Assembly: GCF_016925495.1 (NCBI RefSeq)
Contig: NZ_CP070491.1
Location: 186,001-250,000 of the forward strand
Direction of reading: 5' to 3'
DNA length: 64,000 nucleotides
From: Methylococcus sp. EFPC2
GTDB lineage: Bacteria > Pseudomonadota > Gammaproteobacteria > Methylococcales > Methylococcaceae
The notes under the pieces are model-generated. The model saw only the letters and a list, made by a program, of their open reading frames with translations. It was not told the DNA's origin and searched no databases. Shown here one piece after another: positions 1-64,000 of this stretch (positions are counted from its first letter, which is position 1; each line of letters begins with the position of its first letter). The translations under genes and the position numbers were made by a program.

Positions 1-50
1 GAAATGCTCGGGGCAGAAATACTGAAATCCTGGTTTGGGTCAGGTCGTAG

Positions 51-81
51 GTCGGCTTAGCGGGAGTGCCCGTAAGCCGAC
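51..81. repeat. REP-like palindromic element
   Basis: A 31-base imperfect palindrome. Arms gtcggctta (51-59) and taagccgac (73-81) pair perfectly over 9 bases, and an inner cggg/cccg stem (61-64 with 69-72) closes a 4-base loop. The form resembles the extragenic palindromes with gtcggattagcg...cgtaatccgac arms found scattered in many proteobacterial genomes. It could act as an mRNA-stabilising or attenuating hairpin between urtA and urtB. Confidence 0.6.
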
Positions 82-97
82 TGCGGGCTTGGTGCTT

Positions 98-118
98 CCC
101 TCTCTCTTTGGGAGAGGG
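98..118. repeat. Small inverted repeat, ccctctc/gagaggg
   Basis: A 7-base perfect stem (98-104 with 112-118) with a 7-base loop. It is followed by gctcgg rather than a T run, so it is not a canonical intrinsic terminator. Its gggagagggg side matches the core of the repeat found inside ureC near 7251-7261, so it may be a fragment of the same interspersed repeat family. Confidence 0.4.
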
Positions 119-270
119 GCTCGGCTGCTTAGGAACTACGGACGAGTGTCCGACACGGATCAAGCTGCCAGGGATGGCTCTATACCTCGCGTACGCTCGG
201 GCTATGGGCTGGGCGGACGCACGACGCTGTTACGAACCGCAACCCGGCCCGAGGTCGGGGAGGATGAAGC

Positions 271-1914
271 ATGTTATTGCTAACGACACGAATGCGCCGC
301 TGGCTGGCGGGGCTGCTGTGGGCCCTGAGCCTGCATGCCGCCCACGCGGTGCCGGTGGAGGCGCCGGAACTGACAGCGGCCTTGACGCGGCTGAAGGATG
401 CGCCGCTCGCCGAACTGGGCGATGCGGTGCAGGTCGTGGCCGCTATCCGCGACGACCGCGTACCGGGCTTGCTCAAGGCTTTGCTGGAAGGCCGGCTCTA
501 TGCGGTCAAGGCCGACGGCCGGGTCGTCTACGCGACGCCGGCGGACGAGGGCTATGCCGTCAGCGACGCCTTGAGCGGGCAAAGCCTGGGTAGCAAAGGG
601 CGCTTCGAGGTGAAGAAGATCGCCATCAACAACACGGTCAGAAATTCGCTCAACGGACTCATCGCCCGGCTGGAACTGAGTGTGGACGATCCCGCCCAGC
701 GTCTGAAAGCGGTCGAAGCGATGAGTCAGAGCGCGGACGCAGCGGCCATCGAGTTGCTGCGCAAGCAGTTCGAAGTGGAAGCGGATCCCAAGGTGCGCGG
801 AGCCCTCGTCCTCGCCCTGGCCTTGGCGGACATCGCCGGTGCAGACAAGGAAAAGCGGCTGGTGGCTATCCGCAGCCTGGAAGGCACGCTCGACCAGGAA
901 GCGCGCAACCGGCTGAACGCGCTGGTCGAAAAGGACGACGAAGGCGAATACCTGGAATCGGATGAGGATATCCGCAACGCCGCCCTGGCCGTGATCAAGC
1001 ACATCGAGTTTGAACTGCAGCTCAACCGGCTGGCGGAAACCCTGTTCTTCGGCTTGAGCCTGGGTGCCGTGCTGGTGCTGGCGGGCATAGGCCTGGCCAT
1101 CACCTTCGGCGTGATGGGCGTGATCAACATGGCGCACGGCGAGCTGATGATGATAGGGGCGTATACGACCTACGTGGTACAGCGGCTGCTGCCGGATCAC
1201 CTGGATGTTTCCCTGTTCGTCGCGATTCCCGCGGCCTTCCTGATCTCCGGCCTGGTCGGCATCGCCATCGAGCGCGGCATCATACGCTTCCTCTACGGCC
1301 GGCCGCTGGAAACCTTGCTGGCCACCTTCGGCGTGAGCCTGTTCTTGCAGCAATCGGTGCGTTCGATCTTTTCCCCGCTCAACCGCAGCGTATCCACGCC
1401 GGCCTGGATGAGCGGTTCGGTGGAGATCAACCACGCGCTGGCGTTTACCCTCAACCGCTTCTACATCGTCGTGTTCAGCCTGCTGGTATTCGTCGCCTTG
1501 CTGGCGATCCTCAAACGCACCCGCCTGGGCCTGGAAGTGAGGGCCGTCGCGCAGAACCGTTCGATGGCCAGGGCCATGGGCATACCGACGGACCGGGTCG
1601 ACGCGCTGACCTTCGGGCTCGGCTCGGGCATCGCCGGGGTGGCCGGCGTGGCGCTCAGCCAACTCACCAACGTGGGACCCAATCTGGGCCAGTCCTATAT
1701 CGTTGACTCGTTCATGGTGGTGGTGTTCGGCGGGGTGGGAAATCTGTGGGGTACGCTGGTCGGCGGCATGTCGCTGGGCCTGGTCAACAAGCTGCTGGAA
1801 CCCTACGCCGGTGCGGTGCTGGCCAAGATCATCATCCTGGTTTTCATCATCCTGTTCATCCAGAAGAAGCCGCGCGGATTGTTTCCGCAGAAAGGCCGGG
1901 CGGCGGAGGGTTAG
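271..1914 (+). CDS. urtB: Urea ABC transporter permease UrtB
   Basis: Inner-membrane permease of the high-affinity urea transporter (branched-chain amino acid permease, LivH-like family). The 547-residue product has an N-terminal hydrophobic signal-like segment (about residues 8-26), a roughly 220-residue soluble domain, then a multi-spanning LivH core from about residue 255 containing the typical GVMGVINMAHGELMMIGAY stretch. The long N-terminal domain is a known feature of many UrtB proteins compared with about 300-residue LivH. The ATG at 271 has a good ribosome binding site; a second ATG at 292 would remove seven residues and leave a cleaner signal peptide. It is the first gene of the visible urt-ure operon; urtC starts 3 bases after its stop. 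Confidence 0.93.
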   Translation: MLLLTTRMRRWLAGLLWALSLHAAHAVPVEAPELTAALTRLKDAPLAELGDAVQVVAAIRDDRVPGLLKALLEGRLYAVKADGRVVYATPADEGYAVSDALSGQSLGSKGRFEVKKIAINNTVRNSLNGLIARLELSVDDPAQRLKAVEAMSQSADAAAIELLRKQFEVEADPKVRGALVLALALADIAGADKEKRLVAIRSLEGTLDQEARNRLNALVEKDDEGEYLESDEDIRNAALAVIKHIEFELQLNRLAETLFFGLSLGAVLVLAGIGLAITFGVMGVINMAHGELMMIGAYTTYVVQRLLPDHLDVSLFVAIPAAFLISGLVGIAIERGIIRFLYGRPLETLLATFGVSLFLQQSVRSIFSPLNRSVSTPAWMSGSVEINHALAFTLNRFYIVVFSLLVFVALLAILKRTRLGLEVRAVAQNRSMARAMGIPTDRVDALTFGLGSGIAGVAGVALSQLTNVGPNLGQSYIVDSFMVVVFGGVGNLWGTLVGGMSLGLVNKLLEPYAGAVLAKIIILVFIILFIQKKPRGLFPQKGRAAEG

Positions 1915-1917
1915 GCG

Positions 1918-3009
1918 ATGGGCATTGCGAAATTGCTGGAAAACGATCCGGGCGGCCGCTGGTTTCTGGCCACTCTGGCCCTGGTCGCGGTGTTACTTCC
2001 CGCCTTGAATCTGCTGCCGGCGGAAGCGTCGTCGATACATGTCTCCACTTATACCCTGACCCTGGTAGGCAAGTATCTCTGTTACGCGCTGCTGGCTTTG
2101 GCGGTCGACCTGGTGTGGGGCTACGCCGGCATACTGAGTCTGGGCCACGGGGCGTTTTTCGCACTGGGCGGCTATGCCATGGGCATGTATCTGATGCGGC
2201 AGATCGGCGAGCGCGGCGTTTACGGTAACGCGCAGCTGCCGGATTTCATGGTCTTCCTCAACTGGCAGGAATTGCCCTGGTATTGGCTGGGTTTCGACCG
2301 GTTCTGGTTCGCCGTCATCATGGTCGTGCTGGTGCCGGGCGGCTTGGGTTTCGTGTTCGGCTGGCTGGCCTTCCGCTCGCGGGTCACCGGCGTTTATCTG
2401 TCCATCATCACCCAGGCTCTGACCTATGCCTTGATGCTGGCCTTCTTCCGCAATGAAATGGGTTTCGGCGGCAACAACGGGTTGACCGATTTCAAGGACA
2501 TCCTGGGCTTCGCCCTCCAGGCCGACGGCACGCGCGTGGCCATTTTCCTGCTGACGGCGCTGATGCTGGCCGCGGCTTATCTGGCCTGTCGTTATGTCGT
2601 CGATTCCAAGCTGGGCAGGGTGGTGGTCGCGGTACGCGATGCGGAGGCCCGGGTGCGCTTCATCGGCTATCGGGTGGAGCATTTCAAACTGTGGGTCTTC
2701 GTTTGCTCGGCCGCCTTGGCGGGCGTCGCCGGGGCACTCTACGTGCCGCAGGTCGGCATCATCAATCCCAGCGAATTCTCCCCGCTCAATTCGCTGGAGC
2801 TGGTGATCTGGGTCGCGGTCGGCGGTCGCGCCACGCTGTACGGCGGCGTCATCGGCGCGATCCTGGTGAATTACGCCAAAACGGTGTTCACCGCCGTGCT
2901 GCCGGAAGTCTGGCTGTTCGCCCTGGGCGCCTTGTTCGTGCTGGTGACGCTGTTCGTGCCGGACGGATTGGTCGGCCTGATGCGCCGACGCGGCGGGGCG
3001 GCGTCATGA
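1918..3009 (+). CDS. urtC: Urea ABC transporter permease UrtC
   Basis: Second inner-membrane permease of the urea ABC transporter (LivM family), pairing with UrtB to form the channel. The 363-residue product is almost wholly hydrophobic with about ten predicted spans. It has the LivM-type stretches DLVWGYAGILSLGHGAFFALGGYAMGM (abbreviated: WGYAGILSLGHGAFFALGGY) and FVCSAALAGVAGALY. The GYxGxxSLGHG pattern is typical of urea and branched-chain amino acid permeases. It starts 3 bases after urtB and its stop overlaps the urtD start as ATGA, so translation is probably coupled. Confidence 0.93.
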   Translation: MGIAKLLENDPGGRWFLATLALVAVLLPALNLLPAEASSIHVSTYTLTLVGKYLCYALLALAVDLVWGYAGILSLGHGAFFALGGYAMGMYLMRQIGERGVYGNAQLPDFMVFLNWQELPWYWLGFDRFWFAVIMVVLVPGGLGFVFGWLAFRSRVTGVYLSIITQALTYALMLAFFRNEMGFGGNNGLTDFKDILGFALQADGTRVAIFLLTALMLAAAYLACRYVVDSKLGRVVVAVRDAEARVRFIGYRVEHFKLWVFVCSAALAGVAGALYVPQVGIINPSEFSPLNSLELVIWVAVGGRATLYGGVIGAILVNYAKTVFTAVLPEVWLFALGALFVLVTLFVPDGLVGLMRRRGGAAS

Positions 3010-3830
3010 TGTACGAACGCCTGATACAGGAAGCGCCCGAAATCGATCCGGACCAGGCCGAGATCGTCGTCGATCCGACACTGGACACCACGCACGGCCC
3101 CATCCTCTACCTGGAGGATGTCACGGTCAGCTTCGACGGCTTCCGTGCCCTGAACGATCTGACCCTCTATATCGACGACGGCGAGTTGCGCTGCGTCATC
3201 GGCCCCAACGGGGCGGGCAAGTCCACCATGATGGACGTGATCACCGGCAAGACCCGTCCGGACCGGGGAACGGTGTTTTTCGGCCAGACCATCGATCTGC
3301 TCGGGCTCGACGAACCCGCCATCGCCCGTGCCGGCATAGGGCGCAAATTCCAGAAGCCCAGCGTATTCGAGCAGCAGACCGTGTTCGAAAACCTGGAGTT
3401 GGCCATGCATGCCGACAAGCGGGTGTGGCGCACCTTGTTCGCCCGCCTGACCGGCGAGCAGCGCGATGGCATAGACGAAGTGCTCGCCACCGTCGGCCTG
3501 AGCGACGAGCGGCGCACCCGTGCCGGCGCGCTGTCGCACGGACAGAAGCAATGGCTGGAGATCGGCATGCTGCTGATGCAAAGACCCAGGCTGCTGCTGG
3601 TGGACGAGCCGGTGGCCGGCATGACCCATCAGGAAACCGAGCGCACGGCGGAATTGCTGCTGTCTCTGGAGGGCAAGCATTCCGTGGTGGTGGTGGAGCA
3701 CGATATGGCGTTCGTGCGCAGCATCGCCCGCAAGGTCACCGTGCTGCACGAAGGCTCGGTGCTGACCGAGGGCAGCATGGACGAAGTGCAGCGCGATCCA
3801 CGCGTCATCGAAGTGTACCTGGGGGCCTGA
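3006..3830 (+). CDS. urtD: Urea ABC transporter ATP-binding protein UrtD
   Basis: First ATPase subunit of the urea transporter (LivG family). The 274-residue product has Walker A GPNGAGKST at residues 66-74, an ABC signature in the form LSHGQKQWLEIG, Walker B LLLVDEPVAGMT and the switch histidine in VEHD. The LSHG signature is common in UrtD. I chose the tandem ATGATG at 3006, which overlaps the urtC stop; the longer open frame upstream lies inside urtC. About 30 extra residues precede the usual ABC start, which is longer than LivG. Its TGA overlaps the urtE ATG. Confidence 0.93.
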   Translation: MMYERLIQEAPEIDPDQAEIVVDPTLDTTHGPILYLEDVTVSFDGFRALNDLTLYIDDGELRCVIGPNGAGKSTMMDVITGKTRPDRGTVFFGQTIDLLGLDEPAIARAGIGRKFQKPSVFEQQTVFENLELAMHADKRVWRTLFARLTGEQRDGIDEVLATVGLSDERRTRAGALSHGQKQWLEIGMLLMQRPRLLLVDEPVAGMTHQETERTAELLLSLEGKHSVVVVEHDMAFVRSIARKVTVLHEGSVLTEGSMDEVQRDPRVIEVYLGA

Positions 3831-4528
3831 TGCTCAAGCTAGCCGGACTGAACCAGTGTTACGGCGAAAGCCACATCCTCTGGGATTTGGACATGACCGT
3901 CCCGGAAGGCATGTGCAGCTGTCTTATGGGACGTAACGGCGTGGGCAAGACCACGCTGCTCAAATGCATCATGGGCCTGCTGCCCATCCGCTCGGGTTCC
4001 ATGACGCTGGCCGGTGAGCACGCGCTCGCGGGCTTGAAGGCCGAGCGCAGGGCCGCTTTAGGCATCGGCTATGTGCCTCAGGGCCGGGAGATATTTCCCT
4101 TGATGAGCGTGGAAGAAAACCTGAGGATAGGCCTGGGCGCGCGGAGGGATGGACTCAAGAAAATCCCGGAGCAGGTGTTCGAGATTTTCCCGGTGCTCAA
4201 GAGCATGCTGCACCGGCGCGGCGGCGATTTGTCCGGCGGCCAGCAGCAACAGCTCGCCATCGGCCGGGCCCTGGCCATAGGCCCCAAGCTGCTGATACTC
4301 GACGAGCCTACGGAGGGCATACAGCCCAACATCGTGCACGAAATCGGCGACGTGATCATCCGGCTCAACAAGGAGCTGGGGGTGACCGTCTTGCTGGTCG
4401 AACAGAAGCTGCCGTTCGCCCGGCGGGTCGCAGACCGTTATTTCATCATGGAAAAAGGTCGCGGCGTCGCGTCCGGGGCCATGGCCGAGCTCGACGAGCA
4501 GACCGTCAAGCAATACTTGTCGGTGTGA
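3830..4528 (+). CDS. urtE: Urea ABC transporter ATP-binding protein UrtE
   Basis: Second ATPase subunit (LivF family) that would dimerise with UrtD to power urea uptake. The 232-residue product has Walker A GRNGVGKTT, signature LSGGQQQQLAIGRAL and Walker B LLILDEPTEGIQP. The DEPTEGIQPN form is characteristic of UrtE and LivF. The ATG at 3830 overlaps the urtD stop by one base (TGATG). The stop overlaps a possible GTG start of ureD, linking the transporter directly to the urease genes. Confidence 0.93.
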   Translation: MLKLAGLNQCYGESHILWDLDMTVPEGMCSCLMGRNGVGKTTLLKCIMGLLPIRSGSMTLAGEHALAGLKAERRAALGIGYVPQGREIFPLMSVEENLRIGLGARRDGLKKIPEQVFEIFPVLKSMLHRRGGDLSGGQQQQLAIGRALAIGPKLLILDEPTEGIQPNIVHEIGDVIIRLNKELGVTVLLVEQKLPFARRVADRYFIMEKGRGVASGAMAELDEQTVKQYLSV

Positions 4529-5430
4529 GGGGCGTTTCCCAGTTACCATCCCGTCCCATGGATGGTAACGACGGATACGGGCCGGAAAGCGGCCCGAATG
4601 GCAGGTGCGGGCTAGTGACGAGCGAGGCCGGGAGTTGGCGGGCGGAGCTGCGTCTGGAATTCGCGCCGCGTGCGGGGCGTACGGCCTTGGTCCGGCGTGC
4701 CCATCGCGGACCCTTGCTGGTGCAGCGTCCATTTTATCCGGAAGGGACGGTGGCCCACGTCTACCTGCTGCATCCGCCGGGCGGCGTGGCCGGCGGGGAT
4801 GAATTGTCTATCGAAGCGGTCGCGCAGCCCGGTGCCCATGCCTTGCTCACCACGCCGGCGGCGGGCAAATTTTATCGCAGCGACGGACGGCTGGCCCGGC
4901 AGAAGGTCGCCTTGTCGGTCGCCGACGATGCCGCGCTCGAATGGCTGCCGCAGGAAACCATCGTATTCGACGGCGCGGCGCTCGCCGCATCCCTGCGGGT
5001 GGACTTGTCGCCGCGCAGCCGCTACGTCGGCTGGGATTTCGTCTCGCTGGGCCGGCCGGCTTCGGGTGAGGTTTATCGGCGCGGACAAGCCGATTTCCGC
5101 TTGCGGATTTTTCTGGAAGGCCGGCCGCTGCTGTTGGAGAATTTCGCGGCAGACGGTCGTTTCGCCCGAGAAAACTGGGGCCTGGCCGGACGGCCCATGA
5201 TGGCGACGATGCTGGCCTATCCCTTTCCGTGCGAGGGCCTGGACGCCGTCCAGGCGCTGATCGCGGACGATAGGGAGCTGGGCGTCACCCTGCTCGACGG
5301 CTTGCTGGTGATGCGAGGCATCGGGTATCGCATGGCGCCCCTGCGGCGGACCTTCTGCGAAACCTGGCGGGTGGTCCGGCCCTGGGTCATGGGGCGGGAG
5401 GTGTGTTGGCCGCGTATTTGGGCGACTTGA
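4525..5430 (+). CDS. ureD: Urease accessory protein UreD (UreH)
   Basis: Scaffold protein that binds apo-urease with UreF and UreG and forms part of the tunnel for nickel delivery. The product resembles UreD through stretches such as GPLLVQRPFYPEG, LLHPPGGVAGGDEL and the downstream TTPAAGKFYRS, all typical of the family. The frame opens with a GTG at 4525 that overlaps the urtE stop (301 residues); an ATG at 4558 (290 residues) is also possible, and neither has a strong ribosome binding site. Family members are about 270-290 residues. It is immediately followed by ureA. Confidence 0.9.
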   Translation: MRGVSQLPSRPMDGNDGYGPESGPNGRCGLVTSEAGSWRAELRLEFAPRAGRTALVRRAHRGPLLVQRPFYPEGTVAHVYLLHPPGGVAGGDELSIEAVAQPGAHALLTTPAAGKFYRSDGRLARQKVALSVADDAALEWLPQETIVFDGAALAASLRVDLSPRSRYVGWDFVSLGRPASGEVYRRGQADFRLRIFLEGRPLLLENFAADGRFARENWGLAGRPMMATMLAYPFPCEGLDAVQALIADDRELGVTLLDGLLVMRGIGYRMAPLRRTFCETWRVVRPWVMGREVCWPRIWAT

Positions 5431-5439
5431 GATCGAATC

Positions 5440-5742
5440 ATGCAATTAACCCCCAGAGAAAAAGACAAGCTCCTCATCTTCACCGCGGCCTTACTGGCCG
5501 AGCGGCGCAAGGCCAGGGGCTTGAAGCTGAACCATCCGGAGGCGGTGGCTTTCATCACTGCGGCCATCCTGGAAGGGGCGCGCGACGGTATGAGCGTGGC
5601 GGAACTGATGAATCACGGCCGTACCCTGCTGAGCCGCGAGGACGTGATGGAGGGCGTGCCCGAGCTCATCCCGGACGTGCAGGTCGAAGCCACGTTTCCC
5701 GACGGCACCAAGCTGGTGACCGTCCACGAACCCATCGTCTGA
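5440..5742 (+). CDS. ureA: Urease subunit gamma
   Basis: Small structural subunit of the (alpha-beta-gamma)3 urease. The 100-residue product has the family opening [23 protein letters not shown] and the block [21 protein letters not shown], and it ends [15 protein letters not shown], all diagnostic of UreA. Length equals the usual 100 residues. It begins 9 bases after ureD and ends 10 bases before ureB, as separate gamma and beta genes rather than the fused form seen in Helicobacter. Confidence 0.96.
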
Positions 5743-5752
5743 GGGCCAGGCC

Positions 5753-6066
5753 ATGATACCCGGCGAAATTTTCCCCGCGGAAGGCGAGATCGAACTGAAC
5801 CAAGGCCGCGAACGGGTCAGCGTGACCGTGGCCAACACCGGCGACCGTCCCATACAGGTCGGTTCGCACTACCACTTCTACGAAACCAACGCCGCGCTGC
5901 ATTTCGACCGCGAAGCCAGCCGCGGTTTCCGGCTGGACATCCCGGCCGGCACCGCGGTGCGTTTCGAGCCGGGGCAGGAGCGTGAGGTGACGCTGGTGGC
6001 CTATGCCGGCCGGCGGCAGGTTTTCGGCTTCCAGCAGAAAGTGATGGGCAGCCTGGAGACGCCGTC

Positions 6067-6070
<4 letters not shown>
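5753..6070 (+). CDS. ureB: Urease subunit beta
   Basis: Structural beta subunit of urease. The 105-residue product has the family opening [16 protein letters not shown] and the stretches [21 protein letters not shown] and [16 protein letters not shown], which are diagnostic. A purine-rich gagggccagg ribosome binding site lies just upstream of the ATG. Its stop overlaps the ureC start as ATGA, so alpha and beta chains are probably translationally coupled. Confidence 0.96.
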
Positions 6071-7797
<1,727 letters not shown>

Positions 7798-7811
7798 ACG
7801 ACGGCCGTGTC

Positions 7812-8249
7812 ATGACCAGCCTCACCGAATTCGCGCCGGCCGGCGCGGTACCGACCGACACGCTGACGCTGCCCTACGACGCCCGGCAGAAGAGCCGCTT
7901 GCTGGCGAAGCTGGACGGTGGCGCTAACGTGGGTTTGTTTCTTCCCCGCGGCACGGTACTGCGCGGCGGCGACATGCTCACCGGACCGGGCGGCGAGGTG
8001 GTACGGGTCGTGGCCGCGCCGGAGCCGCTCTCGGTGGCCCGCAGCGACGATGCCTTGCTGTTCGCCCGCGCCTGCTATCACCTGGGCAACCGTCACGTGC
8101 CGCTGCAAATCCTGGAGGGCGAGTTACGCTACCTGCGTGACCACGTGCTCGACGGCATGCTGTGCGGCATGGGCTTGGTGGTCGAATCGGAGCAGGCCCC
8201 GTTCGAACCGGAAGCGGGCGCCTACGCCCACGGCGGCCATGGGCATTGA
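7812..8249 (+). CDS. ureE: Urease accessory protein UreE
   Basis: Nickel metallochaperone that hands Ni(II) to UreG for urease activation. From the ATG at 7812 the product is 145 residues. An in-frame TTG at 7794 overlaps the ureC stop and would add six residues, but it is a weak candidate. The N-terminal domain includes [16 protein letters not shown] and [11 protein letters not shown]. The C-terminal domain has the metal-binding histidine region NRHVPLQIL, and the protein ends in a short tail, AHGGHGH. This tail is shorter than the His-rich tail of the Klebsiella protein. Confidence 0.9.
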
Positions 8250-8931
8250 CGAACCCATGTCGGCCGGGCTGCCTCTGCTACGGCTGATGCAGCTGGTCAG
8301 TCCGGCGCTGCCCATCGGCATGTACAGCTATTCGCAAGGCCAGGAAAAGGCGGTGGAAGACGGCTGGCTGGCCGACGAAGCCGCACTGGCCGAGTGGCTG
8401 GAGGGCTTGCTGGAGGCTTGTTTGGCACGGACCGACCTGCCGGTTCTGGCCCGGCTCTATGATGCCTGGAAAGAGGACGATGGCGAGCGGGTCGCGCATT
8501 GGTCGGCCATACTGGGTGCCTGCCGCGAGACCGAGGAGCTGCGTTTGGAAGACCGGCAGACCGGGCAGGCCTTGGCGCGCGTGCTCGGCGGTCTGGGCGT
8601 GACGCGGGCCGAGGACTGGATACGTCATCCGCAAGCCTGCCTCGCCACGCTGTTCGCCCTCGCCGGGGTGACCTGGAGCATTTCCCGCGCCGATGTCCTG
8701 ACCGGCTACGGCTGGGGCTGGCTGGAAAATCAGGTGTTGTGCGCCATCAAGCTGGTGCCCCTGGGTCAGACGGCGGGTCAGCGCCTGCTGATCCGCATCG
8801 CCGCGCGCATCCCTCAGGCGGTCGCGCAGGCGGCAAACCTGTCCGACGAGGAGATCGGCGGGTCCAGCCCGCTGCTGGCCATCGCCGGCAGCCGCCACGC
8901 ATTCCAATATTCCCGCTTGTTCCGATCCTGA
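8239..8931 (+). CDS. ureF: Urease accessory protein UreF
   Basis: Helical accessory protein that joins UreD and UreG on apo-urease and controls the GTPase-dependent nickel insertion. The product has the family opening [22 protein letters not shown] followed by a GWL segment, and [26 protein letters not shown] toward the C-terminus. The ATG at 8239 overlaps the end of ureE (230 residues); an ATG at 8257 would give 224 residues and matches family N-termini equally well. It ends 11 bases before ureG. Confidence 0.9.
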
Positions 8932-8942
8932 GACGAGTATCT

Positions 8943-9557
8943 ATGGCTACGCAAAACAACGTGTTGAGAGTGGGGGTCGGCGGTCCGGTGGGCTCGGGCA
9001 AGACGGCCCTGGTGGACGCCTTGTGCAAGTCCATGCGCGAACGCTACCAGCTTGCCGTGGTGACCAACGATATCTACACCAAGGAAGACCAGCAATTCCT
9101 CATCCGCAGCCAAGCCTTGCCCGAGGAGCGGATCGTGGGTGTGGAAACCGGCGGGTGCCCGCACACCGCCATCCGCGAGGATGCGTCCATGAATCTGGCC
9201 GCGGTGGACGAGCTATGCGAGCGGTTCCCGGACTTGGACTTCGTGCTGGTGGAGAGCGGCGGCGACAATCTGAGCGCCACCTTCAGCCCGGAACTGGCCG
9301 ATCTGACCATTTACGTGATCGACGTGTCGGCGGGGGACAAAATACCGCGCAAGGGCGGGCCGGGCATCACGCGCTCGGATCTGTTGGTGATCAACAAGAC
9401 TGATCTGGCGCCGCATGTGGGCGCTTCATTGGAAGTGATGGAGCGGGATGCGCGCAAGATGCGCGGCGAGCGGCCTTTCGTGTTTTCCAACCTGAAAACG
9501 GGGGAGGGCCTGCCGGCGATCGCCGACTTCATCGTTCAGCGCGGCATGCTCGGCTAG
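8943..9557 (+). CDS. ureG: Urease accessory GTPase UreG
   Basis: SIMIBI-class GTPase that drives nickel insertion into urease. The 204-residue product contains the P-loop GGPVGSGKT, the CPH metal-binding motif in [13 protein letters not shown], the [17 protein letters not shown] block and the guanine-specificity motif NKTD. Length matches the usual 200-220 residues. It is the last gene of the urt-ure operon and converges on ffh across about 60 bases. No ureJ or dedicated nickel transporter follows. Confidence 0.96.
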
Positions 9558-9618
9558 CCTTTCCCGGCGATGTGCAAAGCGGGGCGACCGCCCGGTGCGG
9601 GTGCCCCACGCCGGGTGA

Positions 9619-10980
9619 TCACATCGGCATCTGCGGCCGGCCGATCTGCCCCTTCAGGCCGCGCATCATGTTCATGATGTTGCCTTTCTTGAATTTCTTC
9701 ATGAGCTTCTGCATCTGCTCGAACTGCTTGAGCATCTTGTTGAGCTCCTGGATGTCGGTGCCCGAGCCATGGGCGATGCGGTTCTTGCGCGAGTTATTGA
9801 GCAACTCGGGATCCAGCCTTTCCTTGGGCGTCATGGAGTCGATCATGGCGAGCTGCTGGAACAATTCCTTCTCGTTGACCTTGTCCTTCACGTGCTGGGG
9901 CAGGGTGGCCACACCCGGCAGCTTGTTCATCATGGCCATCACGCCGCCCATGGCCTTGAGCTGGTTGAGCTGGTCGCGGTAGTCCTCCAGGTTGAAGGTC
10001 TTGCCCTTCTGGATCTTCTTGGCCAGCTTCTCGGCCTTTTCCTTGTCCATCTTGCGCTCGACGTCCTCGATGAGGCTGAGCACGTCGCCCATGCCGAGGA
10101 TGCGGGAGGCCAGGCGGTCGGGATGGAACAATTCCAGGTTGGCGGTCTTTTCGCCCACGCCCATGAACTTGATCGGTTTGCCGGTGATGTGACGGATGGA
10201 CAGGGCCGCACCGCCGCGGGCGTCGCCGTCGGTCTTGGTGAGGATCACGCCGGTCAAAGGCAGGGCGTCGTGGAAGGCCTTGGCGGTGTTGGCGGCGTCC
10301 TGGCCGGTCATGCTGTCGACCACGAACAAGGTCTCGATGGGCTTGATGGCGGCATGGACGTCCTTGATCTCGACCATCATCTCCTCGTCGATGTGCAGAC
10401 GACCGGCGGTGTCGACGATGAGTACGTCGGCGTATTTCTTGCGCGCGTAGGCGATGGCGTCCAGCGCGATGTCCACCGGCTTTTGCGAGGCTTCGCTGGG
10501 AAAGAAATCGGCCTTGACCTCGCCGGCGAGGGTCTTGAGCTGTTCGATCGCGGCCGGGCGGTAGACGTCGGCGGAGGTGACCACGACCGACTTGCGCTCG
10601 TTCTCCTTCAGCCATTTGGCCAGCTTGGCGACCGTGGTGGTCTTGCCCGCACCCTGCAGGCCGGCCATCAGGATCACCGCGGGCGGCTGACAGGCGAGGT
10701 TCAGCTTTTCCAGCGAGACGCCCATGATGTTCTTCAGTTCCTCATGGACGATCTTCACCATGGCCTGGCCTGGCGTCAGACTCTTTTCCACTTCCTGGCC
10801 CAGGGCGCGATCCTTGACGTGTTCGATAAAATCCTTGACCACCGGCAGGGCAACGTCGGCTTCCAGCAGCGCCGTGCGCACTTCGCGCAAGGTGTCCTGG
10901 ATGTTGGCTTCGGTCAGACGGCCCTGGCCGCGGATCTTGCGTAGGCTGTCGTTTAAGCGTTCGGTCAGATTGTCAAACAT
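9619..10980 (-). CDS. ffh: Signal recognition particle protein Ffh
   Basis: GTPase component of the signal recognition particle that targets nascent inner-membrane proteins with 4.5S RNA and FtsY. The 453-residue product starts MFDNLTERLN, has N domain, then G-domain motifs GLQGAGKTTT, DTAGRLHIDEEMM and TKTDGDARGG, and a methionine-rich M domain ending MMRGLKGQIGRPQMPM. I chose the ATG at 10980; an upstream extension of 21 residues has no family support. It is transcribed toward ureG and appears to be monocistronic. Confidence 0.96.
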   Translation of the reverse strand: MFDNLTERLNDSLRKIRGQGRLTEANIQDTLREVRTALLEADVALPVVKDFIEHVKDRALGQEVEKSLTPGQAMVKIVHEELKNIMGVSLEKLNLACQPPAVILMAGLQGAGKTTTVAKLAKWLKENERKSVVVTSADVYRPAAIEQLKTLAGEVKADFFPSEASQKPVDIALDAIAYARKKYADVLIVDTAGRLHIDEEMMVEIKDVHAAIKPIETLFVVDSMTGQDAANTAKAFHDALPLTGVILTKTDGDARGGAALSIRHITGKPIKFMGVGEKTANLELFHPDRLASRILGMGDVLSLIEDVERKMDKEKAEKLAKKIQKGKTFNLEDYRDQLNQLKAMGGVMAMMNKLPGVATLPQHVKDKVNEKELFQQLAMIDSMTPKERLDPELLNNSRKNRIAHGSGTDIQELNKMLKQFEQMQKLMKKFKKGNIMNMMRGLKGQIGRPQMPM

Positions 10981-11146
10981 GAGGGCTATACCTTGGGCGT
11001 TGGCGCTGGTGGTGGATGTGGCCCGCCCATCGGGCGGCCGCAAATGTGGCCGGCAATTTTACTCGCGCGGATGAGGATTAAAAAGCGCGAGTTTGGAATC
11101 TCGGCCATTTAAGGCGGCTGGCGCGGGCTTCCGCTTCCGTATCGGC

Positions 11147-12016
11147 TCAGGAAGCGGCCGCCGGCTCCCGGTCAAGCAGCCGGCCCACGCTCGCGCATTC
11201 GGCCGGTGTCAGCTCGAAGTCGAAAATCGCCAGATCGTCTTGCATGTGCTGTGCGCGGGTGGTTCCGCTCAAGGGAATGATATCGGTCAGCGTCAGATAG
11301 CGGTAGAAAACTTGCGCGGCCGAGCGCGCGTATTTGTTCGCCAGGTTCTGCAGAGTCTCGCCGGCGAGAACCTTGGGGTTGGCCGTCAAGGTCCAGAAGC
11401 TCTGGTAGATCAGACCTTTTTGTCGGCAGAAGCGACGTATCTCGCGATCGTAGCCGGTGTCGGCATAAAAGCGGTTCTGTATCAGGGCGGGTTTGACCTC
11501 GGCCAGGTCGTACAGCCGTGTGAGTGTTTCCAGGGCGTAGCAATTGCTGATGCCGATCTGCCGGGCGCCGCCGCTCTTGCATACCGCCTCCAGGGCTCCC
11601 CAGACTTCCATCAACGATGCTTCGTCCGCCAGCGGCGAATGCAACACCAGGCCGTCCAAGTGATCGGTCCGGAGATTGCGCAGCGAGGTCTCGAAGGATT
11701 GTGCAACCTGGTCGGCCAGGCGCGCCTTGGGATCGTAAGGAACGCGTTCGGGGTCCTGGCCTTGCAGCGGCGTGAACTTGCTTTGCAGGTAAACGTCTTC
11801 CCGGCGCAAGCCCTTGGCGAAGCAGCGAGCCAGTCCTTCGCCGACGCCGGCTTCGTTGTAATGCTTGGGCTGGCAAGCCGTGTCTATGCCGCGAAAGCCG
11901 AGCGTGACGGCCTGTTCCACCAGTCCCGCCGTGCGCTCCTCCTTCCAGGCGGTGCCGTAGAGTATGCGTGGCAGGCGCACGCCGACTGCTGAAGTCACGT
12001 AGTCGTTTTCGTTCAT
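11147..12016 (-). CDS. Aldo/keto reductase family protein
   Basis: NADPH-dependent aldo/keto reductase of unknown substrate. The 289-residue product shows the catalytic tetrad in context: Asp in GIDTACQPKHYNE, Tyr in the same block, Lys in QSKFT and His in LVLHSP. The NADPH-binding loop near the C-terminus (LSGTTRAQHMQDDL) is shorter than in classic members. It resembles the 2,5-diketo-D-gluconate reductase-like branch. It stands alone, 71 bases away from the following dehydrogenase-like gene on the same strand, so it gives little contextual hint of function. Confidence 0.85.
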   Translation of the reverse strand: MNENDYVTSAVGVRLPRILYGTAWKEERTAGLVEQAVTLGFRGIDTACQPKHYNEAGVGEGLARCFAKGLRREDVYLQSKFTPLQGQDPERVPYDPKARLADQVAQSFETSLRNLRTDHLDGLVLHSPLADEASLMEVWGALEAVCKSGGARQIGISNCYALETLTRLYDLAEVKPALIQNRFYADTGYDREIRRFCRQKGLIYQSFWTLTANPKVLAGETLQNLANKYARSAAQVFYRYLTLTDIIPLSGTTRAQHMQDDLAIFDFELTPAECASVGRLLDREPAAAS

Positions 12017-12086
12017 CTGGGTGTTTCCGGCATGCGCCGATTATGGGTGATGGCGCCGGCGAAAAGATAGCCTGTGAACATGGCGA

Positions 12087-13088
12087 CTACACGTAGGGGC
12101 TCTTGTAGCTCTCCAGGACGCGTATGTAATTTGCGCGTTCGAAGGCACCGGGATTGGTAATCTTGTCGTGACTCATGCTTCCCCTCAGCGTGGAAACGGA
12201 GGCAAACCCCCGGGTTTCCATCCAGTGTTTCAGGCCGTCGAGCAGGGTGCCGAGGTGAGCCGGGCCATTGCGCAGGAGGGATGAGGTGGTCATCACCACG
12301 TCGGCCCCCGCCAGCAGGTATTTGATGACCTCATCCGGTCTCTCCACGCCACGGGTGGCGCCGAGCGAGGCATTGATCTTGCCGTGCAGCAGTGCGATCC
12401 AGAGCAGTGGCAGGCGGATTTCGCCAGCTGAACTCAGACTGAGCGTAGGGGCGACTTCCAGGTCGACGATGTCGATGTCCGGCTGATAGAAGCGGTTGAA
12501 CAACACCAGGGCATCGGCACCGGCGGCGGCCAGACTTTTCGCCATGTGGCCCATGGAGCTGAAGAAAGGGCTCAGCTTGAGGGCGATGGGAATCTCGACG
12601 GTGGCTTTCACCGCTCTGACGATATCCAGATAACGCTGTTCCACCTCCGCCCCCGAGACGTCCAGGTCGGCCTCCACCGAATAGATGTTCAGTTCGATGC
12701 CTTTGGCTCCGGCTTCCTGCATTTGCCTGGCGTAGTCGATCCAGCCCTGGCCGGTGACGCAGTTGAGGCTGGCGATGACGGGGATATCGGTCGATTCCGA
12801 AGCCAGTCTGAGGATGTTGAGATAGTTGTCGGGACCGACCGGGTAGGCGTCGAAATCGGGAAAATAGCTCAGCGATTCGGCGAAACTCTGGGCGCCCGAT
12901 TCCACCAGGTAGGAGTACGATTCGTTTTCGTGGCGTATCTGTTCTTCGAACAGCGAAGTCATCACCACCGCCGCGGCGCCGCTATCTTCGAGCCGCTTGA
13001 TGCCGTCCAGGGTTCCGGACAAGGGCGACGAGGACGCGACGATGGGATGCCGCAGTTCGAGACCCATGTAATTGGTAGTCAGGTCCAT
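12087..13088 (-). CDS. Dihydroorotate dehydrogenase-like flavoprotein
   Basis: TIM-barrel flavoprotein of the dihydroorotate dehydrogenase superfamily (333 residues). The opening MDLTTNYMGLELRHPIVASSSPL and the phosphate-binding GADVVMTTSSLLRNGP region are typical. At the position where class 1 enzymes carry the catalytic Cys in an NLSCPN motif, this protein has LNIYSVE, so the base is missing and true dihydroorotate oxidation is doubtful. It starts 9 bases downstream of the pyruvate:ferredoxin oxidoreductase gene, an arrangement I associate with PFOR loci in several bacteria. A role as an electron-transfer or reductase partner is inference. Confidence 0.85.
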   Translation of the reverse strand: MDLTTNYMGLELRHPIVASSSPLSGTLDGIKRLEDSGAAAVVMTSLFEEQIRHENESYSYLVESGAQSFAESLSYFPDFDAYPVGPDNYLNILRLASESTDIPVIASLNCVTGQGWIDYARQMQEAGAKGIELNIYSVEADLDVSGAEVEQRYLDIVRAVKATVEIPIALKLSPFFSSMGHMAKSLAAAGADALVLFNRFYQPDIDIVDLEVAPTLSLSSAGEIRLPLLWIALLHGKINASLGATRGVERPDEVIKYLLAGADVVMTTSSLLRNGPAHLGTLLDGLKHWMETRGFASVSTLRGSMSHDKITNPGAFERANYIRVLESYKSPYV

Positions 13089-13097
13089 AACGCCTCC

Positions 13098-16000
13098 TTA
13101 TTGTCGGCTCTTGAGGGTGGCATCGGGATGAAATCGCTTGCCGTCCCCGGCCGCCATCTCTTCGTAGATCTCCCATTTCTGGTCGACCACCTGCTGCGCC
13201 AGTTGCATCAGGTGTTGGCTTTCTTCCGGGTGCACGCGGGACAGCATCTTGTAACGCAGTTCGTTGAAGGCGTAGTCCTTCAGCTTGATGGTCGGCCTGG
13301 GCGAGTCGAGCACGAAGGGGTTGCGGTCGGTCTGGCGCAGCGTGGGGTTGTAGCGTATCAGCGGCCAATGCCCGCTGGCGACCGCCAGATCCTGCTGCTT
13401 CAAACCGTGCTGCATGTTGATGCCGTGGGCGATGCAGTGGCTGTACGCCAGCACCAGGGAGGTGCCGGGGTAGGCTTCCGCCTCGCGCAAGGCCAAAAGC
13501 GTCTGCTGCGGGTTGGCGCCCATGGCGACGCGGGCGACATAGACACTGCCGTAGGAAATCGCCTGCAGCGCCAGGTCCTTCTTGGCCACCGGCTTGCCCG
13601 CGGCGGCGAACTTGGCCACCGCGCCGAGGGGAGTCGACTTGGACATCTGCCCGCCGGTGTTGGAATAGACCTCGGTATCCAGCACCAGGATGTTCACGTT
13701 GCGGCCGCTGGCCAGCACATGGTCGACGCCGGACGAGCCGATGTCGTAGGCCCAGCCGTCGCCGCCCATGATCCAGATGCTGCGGCGGACCAGTTGATCG
13801 GCCACCGACAGCAGATCCCTGGCTTTTTCATTGTCCAAGCCGATCAGGGCGGCCTTGAGATGCGCCACCCGGATGCGCTGCAGGCGGATTTCCGATTCGG
13901 TCACCTGCGGCGCTTCGAGCAGTTCGGCTACCAGATCCGCGCCGATGTAGTCTTTTAGTTCCTTAACCAGTTCGCGGGCCAGGGCGAGATGCTTGTCGGC
14001 GGCGAGCCGGAAGCCCAAGCCGAATTCGGCGTTGTCCTCGAACAGCGAGTTGGACCAGGCCGGACCCCTGCCTTCCGCGTTCTTGGTCCATGGGGTGGTG
14101 GGTAGGTTGCCGCCGTAAATGGACGAACAGCCCGTGGCGTTGGCCATGATCAAGCGATCGCCGAACAACTGCGACAACAAGCGAACGTAGGGAGTTTCTC
14201 CGCATCCGGCGCAGGCGCCGGAGAACTCGAACAGGGGTTCGAGAAATTGCGCGCCGCGCACCGAGGAAAAGTCGACCTTGGAGCGGTCGTTGACCGGAAT
14301 TTGTTCGAAAAACCCGATGTTGGCCCGCTCCTGCTGCAGGATGGGTTCCTTGGGCTTCATGTTGATGGCCTTGACGCCGGATTGTTGCAAACTCTTGGCG
14401 GGGCAGACCTCCACGCACAAGCCGCAGCCGGTGCAATCCTCCAGATAGACCTGCAGGGTGTAGCGCGTCTCGGGAAAACCGCGGGCGCTGATAGGCGCCG
14501 ACTTGTAGCCTTCCGGCGCCCGTTCTAACTGGGACTGCGGGTAAAACTTGGAACGGATCACGCTGTGCGGACAAACGAAACTGCAGTTGCCGCACTGGAT
14601 GCAGATGTCCGGCTCCCAAACCGGCACGTAGGCGGAAATGTTGCGCTTCTCCCATTTCGTCGTGCCGCTGGGATAGGTGCCGTCTATGGGCAGCAGGGAC
14701 ACCGGCAAGCGGTCGCCGGCACCGGCCATCATCGGCGCGGTCACCGTCTGCACGAAATCCGGAGCCTCCCTGGGTACGGTCGGCGGCAGTTCCACACGGC
14801 TGCTCGCTTGCGACGGAACCTCGACCCGGTAAAGCTGTGCCAAGGTCTGATCGACGGCGATGAAATTCTTTTGGACGACGTCTTCGCCTTTCTTGCCGTA
14901 GGTCTTCTGGATCGACTGTTTGATCTTCGCGATGGCCTCATCCCGCGGCAACACCCCGGAGATGGCGAAGAAGCAGGTCTGCATGATGGTGTTGGTGCGG
15001 TTGCCCATGCCGGTTTCCCGCGCCACCTGGGTGGCGTTGATCACGTAAAAGGCTATCCCTTTGTCGATGATCTGCTGCTGCAAGGGATGGGGCAGATGAT
15101 CCCAGACCTCTTCGGGACCATAAGGGCTGTCCAACAGAAAGGTGGCGCCCTGCCGGGCCGATTCCAGGACATTCATCTTCTCCGCGAAGACGAACTGGTG
15201 GCAGCCGATGAAACTGGCTGACTGGATCAGATAAGGCGACAGGATGGGCTTGGGTCCGAATCGCACGTGAGAGACCGTGCGCGAACCCGATTTCTTGGAG
15301 TCGTAGACGAAATAACCCTGGGCGTGGAGCGGTGTCGATTCGCCGATGATCTTGATGCTGTTCTTGTTGGCCCCGACGGTGCCGTCGGCGCCCAGACCGA
15401 TGAACAGGGCGCGCACCACGTCGTCGGGTTCGATGTCGAAGCCGGGATCGAACTCCAGGCTGGTCAGCGAAACGTCGTCCTGGATGCCGACGGTGAAGTG
15501 ATTCTTCGGTGTGTCTTTCTGCAACTCGTCCAGCACGGCCTTGGCCATGGCCGGGGTGAACTCCTTGGACGACAAGCCGTAGCGGCCGCCGACGACCCGC
15601 GGCAGTGTCGGGAGCAGGCTGTTGCTGTAGGCTTCGGTTAGGCTGGTGATCACGTCGCCGTATAAGGGTTCGCCGGTCGCGCCCGGTGCCTTGGTTCGAT
15701 CCAGCACCGCGATGGCTTTAACCGTGGCGGGCAACGCGCCCAGGAAATGCTCCGCGGAAAACGGCAGGCACAGCCGCACGAGGATCACGCCGACTTTTTC
15801 GCCCCGCTGCTGCAGGTAATCCACGGTCTCGCGCAGGGTTTGCCCGCCGGAACCGATGATGACCGCCACCCGCTCGGCTTCCGGATGGCCGAAATAGTCG
15901 AACAAATGGTATTGCCGGCCGGTCAATTCGGCGAACCGGTCCATCTTGGCCTGCAGGATCGCCGGCAGCCTGGCATAAAAGGGGTTGACCGTTTCCCGCG

Positions 16001-16685
16001 CCTGAAAATAGATATCGGGGTTTTGCGCGGTGCCGCGGATGAAGGGGTTGTCTGGATTGAGCCCCCGGCCCCGATGGGCCCGGACTTGTTCCGAAGCCAT
16101 CATCGCGCGGATGTGTTCGTCGGCTATCAAGTAGAGCTTGTTGACCTCATGGGACGTGCGGAAACCGTCGAAAAAGTGGACGAAGGGGATACGAGCCTCC
16201 AGGCTGGCGGCCTGGGCCAGCAGCGCCATGTCGTGGCCCTCCTGGACCGAACTGGACGCCAGTTGGGCGAAGCCGGTGTTGCGCACCGCGGCGACGTCGG
16301 AATGATCGCCGAAAATCGACAATCCCTGGGCCGCCAGCGAGCGGGCCGCCACGTGCAGGACCATGGGTGTCAGTTCCCCGGCGATCTTGTACATGTTGGG
16401 GATCATCAGCAGCAGTCCCTGCGAGGCGGTGAACGAAGTGGTCAGTGCGCCGGTCTGCAGCGCTCCGTGCACCGCCCCCGCGGCGCCGCCCTCGCTCTGC
16501 ATCTCGACCACCAGCGGGATGTTGCCCCAGATATTGGTCTTGCCCTCGGACGCCCATTGGTCGGCCAGTTCGGCCATGGTGGAGGACGGCGTGATCGGAT
16601 AGATGGCGCAGATTTCGTTGATGCGATAGGCGATGTAGGCGACCGCCTCGTTGCCTTCCAGGGTTGTAACCTTAGCCGCGTTCAT
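13098..16685 (-). CDS. nifJ: Pyruvate:ferredoxin (flavodoxin) oxidoreductase
   Basis: Single-chain, thiamine-diphosphate enzyme that oxidises pyruvate to acetyl-CoA and CO2 with electrons going to ferredoxin or flavodoxin; it can run in reverse. At 1195 residues it matches the usual length. Domain I opens with YPITPSSTMAE. The ferredoxin-like domain has two 4Fe-4S motifs, CIQCGNCSFVCP and CTGCGLCVEVCP. The thiamine-diphosphate domain contains GACAGCGETPY, ATGCSSIYGGN and GDGWAYDIG. The enzyme is oxygen-sensitive in many hosts, suggesting use under oxygen limitation or for nitrogen fixation. It lies 3 bases after the GltD-like gene, so the two are almost certainly co-transcribed. Confidence 0.95.
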   Translation of the reverse strand: MNAAKVTTLEGNEAVAYIAYRINEICAIYPITPSSTMAELADQWASEGKTNIWGNIPLVVEMQSEGGAAGAVHGALQTGALTTSFTASQGLLLMIPNMYKIAGELTPMVLHVAARSLAAQGLSIFGDHSDVAAVRNTGFAQLASSSVQEGHDMALLAQAASLEARIPFVHFFDGFRTSHEVNKLYLIADEHIRAMMASEQVRAHRGRGLNPDNPFIRGTAQNPDIYFQARETVNPFYARLPAILQAKMDRFAELTGRQYHLFDYFGHPEAERVAVIIGSGGQTLRETVDYLQQRGEKVGVILVRLCLPFSAEHFLGALPATVKAIAVLDRTKAPGATGEPLYGDVITSLTEAYSNSLLPTLPRVVGGRYGLSSKEFTPAMAKAVLDELQKDTPKNHFTVGIQDDVSLTSLEFDPGFDIEPDDVVRALFIGLGADGTVGANKNSIKIIGESTPLHAQGYFVYDSKKSGSRTVSHVRFGPKPILSPYLIQSASFIGCHQFVFAEKMNVLESARQGATFLLDSPYGPEEVWDHLPHPLQQQIIDKGIAFYVINATQVARETGMGNRTNTIMQTCFFAISGVLPRDEAIAKIKQSIQKTYGKKGEDVVQKNFIAVDQTLAQLYRVEVPSQASSRVELPPTVPREAPDFVQTVTAPMMAGAGDRLPVSLLPIDGTYPSGTTKWEKRNISAYVPVWEPDICIQCGNCSFVCPHSVIRSKFYPQSQLERAPEGYKSAPISARGFPETRYTLQVYLEDCTGCGLCVEVCPAKSLQQSGVKAINMKPKEPILQQERANIGFFEQIPVNDRSKVDFSSVRGAQFLEPLFEFSGACAGCGETPYVRLLSQLFGDRLIMANATGCSSIYGGNLPTTPWTKNAEGRGPAWSNSLFEDNAEFGLGFRLAADKHLALARELVKELKDYIGADLVAELLEAPQVTESEIRLQRIRVAHLKAALIGLDNEKARDLLSVADQLVRRSIWIMGGDGWAYDIGSSGVDHVLASGRNVNILVLDTEVYSNTGGQMSKSTPLGAVAKFAAAGKPVAKKDLALQAISYGSVYVARVAMGANPQQTLLALREAEAYPGTSLVLAYSHCIAHGINMQHGLKQQDLAVASGHWPLIRYNPTLRQTDRNPFVLDSPRPTIKLKDYAFNELRYKMLSRVHPEESQHLMQLAQQVVDQKWEIYEEMAAGDGKRFHPDATLKSRQ

Positions 16686-16688
16686 GGC

Positions 16689-18329
16689 TTAAACTCCAGG
16701 TTCTGGGATCATCTCGATGGCATGGCAGGGGCACTGCTCGTAGCAGACCGCGCATCCGGTGCACTTGTCGTAATCGTAACGATAGCGCTGACCGGGGCCG
16801 AGCTTGACGATGGCCTGCTCGGGGCAACTGCCGTAGCAGCCGTCGCATTCGAAGCAATTGCCGCAGGAAAAACAGCGCTTGGCCTCGTATTGTGCTTCCG
16901 CTTCGCCGAGTCCCTTGACCACTTCGGCGAAGCCATAAGCGCGTTTTTCCGGGTCCAGTGATTCCTGCAGACGCTGCCCGGCCTCGGTGAGATACCACAT
17001 GTGCAGCTTGTCGAAGCCCACCAGGTCGTGCTTAGGCGCCTTGACGTAGGCTCCGCCTTTCAAATACGCATCGATATGGCGGGCGGCCTTCTTGCCGTGG
17101 CCGACGGCCACCGTGACGGTGCGTTCGCTGGGCACCATGTCGCCGCCGGCAAAAATCCCGGCATGGCCGGTCATCATGTTGGCGTCCACTTCCACGACCC
17201 CGTCCCGCTTGAACTGGATATCCGGCACGTTTTGCAGGAATGCGGAGTCGGTTTCCTGGCCCAGGGCCAGGATCAGCGCGTCGGCTTCCAGGGTCTCGAA
17301 CTGGCCGGTGGGTTCGGGATAACCCTCGGCGTTGACCTTCATGACCTCGACCTGGATATGGGTCTCGTCGATCTCCTTGATGGACCTAAGCCAGTTGATC
17401 TTGACGCCTTCCTCGATGGCCTCGTCGGCCTCGAAGGCATGGGCGGGCATGTGCGCCCGGTCGCGCCGGTAGATGATCAACGCCTCCTCGGCACCGAGGC
17501 GCTTGGCGGTGCGCGCGGCGTCCATGGCCGTGTTGCCTCCGCCGTAGATCGCCACCCGGCGACCGATCGAAGGGGCGTCGCCGGACGCCGCTTGCCGTAG
17601 AAAACTGACCGCATCCAGTATCTTGCCCGCATCCCGCGCCGGAATATCCACCCGCTTGCTGAGATGGGCGCCGATGGCGACGAACACCGCATCAAAGCGG
17701 CCATTTTCCTTTTCCGCCAGGACGTCCTGAACCTTGTGGTTGAGCCGGATCTTGACCCCCATGTTCTGGATGCGCCGAACCTCCTGATCCAACTCCTCGC
17801 GCGGCAGCCGATAGGCCGGAATGCCGAAATGCATCATTCCGCCGGCCATCGGACCGGCCTCGAAAATTTCGACCTGGTGCCCCAGTCGGGTCAAATGATA
17901 GGCGGCGGAAAGTCCGCTGGGGCCGGCGCCCACCACCAGCACGCGCTTGCCGCTGGGCGGCGCATCGGGCTGAATGGTCCAGTTCTCTTTCAGGGCCAGG
18001 TCGCCGAGGAAACGTTCGACGGCATGAATGCTGACCGGGCTGTCCACCTGTTTGCGATTGCACTGGCTCTCGCAGGGGTGATAACAAACCCGGCCGTGCA
18101 CCGCTGGCAGCGGGTTGTTGCGCACCAATTCGCGCCAGGCCCGCTCGTACTGGCCGGCCTGCGCCAGCGCAAGCCAGGCCTGGATGTTTTCGCCCGCCGG
18201 GCAGGCGTTGTTGCAGGGAGGAAGCAAATCCTGATAGATCGGACGCTGTTTGCGCACGGGCCCGGTGCCTTTGCCATGCATGACCAAATCCGCCGGGCGC
18301 GTCATGTCTTTGGGCGTGGATTCCATCAT
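16689..18329 (-). CDS. GltD-like NAD(P)H-dependent oxidoreductase with C-terminal ferredoxin domain
   Basis: A 546-residue flavin/iron-sulfur oxidoreductase. Near the N-terminus CNNACPAGENI and CYHPCESQCNR supply the cysteines of a glutamate-synthase small-subunit-type Fe-S domain. An FAD fold (VVGAGPSGLSAA) and an NAD(P) fold (IYGGGNTAMDAAR) follow. The C-terminal 60 residues carry CFSCGNCFECDGCYGSCP and CTGCAVCYEQCPCH, a two-cluster ferredoxin. It precedes nifJ by 3 bases. I infer that it moves electrons between NAD(P)H and the pyruvate oxidoreductase or its ferredoxin. It has no adjacent large glutamate synthase subunit, which argues against a role as GltD. Confidence 0.88.
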   Translation of the reverse strand: MMESTPKDMTRPADLVMHGKGTGPVRKQRPIYQDLLPPCNNACPAGENIQAWLALAQAGQYERAWRELVRNNPLPAVHGRVCYHPCESQCNRKQVDSPVSIHAVERFLGDLALKENWTIQPDAPPSGKRVLVVGAGPSGLSAAYHLTRLGHQVEIFEAGPMAGGMMHFGIPAYRLPREELDQEVRRIQNMGVKIRLNHKVQDVLAEKENGRFDAVFVAIGAHLSKRVDIPARDAGKILDAVSFLRQAASGDAPSIGRRVAIYGGGNTAMDAARTAKRLGAEEALIIYRRDRAHMPAHAFEADEAIEEGVKINWLRSIKEIDETHIQVEVMKVNAEGYPEPTGQFETLEADALILALGQETDSAFLQNVPDIQFKRDGVVEVDANMMTGHAGIFAGGDMVPSERTVTVAVGHGKKAARHIDAYLKGGAYVKAPKHDLVGFDKLHMWYLTEAGQRLQESLDPEKRAYGFAEVVKGLGEAEAQYEAKRCFSCGNCFECDGCYGSCPEQAIVKLGPGQRYRYDYDKCTGCAVCYEQCPCHAIEMIPEPGV

Positions 18330-19295
18330 CGCGGTGTCTCCATCAATGTGTTCGGGGTCAAGCGCGGAACGCCGCCCGCGCGTCGTTTACGGTCGGACTT
18401 GCCGGAAAGGATAGTCTTAACGTGTCGCCTCGTCCTTGATAAGTACCGAATGTGAGCGGCAGGCCGCCAGCGCCCAGCTATAGTATCCAGCCGGTCATGG
18501 CCATTCCGATGAGTGCGGAGCGTGGCGCCGAGCCTCCTCTGGCGGCTGGGGATTCGATCACCAGTCTGAGCAGTTTGCCTGACGGCTGGCGGATTTGGTC
18601 CACGTCCATGCCCAATGCGCCCGACAACAACGGTTGTTTTATCGGCGCGCTAACCTGGATGGCGAAGCTGGCTTGCAACCAGATTCCTGCGAAATTAAGG
18701 GGTGCCATGCTGATCAGAACTGGCCCTGGAAAATGGGACCCTGGCTTAAGTAATGTTGCCGTTCAGTCTGCCCGTTGTTCCCAGGCACTGAGTTCCGGCG
18801 AACTTGGCCGGACCGCTGATTCAATGCAAGAGATGGCGTGGTATTTGCTGTGTTTCGCCTCAAGCAGTCATGTCCGCATAGAAGGTAAGGGCTTAAGGAG
18901 CGCGCGCGACTGCGAGGTCTCTTCAAGGAGAAATGCTTGCAATTGGAAATACGAGCCCAACCCGAATGTTTCGTAAATCCGTTTGAGAGCCCATCCGGAA
19001 CTGATCCACGAGGCCTTCTCGATACCGCGCCGTCGAACTTCCTGCCGACCGTCAAAACGTCCGCCGGGGGGCAGGGTTTCTTGAGTAGTATGGCTCATGG
19101 ACGATCTCGTTTAGCTTCGTCCGAAGCGTTATTGGAGTAACTGTCAATTTATCAATCACTTAAACGAGGTTCGCCCATTTTTGCGAATTATCCGGGCCAA
19201 AAAACTTCACAACAACATTGCACAGGCTTCCGGCGTTTGTCGCCCGGTGTTTTTCCTAATGATTTCCCGTTTTGGTGGGATTAAGGATTAAAACG
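18330..19295. other. Non-coding or decayed interval upstream of the cytochrome cluster
   Basis: About 965 bases with no gene I can support. Open frames exist on both strands (for example 18452-18976 plus, and 18478-18708 minus), but their products have no recognisable motif and no good ribosome binding site. The minus strand at 18478-18780 reads in a fairly protein-like way (stretches such as LNFAGIWLQASFAIQ), so a decayed gene is possible. The last 100 bases are AT-rich and probably carry the promoter of the cytochrome operon. Confidence 0.5.
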
Positions 19296-20255
19296 ATGAG
19301 ATTGGATTACATGGTTATCCCCTTGATGAATAGACTTTCAGCACGCCGCTTTGTCCATCCGTTCGACGGGAAGAGGAGATTCCGACTACCGCATACGTCG
19401 GCCTTAAACATGGCCGTCCTGGCCTTACTGGCGATGTTCGTTTGCTTTGGCGAGGCGGGCGCTGCCGAAAAAGCGGCTCCGCCGCCGGCCGGCAAGGCAT
19501 GCACGTCGTGCCACGACGACTCGGAAGCCAAAGTGCACGCCCATCACAGCGATTGTTTGTCGTGCCACACCGACGCGGAGGCGCACAGAAACTCGAAGAA
19601 AATATTGCCGAATAAGGATATTGCTTCGGAAACCTGCTTGACGTGCCACGGTACCGGGAAGGGGCATACCACCGACGCTAACCGGATGAATTTCGCATTC
19701 TCCGAGCACAATAAGGCCGGCGTGAAGTGCGCAGACTGCCACGGCATACATAAACCCAAGATCGGCGAGGACTCAAATATCGCTAATCTGAAAATGGACA
19801 AGAACGCCCAGCTTTGCGCTACCTGCCATCAGGACATACTGGCGCGCTTCAACATGATTTCGCACCACCCGTTGAGGGAGGGCGCTATCTCCTGCACCAA
19901 CTGCCATAACCAACACGATAGCAAGCAAACGACCCTGGTCAGCAAGACAGAGCAATGCACCAAGTGCCATCAGGCTGTCCGCGGACCGCATGTGTTCGAG
20001 CACCCGCCCGCGGCGGAAGACTGCGCCAACTGCCATAACCCGCACGGCACGCCGAACCGCAGGCTGCTCGAAGTCGCCATGCCGATGCAATGCCTGCAGT
20101 GCCACTCGCTACCCAACAATCGCCACGGACAAACTGCAAGCACTGACACCGGCAATATCACGACCGAAACCATTTCGGGAGCCGTACTGCGTAATTGTGT
20201 GAACTGTCATGGCGCGATCCACGGAAGCGCTTTCGATCAGCACCTCAGGCATTGA
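19296..20255 (+). CDS. Decahaem c-type cytochrome, MtrA/MtoA/PioA (DmsE) family
   Basis: Periplasmic decahaem cytochrome that would plug an outer-membrane barrel and conduct electrons through it. The 319-residue product carries exactly ten CXXCH motifs: CTSCH, CLSCH, CLTCH, CADCH, CATCH, CTNCH, CTKCH, CANCH, CLQCH and CVNCH. A hydrophobic export segment (about residues 39-57, ending AGAA) precedes the first haem. The ATG at 19296 has an aagga ribosome binding site; the long N-region before the signal suggests an alternative start at 19326 or later. Ten haems and about 320 residues match MtrA, MtoA and PioA. The barrel gene follows after 20 bases. Confidence 0.92.
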   Translation: MRLDYMVIPLMNRLSARRFVHPFDGKRRFRLPHTSALNMAVLALLAMFVCFGEAGAAEKAAPPPAGKACTSCHDDSEAKVHAHHSDCLSCHTDAEAHRNSKKILPNKDIASETCLTCHGTGKGHTTDANRMNFAFSEHNKAGVKCADCHGIHKPKIGEDSNIANLKMDKNAQLCATCHQDILARFNMISHHPLREGAISCTNCHNQHDSKQTTLVSKTEQCTKCHQAVRGPHVFEHPPAAEDCANCHNPHGTPNRRLLEVAMPMQCLQCHSLPNNRHGQTASTDTGNITTETISGAVLRNCVNCHGAIHGSAFDQHLRH

Positions 20256-20275
20256 TGGATAGGGAATCAGACACC

Positions 20276-22432
20276 ATGAAAACCACAACATTGTTCAAGT
20301 TTGCCGTGTCCTTGTTGGCGATCCAGGGCATCGACTTGGCTTCTGCCGCGGAGAAGTCGGCGGAAAGCGGCAACACTGTCAGCGCGGAGGTAACGCCCAA
20401 GGCCTATTACTTCGACTATTACAAAGGCGTAGGCAGCGACAAAACGCAGTTTCTGGAACGCTACAACTACCAGATGAGCGGCGGCGACAACCGGTCAGGC
20501 TTTTATCCCGACGCCGATTTGCGCCTGCGAGTGACGAATCCGCAGCGCGATGTGTTCTCGCTGGAGCGGCAGGGTTTCGGCATCTATAACCAGCGGGGAA
20601 CCGCCAAGGCCAACACCGAGTTGTTCGGTGTCACCGGCTATTATTCGATGTTTCGTTCGGCCACCGGCGGAGTGGACTTTCTCTATAGCCCCAATCAAGT
20701 TGCCGGTGGCACCGATCCGGCCTATGCAGGACCCAGAAATAACAACACCGGCAGCGGCTACGTGTCTCGTTTCAACGACAACTCCGGTCAGACCTTGTAC
20801 AAGATCGACCGCTCCACCTACGGTGGGGGCATCGCCCTGAAGCCGGAATTGTTTGGCACGACCGTTACCGGCCGGTTCAATTACGATGGCTATCAGCGTG
20901 ATGGCAACCGATTCGGTACCTTCGCACTGGGTGGCTCCGACGTCAGAGGGGGCTTCGCCGGAACTGTGCAGCGTTGGCGCGGATTCGACATGCCGGTCGA
21001 TGAGCAAATGAACCGCTACTCGCTCAATCTAAGCGGCGCCTCGGGTAACTTGCAGATTGCCTATGACGGGTCGGTGGAAAAATTCAACAATCAGGCGAAG
21101 GATTTCACCGTCGCCAGCTTCGCGCCATTCAGCGCAAACATCGTCCCTAGCAATCATCCCGTCGACTACATGCCGGACAGCACATTGTTCACGAGCGGAC
21201 TACGCATGACCAAGTTATTCGGCCGTACTACCGTGGCGGCGGGTTATGGCATGTCTCTGCTCAAGCAGGATTCGTTCACTCAGAACCAGCTAGCCGCGGG
21301 TTATGACAAGGGCGAAATCATGACCAATAACGCCTACCTCAACTTGAATTCCGCCGAACTGTCCTGGGTAGGGCTGGAAGGCTACGCCAAGTATTACAAC
21401 CGGGAAAACGACTCGACTTTTCCGGCGACAGGACTGTTGAGCGCCACGACGGATCAGACTCTCGGAGTACGCATCAACACGATCCAGTCTTTCACTTACG
21501 GGGCGTCCGCCACGTTCCGCCCACCCGTGTTCAAGTCCACCGTGACCGTCGGATGGAAGGGTGAGGACAAGGACCGGGATCTGACCTGGACCGCAACCTC
21601 CAAGGTCGCGCCGACTTTGAATGGCATACAGCCGCAACGGTCTTTGTACAGGCAGCAGTCGTTCTCCAACGAGGGCTACATCACTTGGGTGGCGCGCCCT
21701 TTAAATGGACTGATCGTCCGGATAACGCCGTCCTACCTTAACGCCAGCCAGACCGGATTGGTCACGGAGCCGGGGGAATCGGTCAGTTTGAAGACCAAGA
21801 TCAACTACGCGTTCGATGAGCGCACGGCGCTTAGCTTCTACTACAACTACCGCAATAAGAAAAACGACAACAATAGCCTTACTTACGCGCTTACCGTGCC
21901 GACCAAGGTCGATGGAGCCTCGCTCGAACAAAGCACCGACAATACGCAGCAATCGTCCGGCATCTCGCTGAGCTTTACTCCCAACGAGAGTTTGTCCACC
22001 ACTGCCACCCTGGGATGGCTGCGCAACGATTTCTCGTCCTACTTCATTTCTTCCAACCGCAGGCGCTTCGAGGCACCGAACAATCCGGTATGGTTCAAAA
22101 CGCGGGACACGCCCAACTACCTGGTCGATACCTATGTGTTCTCGGTCGGCGCCGATCTGCAAGTGAACAAAGCTTTTAACTTGAGCGGTGGCTACACCCT
22201 ATCGCACGCCAAGGGGCACAACACGACCGGCTATATCGCGAGCAAGCTCCCCACCATCGATGAGCAGGTGGACAATACCCTGCAAACCTTGGCGTTGGGG
22301 GCGGATTACGCCTTCAACAAATTCACCAAGCTCAAGGGTTCCTATTCCTATGACTACTACGATGACCAAATCTACAGCACGTTGACCGGGGGTTACCACA
22401 CGGTGATGGTCGGTGTTGCTCTGGGTTTTTAA
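20276..22432 (+). CDS. MtrB/MtoB/PioB-type outer-membrane beta-barrel
   Basis: Outer-membrane porin-like sheath for the decahaem cytochrome. The 718-residue product has a signal peptide (about residues 1-24, ending ASAAE), then alternating polar/aromatic strands throughout. It ends in VMVGVALGF, with the C-terminal phenylalanine expected of barrels assembled by the Bam complex. Size agrees with MtrB (about 700 residues). There is no cysteine anywhere in the translation, whereas Shewanella MtrB is known for an N-terminal CXXC pair. It follows the decahaem gene by 20 bases, the diagnostic mtrAB-type order. Confidence 0.88.
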   Translation: MKTTTLFKFAVSLLAIQGIDLASAAEKSAESGNTVSAEVTPKAYYFDYYKGVGSDKTQFLERYNYQMSGGDNRSGFYPDADLRLRVTNPQRDVFSLERQGFGIYNQRGTAKANTELFGVTGYYSMFRSATGGVDFLYSPNQVAGGTDPAYAGPRNNNTGSGYVSRFNDNSGQTLYKIDRSTYGGGIALKPELFGTTVTGRFNYDGYQRDGNRFGTFALGGSDVRGGFAGTVQRWRGFDMPVDEQMNRYSLNLSGASGNLQIAYDGSVEKFNNQAKDFTVASFAPFSANIVPSNHPVDYMPDSTLFTSGLRMTKLFGRTTVAAGYGMSLLKQDSFTQNQLAAGYDKGEIMTNNAYLNLNSAELSWVGLEGYAKYYNRENDSTFPATGLLSATTDQTLGVRINTIQSFTYGASATFRPPVFKSTVTVGWKGEDKDRDLTWTATSKVAPTLNGIQPQRSLYRQQSFSNEGYITWVARPLNGLIVRITPSYLNASQTGLVTEPGESVSLKTKINYAFDERTALSFYYNYRNKKNDNNSLTYALTVPTKVDGASLEQSTDNTQQSSGISLSFTPNESLSTTATLGWLRNDFSSYFISSNRRRFEAPNNPVWFKTRDTPNYLVDTYVFSVGADLQVNKAFNLSGGYTLSHAKGHNTTGYIASKLPTIDEQVDNTLQTLALGADYAFNKFTKLKGSYSYDYYDDQIYSTLTGGYHTVMVGVALGF

Positions 22433-22491
22433 GGAAAGCGGCGGTTGTCACACTCCCTATAAACGACATTAAAAATTAAGAGGCTGAAACT

Positions 22492-23118
22492 ATGAAAAAC
22501 AAACGCAGCGTGTACATCGTGTTGGCTAGTAGCGCCCTGTTCGGCCTAGCGCTATCGGCGCCTGCTTCGGCCGCCGAAGTGGACAAACTGGTCGAAGCCT
22601 GCAGTGCTTGCCACGGAAAGGAGGGGGCCAACTCGGAAGTGGACGTACCGATCCTAGGCGGAACTTCCGCGGAATATCTCAACATCAGCCTGACCGAGTA
22701 CAAAAACAAGGAACGGCCTTGCGTGGAGACGAAAATCCGCGACGGCGCCAAGAAAGGCGGCAAGACCGACATGTGTCAAGTGGCCGGCGAGTTGAGTGAA
22801 GGCGACATCAAACAACTGGCCAGTTATTACGCGGCGCAGAAATTCGTCCGCTCCGCACAGAAATTCGATCCGGCGCTGGCCACCAAGGGCAAGAGCCTCC
22901 ACGAAAAAGGTTGCGAAAAATGCCACTCGGAAGGGGGCAGCCTCGCCAGCGACGACGCGGCCATACTGGCGGGCCAGAAAATGGCTTACCTGGACGCAGC
23001 GTTGAAGGACTTCGTCGAGGGAAAGCGCCCGATCCATAAAAAAATGAAGCCGAAGATCGAGGAACTCGACAAGGAAGACCTGGAAGCCTTGGTCCATTTC
23101 TACGGCAGCGCGCACTAG
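22492..23118 (+). CDS. Dihaem cytochrome c (c4-like)
   Basis: Exported electron carrier of 208 residues. A signal peptide (residues 1-27, ending ASAAE) is followed by two cytochrome c domains with CSACH near residue 37 and CEKCH near residue 141. Two tandem class I-like domains resemble cytochrome c4 or the c-553 family. Lysine-rich surfaces (KKGGKTD, KMKPKIEELDKED) fit a soluble shuttle. Sitting between the outer-membrane conduit and the quinol-linked NapC-type gene, it probably carries electrons across the periplasm; this is inference. Extra cysteines at PCVET and DMCQV could form a disulfide. Confidence 0.88.
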   Translation: MKNKRSVYIVLASSALFGLALSAPASAAEVDKLVEACSACHGKEGANSEVDVPILGGTSAEYLNISLTEYKNKERPCVETKIRDGAKKGGKTDMCQVAGELSEGDIKQLASYYAAQKFVRSAQKFDPALATKGKSLHEKGCEKCHSEGGSLASDDAAILAGQKMAYLDAALKDFVEGKRPIHKKMKPKIEELDKEDLEALVHFYGSAH

Positions 23119-23138
23119 GGCGACTCGATCGAGACGAA

Positions 23139-23161
23139 TCCGCCGCTTACCGTGCGGCGGA
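23139..23161 (+). other. Intercistronic hairpin between cytochrome genes
   Basis: A perfect 8-base stem, tccgccgc (23139-23146) with gcggcgga (23154-23161), and a 7-base loop. No T run follows, so it is unlikely to be a full terminator. It could stabilise the upstream mRNA or tune the ratio of the inner-membrane cytochrome to the other proteins. The aaagg ribosome binding site of the next gene lies just after it. Confidence 0.5.
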
Positions 23162-23177
23162 ATATTAAAGGTTGACC

Positions 23178-23762
23178 ATGTCGGAAACTACTCCATCGAC
23201 GCGCAATAGCCTTTGGGCGGTCTTGCGCCGCCCGAGCGCGCGCTACTCGCTGATATCCTTGCTGGGCACAGGCTTCATCCTCGGCATACTATTTTGGGGA
23301 GGCTTCAACACAGGGATGGATGCCACCAACACCCTGGAATTTTGCATTTCCTGCCACGAGATGCGGGACAATGTTTACCAGGAGTACCAGAAAACCGTCC
23401 ACTACAACAATCGCACCGGCGTGCGCGCGGTCTGCTCCGATTGCCATGTGCCCAGGGACTGGACGCACAAGATTGTCCGCAAGCTGCAAGCCTCAGGCGA
23501 AGTGTGGGGGACCTTGGTCGGCACTATAGACACCAAGGAAAAATTCGAAGCCAAGCGGGCGGAAATGGCGCAACACGAATGGGATCGGATGAAGCGTACC
23601 GATTCACGCGAGTGCCGCAACTGCCACCGGTACGATGCCATGGACATGGAATTGCAAGACAAGACCGCAAAGAAAAAGCATGGGCAAGCGTCGGCGGAGG
23701 AATCCGGCAAGACTTGCATAGACTGCCATAAGGGTATCGCTCACAAGCTGCCGGAAGAGTAA
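23178..23762 (+). CDS. NapC/NirT-family tetrahaem cytochrome (CymA-like)
   Basis: Inner-membrane-anchored quinol-interacting cytochrome of 194 residues. One N-terminal membrane span (about residues 23-43, SLISLLGTGFILGILFWGGF) is followed by a periplasmic domain with four CXXCH motifs: CISCH, CSDCH, CRNCH and CIDCH. The NTLEFCISCHEMRDNVYQEY stretch is characteristic of NapC, NirT and CymA. Aspartate after the anchor and the EMRDNV segment match the high-spin haem region of the family. The ATG at 23178 has an aaagg ribosome binding site. It completes a quinone-to-outside path with the three preceding genes and resembles the CymA partner found in mto loci. Confidence 0.92.
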   Translation: MSETTPSTRNSLWAVLRRPSARYSLISLLGTGFILGILFWGGFNTGMDATNTLEFCISCHEMRDNVYQEYQKTVHYNNRTGVRAVCSDCHVPRDWTHKIVRKLQASGEVWGTLVGTIDTKEKFEAKRAEMAQHEWDRMKRTDSRECRNCHRYDAMDMELQDKTAKKKHGQASAEESGKTCIDCHKGIAHKLPEE

Positions 23763-24205
23763 GGCTTGAGCGGGAAATAAAGTGACGTATTCTTGCTGCC
23801 GGCTTATTGTTCCGAATGGTGAAGTGGCCCCCGAATTTCGGGCAGGGGGTTAAGCGTAGTAATCGGCCCGATGCTGCAAATCGCGTCAAAGCAACGCGGC
23901 GCGACTCTTTTGGGGCAAGGTAAGAAGTAATCGATTGGTTAACTCCATATCCAATCTGGCACACCCGATACCGAGAAAAAAGCGGAGTCAATTTGCAAAG
24001 CGCTCGGCCCTTGCGGGGCGGGACGTTGCGGGCTTGGGCGACCTAGAATGGGGGGCTCGCTTTTCGAGCAAGCCCATGCGCGGCGTAGACGTGCCCCAAA
24101 CTTTTACCGGGCAGGTTCCAAGTGTTTTTCACCGGTCTGCTAAACACCTCGCGGGGCTGAGTCCTCGTTAATGGAGTGTCCCTCGACGCGTAGTAAGCTC
24201 TTGGC
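23763..24205. other. Non-coding interval after the cytochrome cluster
   Basis: About 440 bases without a supported gene. A short palindromic stretch, gtggcccccgaatttcgggcaggggg, near 23827 looks like it could be an insertion-sequence end or a weak terminator, but no transposase remains. A 78-residue open frame at 23935-24171 has no recognisable features. I record nothing else. Confidence 0.45.
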
Positions 24206-25126
24206 TTACTGGTCTTGTTGCAGCTTGAGCTCCCGTAGTTTCATGAGGGCGTAGACCGCTTCCAGATGGGGAATCGCGACGCCCAGGCGCAGTCCGTAGC
24301 GCACCGCGTTGCCGAGGATGGCTTCCGTTTCCATGGGACGGCCGGCTTCGAAGTCGAGCAGCATGCTGGTCTTGTAGGGCGGCATCTTGTGGGTGCTGGA
24401 AATGTTCACCTCGACGATGTCGTCCGCCAGCGGATGGCCGCTCGCCTTGGCGATGGCGGCGATCTCTTCCATGATGACGCGGCAGAAGGCTTCCTGGGTG
24501 TTGAGTATGTCGGAGGTGGCCAGCCCCCCGGACAGCACGGACAGCGGATTGAAGGCCGCGTTCCACACGCATTTCTGCCAGCGCGCGGTGGTAATGTCCT
24601 CGCTGGCTACGCAGTTGATGCCGGACTTCTCGTAAGCCGCCGCCAGGGCCTGGGTTTTTTCCGACAGCCCCTTCGGATAGTTGCCCAGGGCGAGTCGGCC
24701 GTAGGCCTGGTGCCAGATTTTGCCTGGCGCGGTGCGGGTCACGCAGATGAAGGCCAGACCGCTGATAAGTTCGTTGTCGGGGAAGGCCTCGGCGATTTCC
24801 TGTTCGATGTCGATGCCGTTGGAAATCAGCACGATGGCGGTGTTCGGACCGACGGCGTTCTTCAGCAGGCCGATGCGGTCGGCGCCCTCGACCACCTTGA
24901 TGCAGAGCAGGATATAGTCCGGTTTTTCGCTCAGCTCGGCTGCGCTGCGCACGACTTGGTGCGGGACGAAGTCATAGACGTCGTTCTTGGTCTGGATCTG
25001 GATGCCGTGCGCCTTGACGTGCTCATAGTCCGAGCGCGCAAGCACCGAGACCGCGATGCCTTGCCGTGCCAGCAAAGAACCGTAGAAGCTGCCTACGGCG
25101 CCGGTACCTATCACCAATACGTTCAT
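24206..25126 (-). CDS. panE: 2-Dehydropantoate 2-reductase
   Basis: NADPH-dependent reduction of ketopantoate to pantoate in coenzyme A biosynthesis. The 306-residue product opens with the Rossmann motif MNVLVIGTGAVGSFYGSLLA, contains the LISNGIDIEQEI block and the conserved catalytic-lysine region WQKCVWNAAFNPLSVL. It ends near the MLLDFEAGRPMETEAILGN stretch typical of the ApbA/PanE C-terminal domain. The ATG at 25126 overlaps the hda stop (ATGA); a longer open frame upstream belongs to another frame of hda. It could also be a paralogue acting on another 2-keto acid. Confidence 0.88.
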   Translation of the reverse strand: MNVLVIGTGAVGSFYGSLLARQGIAVSVLARSDYEHVKAHGIQIQTKNDVYDFVPHQVVRSAAELSEKPDYILLCIKVVEGADRIGLLKNAVGPNTAIVLISNGIDIEQEIAEAFPDNELISGLAFICVTRTAPGKIWHQAYGRLALGNYPKGLSEKTQALAAAYEKSGINCVASEDITTARWQKCVWNAAFNPLSVLSGGLATSDILNTQEAFCRVIMEEIAAIAKASGHPLADDIVEVNISSTHKMPPYKTSMLLDFEAGRPMETEAILGNAVRYGLRLGVAIPHLEAVYALMKLRELKLQQDQ

Positions 25127-25823
25127 GGGTTTTCTTCCAAATAAGTCTTGAGGAAAGGAATGGTCAGTTTCCGCTTGGCTGCCAGGGTGGCGGTGTCGAG
25201 TTGTTCCAGATGCCGACGCAGGTGGGCGGGGTCGCGCCGGCAATGGTTCAGCAGAAACCGTCCGACCGGTGCGGGTAGCTCCAGGCCCAGCGACTGCGCT
25301 TGCAGGGCGAGAGCGGCCAGCAGGTCGTCGTCGTCGAGGGGGCGAAGGCGCAGGGTCAGGCCCCAGTTGAGCCGGGTGAGCAGGTCGGGCAGTGCGATGG
25401 GGAGTTCGGCCGGCGCCAAGTGCGAGGATACGATCAAGCGATGGCCCGCGTCGCGCAGCCGGTTGAACAGATCGAACAGCCCGTGCTCCCATTCGTTGCG
25501 CGTGGCGATAGCCTCGATGTCGTCCAGGCAGACCAGGGTTTGCCGTTCCAGTCCCTCCAGCATGCCGGCGCCATGGTCGGCGAGCTCCGCCAGGGGCAGA
25601 TAGAAGACGCTGGCATCGTGCTGTTGGGCCTCGCCGCAGCAGGCGTGCAACAGATGGGTCTTGCCGGATCCCGAATCGCCGTGCAGGAAGATGAAGCTCT
25701 CGCCCGTGCCGCTGGCGCAGCGGCGCAGATGGTCCACGACCTCGGCGTTGGCGCCGGCATGGTATTCCGCGAAGCCGTGCCGCGGGTTGAAGGCGAGGCG
25801 TAGCGGCAGTTGTCTGGGCAGAC

Positions 25824-25827
<4 letters not shown>
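25123..25827 (-). CDS. hda: DnaA regulatory inactivator Hda
   Basis: DnaA-related AAA+ protein that, with the DNA clamp, stimulates hydrolysis of DnaA-bound ATP and limits re-initiation. The 234-residue product starts MSLPRQLPLRLAFNPRHGF and has Walker A GDSGSGKTHLLHA and Walker B LVCLDDIEAI. It lacks DnaA's DNA-binding domain, as expected. The FNPRHGFAEYHAG opening is close to DnaA and Hda. It overlaps DUF2069 upstream and panE downstream, each by 4 bases, placing it in a compact minus-strand operon with wrbA. Confidence 0.92.
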
Positions 25828-26872
<1,045 letters not shown>

Positions 26873-26883
26873 CTACGGGGCGA

Positions 26884-27231
26884 TCACAGAATTTCCAGCA
26901 CTTTTTCCGGCGGCCTTCCGATGACGGCCTTGCCATCGTGGACGACGATGGGCCGCTCGATCAGTATGGGGTGTTGCACCATCGCGGCGATCAAGGCCTT
27001 GCGATCGAGCGACGGGTCATCCAGCCCGGCCTCCTTGTAGATGGCCTCGCCCTTGCGCATCAGCTCGCGTGGTTCCATGCCGAGCAGGTTCAGCAGGTTT
27101 TCCAGCTCTTCGGCGGTGGGCGGTACCTTGAGGTACTCGACCACTTCCGCCGCGGAATTTTTTCCGCGCACCAGTTCGAGGGCCGCGCGCGATTTGCTGC
27201 ATCGGGGGTTGTGATAAATGGTCAGGCTCAT
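26884..27231 (-). CDS. arsC: Arsenate reductase (glutaredoxin-type, ArsC family)
   Basis: Thioredoxin-fold protein of 115 residues with the catalytic Cys in NPRCSKSRAALEL at residue 11, and the family block RPIVVHDGKAVIGRPPEKVLEIL at the C-terminus. These fit the glutaredoxin-dependent ArsC/YffB-Spx-like family that reduces arsenate to arsenite. No ars efflux genes are nearby and it stands next to wrbA, so it may be the housekeeping YfgD-type paralogue rather than a dedicated resistance enzyme. Confidence 0.85.
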   Translation of the reverse strand: MSLTIYHNPRCSKSRAALELVRGKNSAAEVVEYLKVPPTAEELENLLNLLGMEPRELMRKGEAIYKEAGLDDPSLDRKALIAAMVQHPILIERPIVVHDGKAVIGRPPEKVLEIL

Positions 27232-27283
27232 GGCATGGCGATTCCGGAGGGTGGACTAGGCTCGTGCGCAGACGATCGGGGGC

Positions 27284-27739
27284 TCAGACCGGCGGACGGA
27301 CGCGTTGTTCGCGTTGTTGTTCGCGGGCGATCAGCTTGGTCAGTTCGCCCAGCTCGCCGGCCAGGATCTCCAGCAAATCGTCGCTGGAGATGATGCCGGC
27401 CAGTCCTCCTTGCTCGTCCACCACAGGCACCCGCCGCACGCCCTTGCCGCGCATGCGTTGCAGGGTTTCCCAGAGACCGTCCGATGCGCGGGCGGTCAGC
27501 AATTCGTAGCTCATGATGTCGCCGACGGCGACCTCGTCCGGATTGAGCTCGGCGGCGAGAATTTCGATCACCAGATCCCGGTCCGTGAGGATGCCGACGG
27601 GCGCGACCACACCCTTGCTGTCTTCCACCACGACGATGCTGCCGACGTGGTGTTCGCGCATGAGTTTGGCGGCTTCGACGATGGAGTCCTGTTTGCGGAC
27701 GATGACGGTCTCGCGGTTGCAGAATTGGCCGACAGACAT
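27284..27739 (-). CDS. CBS-domain protein
   Basis: A 151-residue protein composed of a tandem pair of CBS domains: one around residues 8-65 (VGSIVVVEDSKG, PVGILTDRDLVIEI) and one around residues 75-130 (VRRVPVVDEQGGLAGIISSDDLLEIL). CBS pairs bind adenosyl nucleotides and serve as energy or redox sensors. No catalytic or membrane domain is attached, so its target is unknown. A ggagaaa ribosome binding site supports the ATG at 27739 over a longer open frame. It is a probable single-gene unit. Confidence 0.85.
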   Translation of the reverse strand: MSVGQFCNRETVIVRKQDSIVEAAKLMREHHVGSIVVVEDSKGVVAPVGILTDRDLVIEILAAELNPDEVAVGDIMSYELLTARASDGLWETLQRMRGKGVRRVPVVDEQGGLAGIISSDDLLEILAGELGELTKLIAREQQREQRVRPPV

Positions 27740-27862
27740 GGTTTTCTCCGGGCGGTTTCGATAGCGAGGCGGCATTCTAACCGTTTTGTTGGGGCGGATT
27801 CGAGCGGTGTTCCCGGCCAGGCCTATCAAGATGTACCCCGCGGCGCGATGGGACGGACCGAG

Positions 27863-28324
27863 TCATTGCTCCGCCGCGAAGTCGACGATTTTTTTGAGTT
27901 CGCCGTTCATGCGGGTGAAGAAGGCATTCAATCGGGCATCGGGGGTGTCCGTGGGGAGCAAATGGGTGGTGACATAGACGAGCTCTCCCTGCTGCCGGAC
28001 CGAGATGTTGCAGGGCATGTAGGCCACCGCGGCCGGGGAGATTTCCAGCATCTGCCGGGCGTAGGTCAGATTGCAGAATTGCAGGGTGTCGTAATCCGGG
28101 AAGGCGATGTTGTCGCGCTCGCGGATGACGCTGCCGATGTGGTTGTGGCCGGTTATGCGGAAATTATGCTCGGTGATGGCCAATTCCAGCTCCGCCATGA
28201 CATCGGCGTAGGGCTTGCGGGTGCTGGCTTCGTAAAAGCCCGGCGGGATGCCCGGGGCATGGCTGGCGCAGCCTGGCAGCAGCAGGAGCGATAATGCGAC
28301 AATCGAAAGCGGTCGGCTGGTCAT
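27863..28324 (-). CDS. DUF302-domain lipoprotein
   Basis: Predicted lipoprotein of 153 residues: a hydrophobic signal ending in the lipobox LLPGC (Cys near residue 19), then one DUF302 domain including ELELAITEHNFRITGHNHIG and AYMPCNISVRQQGELVYVTT. DUF302 proteins are small periplasmic or membrane-associated proteins of unknown function, sometimes linked to sulfur or redox stress. It is transcribed divergently from mobA across 119 bases that include a palindromic repeat. Confidence 0.82.
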   Translation of the reverse strand: MTSRPLSIVALSLLLLPGCASHAPGIPPGFYEASTRKPYADVMAELELAITEHNFRITGHNHIGSVIRERDNIAFPDYDTLQFCNLTYARQMLEISPAAVAYMPCNISVRQQGELVYVTTHLLPTDTPDARLNAFFTRMNGELKKIVDFAAEQ

Positions 28325-28374
28325 GAGGCGGTTCGGATTCCGGCATCGCTAAACCCGGCCCAAGAGTCCTTTGC

Positions 28375-28400
28375 CTTGTCGAGGGACGAACTTCGACAAG
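28375..28400. repeat. Interspersed palindrome cttgtcga/tcgacaag
   Basis: An 8-base perfect inverted repeat (28375-28382 with 28393-28400) around a 10-base spacer, followed by a GC-rich gcgggccccacgggc stretch. The tcgacaag core with flanking gacgaac is a common scattered extragenic repeat in proteobacteria. It lies in the divergent DUF302/mobA promoter region. Confidence 0.45.
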
Positions 28401-28443
28401 CCGAGCGGGCCCCACGGGCTAACGGGATGGATAGACGGCAATC

Positions 28444-29046
28444 ATGCAGGCTTACGGCAAAAAAATCACCGGCGTGGTCCTGGCGGGCGGGCGGGCGCGG
28501 CGCATGGGCGGCGGCGACAAGGGTTTGCTGAGTTTTCGCGGCCGGCCGTTGGTCGCCTGGGCCGTCTCCGCATTGGAAAGGGTGACGGACATCGTCCTCA
28601 TCAACGCGAACCGCAACCACGAGGCTTACGCCGCCCTGGGTTATCCGGTGATCGCCGATGCGACTGCAAGCTACGACGGTCCGCTGGCCGGATTGCTCGC
28701 TGCCATGAAAGCCGCGAAAACGCCTTATGTGTTGACCGTGCCCTGCGACTCGCCGCTGATAGCCGGCGAACTCCTGGACCGGCTGGTTTCCACCCTCGCA
28801 GCCCAGGGCGCGGAAGTTTGCGCCGCCCACGACGGCGAGCGGCTGCATCCGGTGTTCCTGTTGGCCGAGACGGCCTTGCTCTCCGACCTGGAGGCCTATC
28901 TGGCGGCCGGCCAACGCAAGGTGGATCGGTGGCTCTCCCACCACAAGCTGGCGCTGGCCGATTGCCACGATCACCCCGAGTGGTTTACCAACGTCAACAC
29001 GCCGGAAGATTGGAAGGCGCTGGAAGCGGTCCCTTCCAACCCGTGA
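28444..29046 (+). CDS. mobA: Molybdenum cofactor guanylyltransferase
   Basis: Transfers GMP from GTP to molybdopterin, giving the guanine dinucleotide cofactor used by DMSO-reductase-family enzymes. The 200-residue product starts with the nucleotide-binding signature GVVLAGGRARRMGGGDKGLL, then has TVPCDSPLI with the metal-binding aspartate and the NVNTPEDW stretch near the end. Length is typical (190-200). No other molybdenum genes adjoin it. It converges with the mrcB gene. Confidence 0.92.
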   Translation: MQAYGKKITGVVLAGGRARRMGGGDKGLLSFRGRPLVAWAVSALERVTDIVLINANRNHEAYAALGYPVIADATASYDGPLAGLLAAMKAAKTPYVLTVPCDSPLIAGELLDRLVSTLAAQGAEVCAAHDGERLHPVFLLAETALLSDLEAYLAAGQRKVDRWLSHHKLALADCHDHPEWFTNVNTPEDWKALEAVPSNP

Positions 29047-29168
29047 AGGGGTCAATCCGCAGGCCGGCATGAGCGGGAGCGAACTCCGGTTTCCTCGGGC
29101 TGGCGCACTGGAAGTCCCTACGCCCGATTCGGCCCGTGCCCTCCCCATGCCTGTCGAGGGGGGCAAGG

Positions 29169-31496
29169 CTAGAACAGGCGAAACCCGCCGCTTTCTTCCG
29201 CCGGCGGCGGCTGGCCGCCCGCGCACGGCGAATAGCTCTTCGGCGCCGATCCGTGTATGAAAGGGTAGGGGCTCGCACTGGGGCAGCTCTCGCTCGCCCG
29301 CAAGCCGTTGTCCCGGTCTATCCAGACGGTTTCGATGTCGTCCGGCGGGATCAGGTCCAGCGGTTCGCGGCTGATCTTCCTCAGCGTCTGAGCCCATATC
29401 TGCAAGGCGCCCTGCGCGCCGGTCAGCTTCGCCGGCTGGTTATCGTCCCGGCCCACCCAGACCACGCCCAGATAATCCCCGGTGAAGCCGGCGAACCAGC
29501 TATCCCGCAGGTCGTTGGTGGTGCCGGTTTTGCCGGCGGCGTTCAGCTCTGGAGAGATGATGTTGTAGGCCGAGCGTGCCGTCCCGTCGCGCAACACTTC
29601 CTGCAAGGCCGTGTTGGTCAGGTAGACGGGGCCGGGGTCCAGCGCCTGCCGCACATTGAGGGCATAGCGCTGCAATGGCTGACCCTCCTGGGAGACCACC
29701 GCCTGGATGGCGCGCAGCGGCGTGATGAAGCCGTCGCTGGCCAGTGTCTGGTACATCTGCGTCACTTCCATGGGGCTGAGCGAGCCGGTGCCGAGCAGGG
29801 TGGCCGGATAGGTGTCCAGCGGGCGCTCCACGCCCAGATTGCGCAAGGTCCTGAGCGTGTGCGCGACGCCGACATCCATGCCCAGGCGTACCGTGGCGAG
29901 GTTGTAGGAGTGCGCCAGCGCGCTGTGCAGGGGCACGGCGCCATGTTCCTTGTTGTCGTAATTATGCGGGCTCCAGGGACCGCCGCCGGGATTGGGAATC
30001 CGTAATGCCGTATCCTGCAGCGGGGTGGCCAGCGTGTATTTTTGCGGATCGCTCAAGGCCGTCAGGTAAACCACCGGCTTGTAGAGCGAGCCGATCTGCC
30101 GGACCGAATCGAGCGCGCGGTTGAATCCCGAGGCTTGCGCGTCGCGGCTGCCGACCAGCGCGGCGATCTCGCCGTTGGATCGCCGGGTGACGACGGCCGC
30201 GGTTTCCAGGCCTTCGGTGCGGGTCTGCTTGTCGAGCTTGGGCATGGTGGCGGCGATGGCCGCTTCCAGTTGCTGCTGGGCTTCGACGTCGAGGGTGGTG
30301 AATATGCGCAATCCTTCCGAGGTCAGATCCTCGTTGCGATACTCGGCCTGAAGCTGGCGTTTGACCAAGTCGAGGAAGGCGGGATAGCGGCTGATCGCCT
30401 GGTGCGGGTTCTTGACTGTGTCCAGCGGCTTGGCCTTGGCGGCGTTGGCCTGGGCGGTGGTGATGTAGGCCTGCTCGGCCATTTCGTCCAGCACCAGGTT
30501 GCGGCGCTTGAGCACTCTTTCCGGATTCTTGAACGGGTCGTAATAGGAAGCCCCGCGCACCAGCGTCACCAGTAAGGCGATGTGATGCAGTTCCAGTTCG
30601 TCCAGCGAGCGGCTGAAATAATACTGGCAGGCCAGGCCGAAACCGTGAACGGCGCGCGCGCCGTCCTGACCCAGATAGATTTCGTTGAGGTAGGCCTCGA
30701 GGATTTCGTCCTTGCTGTAGCGGGCCTCCAGTACCAGGGCCATCACCGCTTCGTTGATCTTGCGCCACCAGGTCTGTTCGGAACTGAGGAAGAAGTTTTT
30801 CACCAATTGCTGGGTAAGCGTGCTGCCGCCCTGGACGATGCCGCCGGCCAGCAAGTTGGCCCACATGGCGCGCAGGATGGCCCTGGGCGAGATGCCGAAG
30901 TGGTTGTAGAAGTCACGGTCCTCGGTCGCCAGCAAGGCGTTAATCAACACCTTGGGTGCCTGGTCGAGCTTGATCAGCACCCGGTCTTCCTTCAGCGCGG
31001 GATAGAAACTGCCGATCTGCACCGGTTCCAGACGCAGTATGGCCGCCGGCTGCCCGGCCTCCACATCGTCCACGGCCTCCACGCGGCCGTCGGCCAGGCG
31101 CACGCGGATGTCCCGCGCCGGTTCCGATTTGTCCGCGAAGCGGAACTCGCGGGTCTTGATGCGGACCTCGTTGCCTTTGCGGGCATAGGTCGCCTGGGTC
31201 GAGAGCGTGGGATCGCTGCGGTATTTCAGCTCATCGAGCAGAGCCGTCAGCCGTCCGGCATCCATGGGCAGGTCGGCGAACAATTCCGTCGGGCTCGCAT
31301 AGACCCGGGCGGGGAGGGCCCAGCGCTTGCCTTCGAATTGCTGCCGCACGGAATAGTCCTGGTAGCCGACGTAGGCGACCAGTGCGACCAGCAGGGGAGG
31401 GACGACCAGGAACAGCAGCCGTTTTAGCCAAGCGGGCCAGCCGGCTTTGGGAGGCTTTGCAACGGGCGTAGCGGGTGGTTGCCGTCTATTCGGCAT
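29169..31496 (-). CDS. mrcB: Penicillin-binding protein 1B
   Basis: Bifunctional class A penicillin-binding protein that polymerises and cross-links peptidoglycan. The 775-residue product has a cytoplasmic tail, one membrane span (about residues 27-46), a UB2H-like segment and a GT51 glycosyltransferase domain (TEDRDFYNHFGI with the catalytic Glu, GGSTLTQQLVKN). The transpeptidase domain follows with SLYK, HSYN and KTGT motifs. The regulatory UB2H part is what separates 1B from 1A. LpoB, its usual activator, is not in this window. Confidence 0.95.
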   Translation of the reverse strand: MPNRRQPPATPVAKPPKAGWPAWLKRLLFLVVPPLLVALVAYVGYQDYSVRQQFEGKRWALPARVYASPTELFADLPMDAGRLTALLDELKYRSDPTLSTQATYARKGNEVRIKTREFRFADKSEPARDIRVRLADGRVEAVDDVEAGQPAAILRLEPVQIGSFYPALKEDRVLIKLDQAPKVLINALLATEDRDFYNHFGISPRAILRAMWANLLAGGIVQGGSTLTQQLVKNFFLSSEQTWWRKINEAVMALVLEARYSKDEILEAYLNEIYLGQDGARAVHGFGLACQYYFSRSLDELELHHIALLVTLVRGASYYDPFKNPERVLKRRNLVLDEMAEQAYITTAQANAAKAKPLDTVKNPHQAISRYPAFLDLVKRQLQAEYRNEDLTSEGLRIFTTLDVEAQQQLEAAIAATMPKLDKQTRTEGLETAAVVTRRSNGEIAALVGSRDAQASGFNRALDSVRQIGSLYKPVVYLTALSDPQKYTLATPLQDTALRIPNPGGGPWSPHNYDNKEHGAVPLHSALAHSYNLATVRLGMDVGVAHTLRTLRNLGVERPLDTYPATLLGTGSLSPMEVTQMYQTLASDGFITPLRAIQAVVSQEGQPLQRYALNVRQALDPGPVYLTNTALQEVLRDGTARSAYNIISPELNAAGKTGTTNDLRDSWFAGFTGDYLGVVWVGRDDNQPAKLTGAQGALQIWAQTLRKISREPLDLIPPDDIETVWIDRDNGLRASESCPSASPYPFIHGSAPKSYSPCAGGQPPPAEESGGFRLF

Positions 31497-31664
31497 AAGC
31501 GGAATCGGACATGCGGGTCGGTGTGGCGATTAGTGCTGCGCGATGGAGACCTTGAGATCTGCGCCGGGCAGGGTGATGAACTCTTGCTGAAACGGGTTTG
31601 GCTCCGGGAGTGAACGTCGATCGGGTAGCGAGCGGACACCCCGGTGTATAGTTTACTCCCTCGG

Positions 31665-33065
<1,401 letters not shown>

Positions 33066-33104
33066 GAGTGTTTCGGAGCGTCGATATTATTGGGGGCGGG
33101 CGGC

Positions 33105-33581
33105 TTAACGGTGGGCGATGAAGTCGGAGCCCGCGCCGTCGGCATCGTGAAGGCCGAGGATTTCACCGCGATGCGCCCTTCGCCCCTGTTCCAATATGGG
33201 CACCAGGCCGCCGGCGATCGGATAGTCCCGCAGGTGTTCCGGGGCGACCCAGGCGGCCGCCGTCACGTCGTCGCCGGCGCTGGGAGCGGTTTCGGCCGGG
33301 GAGGTGAGTCGGGCGAGGAAGTCTACGATCAGGTAGTGGAAACCCTCCTGGCGACGCTCCACCGCGGCGAGGATGGGGCCCACGGTCACGTCCAGCCCGG
33401 TTTCTTCGCGCACTTCCCGGCGGCAGGCCGTAACGAGGCTTTCGCCGGCTTCCAGCCGGCCACCGGGGGCGTGCCAAAGCCCTTGTGCGGGCGGTTTGCC
33501 GCGGCGCACCAGCAGGACGCGTTCCCGGTCGTCGAAAACGATTGCGCTGACGCCGATGGCCGGGGTCGGAGCCGGGGTCAT
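33105..33581 (-). CDS. Nudix hydrolase
   Basis: Nucleoside-diphosphate-linked hydrolase of 158 residues. The Nudix box is complete: GGRLEAGESLVTACRREVREETGL fits Gx5Ex7REUxEExGU, here split as GRLEAGES and REVREETG. The N-terminal AIGVSAIVFDDRERVLLVRRGK is typical of the ADP-ribose/MutT-like group, but substrate cannot be assigned. Its ATG overlaps the gltX stop (ATGA), so it is co-transcribed with gltX; a longer open frame upstream is a gltX shadow. Confidence 0.88.
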   Translation of the reverse strand: MTPAPTPAIGVSAIVFDDRERVLLVRRGKPPAQGLWHAPGGRLEAGESLVTACRREVREETGLDVTVGPILAAVERRQEGFHYLIVDFLARLTSPAETAPSAGDDVTAAAWVAPEHLRDYPIAGGLVPILEQGRRAHRGEILGLHDADGAGSDFIAHR

Positions 33582-34978
33582 GTGACTTCGCCGGCGAATT
33601 CCGCCAACCGGCGGTGTATGAGAAACGGATCCAGGGCCGCGTAAAGCTTGCCCAGTTCGGGCCCATCCAGGCGGCCGCTCAACGCGGCGCGCAGCGGCAT
33701 GAACAATTGCTTGCCTTTCGCTCCCGTGCGCGCCTTGAGTCCGGTCATGAAGAGATCGAAATTCTCCCCGGCCTCGGAGGCGGCGTCCAGGGCCGCCAGA
33801 TAGAAGCCGGTGCCTGCGTTTTGGGCGACCGCGGCTTCCTCGGCGCCCACTAACAGTTCTTCGGTGAAGAGTATACGCGCCCATTCGTGCGCCTGATCGG
33901 GAAACACGCAGTTGCTGCGCACGATATCCAGGAACAGCGCTGTACGGTTGGCCGGCAGGATGGCGCGGGTTTCTTCGCGCAGCCATTGCAACAGTTCGCT
34001 GTCGTCCGCTGCGCGAACCGCCAATTCCTGCCAGTGCTTGAGGTGGGCAATGTCGAATCGGGAGGGCGATTTGCCCAGGTGGGCAATGTTGAACTTCGCT
34101 TTGAGTGCGGCGAAATCCAGCAAGTCGTCCTGTTCGTAGTGATGGCCGACCCGCGCCAGCATGTTGAGCAGCGCGGAGGGGAAATAGCCTTCTTCGCGCA
34201 ATTGCTTGATGCTGCGGCTGCCGTTGCGTTTGGACAGGGGTGCGCCGTCTTCGCCGAGTATCAGTGCAATGTGGGCATAGGAAGGGGAGGCTAGCGCCAG
34301 GGCCCGCAGCAGCAGTAATTGTCTCGGCGTGTTGCTGAGATGGTCTTCGCCCCGAACCACACGGCCGACGCTCATGAGCGCGTCGTCGATCGCGTTGCAG
34401 AAGAAGAAGGCGGGAGAGCCGTCGGCACGGCGTATGATGAAGTCGCCGATGTCGTCGGTGGCGAATTTCTGCGGCCCCCGCACTTCGTCGTCGAATTCCA
34501 CGCTGACTCCGCGCGGCACACGGAAACGCAAGGTGGGCTGCAGACCCTGGTCCCGGCGGCGTTCGACTTCTTCCCTGGTTAACCGCGAGCATTTGCCGCT
34601 GTAACGGGGCGGCTGGCCGGCATTGAGCTGCACCTTGCGGGAAATTTCCAGCTCACTCGCCGTGCAGAAGCAGGGATAGGCCAAGTCGTCTTGTTCCAGG
34701 CGCTCATAGTAATGACGATAGATTTCCCCCCGGCGCGACTGAAAATAGTCAACCTCGGGCTGGGCCGAGCCGGGGCCTTCGTCCCAGGTCAAACCCATCC
34801 AGCGCAAGTCGTCGAGCAGTTCCGAGACGAATTCCGGACGGCTCCGTTCGGCGTCGGTGTCCTCGATCCGCAGGAGGAAACGGTCGCCCAAGAGCGCGCT
34901 GAACAGTGCGGTGCGCGCATTGCCTAGGTGCATCAGTCCGGTCGGGCTGGGGGCGAAGCGGGTTTTTCGAGGGCTCAT
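33578..34978 (-). CDS. gltX: Glutamate--tRNA ligase
   Basis: Class I synthetase charging tRNA-Glu. The 466-residue product starts MSPRKTRFAPSPTGLMHLGNART, containing the HIGH-like element, and has the KMSKS-like LSKRNGS. The FCTASELE and CSRL segments lie where zinc-binding cysteines occur in some members. I chose the ATG at 34978; a 16-residue extension has no family support. In-frame overlap with the Nudix gene suggests coupling. A second, non-discriminating paralogue elsewhere in the genome cannot be excluded. Confidence 0.95.
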   Translation of the reverse strand: MSPRKTRFAPSPTGLMHLGNARTALFSALLGDRFLLRIEDTDAERSRPEFVSELLDDLRWMGLTWDEGPGSAQPEVDYFQSRRGEIYRHYYERLEQDDLAYPCFCTASELEISRKVQLNAGQPPRYSGKCSRLTREEVERRRDQGLQPTLRFRVPRGVSVEFDDEVRGPQKFATDDIGDFIIRRADGSPAFFFCNAIDDALMSVGRVVRGEDHLSNTPRQLLLLRALALASPSYAHIALILGEDGAPLSKRNGSRSIKQLREEGYFPSALLNMLARVGHHYEQDDLLDFAALKAKFNIAHLGKSPSRFDIAHLKHWQELAVRAADDSELLQWLREETRAILPANRTALFLDIVRSNCVFPDQAHEWARILFTEELLVGAEEAAVAQNAGTGFYLAALDAASEAGENFDLFMTGLKARTGAKGKQLFMPLRAALSGRLDGPELGKLYAALDPFLIHRRLAEFAGEVT

Positions 34979-35075
34979 GGCCTTGGGTCTTGGCGTTCCA
35001 AAAAAGGACCGGCACTTTAGCAACAAGGGCCGCGGGGCGGCAAGGAGGCTCGGGCCGGGCTCCGGGGAGGGGCGC

Positions 35076-35843
35076 TTACGGCGACTTCCTGTTCAGCACG
35101 CCGCTCGTAGTATCCAGCAGGCCTTCCGGTACCAAGGATGGCGTGCTTATCCAACGAGCTTTCAGCGGCACCGGGGTCAGCGTGCAAGTGCGCTTGATTG
35201 CGCGGATCGCATAGGCGGCCGCCAGGTGGGCCATGGATCGTCCGAACAGGGTGGCCGGTGTGCGGATCGTGTGATCCAGGGAGTAGTCGAAGCCGGCCTG
35301 CCATTCGGCCTCGATGCTTAGCTGGTTTAACCAGTCGATCAGGCGGTGGTGAGCAATCAGCTTGTCCCTCATGTCGCCCTGGAAGGGGGGGAGGCGCTTG
35401 AACAGTCCGGAGAGGCTCCAAGGGTTCAAACCCAGGATGTGCAGATGGCCGCCGGGTTTCAGGACTCGCTCGATTTCCGCTAGCACGGCCCTGGGCTCGT
35501 TTTCGAATTCGAGCAGGTGGGGGAGTATGGCGGTATCGATGCTGGCGGTGGCGATGGGGAGTTGATCCGGGTAGGCCAGGGTCAGATTCAGCGGCGTAAG
35601 CCCGCCATCGGCACTGGCTGACAGCAAGATGAAGTCACGCCGCGATTCGTCGCTAATGTATTGATTTTCTGAGAATATGGGGCCAACTTGTAATATCTTA
35701 TGATTATAAGTAGGATGTAATATGTCCAAAAGGTACGATGCTTCGGCCTTTTGCAAAGTTACTCCAAGCTTCGTCGTTCGGTACCAGGCCATGAACGCTT
35801 GGCGAGGATGCGGCGATGGAGTGCTGGTTTCTTTTGATCTCAT
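35076..35843 (-). CDS. SAM-dependent methyltransferase, YafS-like
   Basis: A 255-residue class I methyltransferase-like protein. The usual glycine-rich motif I is degenerate (ILQVGPIFSENQY), while later motifs are recognisable: AILPHLLEFENEPRAVLAEIERVLKPGGHLHILGLNPWSL. The PHLLEFxxxPxxxLxEIxRVLxPxGxL pattern matches the YafS family. As in E. coli, it lies next to the membrane-bound lytic transglycosylase gene mltD, here in divergent orientation across 60 bases. Its substrate is unknown. Confidence 0.85.
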   Translation of the reverse strand: MRSKETSTPSPHPRQAFMAWYRTTKLGVTLQKAEASYLLDILHPTYNHKILQVGPIFSENQYISDESRRDFILLSASADGGLTPLNLTLAYPDQLPIATASIDTAILPHLLEFENEPRAVLAEIERVLKPGGHLHILGLNPWSLSGLFKRLPPFQGDMRDKLIAHHRLIDWLNQLSIEAEWQAGFDYSLDHTIRTPATLFGRSMAHLAAAYAIRAIKRTCTLTPVPLKARWISTPSLVPEGLLDTTSGVLNRKSP

Positions 35844-35903
35844 TGTGTTGAGCGGCTCGTTAATGCAATGACTCGCCGAGTGTCTATCCAGAAGGAAACA
35901 ATC

Positions 35904-37553
35904 ATGAAGCAGCGAAAGCCTAACGGTCGTTTTCTATGCTGTGCGTCGATATTTGCGCTGTTCCTGAGTGCCTGTAGCCAGCAGGGCGGCAAGGTCAAAA
36001 GCGATGCGAGTTTAAGCGAGAACGCTGCGGCAGAGTCAACGGCGGCGGGCAAGTCGCGCATTTTTCATATATCCCGGAAACGGGGCGCCATCAGCATCGG
36101 TGCCAATGGCAAGCCCAAATACGACAATCTTTGGGACCGTTTGTTCGATCTTTATGCGTTCCCCGAGGTTGAGCACCAGGATATCGAGCGCGAACTCAAC
36201 TGGTTCATCAACCACCCCAGTTACATCGAACGGGTCCAGGAGCGCGCCGAGCCGTTCTTGTATTCCATCATCCTGCATATCGAAAAGCAGCATGTGCCGG
36301 GTGAAATTGCCCTGCTCCCGGTAATCGAAAGTGCCTTCCAGCCTCACGCCATTTCTCCTGCCAATGCGGCAGGACTGTGGCAGTTCATCCCGGCCACCGG
36401 GAAAAACTACGGGTTGAAGAAGAGCCGCTCGTACGACGGACGCCGCGACGTTTATGCGTCCACTCGGGCTGCGGTCAAATATTTGAAAAAACTGCGCGCC
36501 GACTTTAACGGCGACTGGTTGCTGGCCGTGGCCGCCTACAACTGCGGTGAAGGTGCCGTGTCCCGCGCGATCCAGAAAAACGCCGCCAAAGGATTGCCCA
36601 CCGACTTCTGGTCTTTGGATCTGCCGCAAGAAACGCGGTCCTATGTGCCGCGCTTGTTGGCGGTTTCTCGCCTGTTCGTGGATTCCGAACGCTATGGCAT
36701 CGATTTGCGGCCTATTCCCAACAAAGCGCTATACCGGGCGGTCCGGGTGAAGGACCAGTTGGATCTGGCTTTGGCCGCCGACGCCGCCGATATCAGCCTG
36801 AATCAGTTGATAGCGCTAAACCCCGGCTTCAAGGGGCAATATGCCGATGTGGACGGCAGCTATCATCTTTACGTGCCGGCTAATAAGAGCAAAGGATTTA
36901 AAGAGGAGTTGGCGCGCCTGGTACAGGAGCAAGCCGTCTTCGGTGGCAATTCGATGCAGAAAGAAGTGTCGCCGGTGCAGGATGAGCTGGAGGTTGCGCA
37001 ATCTGAGGAGCATACGGTCTCCATAAAGGAAAAATCGAGGTCCGATACCACGCATGTCCACGCGAAGAAGGCTCAGTCTCGCGATGATGAACCCGGCACT
37101 TCGGTCAAAGTCGTCCACAAGCTGCGAGGCGGAGCGGAAGATGACGAGGCATTGAACAGGAAGCAGGCCAAGGCCGGCGAACCGGACAAGAAGGCGGTCT
37201 ACACCGTGCGCAACGGCGACACTTTGTATTCGATCGCCCGCAGCCATTCGGTGGGGGTCGATGATTTGACCAGCTGGAACAAGTTGTCCAAAAAGAACGG
37301 TATACGGCCGGGTATGACCTTGTCACTGGCCGCCAAGGATACCACCGCCAGAAAACTTCCCCTCTCGGTTGCCGGAGCGGGTATCAGATCCTCCCAGTCG
37401 ATCAAATACACCGTGCGCCAAGGTGATTCGATTTTTGCGATTTCCAAACGCTTCAATGTCAGCGTGGCGGAACTGCGGAAGTGGAACGGTCCGAGGGCCG
37501 ATAAGCAGTTCAAGCCGGGCGTCAATCTGACCGTGGCTGCCGACAGGAACTGA
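35904..37553 (+). CDS. mltD: Membrane-bound lytic murein transglycosylase D
   Basis: Outer-membrane lipoprotein that cleaves peptidoglycan glycan strands to 1,6-anhydromuropeptides. The 549-residue product has a lipobox (FLSAC, Cys near residue 21). An SLT domain with the catalytic Glu in LLPVIESAFQP and the AAGLWQFIPATGKNYGL block follows. Two C-terminal LysM repeats (YTVRNGDTLYSIAR near residue 433 and YTVRQGDSIFAISK near residue 500) bind peptidoglycan. The start at 35904 has an aaggaa ribosome binding site. A linker of low complexity separates SLT and LysM regions. Confidence 0.95.
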   Translation: MKQRKPNGRFLCCASIFALFLSACSQQGGKVKSDASLSENAAAESTAAGKSRIFHISRKRGAISIGANGKPKYDNLWDRLFDLYAFPEVEHQDIERELNWFINHPSYIERVQERAEPFLYSIILHIEKQHVPGEIALLPVIESAFQPHAISPANAAGLWQFIPATGKNYGLKKSRSYDGRRDVYASTRAAVKYLKKLRADFNGDWLLAVAAYNCGEGAVSRAIQKNAAKGLPTDFWSLDLPQETRSYVPRLLAVSRLFVDSERYGIDLRPIPNKALYRAVRVKDQLDLALAADAADISLNQLIALNPGFKGQYADVDGSYHLYVPANKSKGFKEELARLVQEQAVFGGNSMQKEVSPVQDELEVAQSEEHTVSIKEKSRSDTTHVHAKKAQSRDDEPGTSVKVVHKLRGGAEDDEALNRKQAKAGEPDKKAVYTVRNGDTLYSIARSHSVGVDDLTSWNKLSKKNGIRPGMTLSLAAKDTTARKLPLSVAGAGIRSSQSIKYTVRQGDSIFAISKRFNVSVAELRKWNGPRADKQFKPGVNLTVAADRN

Positions 37554-37707
37554 AGTTCCTCGAACCGGTCGCGAGGTGCTCGGCGTTTTCGTCTTTAGTT
37601 CGGCTGCGTCGCTCTCTAGGTATCGGAAGTTCGGATATGGGAAGCGGGACGCTCAGTCTCCCGTGCGATGGTGAGCCTACGGTTTAGTGAAGTGCCATCG
37701 CCCCGAT

Positions 37708-38400
37708 ATGCTAACGGTCCTTGATCCCGACGATCCCCTGCAACCCTTCCCGAGTGTGAGCGAGGCGCTAAACGAGCCCAACGGCCTGCTGGCGGTCGGA
37801 GGATGCCTCGCTCCCGCGCGTCTGGAATCGGCTTACCGCCATGGCATATTCCCGTGGTACGGCGCTGGGGAGCCTATCTTGTGGTGGTCTCCCGATCCTC
37901 GCCTGGTGTTGCGGCCGGAACACTTGGTTACGACCCGGAGTCTGAGAAAACTGCTCAGGCAGGGGCGATTCGAGTTCCGTTTCGACACCGCGTTCGATGC
38001 CGTCATCGAGGCATGCGCCGAACCGCGCGCTTATGCGGATTCAACCTGGATCACCCCGTCGATGAAGCGAGCCTACAACGATCTGCATCGGCTGGGTTTG
38101 GCTCATTCCTTCGAAGTCTGGCTTGACGGCGCGCTCGTTGGCGGTTTGTACGGTGTCGCTATCGGCCGGGTATTCTTCGGCGAGTCCATGTTTCACCGCG
38201 TCAGCAACGCGTCCAAAGCCGCTTTCGTCCTAGGCGCGGAACGCTTGCAGGCTTGGGGCTACGCCTTGATCGATTGCCAGGTTCATACGTCGCATCTGGA
38301 GGGTTTCGGTGCCCGTGAAGTGGCGCGCAGCGATTTCATCGACATGCTGCATGTCTATTGCAATCAATTCGTTGCGGAACAGGCCTGGTGCCGCCCATGA
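37708..38400 (+). CDS. aat: Leucyl/phenylalanyl-tRNA--protein transferase
   Basis: Adds Leu or Phe from tRNA to N-terminal Lys or Arg of proteins, creating N-end rule degrons for ClpS-ClpAP. The product (230 residues from the ATG at 37708, or 237 from a GTG at 37687) contains EPNGLLAVGGCLAPARL, GIFPWYGAGEPILWWSPDPRLVL and CQVHTSHLEGFGAREVAR, all diagnostic. It overlaps ate by 4 bases, and clpA and clpS are nearby, so most of the N-degron pathway is encoded within 5 kb. Confidence 0.95.
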   Translation: MLTVLDPDDPLQPFPSVSEALNEPNGLLAVGGCLAPARLESAYRHGIFPWYGAGEPILWWSPDPRLVLRPEHLVTTRSLRKLLRQGRFEFRFDTAFDAVIEACAEPRAYADSTWITPSMKRAYNDLHRLGLAHSFEVWLDGALVGGLYGVAIGRVFFGESMFHRVSNASKAAFVLGAERLQAWGYALIDCQVHTSHLEGFGAREVARSDFIDMLHVYCNQFVAEQAWCRP

Positions 38401-39116
38401 GGAGAATCTCCCTCTATCTTGATCGTCCCCACGATTGTTCTTATCTAGCCGGTCGTGAGGCGCGTTTGGCTTATGTCGATCCGACGCTGTCCATGACAAC
38501 GGAAATCTACGGCGAGTTGGCGCCGCTGGGGTTTCGTCGCAGCGGCAATCTGGTTTATCGACCCCAGTGTCCTGGGTGTTCCGCTTGTGTTCCGGTGCGC
38601 ATCCCGCTCTCGCGCTTTCGGCCGAACCGTTCGCAGCACCGTATCGAGCGACTCAATCGGGACGTGATCGTGACGATGCGCCCAGCCGCCTACACCGACG
38701 AGTCCTACGAACTGTTCCGGCGCTATCTGGGCGCGCGCCACAGTGACGGTGGAATGGCCGACTCCGGGGCGGGTGAGTTCATCGGCTTCTTGGCCAGCGA
38801 TTGGTCCGACACGGTATTTATCGAATTTCGTCTTGAAAAACGGTTGTTTGCGGTGGCAGTCGTGGATCGGTTCAAGGATGCCTGGTCTGCTGTGTATACC
38901 TTTTTCGATCCGGACTACGCCGCAAGAAGTCCGGGCGTTCTGGCCGTCTTATGGCAGATCACCGAAGCGCGGCATTTAGGGTTGGATTGGCTATATCTGG
39001 GTTACTGGATAGGGGCCTGCCGGAAAATGGCTTACAAGACCCAGTATCGGCCATTGGAAGCTTATGTTGGCGGGCAATGGCGATTGTTCGAAAAAGGCGA
39101 GAACATTGAATATTGA
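38397..39116 (+). CDS. bpt: Aspartate/glutamate leucyltransferase (Ate/Bpt family)
   Basis: Arginyl-tRNA-protein transferase-like enzyme; bacterial Bpt members transfer Leu to N-terminal Asp or Glu, feeding the N-degron pathway. The 239-residue product shows RPHDCSYLAGREA near the start, the CPGCSACVPVRIP cysteine cluster and LYLGYWIGACRKMAYKTQYRPLE. The ATG at 38397 overlaps the aat stop. Which acceptor residues it recognises cannot be read from sequence alone; an ate symbol is also used for this family. Confidence 0.93.
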   Translation: MRRISLYLDRPHDCSYLAGREARLAYVDPTLSMTTEIYGELAPLGFRRSGNLVYRPQCPGCSACVPVRIPLSRFRPNRSQHRIERLNRDVIVTMRPAAYTDESYELFRRYLGARHSDGGMADSGAGEFIGFLASDWSDTVFIEFRLEKRLFAVAVVDRFKDAWSAVYTFFDPDYAARSPGVLAVLWQITEARHLGLDWLYLGYWIGACRKMAYKTQYRPLEAYVGGQWRLFEKGENIEY

Positions 39117-39182
39117 TGTGCTAACATCGCCCTTTTTGAGGCGCTGTACCGCGCCGCGTTCAGGGCGATAGAGACGGGGTTT

Positions 39183-39401
39183 ATGTCGAAAGAAGATCAG
39201 ATCGAAATGGAAGGCAAGGTCATAGAAACCTTGCCCAACACGACTTTTCGAGTGGAATTGGATAACGGGCATGTCATCATTGCCCATATTTCCGGCAAGA
39301 TGCGCAAGCATTATATCCGCATCCTGACGGGCGACCGGGTGAAGGTCGAGATGACCCCCTATGATCTGACCAAGGGACGCATCACCTTTCGCCAGCGCTG
39401 A
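39183..39401 (+). CDS. infA: Translation initiation factor IF-1
   Basis: S1/OB-fold protein binding the ribosomal A site during initiation. The 72-residue product, starting [20 protein letters not shown] and ending [16 protein letters not shown], is textbook IF-1 in length and sequence. The aat-ate-infA order followed by convergent clpA is common in gammaproteobacteria. A strong intrinsic terminator starts immediately after the stop codon. Confidence 0.98.
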
Positions 39402-39433
39402 GAGACGGCATCAGGCCGTCTCGGGGGTTTTTT
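39402..39433 (+). terminator. Intrinsic terminator of infA
   Basis: Stem gagacggc (39402-39409) with gccgtctc (39415-39422), a 5-base loop, then ggggg and six T residues (39428-39433). It begins at the last base of the infA stop region and its right half lies inside the 3' end of the convergent clpA gene, so clpA's last codons are shaped by the terminator. Confidence 0.85.
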
Positions 39434-41687
39434 CCGATTGGTTCACGAAGTCGAAGGCCAAACGGTCTTCCTCGTCGACGCTGATCCTCACCATGCCGCC
39501 CTCTGTCAGCTTGCCGAACAGGATTTCCTCGGCGAGCGGCTTCTTGATGTTTTCCTGTATCACCCGGGCCATGGGCCTCGCACCCATCTTGGGGTCCCAG
39601 CCGCGCTTGGCTAGCCACTCGCGCGCATCGGGTTCCAGCGCCAGCGAAACCCGCTTTTCCGCAAGTTGCGCTTCCAGTTCGAAAATAAACTTGTCGACGA
39701 CCTGACGGATGACTTCGTCGTCCAAGGCCTTGAATTGTATGACGGCGTCCAGCCGGTTGCGGAATTCCGGGGTGAACATCTTTTCCACCGCTTTGAGCCC
39801 GTCGCTGGAGTGGTCCTGAGCGGTGAATCCTATTGATGGGCGGTCGCTTTCGAAGGCGCCCGCATTGGTGGTCATGATCAGCACGATGTTACGGAAGTCC
39901 GCCTTGCGTCCGTTGTTGTCGGTGAGGGTTCCGTGATCCATGACCTGCAGCAGCAGGTTGAATACGTCCGGGTGGGCCTTCTCGATCTCGTCCAGCAACA
40001 GGACGGCGTGGGGTTGTTTGCTGACCGCTTCGGTCAATAGTCCCCCCTGATCGAAGCCGACGTAGCCCGGCGGCGCGCCTATCAGCCGGGAAACGGTGTG
40101 ACGCTCCATGTATTCCGACATGTCGAAGCGGATGAGCTCGATGCCCATCACCTTGGCCAGCTGACGGCTGACTTCGGTCTTGCCGACGCCGGTGGGCCCC
40201 GCAAACAGGAAAGAACCGATGGTTTTCTGGGTTTCCCGCAGGCCCGCCCGCGACAGTTTGATGGCGGAAGCCAGCGCATCGATCGCATCGTCCTGACCGA
40301 ATACCAGCATCTTTAGATTTTTCTCCAAGTTTTTCAGCTTGTCCCTGTCGTTGCCTGAAATACTCTTGGGGGGGATGCGGGCGATCTTGGCGACGATGTC
40401 CTCGATTTCCAAGGTGCCGATCAGCTTCTTGCGCCGTGAACTCGGCAACAGGCGCTGACAGGCGCCGGCTTCGTCGATCACATCGATGGCCTTGTCGGGT
40501 AGATGCCGGTCGTTGATGTAGCGGGCGGAGAGTTCGGCCGCAGAGCGCAACGCGGCCTGAGAATATTTGACCGAGTGATGCGACTCGAAGCGCGATTTCA
40601 GTCCTTTGAGGATGTGGAAGGTCTCGTCAACCGTAGGCTCGTGGATGTCGATTTTCTGGAAGCGGCGGGCCAGCGCCCGGTCCTTTTCGAAGATGCCCCG
40701 GTATTCCTGGTAAGTGGTTGAGCCTATGCAGCGCAGTTCCCCCGAGGCCAGGACCGGCTTGATCAGATTGGAGGCGTCCATGACCCCGCCCGAAGCCGAA
40801 CCCGCGCCGATGATGGTGTGGATTTCGTCGATGAACAGAATGGCGTCGGGCTGTTTCTTCAATTGCGCCAGCAAGGCCTTGAGACGCTTCTCGAAATCGC
40901 CGCGGTATTTGGTGCCCGCGACCAGTGCTCCCAAGTCCAAGGAGTAGATGGTGCTGCGGGACAGTATCTCCGGTACCTCGCCTTCGACGATTTTCTTCGC
41001 CAAACCTTCGGCGATCGCGGTCTTGCCCACGCCGGCTTCGCCCACCAGCAGCGGATTGTTTTTGCGGCGGCGGCACAAAACCTGCACCGTGCGTTCGATT
41101 TCTTCCTTACGCCCGATCAGCGGGTCTATCTTGCCGCGCCGCGCCTGTTCGTTGAGATTCGCGGCGAATTTCTCCAGCGGGTTGGCTGAATTCGCGCCTT
41201 CCTGCTCCTCTCCTTCGTTCACGGAGGGGGTGCTGCTGCCTTCGCTTTCGCTCTGCACCTTGGAAATGCCGTGGGAAATGTAGTTGACGATGTCCAGCCG
41301 TGAGATGTCCTGTTTGTTCAGCAGGTGTATGGCATGGGAGTCTTGCTCGCTGAACAGCGCCACCAAGATGTTGGCTCCGGTCACTTCCTTCTTGCCCGAG
41401 GATTGGACATGGAAGGCCGCTCTCTGCAATACACGCTGGAAGCCGAGCGTAGGCTGGGTTTCCCGCTTGACGCCGGGGGGGATCAGCGGTGTGGTCTCGT
41501 CCAGAAACTCTTGCAACTCCCGCTTCAGCAGATCGATATTGCCGCCGCAGGCGCGCAAGACTTCTAGCGCGGCCTCATTGTCGAGCATGGAGAGCAACAG
41601 GTGCTCCACGGTGACGAATTCGTGGCGCTTTTCATACGCGACCCGGAAAACGGTATTCAGAGAGTGCTCGAGTTCTTTGCTTAACAT
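39411..41687 (-). CDS. clpA: ATP-dependent Clp protease ATP-binding subunit ClpA
   Basis: AAA+ unfoldase that feeds substrates to ClpP. The 758-residue product matches E. coli ClpA (758) in length. It has an N-terminal Clp domain and two ATPase modules: [15 protein letters not shown] with [11 protein letters not shown] in the first, and [15 protein letters not shown] with [14 protein letters not shown] in the second. The linker between the N domain and module 1 is acidic and serine-rich. It lies 10 bases downstream of clpS on the same strand, which agrees with adaptor/unfoldase co-transcription. Confidence 0.97.
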
Positions 41688-41697
41688 GGTATTCGCC

Positions 41698-42021
41698 TCA
41701 GGCTTCTTCCATCGCGCACATCAGCGGGTGCTGATGCTTGCGGGAAAACTCGTTAACTTGCGTGACTTTGGTTTCGGCAACATCTTTGGAATAAACCCCG
41801 CACACGCCGATGCCGCGGGTGTGTACATGGAGCATGATCTGCGTCGCTTTCTCTTCGCTCATCGCGAAGAAGTTTCTCAGAACCAGCACCACGAAATCCA
41901 TGGGAGTGAAGTCATCATTCAAAAGTATGACCTTGTAAAGCGGCGGACGTTTCAGCTTGGGCTTAGATTGCTCTACCGCCAACTGATCGCCGCTAGAGTC
42001 ATGATGGGATGGTTCGGACAT
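41698..42021 (-). CDS. clpS: ATP-dependent Clp protease adaptor ClpS
   Basis: Adaptor that delivers N-degron substrates to ClpAP. The 107-residue product has a flexible N-terminal extension, then [17 protein letters not shown] with the DDF/TPM residues that contact the N-end residue, and [24 protein letters not shown]. These are the diagnostic ClpS signatures. It directly precedes clpA. Together with aat and bpt it makes this a nearly complete N-degron locus. Confidence 0.97.
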
Positions 42022-42055
42022 ATTTCAAGGTTTAGGCTAGCTGTTCGGTCGTTCT

Positions 42056-42808
42056 TCAGGCGCGCCGCAAGGCGTCGCGGCGGTCCGCGAAAGGCAAGTG
42101 TCGCGGCAATAACCACATTTCGTACATCGATATCACCCACATGAACACGAACGCCATCGCAAGTCCGCTGCCGCCGATGACGACCAGCAAGGCGAAATGC
42201 GGATTCAACTTGGTCAGCCACCAGGAGGCGATATCCATGAGCAAGAACACGTAGGGCATGACCACCGCAGCCGCTTTTAGTTTCACGGGCACGCCCGAGA
42301 CCAAGCTGAAAATGAGGCCCACGAACATGAAGATGAAGGCGATCCCGAACAAATGGATGTGCGAGACCCGAGTCAGCGAGGCGAAGGTGGCGCCTTGATC
42401 CTGCCGCGCATATTTTTCCACGGTTTCGAAGCGGCTGAAGTCAGGCAGACCGCTGGTTCCGCCATTGTGGCAGGGTATGCAGTTGGCTTCGAAAATCGGC
42501 TTGATAGCCTTCTCGTACTGCAGTTTATCGGCGCCGTCGCGTACCCACTGGATGATTTTGAAGCGGGACTCGTCCGGTGCATTGGCTTTCATCGAGCCGT
42601 TCAGCTTGCCTTCCAGCGGCGAGCCCGAGCGGTTGCCGTAATAGCTGTATACGATGTCCTCGATGGACAGGCCGAATTTGCCGTCTGCCATACCGTGCGT
42701 AAACAGTATCTGTACCATGGCCATACCATAGCCGATTGCGATCACCATTAAATAACCGGAAAATAGCAACTTGATTGATAGTCCCAGGTTACTGAGATTA
42801 CGTGGCAT
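42056..42808 (-). CDS. Membrane protein with one c-type haem motif, function unknown
   Basis: A 250-residue inner-membrane protein with one N-terminal span (about residues 12-33), a periplasmic stretch of about 120 residues containing a single CIPCH motif near residue 110, then four further spans (from about residue 150). The segment around the haem, KPIFEANCIPCHNGGTSGLPDFSRF, resembles cytochrome-c-like (DUF1924/PSCyt1-type) binding sites. I do not recognise a named family. Histidines in SHIHLFGIAFIFM lie in the second span and could be metal or haem ligands. It is transcribed toward clpS. A redox role at the inner membrane is inference. Confidence 0.75.
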   Translation of the reverse strand: MPRNLSNLGLSIKLLFSGYLMVIAIGYGMAMVQILFTHGMADGKFGLSIEDIVYSYYGNRSGSPLEGKLNGSMKANAPDESRFKIIQWVRDGADKLQYEKAIKPIFEANCIPCHNGGTSGLPDFSRFETVEKYARQDQGATFASLTRVSHIHLFGIAFIFMFVGLIFSLVSGVPVKLKAAAVVMPYVFLLMDIASWWLTKLNPHFALLVVIGGSGLAMAFVFMWVISMYEMWLLPRHLPFADRRDALRRA

Positions 42809-42921
42809 GGAGGCTCCATGGTTTTCGGAGGGCCTCGCCGTGGCCCGTCTCGGTTTGTCGTTATTGTTAGTTAGCCCGCGCTGATTGACAACCTCATTGT
42901 GGTAAGAAAGTCCATTTCTAA

Positions 42922-45885
<2,964 letters not shown>

Positions 45886-45982
45886 GCCTATTAGACGCAG
45901 GAAGCGGGCACTGCGAGGGCCGCTTGGGCTCTCGACATCCAGCCGTTTCAGGTCTCACGACCCCCAACTCAAGGGAAACTTT

Positions 45983-46606
45983 ATGTTCAAATTCGCCGCA
46001 CGCTTGTTATTACTATGGGGAGTGATGAATCCCTCCTTTGCCGACGATGAAGGCGTCCGTCACCTGCGCGCCTTCCTGGGTAAAGCCGGCACGCTCAAAG
46101 CCGATTTCAGTCAGGTGATGGTCAGCGAGAAAGGCGAGCCGGGTCGGAAAAGCAGCGGCGTGTTCTATCTGCAGCGGCCCGGCAAGTTCCGCTGGGATTA
46201 CCGCACGCCGTACAAGCAGGAGATCGTTGCCAGCGGCGGCAAGGTTTGGTTCTACGACGTCGACCTGGAACAGGTGACGGCCAAGAAGCTCAACCAGGCC
46301 ATCGGTTCGACGCCGGCCTTGCTGCTGACCGGCGAAGTGGCGCTGGAGAAGAACTTCGTCATCGACAGCCAGGGCCTGGAAGATGGCTTGTACTGGCTCA
46401 AGCTCGTGCCCAAGGACGAGGACAGCGGCTTCAAATACGTGCTGATCGGCCTGAACGGCGACAATCTGGCCGGCATGGAGTTGAGCGACAATTTCGGCCA
46501 GCTCACCCGTATCTATTTCAGCAATGTCCAGACCGGCGCCCGCCTGGAGCCCGGCCTGTTCGAATTCGTTCCGCCCAAGGGCGTGGACGTGTTCGAGGAG
46601 AAATAG
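45983..46606 (+). CDS. lolA: Outer-membrane lipoprotein carrier protein LolA
   Basis: Periplasmic chaperone that carries lipoproteins from LolCDE to LolB. The 207-residue product has a signal peptide (ending SFADDE, about residue 20) and the family blocks FLGKAGTLKADFSQ, RPGKFRWDYRTPYKQEIVASGGKVWFYDVDLEQVT. Paired with rarA downstream in the familiar lolA-rarA order. A good AAGGG-type ribosome binding site precedes the ATG. Confidence 0.95.
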   Translation: MFKFAARLLLLWGVMNPSFADDEGVRHLRAFLGKAGTLKADFSQVMVSEKGEPGRKSSGVFYLQRPGKFRWDYRTPYKQEIVASGGKVWFYDVDLEQVTAKKLNQAIGSTPALLLTGEVALEKNFVIDSQGLEDGLYWLKLVPKDEDSGFKYVLIGLNGDNLAGMELSDNFGQLTRIYFSNVQTGARLEPGLFEFVPPKGVDVFEEK

Positions 46607-46612
46607 CCGCCC

Positions 46613-47914
46613 GTGTCCGAACTGGATCACAAGCCGCTGGCGGACAGGCTGCGGCCGCAGAATCTCGACGAGTACATAGGCCAGAGCCATCTGATCGCGC
46701 CGGGCAAGCCCTTGTACGAGGCCATCCGGGCGGGCCGGCTGCATTCCATGATCTTCTGGGGGCCGCCCGGCACCGGTAAAACCACCCTGGCTCGTGTAAT
46801 CGCCCATCATGCCGACGCCCATTTCCTGCCCCTGTCGGCCGTGCTGTCGGGCGTCAAGGAAATCCGCGCCGCGGTCGAGGAAGCCAAACGCGTCCTGGGA
46901 GAAGAGCATCGCCGCACCATCTTATTCGTGGACGAGGTCCACCGCTTCAACAAGTCGCAGCAGGACGCTTTTCTGCCGCATGTCGAGGACGGCACCGTGT
47001 ATTTCATCGGCGCCACCACGGAAAACCCTTCCTTCGAATTGAACAACGCGCTGTTGTCGCGGGCGCGGGTTTATGTGTTGAAAAGCCTGGGCGAGGACGA
47101 TCTCATGCAGGTCATAGCACGGGCCCTGCACGATGAGGTGCGCGGCTTGGGACGGACCGCGTTCGAATTTCCCGAGGCATTGCGCCGTTGGTATGCCGGC
47201 GCGGCGGACGGCGATGCGCGCAAGCTGCTGAACCTGCTGGAGATCACTTCGGACTTGTTGCCGGACGAGGGGCGCGTGGTGACCGAGGATATCGCCCGTC
47301 AGGTGCTGGCCGGCGGCGGCGTGCGCCGCTTCGACAAGGGCGGGGAGGATTTCTACAACCAGATCTCCGCCCTGCACAAATCGGTGCGCGGCAGCAGCCC
47401 CGATGCCGCGCTGTACTGGCTGTGCCGCATGCTGGACGGCGGCTGCGATCCGGGATATATCGCGCGCCGCGTGGTGCGCATGGCTTCCGAAGACATCGGC
47501 AACGCCGATCCGCGTGGGCTGGAACTGGCGCTCAACGCCTGGGACGTGCAGGAGCGCCTGGGCAGCCCCGAAGGCGAGCTGGCCATCGCCCAGGCCGTGG
47601 TTTATCTGGCTTGTGCGCCCAAGAGCAACGCGGTTTATATGGCCTACAAGGCGGCCCGCCAAGATGCCGCGGCGACCGGTAGCCTGGACGTTCCCGTGCA
47701 TTTGCGCAACGCGCCGACCAAGCTGATGCGCGAGCTGGATTACGGCAAGGCCTACCGTTACGCACACGACGAGCCCGACGCCTACGCCGCCGGGGAAAAC
47801 TATTTTCCCGAGGCTCTCGGGCGGCGGGAATACTACCGGCCGGCGCCGAGGGGTTTGGAGATCAAGATCGCCGAAAAGCTGGAGCGGCTGAAGCAACTGG
47901 ATAAAAGTCGCTAG
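46613..47914 (+). CDS. rarA: Replication-associated recombination protein RarA (MgsA)
   Basis: AAA+ ATPase acting at stalled replication forks, related to clamp-loader subunits. The 433-residue product has Walker [16 protein letters not shown], Walker [20 protein letters not shown] and the sensor block [22 protein letters not shown], all diagnostic. The start is GTG at 46613, 6 bases after lolA. The C-terminal region with [24 protein letters not shown] is the tetramerisation part of the family. Confidence 0.95.
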
Positions 47915-47959
47915 AAATCGGATGATGCCGCCAAAAATCCCATACATTGAGGTGCGCCC

Positions 47960-48583
47960 GTGAGTTCAGAGCCAGCCTATACAGCGAATGGCGAACGCCG
48001 TCGCTATTTCCGTATCGAGGACAACATTATCCTGTTCTTCCGCGAGATCGATCCGCGCGAGTTGAATCTGCCGCTGGATAACGCCGAGCCTTCACTGGAC
48101 ACGTTTTCGCTGACCGCCGAGTTGGACCTGCTGACCCTGGAATCGCGCAGCCAGATGCGCCGCATCGAGCGCGACTATCCCCCTGTCGCCGAATTCCTCC
48201 AGGTGCTGGAGCAGAAGATCGATCTGGTCGCCCGCGCGATCCTGGCGACCGACCCCGAGCTGAGCCGCCAGCCCACCCGGAGGGTCAGCCTGAGCGCATC
48301 GGGGCTGGCTTTCGAGTCGGAGGAGAACTATGCGCTGGGCAGCCTGCTCGAGCTGAAGATGGTGTTGCCGCCGGAAATGGTGGGGGTGCAGGCGCGCGGC
48401 CGGGTGGTTTACTCGCAGCAGACGCGGGGAGAATTGCCCGCATACCAGGTTGCCGTGGATTTCGTCGAGCTCGTCGACAAGGATCGCGATTTGCTCATAC
48501 GCCATGTGGTCCGCAAGCAAATGCGCCATCTGCGCGGCCGCAATCAGGCGGATACCGCCGATGCGGGATCTCAGAACCCATAG
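47960..48583 (+). CDS. PilZ-domain protein
   Basis: A 207-residue protein starting at GTG 47960. RRRYFRIEDNIILFF near the N-terminus supplies an RxxxR-like c-di-GMP contact region and the downstream RRVSLSASGLAFESEENYALGSLLELKMVLP block is the PilZ-type (D/N)xSxxG core with S-x-S-G. A helical insert separates the two parts. It has no other output domain, so it is probably a c-di-GMP receptor acting on an unknown partner. It converges with pgpA, whose 3' end overlaps by 13 bases. Confidence 0.82.
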   Translation: MSSEPAYTANGERRRYFRIEDNIILFFREIDPRELNLPLDNAEPSLDTFSLTAELDLLTLESRSQMRRIERDYPPVAEFLQVLEQKIDLVARAILATDPELSRQPTRRVSLSASGLAFESEENYALGSLLELKMVLPPEMVGVQARGRVVYSQQTRGELPAYQVAVDFVELVDKDRDLLIRHVVRKQMRHLRGRNQADTADAGSQNP

Positions 48584-49062
48584 CGCAAAACGGCCAAGCC
48601 CAGGGCCGCGTAGATGCCGGCCAGCACATCGTCGAGCATGATACCCAGGCCGCCGTGCACGCGCCGGTCGAACCAGGCGATGGGCCAGGGCTTCCATACG
48701 TCGAACAGGCGGAACAGGCAGAATCCGGCGACGACATAGGCAGGCGTGACCGGCGCGGCGATATAGGTGACGAACAGGCCGACGAATTCGTCCCACACGA
48801 TGCCGGAATGATCTTCCGCGCCGATGATTTTTTCGCATCGCCCGCACAGCCAGACGCCGGCGACGAACGCCAATATCACCAGTGCCAGATAAGCCTGCAG
48901 GGGAAGGCCGGACGCCAGCAGATAGAACGGCACCGCCGCCAGCGTGCCGAAGGTTCCCGGCGCTTTCGGGGCCAGGCCGGAACCGAAGCCGAAGGCCAGG
49001 AAGCAGATGGGATTGCGCAATACCAGCGCGGGCGGAATGGCGCGGCGCTTATTCGACTTCAT
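48571..49062 (-). CDS. pgpA: Phosphatidylglycerophosphatase A
   Basis: Inner-membrane phosphatase converting phosphatidylglycerophosphate to phosphatidylglycerol. The 163-residue product has GSGLAPKAPGTFGTLAAVP near the start and the catalytic-type IVWDEFVGLFVTY, LFRLFDVWKPWPI and GIMLDDVLAGIYA blocks that define PgpA. Several hydrophobic spans are present. It overlaps plsC upstream by 14 bases and follows gmhB in the same minus-strand set. Confidence 0.95.
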   Translation of the reverse strand: MKSNKRRAIPPALVLRNPICFLAFGFGSGLAPKAPGTFGTLAAVPFYLLASGLPLQAYLALVILAFVAGVWLCGRCEKIIGAEDHSGIVWDEFVGLFVTYIAAPVTPAYVVAGFCLFRLFDVWKPWPIAWFDRRVHGGLGIMLDDVLAGIYAALGLAVLRYGF

Positions 49063-49834
49063 GCGACGCCGCCGCTTCGGTCCCGACGCTGGAAATCTCC
49101 GCCATCTTGGCTTCGATCCAGTCCTCCGCCAGCTTGTTGACCTCCGCGGCGCTCAGTTGAGCGGCATCGATGGCCGGGCCTATGGACACCTTGATGACCC
49201 CGGGAAATTTCATGAAGGCATTGCGGCGCCAGAATTCGCCGGCGTTGTGGGCGACCGGCACCACCGGGCAGCCGACCCGGCTCGCCAGCAAACCGCCGCT
49301 GGCGTTGTAGCGCCCGCGTTTTCCGGGCGCCACGCGTGTCCCTTCGGGGAAGATCACCACCCAGCGCCCGGCCTGCAGCCGCGCCTCGCCGTCCCGCAAG
49401 ACCTGCTTGAGAGCGGCCGTCTTGGCGGCGCGGTCGATGGCGATCGGTTCCAGCGCGGCCATGGCCCAGCCCCAGAACGGGATCTTCAGCAACTCGCGCT
49501 TGAGGATGAAGGCCATGGGCGGGAATATCGCCTGCAGGGCTATGGTCTCCCAGGCGGACTGGTGCTTGGACAATATCACCGCACAGCGGTCGGGTATGTT
49601 TTCGCGTCCTTCCACCGTGTGGCTCAGACCGCACACGGTTTTCAGCGACCAGAGATTGAACTTCACCCAGCCCTGCGCGATGCGATAACGGGTTGCGAAG
49701 GCGAATGGTTTGGCCAGCAGAATCAGCGGCGCGACGACGAGCGTCGCGATCGTCATGCCGAGGAAAAATACGGCGGAGCGGATGGCGACCAAACCGTCAG
49801 CCTTGGGTGTAGAGGAGGTATTGAGCGGCTTCAT
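49049..49834 (-). CDS. plsC: 1-Acyl-sn-glycerol-3-phosphate acyltransferase
   Basis: Lysophosphatidic acid acyltransferase of 261 residues making phosphatidic acid at the inner membrane. An N-terminal hydrophobic span precedes the catalytic SKHQSAWETIALQ (an HX4(D/E) form) and the FPEGTRVAPGKRGRYNASG acceptor-binding block. The start at 49834 overlaps gmhB by 38 bases, longer than usual, so a later start is possible. It lies between gmhB and pgpA, both envelope-lipid or LPS genes. Confidence 0.9.
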   Translation of the reverse strand: MKPLNTSSTPKADGLVAIRSAVFFLGMTIATLVVAPLILLAKPFAFATRYRIAQGWVKFNLWSLKTVCGLSHTVEGRENIPDRCAVILSKHQSAWETIALQAIFPPMAFILKRELLKIPFWGWAMAALEPIAIDRAAKTAALKQVLRDGEARLQAGRWVVIFPEGTRVAPGKRGRYNASGGLLASRVGCPVVPVAHNAGEFWRRNAFMKFPGVIKVSIGPAIDAAQLSAAEVNKLAEDWIEAKMAEISSVGTEAAASHEVE

Positions 49835-50336
49835 ACAGATTGGAAAATGAGGGAACGTCCAGTTCCGGGTTGCGCTTCAGGGTGCGCAGGCCTTTGCCGG
49901 TCTCCACCAGGATGGGGCTGCATCCGGCGCGCTCGGCGGCTTGCAGATCGCGCAGGGAGTCTCCCACCGCCGGCAGTCCGTCCAGCTCCGCGCGGTATTT
50001 GCCGGCGAACTGTTCGAACAGCCCGGTGGCCGGCTTGCGGCAGGCGCAGCCGTCTTCGGGACCGTGCGGACAGTAGAAGATATGCTCGATATGGCCGCCG
50101 GCCTCCTCGGTCGCCGCGCGCATCTTCGCATGGATGCGCTCCAGCGTGGCGAGGTCGAACAGGCCGCGGGCGATGCCGGACTGGTTGGTCAGCACCGCTA
50201 CCCGGTAGCCGTTCTGGTTGAGCAGCCGGATCGCCTCCAGGCTGCCCGGTATCGGCACCCATTCATCGGGGGATTTGATATAGGCATCGGAGTCTTCGTT
50301 GATGACTCCGTCGCGGTCGAGCAGGATCCAGGACAT
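49797..50336 (-). CDS. gmhB: D-glycero-beta-D-manno-heptose 1,7-bisphosphate 7-phosphatase
   Basis: HAD-family phosphatase in ADP-heptose synthesis for LPS core. The 179-residue product starts MSWILLDRDGVINEDSDAYIK with the nucleophile Asp-x-Asp (DRDG), then LTNQSGIARG, and has the zinc-binding set CPHGPEDGCACRKP typical of GmhB. It sits next to plsC and is about 3 bases downstream of a secreted small protein gene on the same strand. Confidence 0.95.
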   Translation of the reverse strand: MSWILLDRDGVINEDSDAYIKSPDEWVPIPGSLEAIRLLNQNGYRVAVLTNQSGIARGLFDLATLERIHAKMRAATEEAGGHIEHIFYCPHGPEDGCACRKPATGLFEQFAGKYRAELDGLPAVGDSLRDLQAAERAGCSPILVETGKGLRTLKRNPELDVPSFSNLYEAAQYLLYTQG

Positions 50337-50339
50337 GGT

Positions 50340-50696
50340 TCAGAGCGCTTCTTTTTCTTCCGGCGATAGGGTCGGGTACAGCAGGTAACAGGCTTCGCGG
50401 ATCATGGCGGCCGCCACGCTGCTGGGGTGTTCCGCCGCGTACTTTTCTATGCATTCCTCGCTGTCGTCCGGCCCGAGCAGCAGCGACGACGATTTTTCCG
50501 GCAGTTTCATGTCCGGGAAGGCCATCAGGCACTCGTTGGCGATCAGCACCGCCGCTTCGTCGGTCTCCACCTCATCCAGCTCGTCGAGCAAGCATTCGTG
50601 GTAGGTATCCGCGCCGAATAAGGCGGCGTGAGCGGCGGGCAGCGGGCCAAGCAGCAGCGGCAGGGCAATCAGCAAGGTAAGGGCGATAGGTTTCAT
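50340..50696 (-). CDS. Small exported protein, unknown function
   Basis: A 118-residue protein with a clear signal peptide (about residues 1-24, ending AHAAL). The mature region is acidic and has four cysteines (ECLLDE, NECLMAF, EECIEKY, EACYLLY) spaced to form two disulfides. The repeated helix-Cys pattern followed by VETDEAAVLIANEC resembles a small family of proteobacterial exported proteins I cannot name. The gene lies 3 bases before gmhB and 12 bases after the TolC-family gene. Confidence 0.7.
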   Translation of the reverse strand: MKPIALTLLIALPLLLGPLPAAHAALFGADTYHECLLDELDEVETDEAAVLIANECLMAFPDMKLPEKSSSLLLGPDDSEECIEKYAAEHPSSVAAAMIREACYLLYPTLSPEEKEAL

Positions 50697-50708
50697 GACG
50701 GGTAGGGG

Positions 50709-52043
50709 TCAGCCTCGACTGAGCCAGCGGTTGATCAGTTCCACGTCTTCGTGGCGCAACATGCTGGCTGCCTGCTTGAGATTCAGGTTGGCTAGGATAT
50801 AGTCGTAGCGGGTTTTGGCATAGTCGCGTTCGGTGCGGTATAGATTGCGCTGCGTGGCCAGCACGTCGACCATGGTACGCGTACCGACTTGGAGGCCCGC
50901 CTCGCTGGCTTCCAGGGCGCTTTGCGCGGACACCACTGCGGCCTTGAGTGCCTTCACCTGGCCGATGGAGGATACGATGCCGCGGAAGGCATCCTTCACT
51001 TGCCGGGTCACCGCCCGGCGCTGGCGGTCCACGGCTTCCTGCGCCGATGCGAATTCGTGGCGGGCCTGCCTGACCTTCGAGTTGACCGCGCCGCCCTCGA
51101 ACAGGGGCATTTTGAACTGCATGCCTATGATTTGGGATTCCTGGCCAATGCCGCGCAGTCGGTTAGTATCGGTGAATCCGGCGGACCCCACCAGGTCGAG
51201 GGTGGGCAGGTGCCCGGCGAATTGCAGGTCTATGCCTTTTTGCGCCACCTCGGCCCGGTTTTGCGCGGCGATCAGAGTGAGATTGCCCTCCTGGGCGCGC
51301 GCGTCCCAATCCTCCAGCTTCTGCGGTTCCGGTGTTTGCAGGGGAATTTCCTGCACCAGTCCGGCCAGATTGCCCTCGTAGGGGCCGATGATCTCACGCA
51401 GGGCTTCGCGGGCGTTGTCCAGTTCGTTTTCCGCCTTGATCTCGTCCGCGCGGGCCTGATCGAATCCGGCCTGCGCTTCGTTGACGTCGGTGATGGCGAT
51501 CAAGCCGACCTCGAACCGCGCCTTGGCCTGATCCAACTGGCGCTCGATCGCGGTGCGCTCGGCATGGGCGAAGCTCAGGTTGTCTTCGGCCAGCAGCACG
51601 CCGAAATAGGCGTTGGCCGTCCTGACGATCAGGTTCTGCTGCTCCGCCGCGTAATCCGCTTCGGCCTGGGCGACCCGATTGTCGGCCTGGCTGAGTTGCA
51701 CCCACATGTCGTGATGATAGATAGGCTGGGTCAGGTTGAGGGTGGCGTTGCTGTTCCAAAAACCGATGTTGCGGCCGCCGGCGATGATGGCTTGCCCACT
51801 GCCCGTGTCGAATTTGGAGAGCACCGAGTTTCGGTTCAATCCGGCGCTGGCCGACAGCGTCGGCAGCAGTCGGGCCAGACTCTGCGGCTTGTTCTCCAGT
51901 GCGGCGTTGCGCGTCTCCTCGGCCTCACGCAGTTTGGGATCCTGCTGCAGTGCCAGGTCGTAGATAGCCAACAGATCCTGCGCGCTCGCTGCGGGCATCG
52001 CGAAAACGAGCATCGCGGACAAAAGTGCGAGTGGGAGTTTCAT
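50709..52043 (-). CDS. TolC-family outer-membrane efflux protein
   Basis: Outer-membrane channel of the adjoining RND system. From the ATG at 52043 the product is 444 residues with a signal peptide ending ASAQD. It contains the two repeated outer-membrane efflux domains with LARLLPTLSASAGLNRN, NAYFGVLLAEDNL, GLQVGTRTMVDVLATQRNLYRTERDYAKTRYDYI, a TolC signature. A 29-residue longer open frame has no signal and is unlikely. The RND pump gene ends 170 bases upstream. Confidence 0.9.
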   Translation of the reverse strand: MKLPLALLSAMLVFAMPAASAQDLLAIYDLALQQDPKLREAEETRNAALENKPQSLARLLPTLSASAGLNRNSVLSKFDTGSGQAIIAGGRNIGFWNSNATLNLTQPIYHHDMWVQLSQADNRVAQAEADYAAEQQNLIVRTANAYFGVLLAEDNLSFAHAERTAIERQLDQAKARFEVGLIAITDVNEAQAGFDQARADEIKAENELDNAREALREIIGPYEGNLAGLVQEIPLQTPEPQKLEDWDARAQEGNLTLIAAQNRAEVAQKGIDLQFAGHLPTLDLVGSAGFTDTNRLRGIGQESQIIGMQFKMPLFEGGAVNSKVRQARHEFASAQEAVDRQRRAVTRQVKDAFRGIVSSIGQVKALKAAVVSAQSALEASEAGLQVGTRTMVDVLATQRNLYRTERDYAKTRYDYILANLNLKQAASMLRHEDVELINRWLSRG

Positions 52044-52213
52044 GTTCTGCGGTCTGCGGGTGTTCAGTCCAAATTCCTTTCGCGACGAGTAGCCCCGCGC
52101 GCTCCTATTGTAAAACATCGTTGTCTCCAATTAGCTTAGATTTCGTTAAGTTGAGCCTGCAGCCGTCCGTAGATAAAGCCTGTTCGTGCCGTTTCCGGCC
52201 CATGGCTTAAGTC

Positions 52214-55200
52214 TTATTCGCCTAGCGGCCGGGGGGCTGCCAATAGCGCGTCGCATTCGACGGCTCCACGCGATGCCGCAGAGCGCCGGCCCAGCCCCTG
52301 GACGTAAGTCTTGAAATCGTCCAGGCAGGCGTAGGCCACCGGTATCACCAGGAGGCTCAGCACCGTGGAGGTCACCAGGCCGCCGAGGACGGCGATGGCC
52401 ATGGGACTGCGGAATGCCCCGTCCACCGAGCCCAGCCCCAAGGCAACGGGCAGCATGCCGGCGCCCATGGCGAGGGTGGTCATCACGATGGGGCGGGCGC
52501 GTTTGCGGCAGGCGTCCAGCAAGGCATCGGTGCGGCTCATGCCGTGGTCCCGGCGGGCAACGCTGGCGTATTCGACCAGCAGTATCGAGTTCTTGGTCGC
52601 GATGCCCATGAGCATGACCAGACCGATCAGGGACGGCAGGGAAAATGCCTTGCCGGCCAGCAGCAGGGCCACGAAGCCGCCGCCGAAGGACAAGGGCAGC
52701 ACAGCCAGGATGGCGAAGGGCTGGGTGAGATCCTTGAACAGCAGTATCAGTACCAGGAAGATGCACAAAACCCCGGTTGCCATGGCGAGCCCGAAGCTGG
52801 CGAACAACTCGTTCATCGCTTCCGCGTCGCCCTGGGTAATTTGTTTGACGCCTGCGGGCAGGTTGAGGATGCTGGGCAGATTCTGCACCGCGCGGACGAC
52901 ATTGCCCAACGGCTGGCCGGCTAGCTCGATCTCGAAATTGACGTTGCGGGCGCGGTCGTAACGATCGATGACCGCCGGGCCGCTGGAAAGTTCCAGCCTG
53001 GCCACCTGGCCCACCCGGACCGAGCCGCCTTGCGCCGAGGGGACGGCCAGACGCTCCAGCACCGACAGATCCCGCCGGCCGTCGCTGGCCAGCCTGACCA
53101 CCACCGGCACCTGGCGCTGGGAGAGGTTGAGCTTGGGCAGGGAGACATCGTAGTCTCCGACCGTGGCGATGCGCAGGGTTTCCCCGATGGCGGCGGTGGT
53201 CACGCCCAGATCGGCGGCTCGGGCGAAATCGGGCCGCACGGCGATTTCCGGGCGGACCAGATCGGCGCTGGAGGCGATGTTGCCGAGGCCGGGGATGCTC
53301 CTGAGGTCTTTTTCCACCGCAGTGGCCGCCATGTCCAAGACCTGGGCATCCTCGCCGCTCAGCACCAGCACGTAACGTTCCCCGCCCCCGCCGACCCGGC
53401 TCCGCACCCCGGGCAAGGCCGGCATGAGTTGGCGAATGTTCCGGATGATGTCGGGTTTGCCTACCGGCCGTTCGTTCCTCGGAGTCAGCGTGACCCATAG
53501 CGTGGCTTTGCGCACGTCGCCGCCGATGGCGCTGTAGACGCTCTTCACGTAGGGCACGCCGGCCACCAGCGCGCGTGCAGACTCCGCCGCTTCCCGGGTT
53601 TGCTCCAGGGAAACGCCGGGCGCCAATTCCAGTTGGACCCTGATCTGGCCATCGTCGGACGGTGGAACGAAGGCTTTCGGCAACATCGGAACGACGCACA
53701 AGGTGCCCACGAAAAACGCCGCCGCACCGGCCAGGGTGGTCTTGCGGTGGTCCAGGCACCAGGCCGCTATTTTCACGTAGGCGGCTATGGAGCGGGGTTC
53801 TTCTGCGAGAGGACGGTAGTGATTTTTCAGCAGATAAGCCGCCATCATGGGGGTCAGCATGCGGGCGACCGCCAGCGAGGCGAGCACGGCCAGCGACGCG
53901 GTCCAGCCGAACTGCCTGAAGAACAGTCCGGGCAAACCGCTCATGAAGGCGGTAGGCAAAAATACCGCTACCAGCGTGAACGTGGTGGCGATCACCGCCA
54001 GCCCGATTTCGTTCGCCGCTTCCATTGCGGCCTGATAGGGCGTCTTGCCCATGCGCAGGTGGCGGATGATGTTTTCCACCTCGACGATGGCATCGTCGAC
54101 CAGCAGGCCGACCACCAGGGACAGCGCCAGCAGGGTCACCCAGTTGAGCGAGAAGCCGAATGCGGCGATGCCCAGGAAAGCCGGGATGGCCGACAGCGGC
54201 AAGGCCAGGGCGGAGATGAAGGTGGCGCGCCAGTCGCGGAGAAACAGCCAGACCACCAGCAAGGCCAGCAGCGCCCCTTCGTACAGCAGACTCATGGAGC
54301 CCTGGTAGCTTTCCTCTGCCGACTTCACGAAATTGAGCGCCTCGGTGAACCGCAGATCGGGATGGGCGGCGTTCAGTTCGGCCAGCGCCTGGGTCACGCC
54401 AACGCCGACCTCGACTTCGCCGGCGCCCCGGCTGCGGGTGATCTCGAAGCCGACCACCGGCTTGCCGTCGAGCAAGGCCAATGAGCGGGGCTCGGCCACG
54501 GTATCGCTGACCGTGGCCACCTGGTCGAGGCGGATATGCCGGCCGTTGGGCAGCGCAAGTTCCACGGTCCGCAATTCATCCACCGAGGCGACCGTGGCCA
54601 GGGCGCGTACGGCCTGTTCCCCGCTGCCCAGGTCGGTGCGGCCGCCGGCGCTTTCCCGCTGTATCTCGCGCAATTGGCGGGAGATGTCGGCGGCGGTCGC
54701 GCCGAGCGCCTGCAACTTGACCGGATCCAGGGCGATGGTGACTTCCCGGCTGACACCGCCCACCCGCTTCACCGCGCCGACCCCTTTCACGGCCAGCAGG
54801 CGCTTGGTGAGGGTGTCGTCCACGAACCAGGACAGGGCTTCGTCGTCGAACTGGCCTGAAGCGACGGTGTAGACCAGGATGGCCTCGCCGCTGGTTTCCG
54901 CCTTGGAGATCACCGGGTCACGCAGTTCCGCCGGCAGATCGGAGCGCACCCTGGATACGGCGGAGCGCACGTCGTCCAGGGCTTCCTGCACCGGTTTCTC
55001 CAGGCGGAACTCCGCGGTCAGGTTGACTCTGCCGTCCTGTATCTTGGTGGTGACGTGTTTGAGTCCCTGCAGGTTGGCGAGCGAGTTTTCGATCTTGCGC
55101 GCCACTTCCGTTTCCAGTTGCGGCGGCGAGGCGCCGGGCAGGCTGCAGTTGACGAAGATGATGGGCAGGTCCAGGTCCGGGTTGCCCTGTATCGTCAGGG

Positions 55201-55291
55201 ATTTGAAACTCGCCAACCCGCCGAAGCTGAGGGCCACGAACAGCATCAGGGAGGGTATGGGGTTGCGTATGCACCAGGCCGAGACGTTCAT
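52214..55291 (-). CDS. RND-family efflux transporter permease
   Basis: Inner-membrane proton-driven pump of 1025 residues, matching AcrB/MexB-like length. It opens MNVSAWCIRNPIPSLMLFVAL and has the two-fold RND layout with twelve spans and two large periplasmic loops. Recognisable motifs include ALSLVVGLLVDDAIVEVENIIRHL with the proton-relay Asp pair and LVMLMGIATKNSILLVEYA. The N-terminal helix and GNPDLDLPIIFVNC segment fit the multidrug-type HAE1/HAE2 branch. Its stop precedes the TolC-like gene and its start overlaps the adaptor gene by 4 bases. Confidence 0.93.
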   Translation of the reverse strand: MNVSAWCIRNPIPSLMLFVALSFGGLASFKSLTIQGNPDLDLPIIFVNCSLPGASPPQLETEVARKIENSLANLQGLKHVTTKIQDGRVNLTAEFRLEKPVQEALDDVRSAVSRVRSDLPAELRDPVISKAETSGEAILVYTVASGQFDDEALSWFVDDTLTKRLLAVKGVGAVKRVGGVSREVTIALDPVKLQALGATAADISRQLREIQRESAGGRTDLGSGEQAVRALATVASVDELRTVELALPNGRHIRLDQVATVSDTVAEPRSLALLDGKPVVGFEITRSRGAGEVEVGVGVTQALAELNAAHPDLRFTEALNFVKSAEESYQGSMSLLYEGALLALLVVWLFLRDWRATFISALALPLSAIPAFLGIAAFGFSLNWVTLLALSLVVGLLVDDAIVEVENIIRHLRMGKTPYQAAMEAANEIGLAVIATTFTLVAVFLPTAFMSGLPGLFFRQFGWTASLAVLASLAVARMLTPMMAAYLLKNHYRPLAEEPRSIAAYVKIAAWCLDHRKTTLAGAAAFFVGTLCVVPMLPKAFVPPSDDGQIRVQLELAPGVSLEQTREAAESARALVAGVPYVKSVYSAIGGDVRKATLWVTLTPRNERPVGKPDIIRNIRQLMPALPGVRSRVGGGGERYVLVLSGEDAQVLDMAATAVEKDLRSIPGLGNIASSADLVRPEIAVRPDFARAADLGVTTAAIGETLRIATVGDYDVSLPKLNLSQRQVPVVVRLASDGRRDLSVLERLAVPSAQGGSVRVGQVARLELSSGPAVIDRYDRARNVNFEIELAGQPLGNVVRAVQNLPSILNLPAGVKQITQGDAEAMNELFASFGLAMATGVLCIFLVLILLFKDLTQPFAILAVLPLSFGGGFVALLLAGKAFSLPSLIGLVMLMGIATKNSILLVEYASVARRDHGMSRTDALLDACRKRARPIVMTTLAMGAGMLPVALGLGSVDGAFRSPMAIAVLGGLVTSTVLSLLVIPVAYACLDDFKTYVQGLGRRSAASRGAVECDALLAAPRPLGE

Positions 55292-56496
55292 TTCACCACC
55301 ACCTTGACGCTGTCGCCGTCACCCAGGAAAGAAGCGCCGCTGGCAACCAGGCGATCCTGCGGATCGAGCCCGGACAGAATTTCCACCCGTTCGCCGGCCC
55401 TCCGGCCCAGTTGCACCTTGATCTGGCTGACCTTGGCCACAGCGCCGCGGGTCTCGCCCAAGCGGAACACGTAGCTGAAACCTTCTCGCAGGCTCAGGGC
55501 GTCCTGAGGCACCGTGAGCGCGGGGCTGGCGCCCAGATGGAACTCGCCTCGGGCGAACATGCCGGGTCGCAATCCCGCCTGTTCACCCTGCGGTAGATCC
55601 ACGTAGATCAGGGCGTTGCGGTTCTGGTCGTCGAACGTGGGGCCGATCGCCCGCACCTTGCCGCCCACGCTGGCGGCGCCGGGCACCGCGACCGTGACGT
55701 CGAGGCCGGGTTTGATCTTGAGCAACTCGTCGGCCGTGACCTCCGCCCGCCATTCCAGGCGGTTCTGGCGGATCAGCCGGAACAACTCCTGGCCCTCTGC
55801 GGGCACCGCGCCCAGTGTAGCGTTGCGCGCCGAGATCACGCCGTCGTCGGTGGCAACGACCCGCGTGTGACGCAGGCGCAAGGACTGCAGGTCCAACTGG
55901 GCCTTGGCCGATTGCACCCTGGCTTCGGCGGTCTTTTCGCCAGTGAGGTATTGCCCCACCTGTTGGGCGCTCATGGCCCCCGACTTGATCACCCGCTGGG
56001 CCCGTTCGGCGTTGGCGCGGGCGTCCGCCAGGTTGGCTTCCGTTTCTGCCAGGATGGCGCGGGCTTGGGCGATGTCGGCGGAAACCCGCGTCTCATCCAG
56101 GATCGCCAGGACCTGCCCCTTCTTCACCTTGTCGCCCACCTGAGCGCGAATATCGATCAGGCGCAAACCGCTGACTTCCGCGCCGATCACGGCTTCCTGC
56201 CAGGCCGCGACCGACCCGTTGGCGGACAGGGCGCGTGGAGTATCGAGCAATTCAGGTTGTACGGCCGTCACGCTCAGGGCCGGGCGGCCGGTGACCGTGG
56301 TTGCGGGCGCGGCCGGAGCGGCGGTGCTGCGGCTCGCCTTGATGCCTAAACCCACAATCAGGGCGGCGGCGACGATGACTAATCCGGCCCAAAATTTCAC
56401 CAGGCCCTTACGGGTCGTGCCTGTCGCGTTCCGGCCTTCGGCGCCCTCGGGAAGAGCGCGTGGCCGAGTCAATAAAATCAGCTTTCCGTGAGTCAT
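55288..56496 (-). CDS. RND efflux periplasmic adaptor (membrane fusion protein)
   Basis: Membrane fusion protein of 402 residues linking the RND pump to its TolC channel. It has an N-terminal anchor/signal segment (about residues 34-54), a lipoyl-like half (IDIRAQVGDKVKKGQVLAILDE), a coiled-coil hairpin with the AILAETEANLADARANAERAQR repeat, and the barrel domain with LRPGMFARGEF. The order adaptor-pump-channel is a classic RND operon. Its substrate cannot be predicted; the linked PadR operon upstream may or may not regulate it. Confidence 0.92.
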   Translation of the reverse strand: MTHGKLILLTRPRALPEGAEGRNATGTTRKGLVKFWAGLVIVAAALIVGLGIKASRSTAAPAAPATTVTGRPALSVTAVQPELLDTPRALSANGSVAAWQEAVIGAEVSGLRLIDIRAQVGDKVKKGQVLAILDETRVSADIAQARAILAETEANLADARANAERAQRVIKSGAMSAQQVGQYLTGEKTAEARVQSAKAQLDLQSLRLRHTRVVATDDGVISARNATLGAVPAEGQELFRLIRQNRLEWRAEVTADELLKIKPGLDVTVAVPGAASVGGKVRAIGPTFDDQNRNALIYVDLPQGEQAGLRPGMFARGEFHLGASPALTVPQDALSLREGFSYVFRLGETRGAVAKVSQIKVQLGRRAGERVEILSGLDPQDRLVASGASFLGDGDSVKVVVK

Positions 56497-56603
56497 GAGT
56501 CCCTCCTAAGTATCTTGCTAACGATGGAATGTAACGGGTTGCCGCTATCGTTCGATGTGGCCGCCGGGGGAGAACCGTCCGGCGACCGGGCCTTGTCCTC
56601 TTG

Positions 56604-57452
56604 CTATTTCCAGCTCACTTTGCCCGAGCCGTTTACTCGGCTGTTGCGTTGGGCCGGGTCGCCATAGATGTCCACAGAGCCCGAGCCGTTGAGTCTCACG
56701 TCCACCGATAGACGGGCGTACACGGTGACGTCGCCTGAGCCGCTCAGCGCGAGTTCCACGGCGTCGGCCTCCAGGTGTTGGGCATGCAGTGAGCCGGAGC
56801 CCTTCAGCTCGGCCTTCAATGTCCGGCTATGGCCTCGCGTGGTAATGTCGCCTGAGCCGTGTAATTCGACGTCCAGATTCTCGGCGTCGCGCGCATCGAG
56901 CTTCATGTCGCCGGAGCCCGCCAGTTTTGCGAATATCTGCCGGTACTGGCCGTTGAAACTCAGGTCTCCCGAGCCTTTCAGCACCAGGTTCAAACGCTCG
57001 CCAGAAAAGCCGCTCACGTCGAAGTCGCCGGAGCCTTTGGACACCAGTTCTTCCAACGCCGGCAATACCAGCTCGGCCCGTACGGTCGGTGTGGAGCCCA
57101 GGTAGATATGCCAGCCCTCGCGGCCGCGATAGCCGAGGCGCAAACGGTCGCCCTCCTGCTCGCTGACGACGCGTTGCAGCCAGCTCTTGTCGGTCCGTAC
57201 CGTCAGCGCCGGAACCGGGCCCTGCTTGAGCGTCAGCTCGACAGGGCCGTCCAGTTCGAGCTTGACGACCTCCGGGGTTATGGTCCGGGCTTCGCTTCCC
57301 TGGTCCTCGGAGCGCGTCGAAAAGGTGGTAGTCCAGCCATTTCCTGCGGCACCCGGGGCGGGGCCGTTGATCCTCAGCGTGACGTAGGTGATGGCCACCA
57401 GTACGGCCGCCGATGCCAGCAACGCCAGGCCCACATTTATCAAGGTTCGCAT
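56604..57452 (-). CDS. GIN-domain (DUF2807) protein
   Basis: Exported, membrane-anchored protein of 282 residues: an N-terminal hydrophobic segment (about residues 7-26) then a right-handed beta-helix built of repeated GSGD/GSGS turns (for example KGSGDFDV, KGSGDLSF, AGSGDMKL, HGSGDITT, KGSGSLHA, SGSGDVTV, NGSGSVDI). This is typical of GIN/head-domain (DUF2807) auto-transporter-like adhesin domains. It is the last gene of the PadR-DUF1700-GIN operon. Its function is not established; a cell-surface or stress-sensing role is inference. Confidence 0.85.
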   Translation of the reverse strand: MRTLINVGLALLASAAVLVAITYVTLRINGPAPGAAGNGWTTTFSTRSEDQGSEARTITPEVVKLELDGPVELTLKQGPVPALTVRTDKSWLQRVVSEQEGDRLRLGYRGREGWHIYLGSTPTVRAELVLPALEELVSKGSGDFDVSGFSGERLNLVLKGSGDLSFNGQYRQIFAKLAGSGDMKLDARDAENLDVELHGSGDITTRGHSRTLKAELKGSGSLHAQHLEADAVELALSGSGDVTVYARLSVDVRLNGSGSVDIYGDPAQRNSRVNGSGKVSWK

Positions 57453-57462
57453 GGCAGTCTCC

Positions 57463-58068
57463 CTATTTGGTCGAATGGATGTCGCCGGTTTCGACTTCCC
57501 GGCTTTTCTGTAGTAATGACGCGTTCATCCGCACGTAATGGACTGCGCCTATCAGCGCGTACCGGCTGACCGACAGACTAAGCAGCAACAGCACTATGCC
57601 GCCCAGGATGAACTCGATGCCGGTAAGCGCCGCGGGTTCGGAAGTGACGAGCCAGGGAACGGGAACATTCAATGTCGCCTCCAGTAATCCGACCGCCGTG
57701 ACCACGATGCCGCCGACGTAGAGCGCCACGGCCACCGCATAGAACGCGAGCAGCAGCGAGGCGAAGACGACGATGGGAAAGGCCAGGAAAAGGTTGAAGA
57801 CCAACAGCAGCACCAGCGCGAAGATCAGGTGTCCGAGGCTGGCCAGGCTTTTTTCGCGCTGAAAGGCTTCCATGCGGGTGACGGCGCGCAGCTCCGCTGC
57901 CGCTTTTTTCGGATCGCCCAGCCCTAGGGCGATATCGGCTTCGTTGCGGCCTGAGGCCAGGCCGTCGGCGAAATGCTGTTCGTAATCGGCCAGCAGTTCC
58001 GCCACCTCGGCGGGCGGCAGACCGGCCAAGGCACGTTCGAGTGCCTGTAGATATTCCAATCGGGTCAT
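57463..58068 (-). CDS. DUF1700 membrane protein
   Basis: A 201-residue inner-membrane protein. The N-terminal 65 residues (MTRLEYLQALERALAGLPPAEVAELLADYEQHF) are soluble with the DYEQHFADG block typical of DUF1700, and several hydrophobic spans follow from about residue 80. Such proteins are usually encoded beside PadR regulators and are thought to be linked to membrane-stress responses. It overlaps padR by 4 bases upstream and lies 10 bases from the GIN gene downstream. Confidence 0.87.
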   Translation of the reverse strand: MTRLEYLQALERALAGLPPAEVAELLADYEQHFADGLASGRNEADIALGLGDPKKAAAELRAVTRMEAFQREKSLASLGHLIFALVLLLVFNLFLAFPIVVFASLLLAFYAVAVALYVGGIVVTAVGLLEATLNVPVPWLVTSEPAALTGIEFILGGIVLLLLSLSVSRYALIGAVHYVRMNASLLQKSREVETGDIHSTK

Positions 58069-58379
58069 TTCCGTACTCCCAGAATTTTGTCCACCTCGCC
58101 GGTGAACTCGATCCACTGCCGACGCATGTCCAGATAGCGCAGATTGCCCGCCTCGGTCAGGCGGTAATACTTGCGCGGTGGACCCGAATCCGATTCCACC
58201 AGATAGGTGGTCACCCAGGCTTCGTTCTGCAAACGCCGCATCAGCGGGTAAATGGTGCCTTCGCTCATGTCCAGCCCTCCGGCCAACTGCGCCACGATGT
58301 CGTAGGCATAGCGATCGCCCTCGGCCAGGATGGCCAGCACGCACATATCGAGCGCGCCTTTTTTGAGCTGAGTCTTCAT
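58065..58379 (-). CDS. PadR-family transcriptional regulator
   Basis: A 104-residue winged-helix regulator. The product starts MKTQLKKGALDMCVLAIL and contains GGLDMSEGTIYPLMRRLQNEAWV and SGPPRKYYRLTEAG, which are the recognition-helix and wing motifs of PadR. I chose the ATG at 58379 rather than a 16-residue longer frame. It is the first gene of the PadR-DUF1700-GIN operon and probably represses it through the tandem palindrome just upstream. Confidence 0.93.
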   Translation of the reverse strand: MKTQLKKGALDMCVLAILAEGDRYAYDIVAQLAGGLDMSEGTIYPLMRRLQNEAWVTTYLVESDSGPPRKYYRLTEAGNLRYLDMRRQWIEFTGEVDKILGVRK

Positions 58380-58415
58380 GGTCGTTGGGTGGATGCATGT
58401 CTCATGGTGGAAAAG

Positions 58416-58456
58416 AGTGTATTGCAAGGTAACTTGCTATGCAAGGTACCTTGCAA
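58416..58456 (-). promoter_or_regulatory. Probable promoter and tandem PadR operator
   Basis: Two near-identical palindromes, gcaaggtaacttgc (58424-58437) and gcaaggtaccttgc (58441-58454), with centres 17 bases apart. The second is a perfect 14-base palindrome. Reading the minus strand, TTGCAT (58444-58439), a 17-base spacer and TACACT (58421-58416) form a good sigma-70 promoter, so the operator sites cover the -35 element and spacer. The PadR gene start is 36 bases further downstream. Autorepression is inferred from the PadR family and from position. Confidence 0.75.
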
Positions 58457-58734
58457 TAAATATTTTCTGGTGACGATAGATCGGCCGTCGTCGCGGTTTT
58501 TCGTCCGGCGGGGGTAAGCGGGCGGGAGTTCCGGCCGGATCGGTTCAGGGGGATTTCGAGACGGATACCAACGGTATGGGCGTCGGAGACTTCATCGGAC
58601 GGTTCAGCGGGAGACTGCTATCGCTAGACGTGGTCCATGTGGCCGAGGGCGATCCAGCCGTGCGGTGGTCATCTCGGCATCGACCAAGACTTGCGCCCAT
58701 TTTGCGAAGTTAGCGCGGGCGGATTTCTTCTGGG

Positions 58735-58771
58735 CAATAAAAAACCCGCAAGTCGTTAAACTTGCGGGTTT
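58735..58771 (-). terminator. Orphan intrinsic terminator, minus strand
   Basis: A perfect 12-base stem: acttgcgggttt (58760-58771 on plus) pairs with aaacccgcaagt (58742-58753) around a 6-base loop. On the minus strand the stem is followed by a run of T residues (TTTTTTATT), typical of an intrinsic terminator. No minus-strand gene lies just upstream, so the transcript it once served is missing or very short. Confidence 0.75.
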
Positions 58772-58881
58772 CGCGGAAGCCTCAGGGCTTCTTCGATCTA
58801 TCGATTTGGTACGAGGGCCGTCATCGAATTAAGCCATGAAATCCCTGTATTTTCAGGTTTCCTGTTTTCACGATTTTCAGG

Positions 58882-58901
58882 ATACCATCAAATATACCAT
58901 C
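58882..58901. repeat. Tandem 8-mer ataccatc
   Basis: ataccatc occurs at 58882-58889 and 58894-58901, separated by aaat. Such paired motifs are common as arm-type sites next to tyrosine-recombinase genes. No integrase is visible, so an attachment-site remnant is only a possibility. Confidence 0.35.
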
Positions 58902-59162
58902 ACGGCCGCGCCGCTTACCCTGGATTGCGTCGTTTTTGGTCCCTCTGTCGAAATGTGTGCCCGCTTGACGCCTCCAGGCCGATCCTCTGCCTTTGTGGAC
59001 ACCGAGACGCAATAAAGTTGAAACCGGATGGTGGCGACCATCGCAGGTGGGAAGACACCGATCATCCATGTCACCATTGCCCACGCCATCAGCCGTTGGG
59101 ATAACCGAATTCCCATCGGTTCAATCGACGTAGGCGACATGCCGCACAATTTAAGCTTTACC

Positions 59163-59186
59163 ACAAACAAACAAACAAACAAACAA
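59163..59186. repeat. Tetranucleotide microsatellite (ACAA)6
   Basis: Six perfect copies of acaa. The run is not inside any supported gene. Tetranucleotide runs of this kind can expand or contract by slipped-strand mispairing. A short open frame on the plus strand (59028-59294) crosses it but has no other support. Confidence 0.9.
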
Positions 59187-59582
59187 ATTCAACGGAGGCT
59201 TACGGCCAAATTGAGCCGTTCGTCCGTTCCTCGCGGCGGTCAGTTGAATGTCGCCTGCACCCAGGTAGCCGACCCTCCCCCATATACGGCCTAGGTCACG
59301 TCGTCGGCCATTGCTGACACTCAGCCCTGGATTCAAATTTCCGTGAATGGCAGGTAACGGGAGTGAAACGGGAACTGGCGGAATCAGCCAAAAGCTGATT
59401 GTGGATCCGCATCCGTGAATGACAACTGTCAGCCCCTGAGCTGACTCAGAAATTATGACCGGCTCGTTGCGGAGGCAGTTTCAATTCCCTATTCCACCGG
59501 CATAGGAGACTGAGAATGAAAAAATGGAAGCCAGCGAAAAAATCCGTCCGGTTGCGATTGTCGCTGGCGGGATCGACCTTGA

Positions 59583-60113
59583 GATTTTACTAAAGGCGAT
59601 CTGCCCATGCCGCCCGGCCGACGGTTTGCCATTTTGACCTGCATCGATGCGTGCCTCGATCCGGCCAAATACGCGGGCCTCAGCGAGGGCGAAGTTCACT
59701 TATCCGCAACGCCGGCGGCCGCGCCAGCGACGATGCGATTGCTTCCCTCGTCATTTCCTACAAATTGTTGGCGACCCGCGAGTGGTTCGTCATCGACCGT
59801 ACCGACCGCGGCATGGAAGCTTTCACCAACGAAATCATGGGCGATCTGTTGTCCAGCAGCCTTCTGAAGACTGCTTCCATCGAGTGCCTCAGGCTGGCAT
59901 GATTGCGGCGAAGGATCGGGCTGCACCGATGGCAAATATATCAATTGGCTGACCATCAAGAACCAGGAGGAAAGCATACTGGAGGACGTCAAGAGCATAC
60001 GGAATCATCCCCCCGTGCAGTCGGACATTCCGGTATACGGCTACATCTACGACGTGAGGTCCGGCAAGTTGATCGAAGTACCTGCCGCCACCCAGGTTGG
60101 CAAGGCAGGCTAG
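59583..60113 (+). pseudogene. Beta-carbonic anhydrase pseudogene
   Basis: Degraded beta-type carbonic anhydrase. Pieces in order are [22 protein letters not shown], then [31 protein letters not shown], and KYINWLTIKNQEESILEDVKSIRNH with GYIYDVRSGKLIEVPAA at the end. A one-base deletion near 59699 shifts the frame and a compensating one-base change near 59885 restores it; the original frame also meets a stop just before the first piece. The zinc site is damaged: where functional relatives have HHTDCG, this reads DRTDRG, and the Arg of CIDAR is Cys. Two of three zinc ligands are gone, so the gene is dead by two independent criteria. Confidence 0.85.
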
Positions 60114-60316
60114 ATCAGCCGGCGCTTCCGCACGGATCCGCGGGGCTGCGATATTCTTGTTGCCCTGCGGGATTTCTTCGCGCCAAGCTTGGATGCGGTT
60201 CGGTATGGGATAATCATTCGAGAGCCGGCTCGGTTGAAATTGGCGGGGCATCCCTGTGTGCTTGGGCACTTTTGATTCGTACAGATACACTTCAATTTTT
60301 TTCGGAGGACCATCCC

Positions 60317-60712
60317 ATGAACAACATCTATCTGAAATGGGGCCTTGGCCTGTGGTCCGCCTGTACTTTATTCGGTTCAGCCCACGCCGAAGAATTTCAG
60401 CCAGCGCTGTCCAGGGAACTGCTACTGGAGAAAGCCGTGACCCTCCCGTCCAATTCGGTTACGACCAAACTCATTCGTGTCCAGTTTCCCTCCGGCTACA
60501 AAACGCCGGTGCACACCCATGACGGGCCCGGTCCGCGTTACGTGCTCAAGGGAAAACTGAGAGTCGAAGACGCCGGTGAAAGCCGGGTTTATGGACCCGG
60601 CGATGTCTTTTGGGAGACCGGTGCGGCCATGACCGTTGAGAGCGTTGGCGGAGGCGATGCGGAAATCGTCATCTTCGAACTCGCACCACCAAAATCGGAA
60701 GGTGGCTCGTGA
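60317..60712 (+). CDS. Exported cupin-domain protein
   Basis: A 131-residue protein with a signal peptide (residues 1-22, ending SAHAEE) followed by a single cupin domain. The metal-binding histidines appear in TPVHTHDGPGPRYVLKG and a second cupin motif GDVFWETGAAMTVE, where the usual His is replaced by Glu/Thr. A good ribosome binding site (cggaggacc) precedes the ATG. It is intact between two pseudogenes. Its stop overlaps the start of the SDR frame, suggesting the two formed an operon before decay. Confidence 0.82.
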   Translation: MNNIYLKWGLGLWSACTLFGSAHAEEFQPALSRELLLEKAVTLPSNSVTTKLIRVQFPSGYKTPVHTHDGPGPRYVLKGKLRVEDAGESRVYGPGDVFWETGAAMTVESVGGGDAEIVIFELAPPKSEGGS

Positions 60713-61418
60713 CTGGTCACGGCAATCGATCCGCCGTCGTCGTGGGTGTCGCGCCCAGTCGAGGACTGGGCGCCACCCTGGCACGGCGCTTCGCCCGGGA
60801 AGGTCTCCATGTCTTCATAACCGGACGTACTGCGGAAAACCTGGAACGCATCGCCGGCGAAATCCGTTCCGCTGGAGGACTGGCCACGGCCGTCGTAGCT
60901 GACGCCACCGTGGAAGCAATGTCGTGCGGCTGTTCGATTTGGCCACTCAGTTTCATGACCTGGAAGTCGTCGCCTGCAACGTCGACCGCAACACCAGCGC
61001 TCCCTTGCTGGAGACCTATCAGAACTTGTTCGAGCAGTTCTGGCGGCAGAATTGCCTGGCCGGTTTCCTGGTGGGGCAGGAGGCCGTCAAACACCTGCTG
61101 CCCCGACAGCAAGGAAGCCTGTTTTTTACCGGTGCCCCGGCCTATTTGCGCGCCTGCCCCCCGTTTACGGGCTTCGCCGCGGCCAAGGCAGGCTTGCGGG
61201 CACTGGCTCAAGGCATGGCACGTGAATTCGGGCCGCAGGGCATCCATGTGGCCCACGTCATCATCGACGGCGACCGGGCACGGGGTCAATTCGCTCAGTT
61301 CGTCAGCACTAAAGGAGAGGACGGCCTGCTACAACTGAAAGCCATCGCAGAAATCTACTGGCAACCGCACTGCCAGCACAACAGCGCCCGGACGCAAGAA
61401 CTCGACTTGCGGCCGTAA
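60709..61418 (+). pseudogene. Frameshifted SDR-family oxidoreductase
   Basis: Short-chain dehydrogenase/reductase split by one frameshift. The first part (GTG 60709) has the Rossmann stretch VVVGVAPSRGLGATLARRFAREG and runs to about 60919. The second part resumes in the next frame with VRLFDLATQFHDLEVVACNVDRN and continues to PPFTGFAAAKAGLRALAQGMAREFGPQG. One missing base near 60919 (gcaatgtcgtg where the frame needs gcagatgtcgtg) explains the break. The usual YxxxK tyrosine is Phe (FAAAK), as in an atypical SDR subgroup, so the ancestral enzyme may not have been a classic dehydrogenase. A programmed or sequencing origin cannot be ruled out without reads. Confidence 0.8.
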
Positions 61419-61485
61419 AGGAGCCATTCTGAGACCGTTGGTCACCCTCGATGGCAAAATGCCGGAAAAATACTCCGCGCTATTA

Positions 61486-61854
61486 CTATGGTTTAGTTTG
61501 CGCGAGGGATCCGATCCGATACTTGGCCAGTAGTTCGTCAGCATAGCTGGAGTGCTGACGCCCTTTGGTCTTTGTTTCGTAGGCTTCGGTCGCGACTTTT
61601 CCACACCAAGGCTCGATCATGTCCGGCAGCGAAGGATGCTCGGGCAGATAAGCCGTCAGATCGTAGACGCTGCCACGAATGGCCATCCAGCAGTTTCCCG
61701 GAAGCGCATGCTTGACGAGTTCTGTCGGAGAAATGGCTTTATCGGCAGAAACGGCGGTGCCTTCCTGGGAAGGGAGTTGCCACAGACTACCAGCCCAGAA
61801 GGCGCTCACCAGCAGCCAGAATACGACGGTGGCAGATAAATAAAGTCGGAGCAC
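61486..61854 (-). CDS. Cytochrome b5-like haem-binding protein
   Basis: A 122-residue membrane-anchored protein: a hydrophobic N-terminal segment (about residues 7-27) followed by a cytochrome b5-like domain with VYDLTAYLPEHPSLPDMIEPWCGKVAT and a second histidine in RQHSSYADELLAKYRIG. The paired His in EHPS and QHSS are the expected haem ligands. It starts with GTG at 61854 and overlaps the ferric-reductase-like gene stop by one base (TAGTG), so the two are translationally coupled. I infer that it exchanges electrons with that flavocytochrome on the periplasmic side. Confidence 0.85.
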   Translation of the reverse strand: MLRLYLSATVVFWLLVSAFWAGSLWQLPSQEGTAVSADKAISPTELVKHALPGNCWMAIRGSVYDLTAYLPEHPSLPDMIEPWCGKVATEAYETKTKGRQHSSYADELLAKYRIGSLAQTKP

Positions 61855-63107
61855 TATCGAAACTCGAAGTTTTCAAAATGGATGTGGCGTGCAGGAATTC
61901 CGCGATGGCGCAGGGCTCGCGTCAAGCCGGTCATCATTCCCGGCGGCCCGCACAGATAACACTCGTATCCGGCGAGTCGTTGCGCATCGGGCAGAAGAGA
62001 ATTCAGGTCCGGCAGTTCGTTGCCTGTGGCCACGGCCTGCAAGTCAAGTCGCGGGTCTGCCTCGGCCAGGACCCGCAACTCTTCCCGGAAAGCGGCATCG
62101 CTCTCGGCACGATAGAGATAGAGGAGCGTCGTCGGCTGCGTGACGGGCCCCGACCGCAACAGTGCGAGGAAGGGAGTTACACCGATCCCGCCAGCCACCC
62201 ACAACTGAGGTGTCGTTGGCTGGCCGGCAAGAAATGCACCGTATGCGCCCTGCACCCGAGCCATGACCCCTGGCTCGATGGACTGTATGTGTCGTGTGCA
62301 ATCCCCCAGGGCTTTGACCCCGAGCCGAATTAGGTGATCGACGCCAGCCGAAGTGACGGTGAAGGGATGAAATTCGCCACAGCCCCGGAAACTTGCTCCT
62401 TCGAAGAAAGCGACCAGGACAAACTGCCCCGGTGTGACTTTCACCGCGTCTGCCAGGGGCGTCAAGGAAATTTCGACCATGCCGTCGGCAACGGGAACTG
62501 CCGATTTTACGACGTAGGGTCGAGCGCCGACCCCAAAATCGCCCCGGATAACGCGCCAGCCCAACAACAGGGCGGCAAACCCCAGAATCGGCAGGACCGG
62601 TTCGTCGATCCCCAGCAGGACAAGGTGAACCAGTCCGAGCAAAACAGCTAACCCCAACCCGGCGTGGAGCGCACGCCAAGTCCGATAGGGAACGCGTCTC
62701 TCGAAAGTGGCTGCCAATCCCAGCATCAGTAACACCAGCGAAAGCCATCCCATCCACACCGGCCAGTTCTCGTTGAATGGAGACAAGGTCTCCCAAGCCA
62801 GGGCAGGCGATTCCATCCAGGCATCAGCGGAGAGCGCAAGAGGATGTACTAATAGCAAGATGTATGCGGCCATCCCGGTCCAGTGATGCCATTGATACAT
62901 TCTTTCCAGGCCCCCGAGCCACCGGGCCAGTCGGGCTTCCCTCAGCATCAGCAGCAGATTGGAAAGCAGAAGGCCGCACCCTGCCCATCCCAAAGCAATA
63001 CCCAGGGTACGCCCAGTTGATAGGTCTTCCGGAAACGCCCAATAGACGAATCCTGCCATACCGGCCAGGGTCAGCAGCGGGATCGAAAACCAGCGAAGCG
63101 TGGGCAT
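61854..63107 (-). CDS. Ferric-reductase-like transmembrane flavoprotein
   Basis: A 417-residue membrane oxidoreductase with an N-terminal ferric-reductase-like/YedZ-type helical domain (about six spans). Conserved His lie in RMYQWHHWTGMAAYILLLVHPLA, the probable haem b sites. A C-terminal FAD/NAD(P)H domain follows: HPFTVTSAG for FAD, AGGIGVTPFLALL and CYLCGPPGMM for nucleotide binding. This is the NOX/FRE arrangement that moves cytosolic NAD(P)H electrons across the membrane. Its partner gene is the cytochrome b5-like protein; a small exported protein is encoded upstream. Confidence 0.9.
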   Translation of the reverse strand: MPTLRWFSIPLLTLAGMAGFVYWAFPEDLSTGRTLGIALGWAGCGLLLSNLLLMLREARLARWLGGLERMYQWHHWTGMAAYILLLVHPLALSADAWMESPALAWETLSPFNENWPVWMGWLSLVLLMLGLAATFERRVPYRTWRALHAGLGLAVLLGLVHLVLLGIDEPVLPILGFAALLLGWRVIRGDFGVGARPYVVKSAVPVADGMVEISLTPLADAVKVTPGQFVLVAFFEGASFRGCGEFHPFTVTSAGVDHLIRLGVKALGDCTRHIQSIEPGVMARVQGAYGAFLAGQPTTPQLWVAGGIGVTPFLALLRSGPVTQPTTLLYLYRAESDAAFREELRVLAEADPRLDLQAVATGNELPDLNSLLPDAQRLAGYECYLCGPPGMMTGLTRALRHRGIPARHIHFENFEFR

Positions 63108-63125
63108 GCAGCGTTGCCTTCTCGA

Positions 63126-63440
63126 TCAATCGGCGTTCTGCCGGGAGTCTTTTCCGCGCTTAAGATGCTCGCAGAAGTCCCGTCCACCGCCAGGCAGTGC
63201 CAGGTTCCGCTGTCTGGCTCTTTCCTCCATGAGTAGATGATGGCTCACCTGATAGGCTAGGCACTCCTCATAGGTTGTAAAGCTGCGAATTCTGGATTGG
63301 TGATCGATGCGCTCTGCCGGTGTCATGAGTTGCCAGCCCCGCGTATTCGACTCGCTGGCCCGCCATGGCCCTCGTGCCTGGACAGGGGCAACGAGAGAGA
63401 ACAGCAGCGGTATAACCAATAAGGCAATCACTTTTCGCAT
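63126..63440 (-). CDS. Small exported protein, unknown function
   Basis: A 104-residue protein with a signal peptide (residues 1-22, ending PVQARG). The mature part is basic and hydrophilic with a few cysteines (YEECLAYQ, DFCEHLKRG) and the stretch RGWQLMTPAERIDHQSRIRSF. I recognise no named family, although MTPxER-DHQ segments recur in small periplasmic proteins linked to metal stress. It is 18 bases upstream of the ferric-reductase-like gene on the same strand, so a link to that system is plausible. Confidence 0.72.
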   Translation of the reverse strand: MRKVIALLVIPLLFSLVAPVQARGPWRASESNTRGWQLMTPAERIDHQSRIRSFTTYEECLAYQVSHHLLMEERARQRNLALPGGGRDFCEHLKRGKDSRQNAD

Positions 63441-63660
63441 GTCTGATTCTCCGGCTGAAGGAGTTCGGATCGCTCGTCTTGGCGGTCATCACCGCCGCGA
63501 TTCGGTCCAGACGGCACTGCAAGTTGGAACAGTCCGTGCCCCTAACGCCCAAGCAGGGTCCGTCGCGATTGGTGAGCGCCATTGGCTGGGTACTGGACCG
63601 GGAGCGAGCCCGAATTGCTCAGTGGGGGCTGATTCGTACGACTCCATTTACCCCTTTCGC

Positions 63661-64000
63661 TCAACTCTTTTCCTCAGTGTTCAACAGTCGGTTTTTCTCG
63701 TCCAGCGAGAGCAGCTTTACCGCCGCATCCTGGGCCTTCGGAAAATCGACGCCGACGCTGATGACAAAGCTGGAAGCCTCCTCAAATGTCATGGAGGAAC
63801 GAACGACCTTGGATTCGTGCACCATGACCGTGAACCCCGATGTGGGATTGGGCGACGTAGGGACATACAGGACGAAAAGCTCCCCGACTTGATTGGTCAC
63901 ATAAGCCGGCACCCAGACTCCGTCCTTGGGGTATTCCACATAAACGACCTCGCGTTGCTTGGTTTGGCCATCGCCGGAAAAAATGCCGATCAGTTTTTTG
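63661..64000 (-). CDS. DUF502-family membrane protein, N-terminal part beyond window
   Basis: The C-terminal portion of a longer protein whose start lies past the right edge; the frame is open to the last base. Visible features are VVYVEYPKDGVWVPAYVTNQVGELFVLYVPTSPNPTSGF and VVRSSMTFEEASSFVISVGVDF, which match the conserved C-terminal half of DUF502 membrane proteins. Those proteins have two N-terminal spans and no assigned function. Partial by window truncation, not by mutation as far as can be seen. Confidence 0.82.
   Translation of the reverse strand, partial: KKLIGIFSGDGQTKQREVVYVEYPKDGVWVPAYVTNQVGELFVLYVPTSPNPTSGFTVMVHESKVVRSSMTFEEASSFVISVGVDFPKAQDAAVKLLSLDEKNRLLNTEEKS

Follow-up and report, generated by a model that had tools for sequence, protein, structure and literature searches.

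A divergent MtrAB-type gene pair beside PdsA- and NapC-type cytochrome genes in Methylococcus sp. EFPC2: a candidate electron path across the cell envelope

Aerobic methanotrophs may be able to exchange electrons with minerals or with electrodes. Porin-cytochrome clusters of other types are already published for methanotrophs, and CymA-MtrAB-type systems are called unreported for the aerobic ones in the introduction of a 2026 Methylobacter paper (PMC13322032). In Gammaproteobacteria a pdsA-cymA module adjoins mtrCAB, according to PMC8805035. The barrels PioB, MtoB and MtrB are described with 26 strands in PMC10654088; 28 membrane regions were counted instead in an older paper.

A window of 64,000 nucleotides from Methylococcus sp. 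EFPC2 (NZ_CP070491.1, positions 186,001 to 250,000) was analysed. It carries four adjoining genes which, at a probability of about three in four, form a trans-envelope electron path with a decahaem wire in a 26-stranded barrel. Directly established are the gene content, the homologies, the MtrB-like fold of the barrel model and the joint conservation of decahaem and barrel genes in a clade of their own.

Gene content of the locus and its host

A sequence-only reading of this DNA had noticed four consecutive genes with 10, 0, 2 and 4 CXXCH motifs, and the open reading frames between 19296 and 23762 on the plus strand confirm them (Table 1). The gaps between them are 20, 59 and 53-59 bases; the tetrahaem frame opens at 23172, and the ATG at 23178 is the better start. 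All four frames are intact and every CXXCH is retained. The stretch in front of the cluster separates it from a divergent minus-strand ORF, and a scan for a sigma-70 consensus found no promoter for the cluster. GC3 of the cluster genes is 0.71-0.74; 19 of the 22 other measured ORFs of the window lie at 0.77-0.85 and the remaining three lower.

Table 1 Features of the cytochrome locus (positions within the window)
Feature	Position	Strand	Remarks
Presumed promoter site, 966-base stretch	18330..19295		position only
Decahaem c-type cytochrome, MtrA homologue of separate clade	19296..20255	+	319 aa, 10 CXXCH
Predicted exported 26-stranded outer-membrane beta-barrel, divergent MtrB-like porin	20276..22432	+	718 aa, 0 CXXCH
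Predicted periplasmic dihaem c-type cytochrome, distant PdsA homologue	22492..23118	+	208 aa, 2 CXXCH
Predicted tetrahaem NapC/NirT-family quinol cytochrome	23178..23762	+	196 aa from 23172, 4 CXXCH

The path had also been called complete. This could not be upheld: at the locus neither mtrC/omcA nor any other multihaem ORF lies beside the four genes, the cluster has no surface multihaem cytochrome, and Paired_CXXCH_1 finds, genome-wide, this decahaem protein and a single other one of 538 aa. The matches to known families span most of the length in three of the four cluster proteins; together with the ten CXXCH and 19 further histidines in the 319 residues of the decahaem protein they make a chance origin untenable.

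The dihaem protein is, judged from its sequence, a distant PdsA homologue. NF049874 (PdsA) scores 151.2 bits over residues 25-206, nearly full length, and misses its cut-off of 330; Cytochrome c domains match as well. At one related locus (L185) a dihaem protein 65.5% identical to that of the window adjoins the conduit. The PdsA homology supports the expected dihaem carrier. For the tetrahaem protein PF03264 gave 261.7 bits and TIGR02161 301.3 bits (cut-off 310.6), and an N-terminal hydrophobic anchor was recognised by eye. These matches assign it to the NapC/NirT family. Of the proposed CymA-like quinol cytochrome this family stands, and nothing narrower. CymA is a menaquinone protein, whereas menB and MqnA gave no match in the host genome, which is listed as 100% complete in three contigs. 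The cluster therefore probably works with ubiquinone. In the same genome PF02461 (pMMO/AMO subunit A) matches twice, at 434 bits. Hence the host is a methanotroph, as had been considered.

The decahaem-barrel pair and its clade

Homology of the decahaem protein to MtrA is indicated by its match to 6r2q_A, the MtrA chain of the solved Mtr complex (E 8.6e-30). The best NCBIfam model, TIGR03508 (DmsE/MtrA), reached 168.4 bits, under its curated cut-off of 192.2, and NF041028 as second-best 153.3 bits (cut-off 325). The MtrA assignment therefore stands as homology and falls short of the family threshold. The protein has the signature CHQAVRGPHVFEHPP and the C-terminus GSxxDQHLRx. In an alignment of 17 rows (11 of the clade including the window, six from outside) all ten CXXCH and eight other histidines are invariant. 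An AlphaFold2 model of this protein alone was unusable (pLDDT 47.6).

For the barrel, AlphaFold2 predicted 26 strands of at least eight residues (pLDDT 72.6, pTM 0.67). The top PDB match of the model is MtrB of Shewanella baltica, 6r2q_B (E 1.5e-19, TM 0.60/0.66); every other chain among the best 50 listed has a TM by query length of at most 0.42. In the structural comparison 6r2q_B reached Z 22.9 (557 residues, 3.5 A) and the runner-up Z 15.7. The modelled fold is MtrB-like with 26 strands, which agrees with the barrel proposed beforehand.

The sequence comparisons are divided. The window barrel alone was matched neither by PF11854 nor by TIGR03509 or any other Pfam or MtrB model, and NF041027 was the only barrel model with a signal (29.6 bits, cut-off 350). 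As evidence of kinship NF041027 was rejected: it is weak in 29 of 321 class genomes, nowhere above the cut-off, and these are not all decahaem-barrel loci. A PF11854 match elsewhere in the host genome (19.8 bits, below cut-off) was likewise dropped, being by eye a TonB-receptor-like ORF. Within the barrel family, scanned as 13 rows without L208 and L227, PF11854 matches seven rows within an E limit of 0.1, the strongest at 3.3e-21 and the window row not among them, and TIGR03509 matches one; on five barrels from other decahaem loci PF11854 gave 426-594 bits. With hhalign the barrel-family profile matched the MtrB profile at 98.7% over 562 columns with 15% identity, and three unrelated single barrels used as control gave 0.2, 22.9 and 0.2% against the family profile. 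The large MtrB profile was built from 66 barrel-sized ORFs adjoining decahaem genes of other loci, many of them partial, of which hhalign kept 58; five such barrels were Pfam-checked, so a small number of wrong-frame rows may be included. The window barrel alone reached 97.4% on this profile, three unrelated barrels 7.7-10.9%, and the reversed and six shuffled sequences at most 0.4%. Against kinship with MtrB count its values on small MtrB profiles (5.2% with five short and 1.0% with five long barrels), the hmmsearch result on the large profile (29 bits; bias term 36) and the recovery of none of the 66 MtrB-type ORFs by the barrel-family profile at E 1e-3. Decahaem homology, barrel model and family-profile match together support the MtrAB-type conduit suggested earlier.

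A DNA-pattern scan of about 85,000 genomes gave at least 120 loci. Among the matches listed, 14 of 120 loci have a related decahaem protein (44-76% identity) with an adjacent related barrel (33-61%), and barrel relatives occur at all 14 loci with a close-relative decahaem protein and at none of the other 106. A peptide-pattern scan for barrel relatives was a false negative, since the DNA pattern gave the 14 from the same genome collection. The tree was calculated from 74 of 184 decahaem rows, namely the window, 13 clade rows and 60 of the 170 others taken at random; L125, cut at the locus end, was removed by the filter of at least seven CXXCH. Further alignments were made without L208 and L227 (A3), L125 and L158 (A4), L202 with masked residues and L227 with a long low-complexity insert (A5), and L125, L148, L158 and L202 (A6). 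In this decahaem tree the clade has an SH-aLRT support of 100. The pair stands apart from the ordinary MtrA and MtrB sampled and is not simply an MtrAB, MtoAB or PioAB. This separate clade is the novelty; no published account of it or of the gene set was found in a search with most subscription papers and all preprints outside its range.

Of the 14 relatives listed, eight are labelled beta- and three gammaproteobacteria. The clade was seen in one of 38 genomes of the host family, and searches of another 250 genomes from the order and of 397 from the phylum showed no other member. Single-sequence search detected no other barrel relatives in the 38 family genomes, in 369 class genomes or in plasmids. 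Against plasmids the decahaem protein matched one Photobacterium record at 29.6%, and viral contigs searched with alignments A1 and A2 and the decahaem and dihaem proteins contained no relative. The clade suggests that surveys with family models miss part of the MtrAB diversity: Pfam gives no match for the window barrel, and an annotation could therefore record a locus of this kind as isolated cytochromes.

Proposed electron path and alternative readings

The four genes would form one operon. The NapC-type protein may give electrons to quinones or take them up from there, ubiquinone being the probable partner, and the dihaem protein would shuttle them over the periplasm. A decahaem wire seated in the 26-stranded barrel would span the outer membrane, and its last haem may there contact the acceptor or donor with no surface cytochrome of the cluster in between. 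Fe or Mn, named earlier as examples of outside partners, may be used. The host can thus probably pass electrons to or from the outside of the cell. Inner-membrane, periplasmic and outer-membrane pieces adjoin in one genome. We lean slightly to the outward direction, with surplus methane-derived electrons passed to high-potential acceptors at low oxygen, over Fe(II) uptake; this lean comes from physiology, not from sequence.

A conduit for uptake like MtoAB of Sideroxydans or PioAB, leading electrons from Fe(II) or another donor to the ubiquinone pool and possibly sparing methane-derived reductant, is a tentative alternative. The lack of an MtrC-type gene in the cluster fits it, and relatives include MAGs labelled Gallionella, Thiobacillus, Sulfuritalea and Rhodocyclales. 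However, reductant shortage is rare in methanotrophs. The unmatched menB and MqnA would again agree with uptake, as Sideroxydans ES-1 with its uptake pathway has ubiquinone and no menaquinone genes according to PMC13390432. PdsA and CymA, in contrast, belong to MtrCAB pathways of extracellular electron transfer (PMC8805035), and a Methylobacter enrichment with another conduit produced a methane-dependent anodic, outward current (PMC13322032). A wider interpretation, which we consider doubtful, is an undescribed, horizontally mobile MtrAB branch whose barrel can escape present family models. Combined with a carrier of the PdsA type and a NapC protein coupled to ubiquinone, it would serve iron-assisted methanotrophy, electrons moving in or out according to conditions. 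If it is true, electrons from an outside donor such as Fe(II) would enter the quinones, from which methane monooxygenase may be supplied.

It is improbable that the conduit is modular and, like DmsEF with its outside reductase, works for a terminal reductase, secreted or on the cell surface, whose gene lies at another locus: the DmsE family is the top NCBIfam match of the decahaem protein, but the cluster holds no reductase gene and none was noticed beside 10 of the 14 relatives (ORF starts, by eye). Least to be expected is a silent or decaying island, acquired horizontally and now functionless. Its origin would explain the lower GC3 and the occurrence in a single family genome, yet the intact frames with all CXXCH kept and the retention of the same pair in relatives at 33-76% identity speak against it.

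Comparison with known systems

With MtrAB(C)-CymA of Shewanella, where such conduits have been studied most, including 6r2q of S. baltica, the locus shares an MtrA homologue, a modelled MtrB-like barrel and a NapC-family quinol cytochrome. It differs by the separate clade of its pair, a barrel missed on its own by MtrB sequence models, the absence of MtrC from the cluster, the PdsA-type dihaem carrier and the lack of a detected menaquinone gene. The mtrCAB/pdsA/cymA clusters, as described in PMC8805035, likewise have a PdsA-type dihaem and a NapC-type tetrahaem protein beside an MtrAB pair. In the window the MtrAB pair is of another clade, mtrC is lacking, the order is A-B-dihaem-NapC, and the PdsA score is 151 of the required 330 bits. 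Compared with GSU2203/GSU2204 of Geobacter (NF041028/NF041027), the decahaem protein (153 bits) and the barrel (29.6 bits) are far under both cut-offs (325 and 350), and the window barrel is without CXXCH.

MtoAB-ImoA(CymA)-PmcA/MtoD of Sideroxydans ES-1 has in common a NapC-family partner and no menaquinone route found, but its carrier is monohaem and that of the window dihaem (PMC13390432); the difference in clade refers to the ordinary MtrA and MtrB sampled. The cluster of Methylobacter and other Methylococcales shares a decahaem protein with a porin in an aerobic gammaproteobacterial methanotroph. According to PMC13322032 it combines a porin of the MtrB/PioB family with two monohaem cytochromes, whereas the window has a dihaem and a tetrahaem protein. 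Among the other 37 genomes of the family, four contain decahaem loci in which monohaem ORFs lie alongside and the barrels measure 881-894 aa; their decahaem proteins are 33-35% identical, and the one barrel tested from these four genomes gave 426 bits with PF11854.

Gene cluster, cytochromes and host

Open reading frames and motif counts confirmed four consecutive genes at 19296-23762 with 10, 0, 2 and 4 CXXCH motifs, as the sequence-only reading had stated. Neighbouring genes are separated by 20, 59 and 53-59 bases, a spacing that points to a single operon. No terminator-like sites were found in these gaps on the forward strand, and on both sides the nearest long plausible genes lie on the opposite strand.

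The decahaem protein scored 168 bits against TIGR03508 (DmsE/MtrA), below the cut-off of 192, and 153 bits against NF041028 (GSU2203; cut-off 325). These were its top sequence matches, and not a soluble non-conduit family, which would have spoken against a conduit. The top PDB sequence match was 6r2q_A (E 8.6e-30); the molecule name in this file is unrelated, and 6r2q is known as an Mtr complex from the structure search with the barrel. Residues 25-206 of the 208-residue dihaem protein matched the PdsA model (151 bits, cut-off 330), and the tetrahaem protein belongs to the NapC/NirT family (262 bits). The closest homologue of the latter among the at least 120 loci listed from the genome collection (69.8% identity) was found in a betaproteobacterial MAG locus (L123), where a decahaem ORF is also present. 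In the window's genome, Paired_CXXCH_1 was detected in two proteins only, the decahaem protein and a 538-aa multihaem protein, possibly similar to hydroxylamine oxidoreductase.

The window lies on a 4.44-Mb contig of a 4.56-Mb genome with three contigs. PF02461, which covers methane and ammonia monooxygenase, occurs there in two copies (434 bits). Together with the order Methylococcales, these genes identify the host as a methanotroph, previously considered as a possibility. Divergent ORFs beside the cluster were named by reading (see table) and hint that this methanotroph may have some anaerobic metabolism.

Features in the window and in loci of the genome collection (L-numbers)
Feature	Location	Strand	Description
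Decahaem gene	19296-20255	+	319 aa, ten CXXCH
Barrel gene	20276-22432	+	718 aa, no CXXCH
Dihaem gene	22492-23118	+	208 aa, two CXXCH
Tetrahaem gene	23172-23762	+	196 aa, four CXXCH; better ATG start at 23178
Divergent ORFs	12087-18329	-	read as pyruvate:ferredoxin oxidoreductase (1195 aa), Fe-S/NAD(P) oxidoreductase, dihydroorotate-dehydrogenase-like protein
Multihaem protein	G000:C1:2838749 (L240:1075-2691)		window's genome, Paired_CXXCH_1
Multihaem-cytochrome b561	L128:2327-4312; L171:527-2563	-	8-9 CXXCH, close to conduit
Possible fused cytochrome-barrel ORFs	L167:2315-5530; L165:4532-7870; L177:1384-4689; L130:483-3620	+	Acidobacteria titles
Clade decahaem homologue	L148:4509-5261	-	Verrucomicrobia title, eight CXXCH
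Clade barrel	L208:3587-7165		Gallionella
Clade barrel	L227:1929-4847		Thiobacillus

Kinship and predicted structure of the barrel

The window barrel alone gave no match to a Pfam family and no PDB sequence match; five barrels from other decahaem loci reached 426-594 bits with PF11854. Against an MtrB profile of barrel-sized ORFs beside other decahaem genes (66 put in, 58 kept by hhalign), the window barrel obtained 97.4% in hhalign, compared with 7.7-10.9% for three unrelated barrels and at most 0.4% for reversed or shuffled window barrels. With hmmsearch, 29 bits at a bias term of 36 were obtained against the large profile. When the profile was built from just five MtrBs, the values were 5.2% (short ones) and 1.0% (long ones), which slightly lowers our confidence in the overall explanation.

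In a 13-row alignment of related barrels (A3, without L208 and L227), seven rows matched PF11854 (best 3.3e-21) and one TIGR03509, the window row neither. The profile of this family matched the MtrB profile with 98.7%, in an alignment that spans 562 columns and has 15% identity; single unrelated barrels gave 0.2, 22.9 and 0.2% against the family profile. By hmmsearch the latter detected none of the 66 MtrB-type ORFs at E 1e-3. Thus, judged by its profiles, the barrel is a relative of MtrB, but a distant one.

The AlphaFold2 model from the 13 rows contains 26 strands of at least 8 residues (pLDDT 72.6, pTM 0.67), with poor loops. A barrel modelling unlike MtrB would have spoken against a conduit; in Foldseek, MtrB (6r2q_B) ranked top for the predicted model (E 1.5e-19, TM 0.60/0.66), followed by the ZnuD receptor (E 1.1e-9, TM 0.40). 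VIA-align gave Z 22.9 over 557 residues at 3.5 A for 6r2q_B and Z 15.7 for the next match.

Clade membership, carriers and origin

In the seventh haem motif (CxxCHxxxRGP), the second position is Tyr in 66 of the 70 decahaem proteins sampled, Phe in two and His in one; in the window protein it is Thr. A DNA pattern barring T-initial codons at this position was scanned over genome_contigs and yielded at least 120 loci, whose ORFs were compared with the four window proteins by blast. A decahaem ORF with at least 189 bits (44-76% identity) was found in 14 of them, the others reaching at most 151 bits, and among the loci listed only these 14 had an ORF matching the barrel at E 1e-3, with 33-61% identity. 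Phmmer gave the same 14 for decahaem proteins (at least 195 bits, others listed at most 149) and for barrels. A quick tree computed from 74 of the 184 decahaem rows places the window protein and those of 13 of these loci together on one side of a branch (SH-aLRT 100); it is rooted at the midpoint, so that the deepest split may differ. On these sequence comparisons the decahaem-barrel pair belongs to a separate clade. Its loci are titled Proteobacteria FK3.bin53, Betaproteobacteria RBG_16_66_20 and HGW-6, Gammaproteobacteria RIFCSPHIGHO2_12_FULL_63_22 and HGW-2, Rhodocyclaceae C10, Rhodocyclales (two) and Verrucomicrobia (one) with groundwater in all three titles, Thiobacillus RI_561, Lysobacterales CG_4_10, bacterium FW305_bin.15, Gallionella Ww243 and Sulfuritalea bin.273. 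For L158 and L125 the sequence is truncated or incomplete, and for L202 it is partly masked. The protein with eight instead of ten motifs (L148), which by eye has a lipoprotein-like start, is possibly a shorter wire. The Gallionella barrel carries about 470 additional N-terminal residues resembling a second barrel, the Thiobacillus barrel a long Gly/Asn/Ser-rich insert. An MtrA-like decahaem gene was also seen in a MAG titled Klebsiella pneumoniae (L210); its tree neighbour is an uncultured gammaproteobacterium (L225), and the title is probably wrong.

Within the stretches examined, 5 of the 14 clade loci have a NapC-type ORF on the upstream side of the decahaem gene (L134, L142, L181 and L202 by blast, L171 by eye), monohaem ORFs occur in several, and a dihaem homologue was found in L185 only (65.5% identity, downstream as in the window). 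L128 and L171 encode a multihaem protein fused to a cytochrome b561 domain, possibly another quinone link. From these differences, the carriers seem to have been exchanged round a constant decahaem-barrel core. In the Acidobacteria-titled ORFs (1046-1113 aa), an MtrA-like cytochrome makes up the first third and carries ten or eleven CXXCH; Pfam at E 0.001 detected this part alone. With a barrel-like remainder read by eye, they look like wire and porin in one protein.

MtrA homologues were detected at E 1e-10 in 5 of 38 family, 41 of 251 order and 27 of 398 phylum-sample genomes, the window's genome included in each. Outside this genome they reached at most 121 bits; the lowest clade member, a truncated ORF, has 195 bits on a comparable scale. 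Hence, none of these other genomes was counted in the clade, and no further members were seen in the three samples. GC3 of the four cluster genes is 0.71-0.74; of 22 other window ORFs, 19 have 0.77-0.85 and three are below (0.55, 0.66, 0.70). Horizontal gain of the cluster is likely.

Proposed path and comparison with known systems

The best explanation overall, with a probability of roughly three in four, is a four-gene path between the quinone pool and an outside partner, through the barrel. The NapC-type protein would exchange electrons with quinol or quinone, the dihaem protein would shuttle them between it and the decahaem protein, and the latter would be the wire within the barrel, reaching the partner. 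In the window's genome no match was found for menB (positive in 11 of 14 control genomes, including E. coli) or MqnA (positive in 4 of 14). Ubiquinone is thus probably the sole quinone, which would point to high-potential acceptors or electron uptake. Of the two directions, outward flow is rated somewhat the more probable, with inward flow close behind.

Sideroxydans ES-1, which uses the Mto path, is likewise described without menaquinone genes (PMC13390432). For Methylobacter, PMC13322032 reports a conduit cluster and outward current of an enrichment on an anode, with a different conduit. A PCC3 cluster is described for 'Methylococaceae sp. 73a' (PMC5566968), and in Methylococcus capsulatus an operon with a barrel and a cytochrome is suggested to serve outward transfer (PMC4831470). 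PdsA and CymA genes are described next to mtrCAB in PMC8805035. In the literature searched, no description of the window clade or its barrel and no PdsA-NapC-MtrAB set of any methanotroph was found. Related ideas have already been published for methanotrophs; new, as far as found in print, are the clade, its barrel and the combination of PdsA, NapC and MtrAB in a methanotroph.
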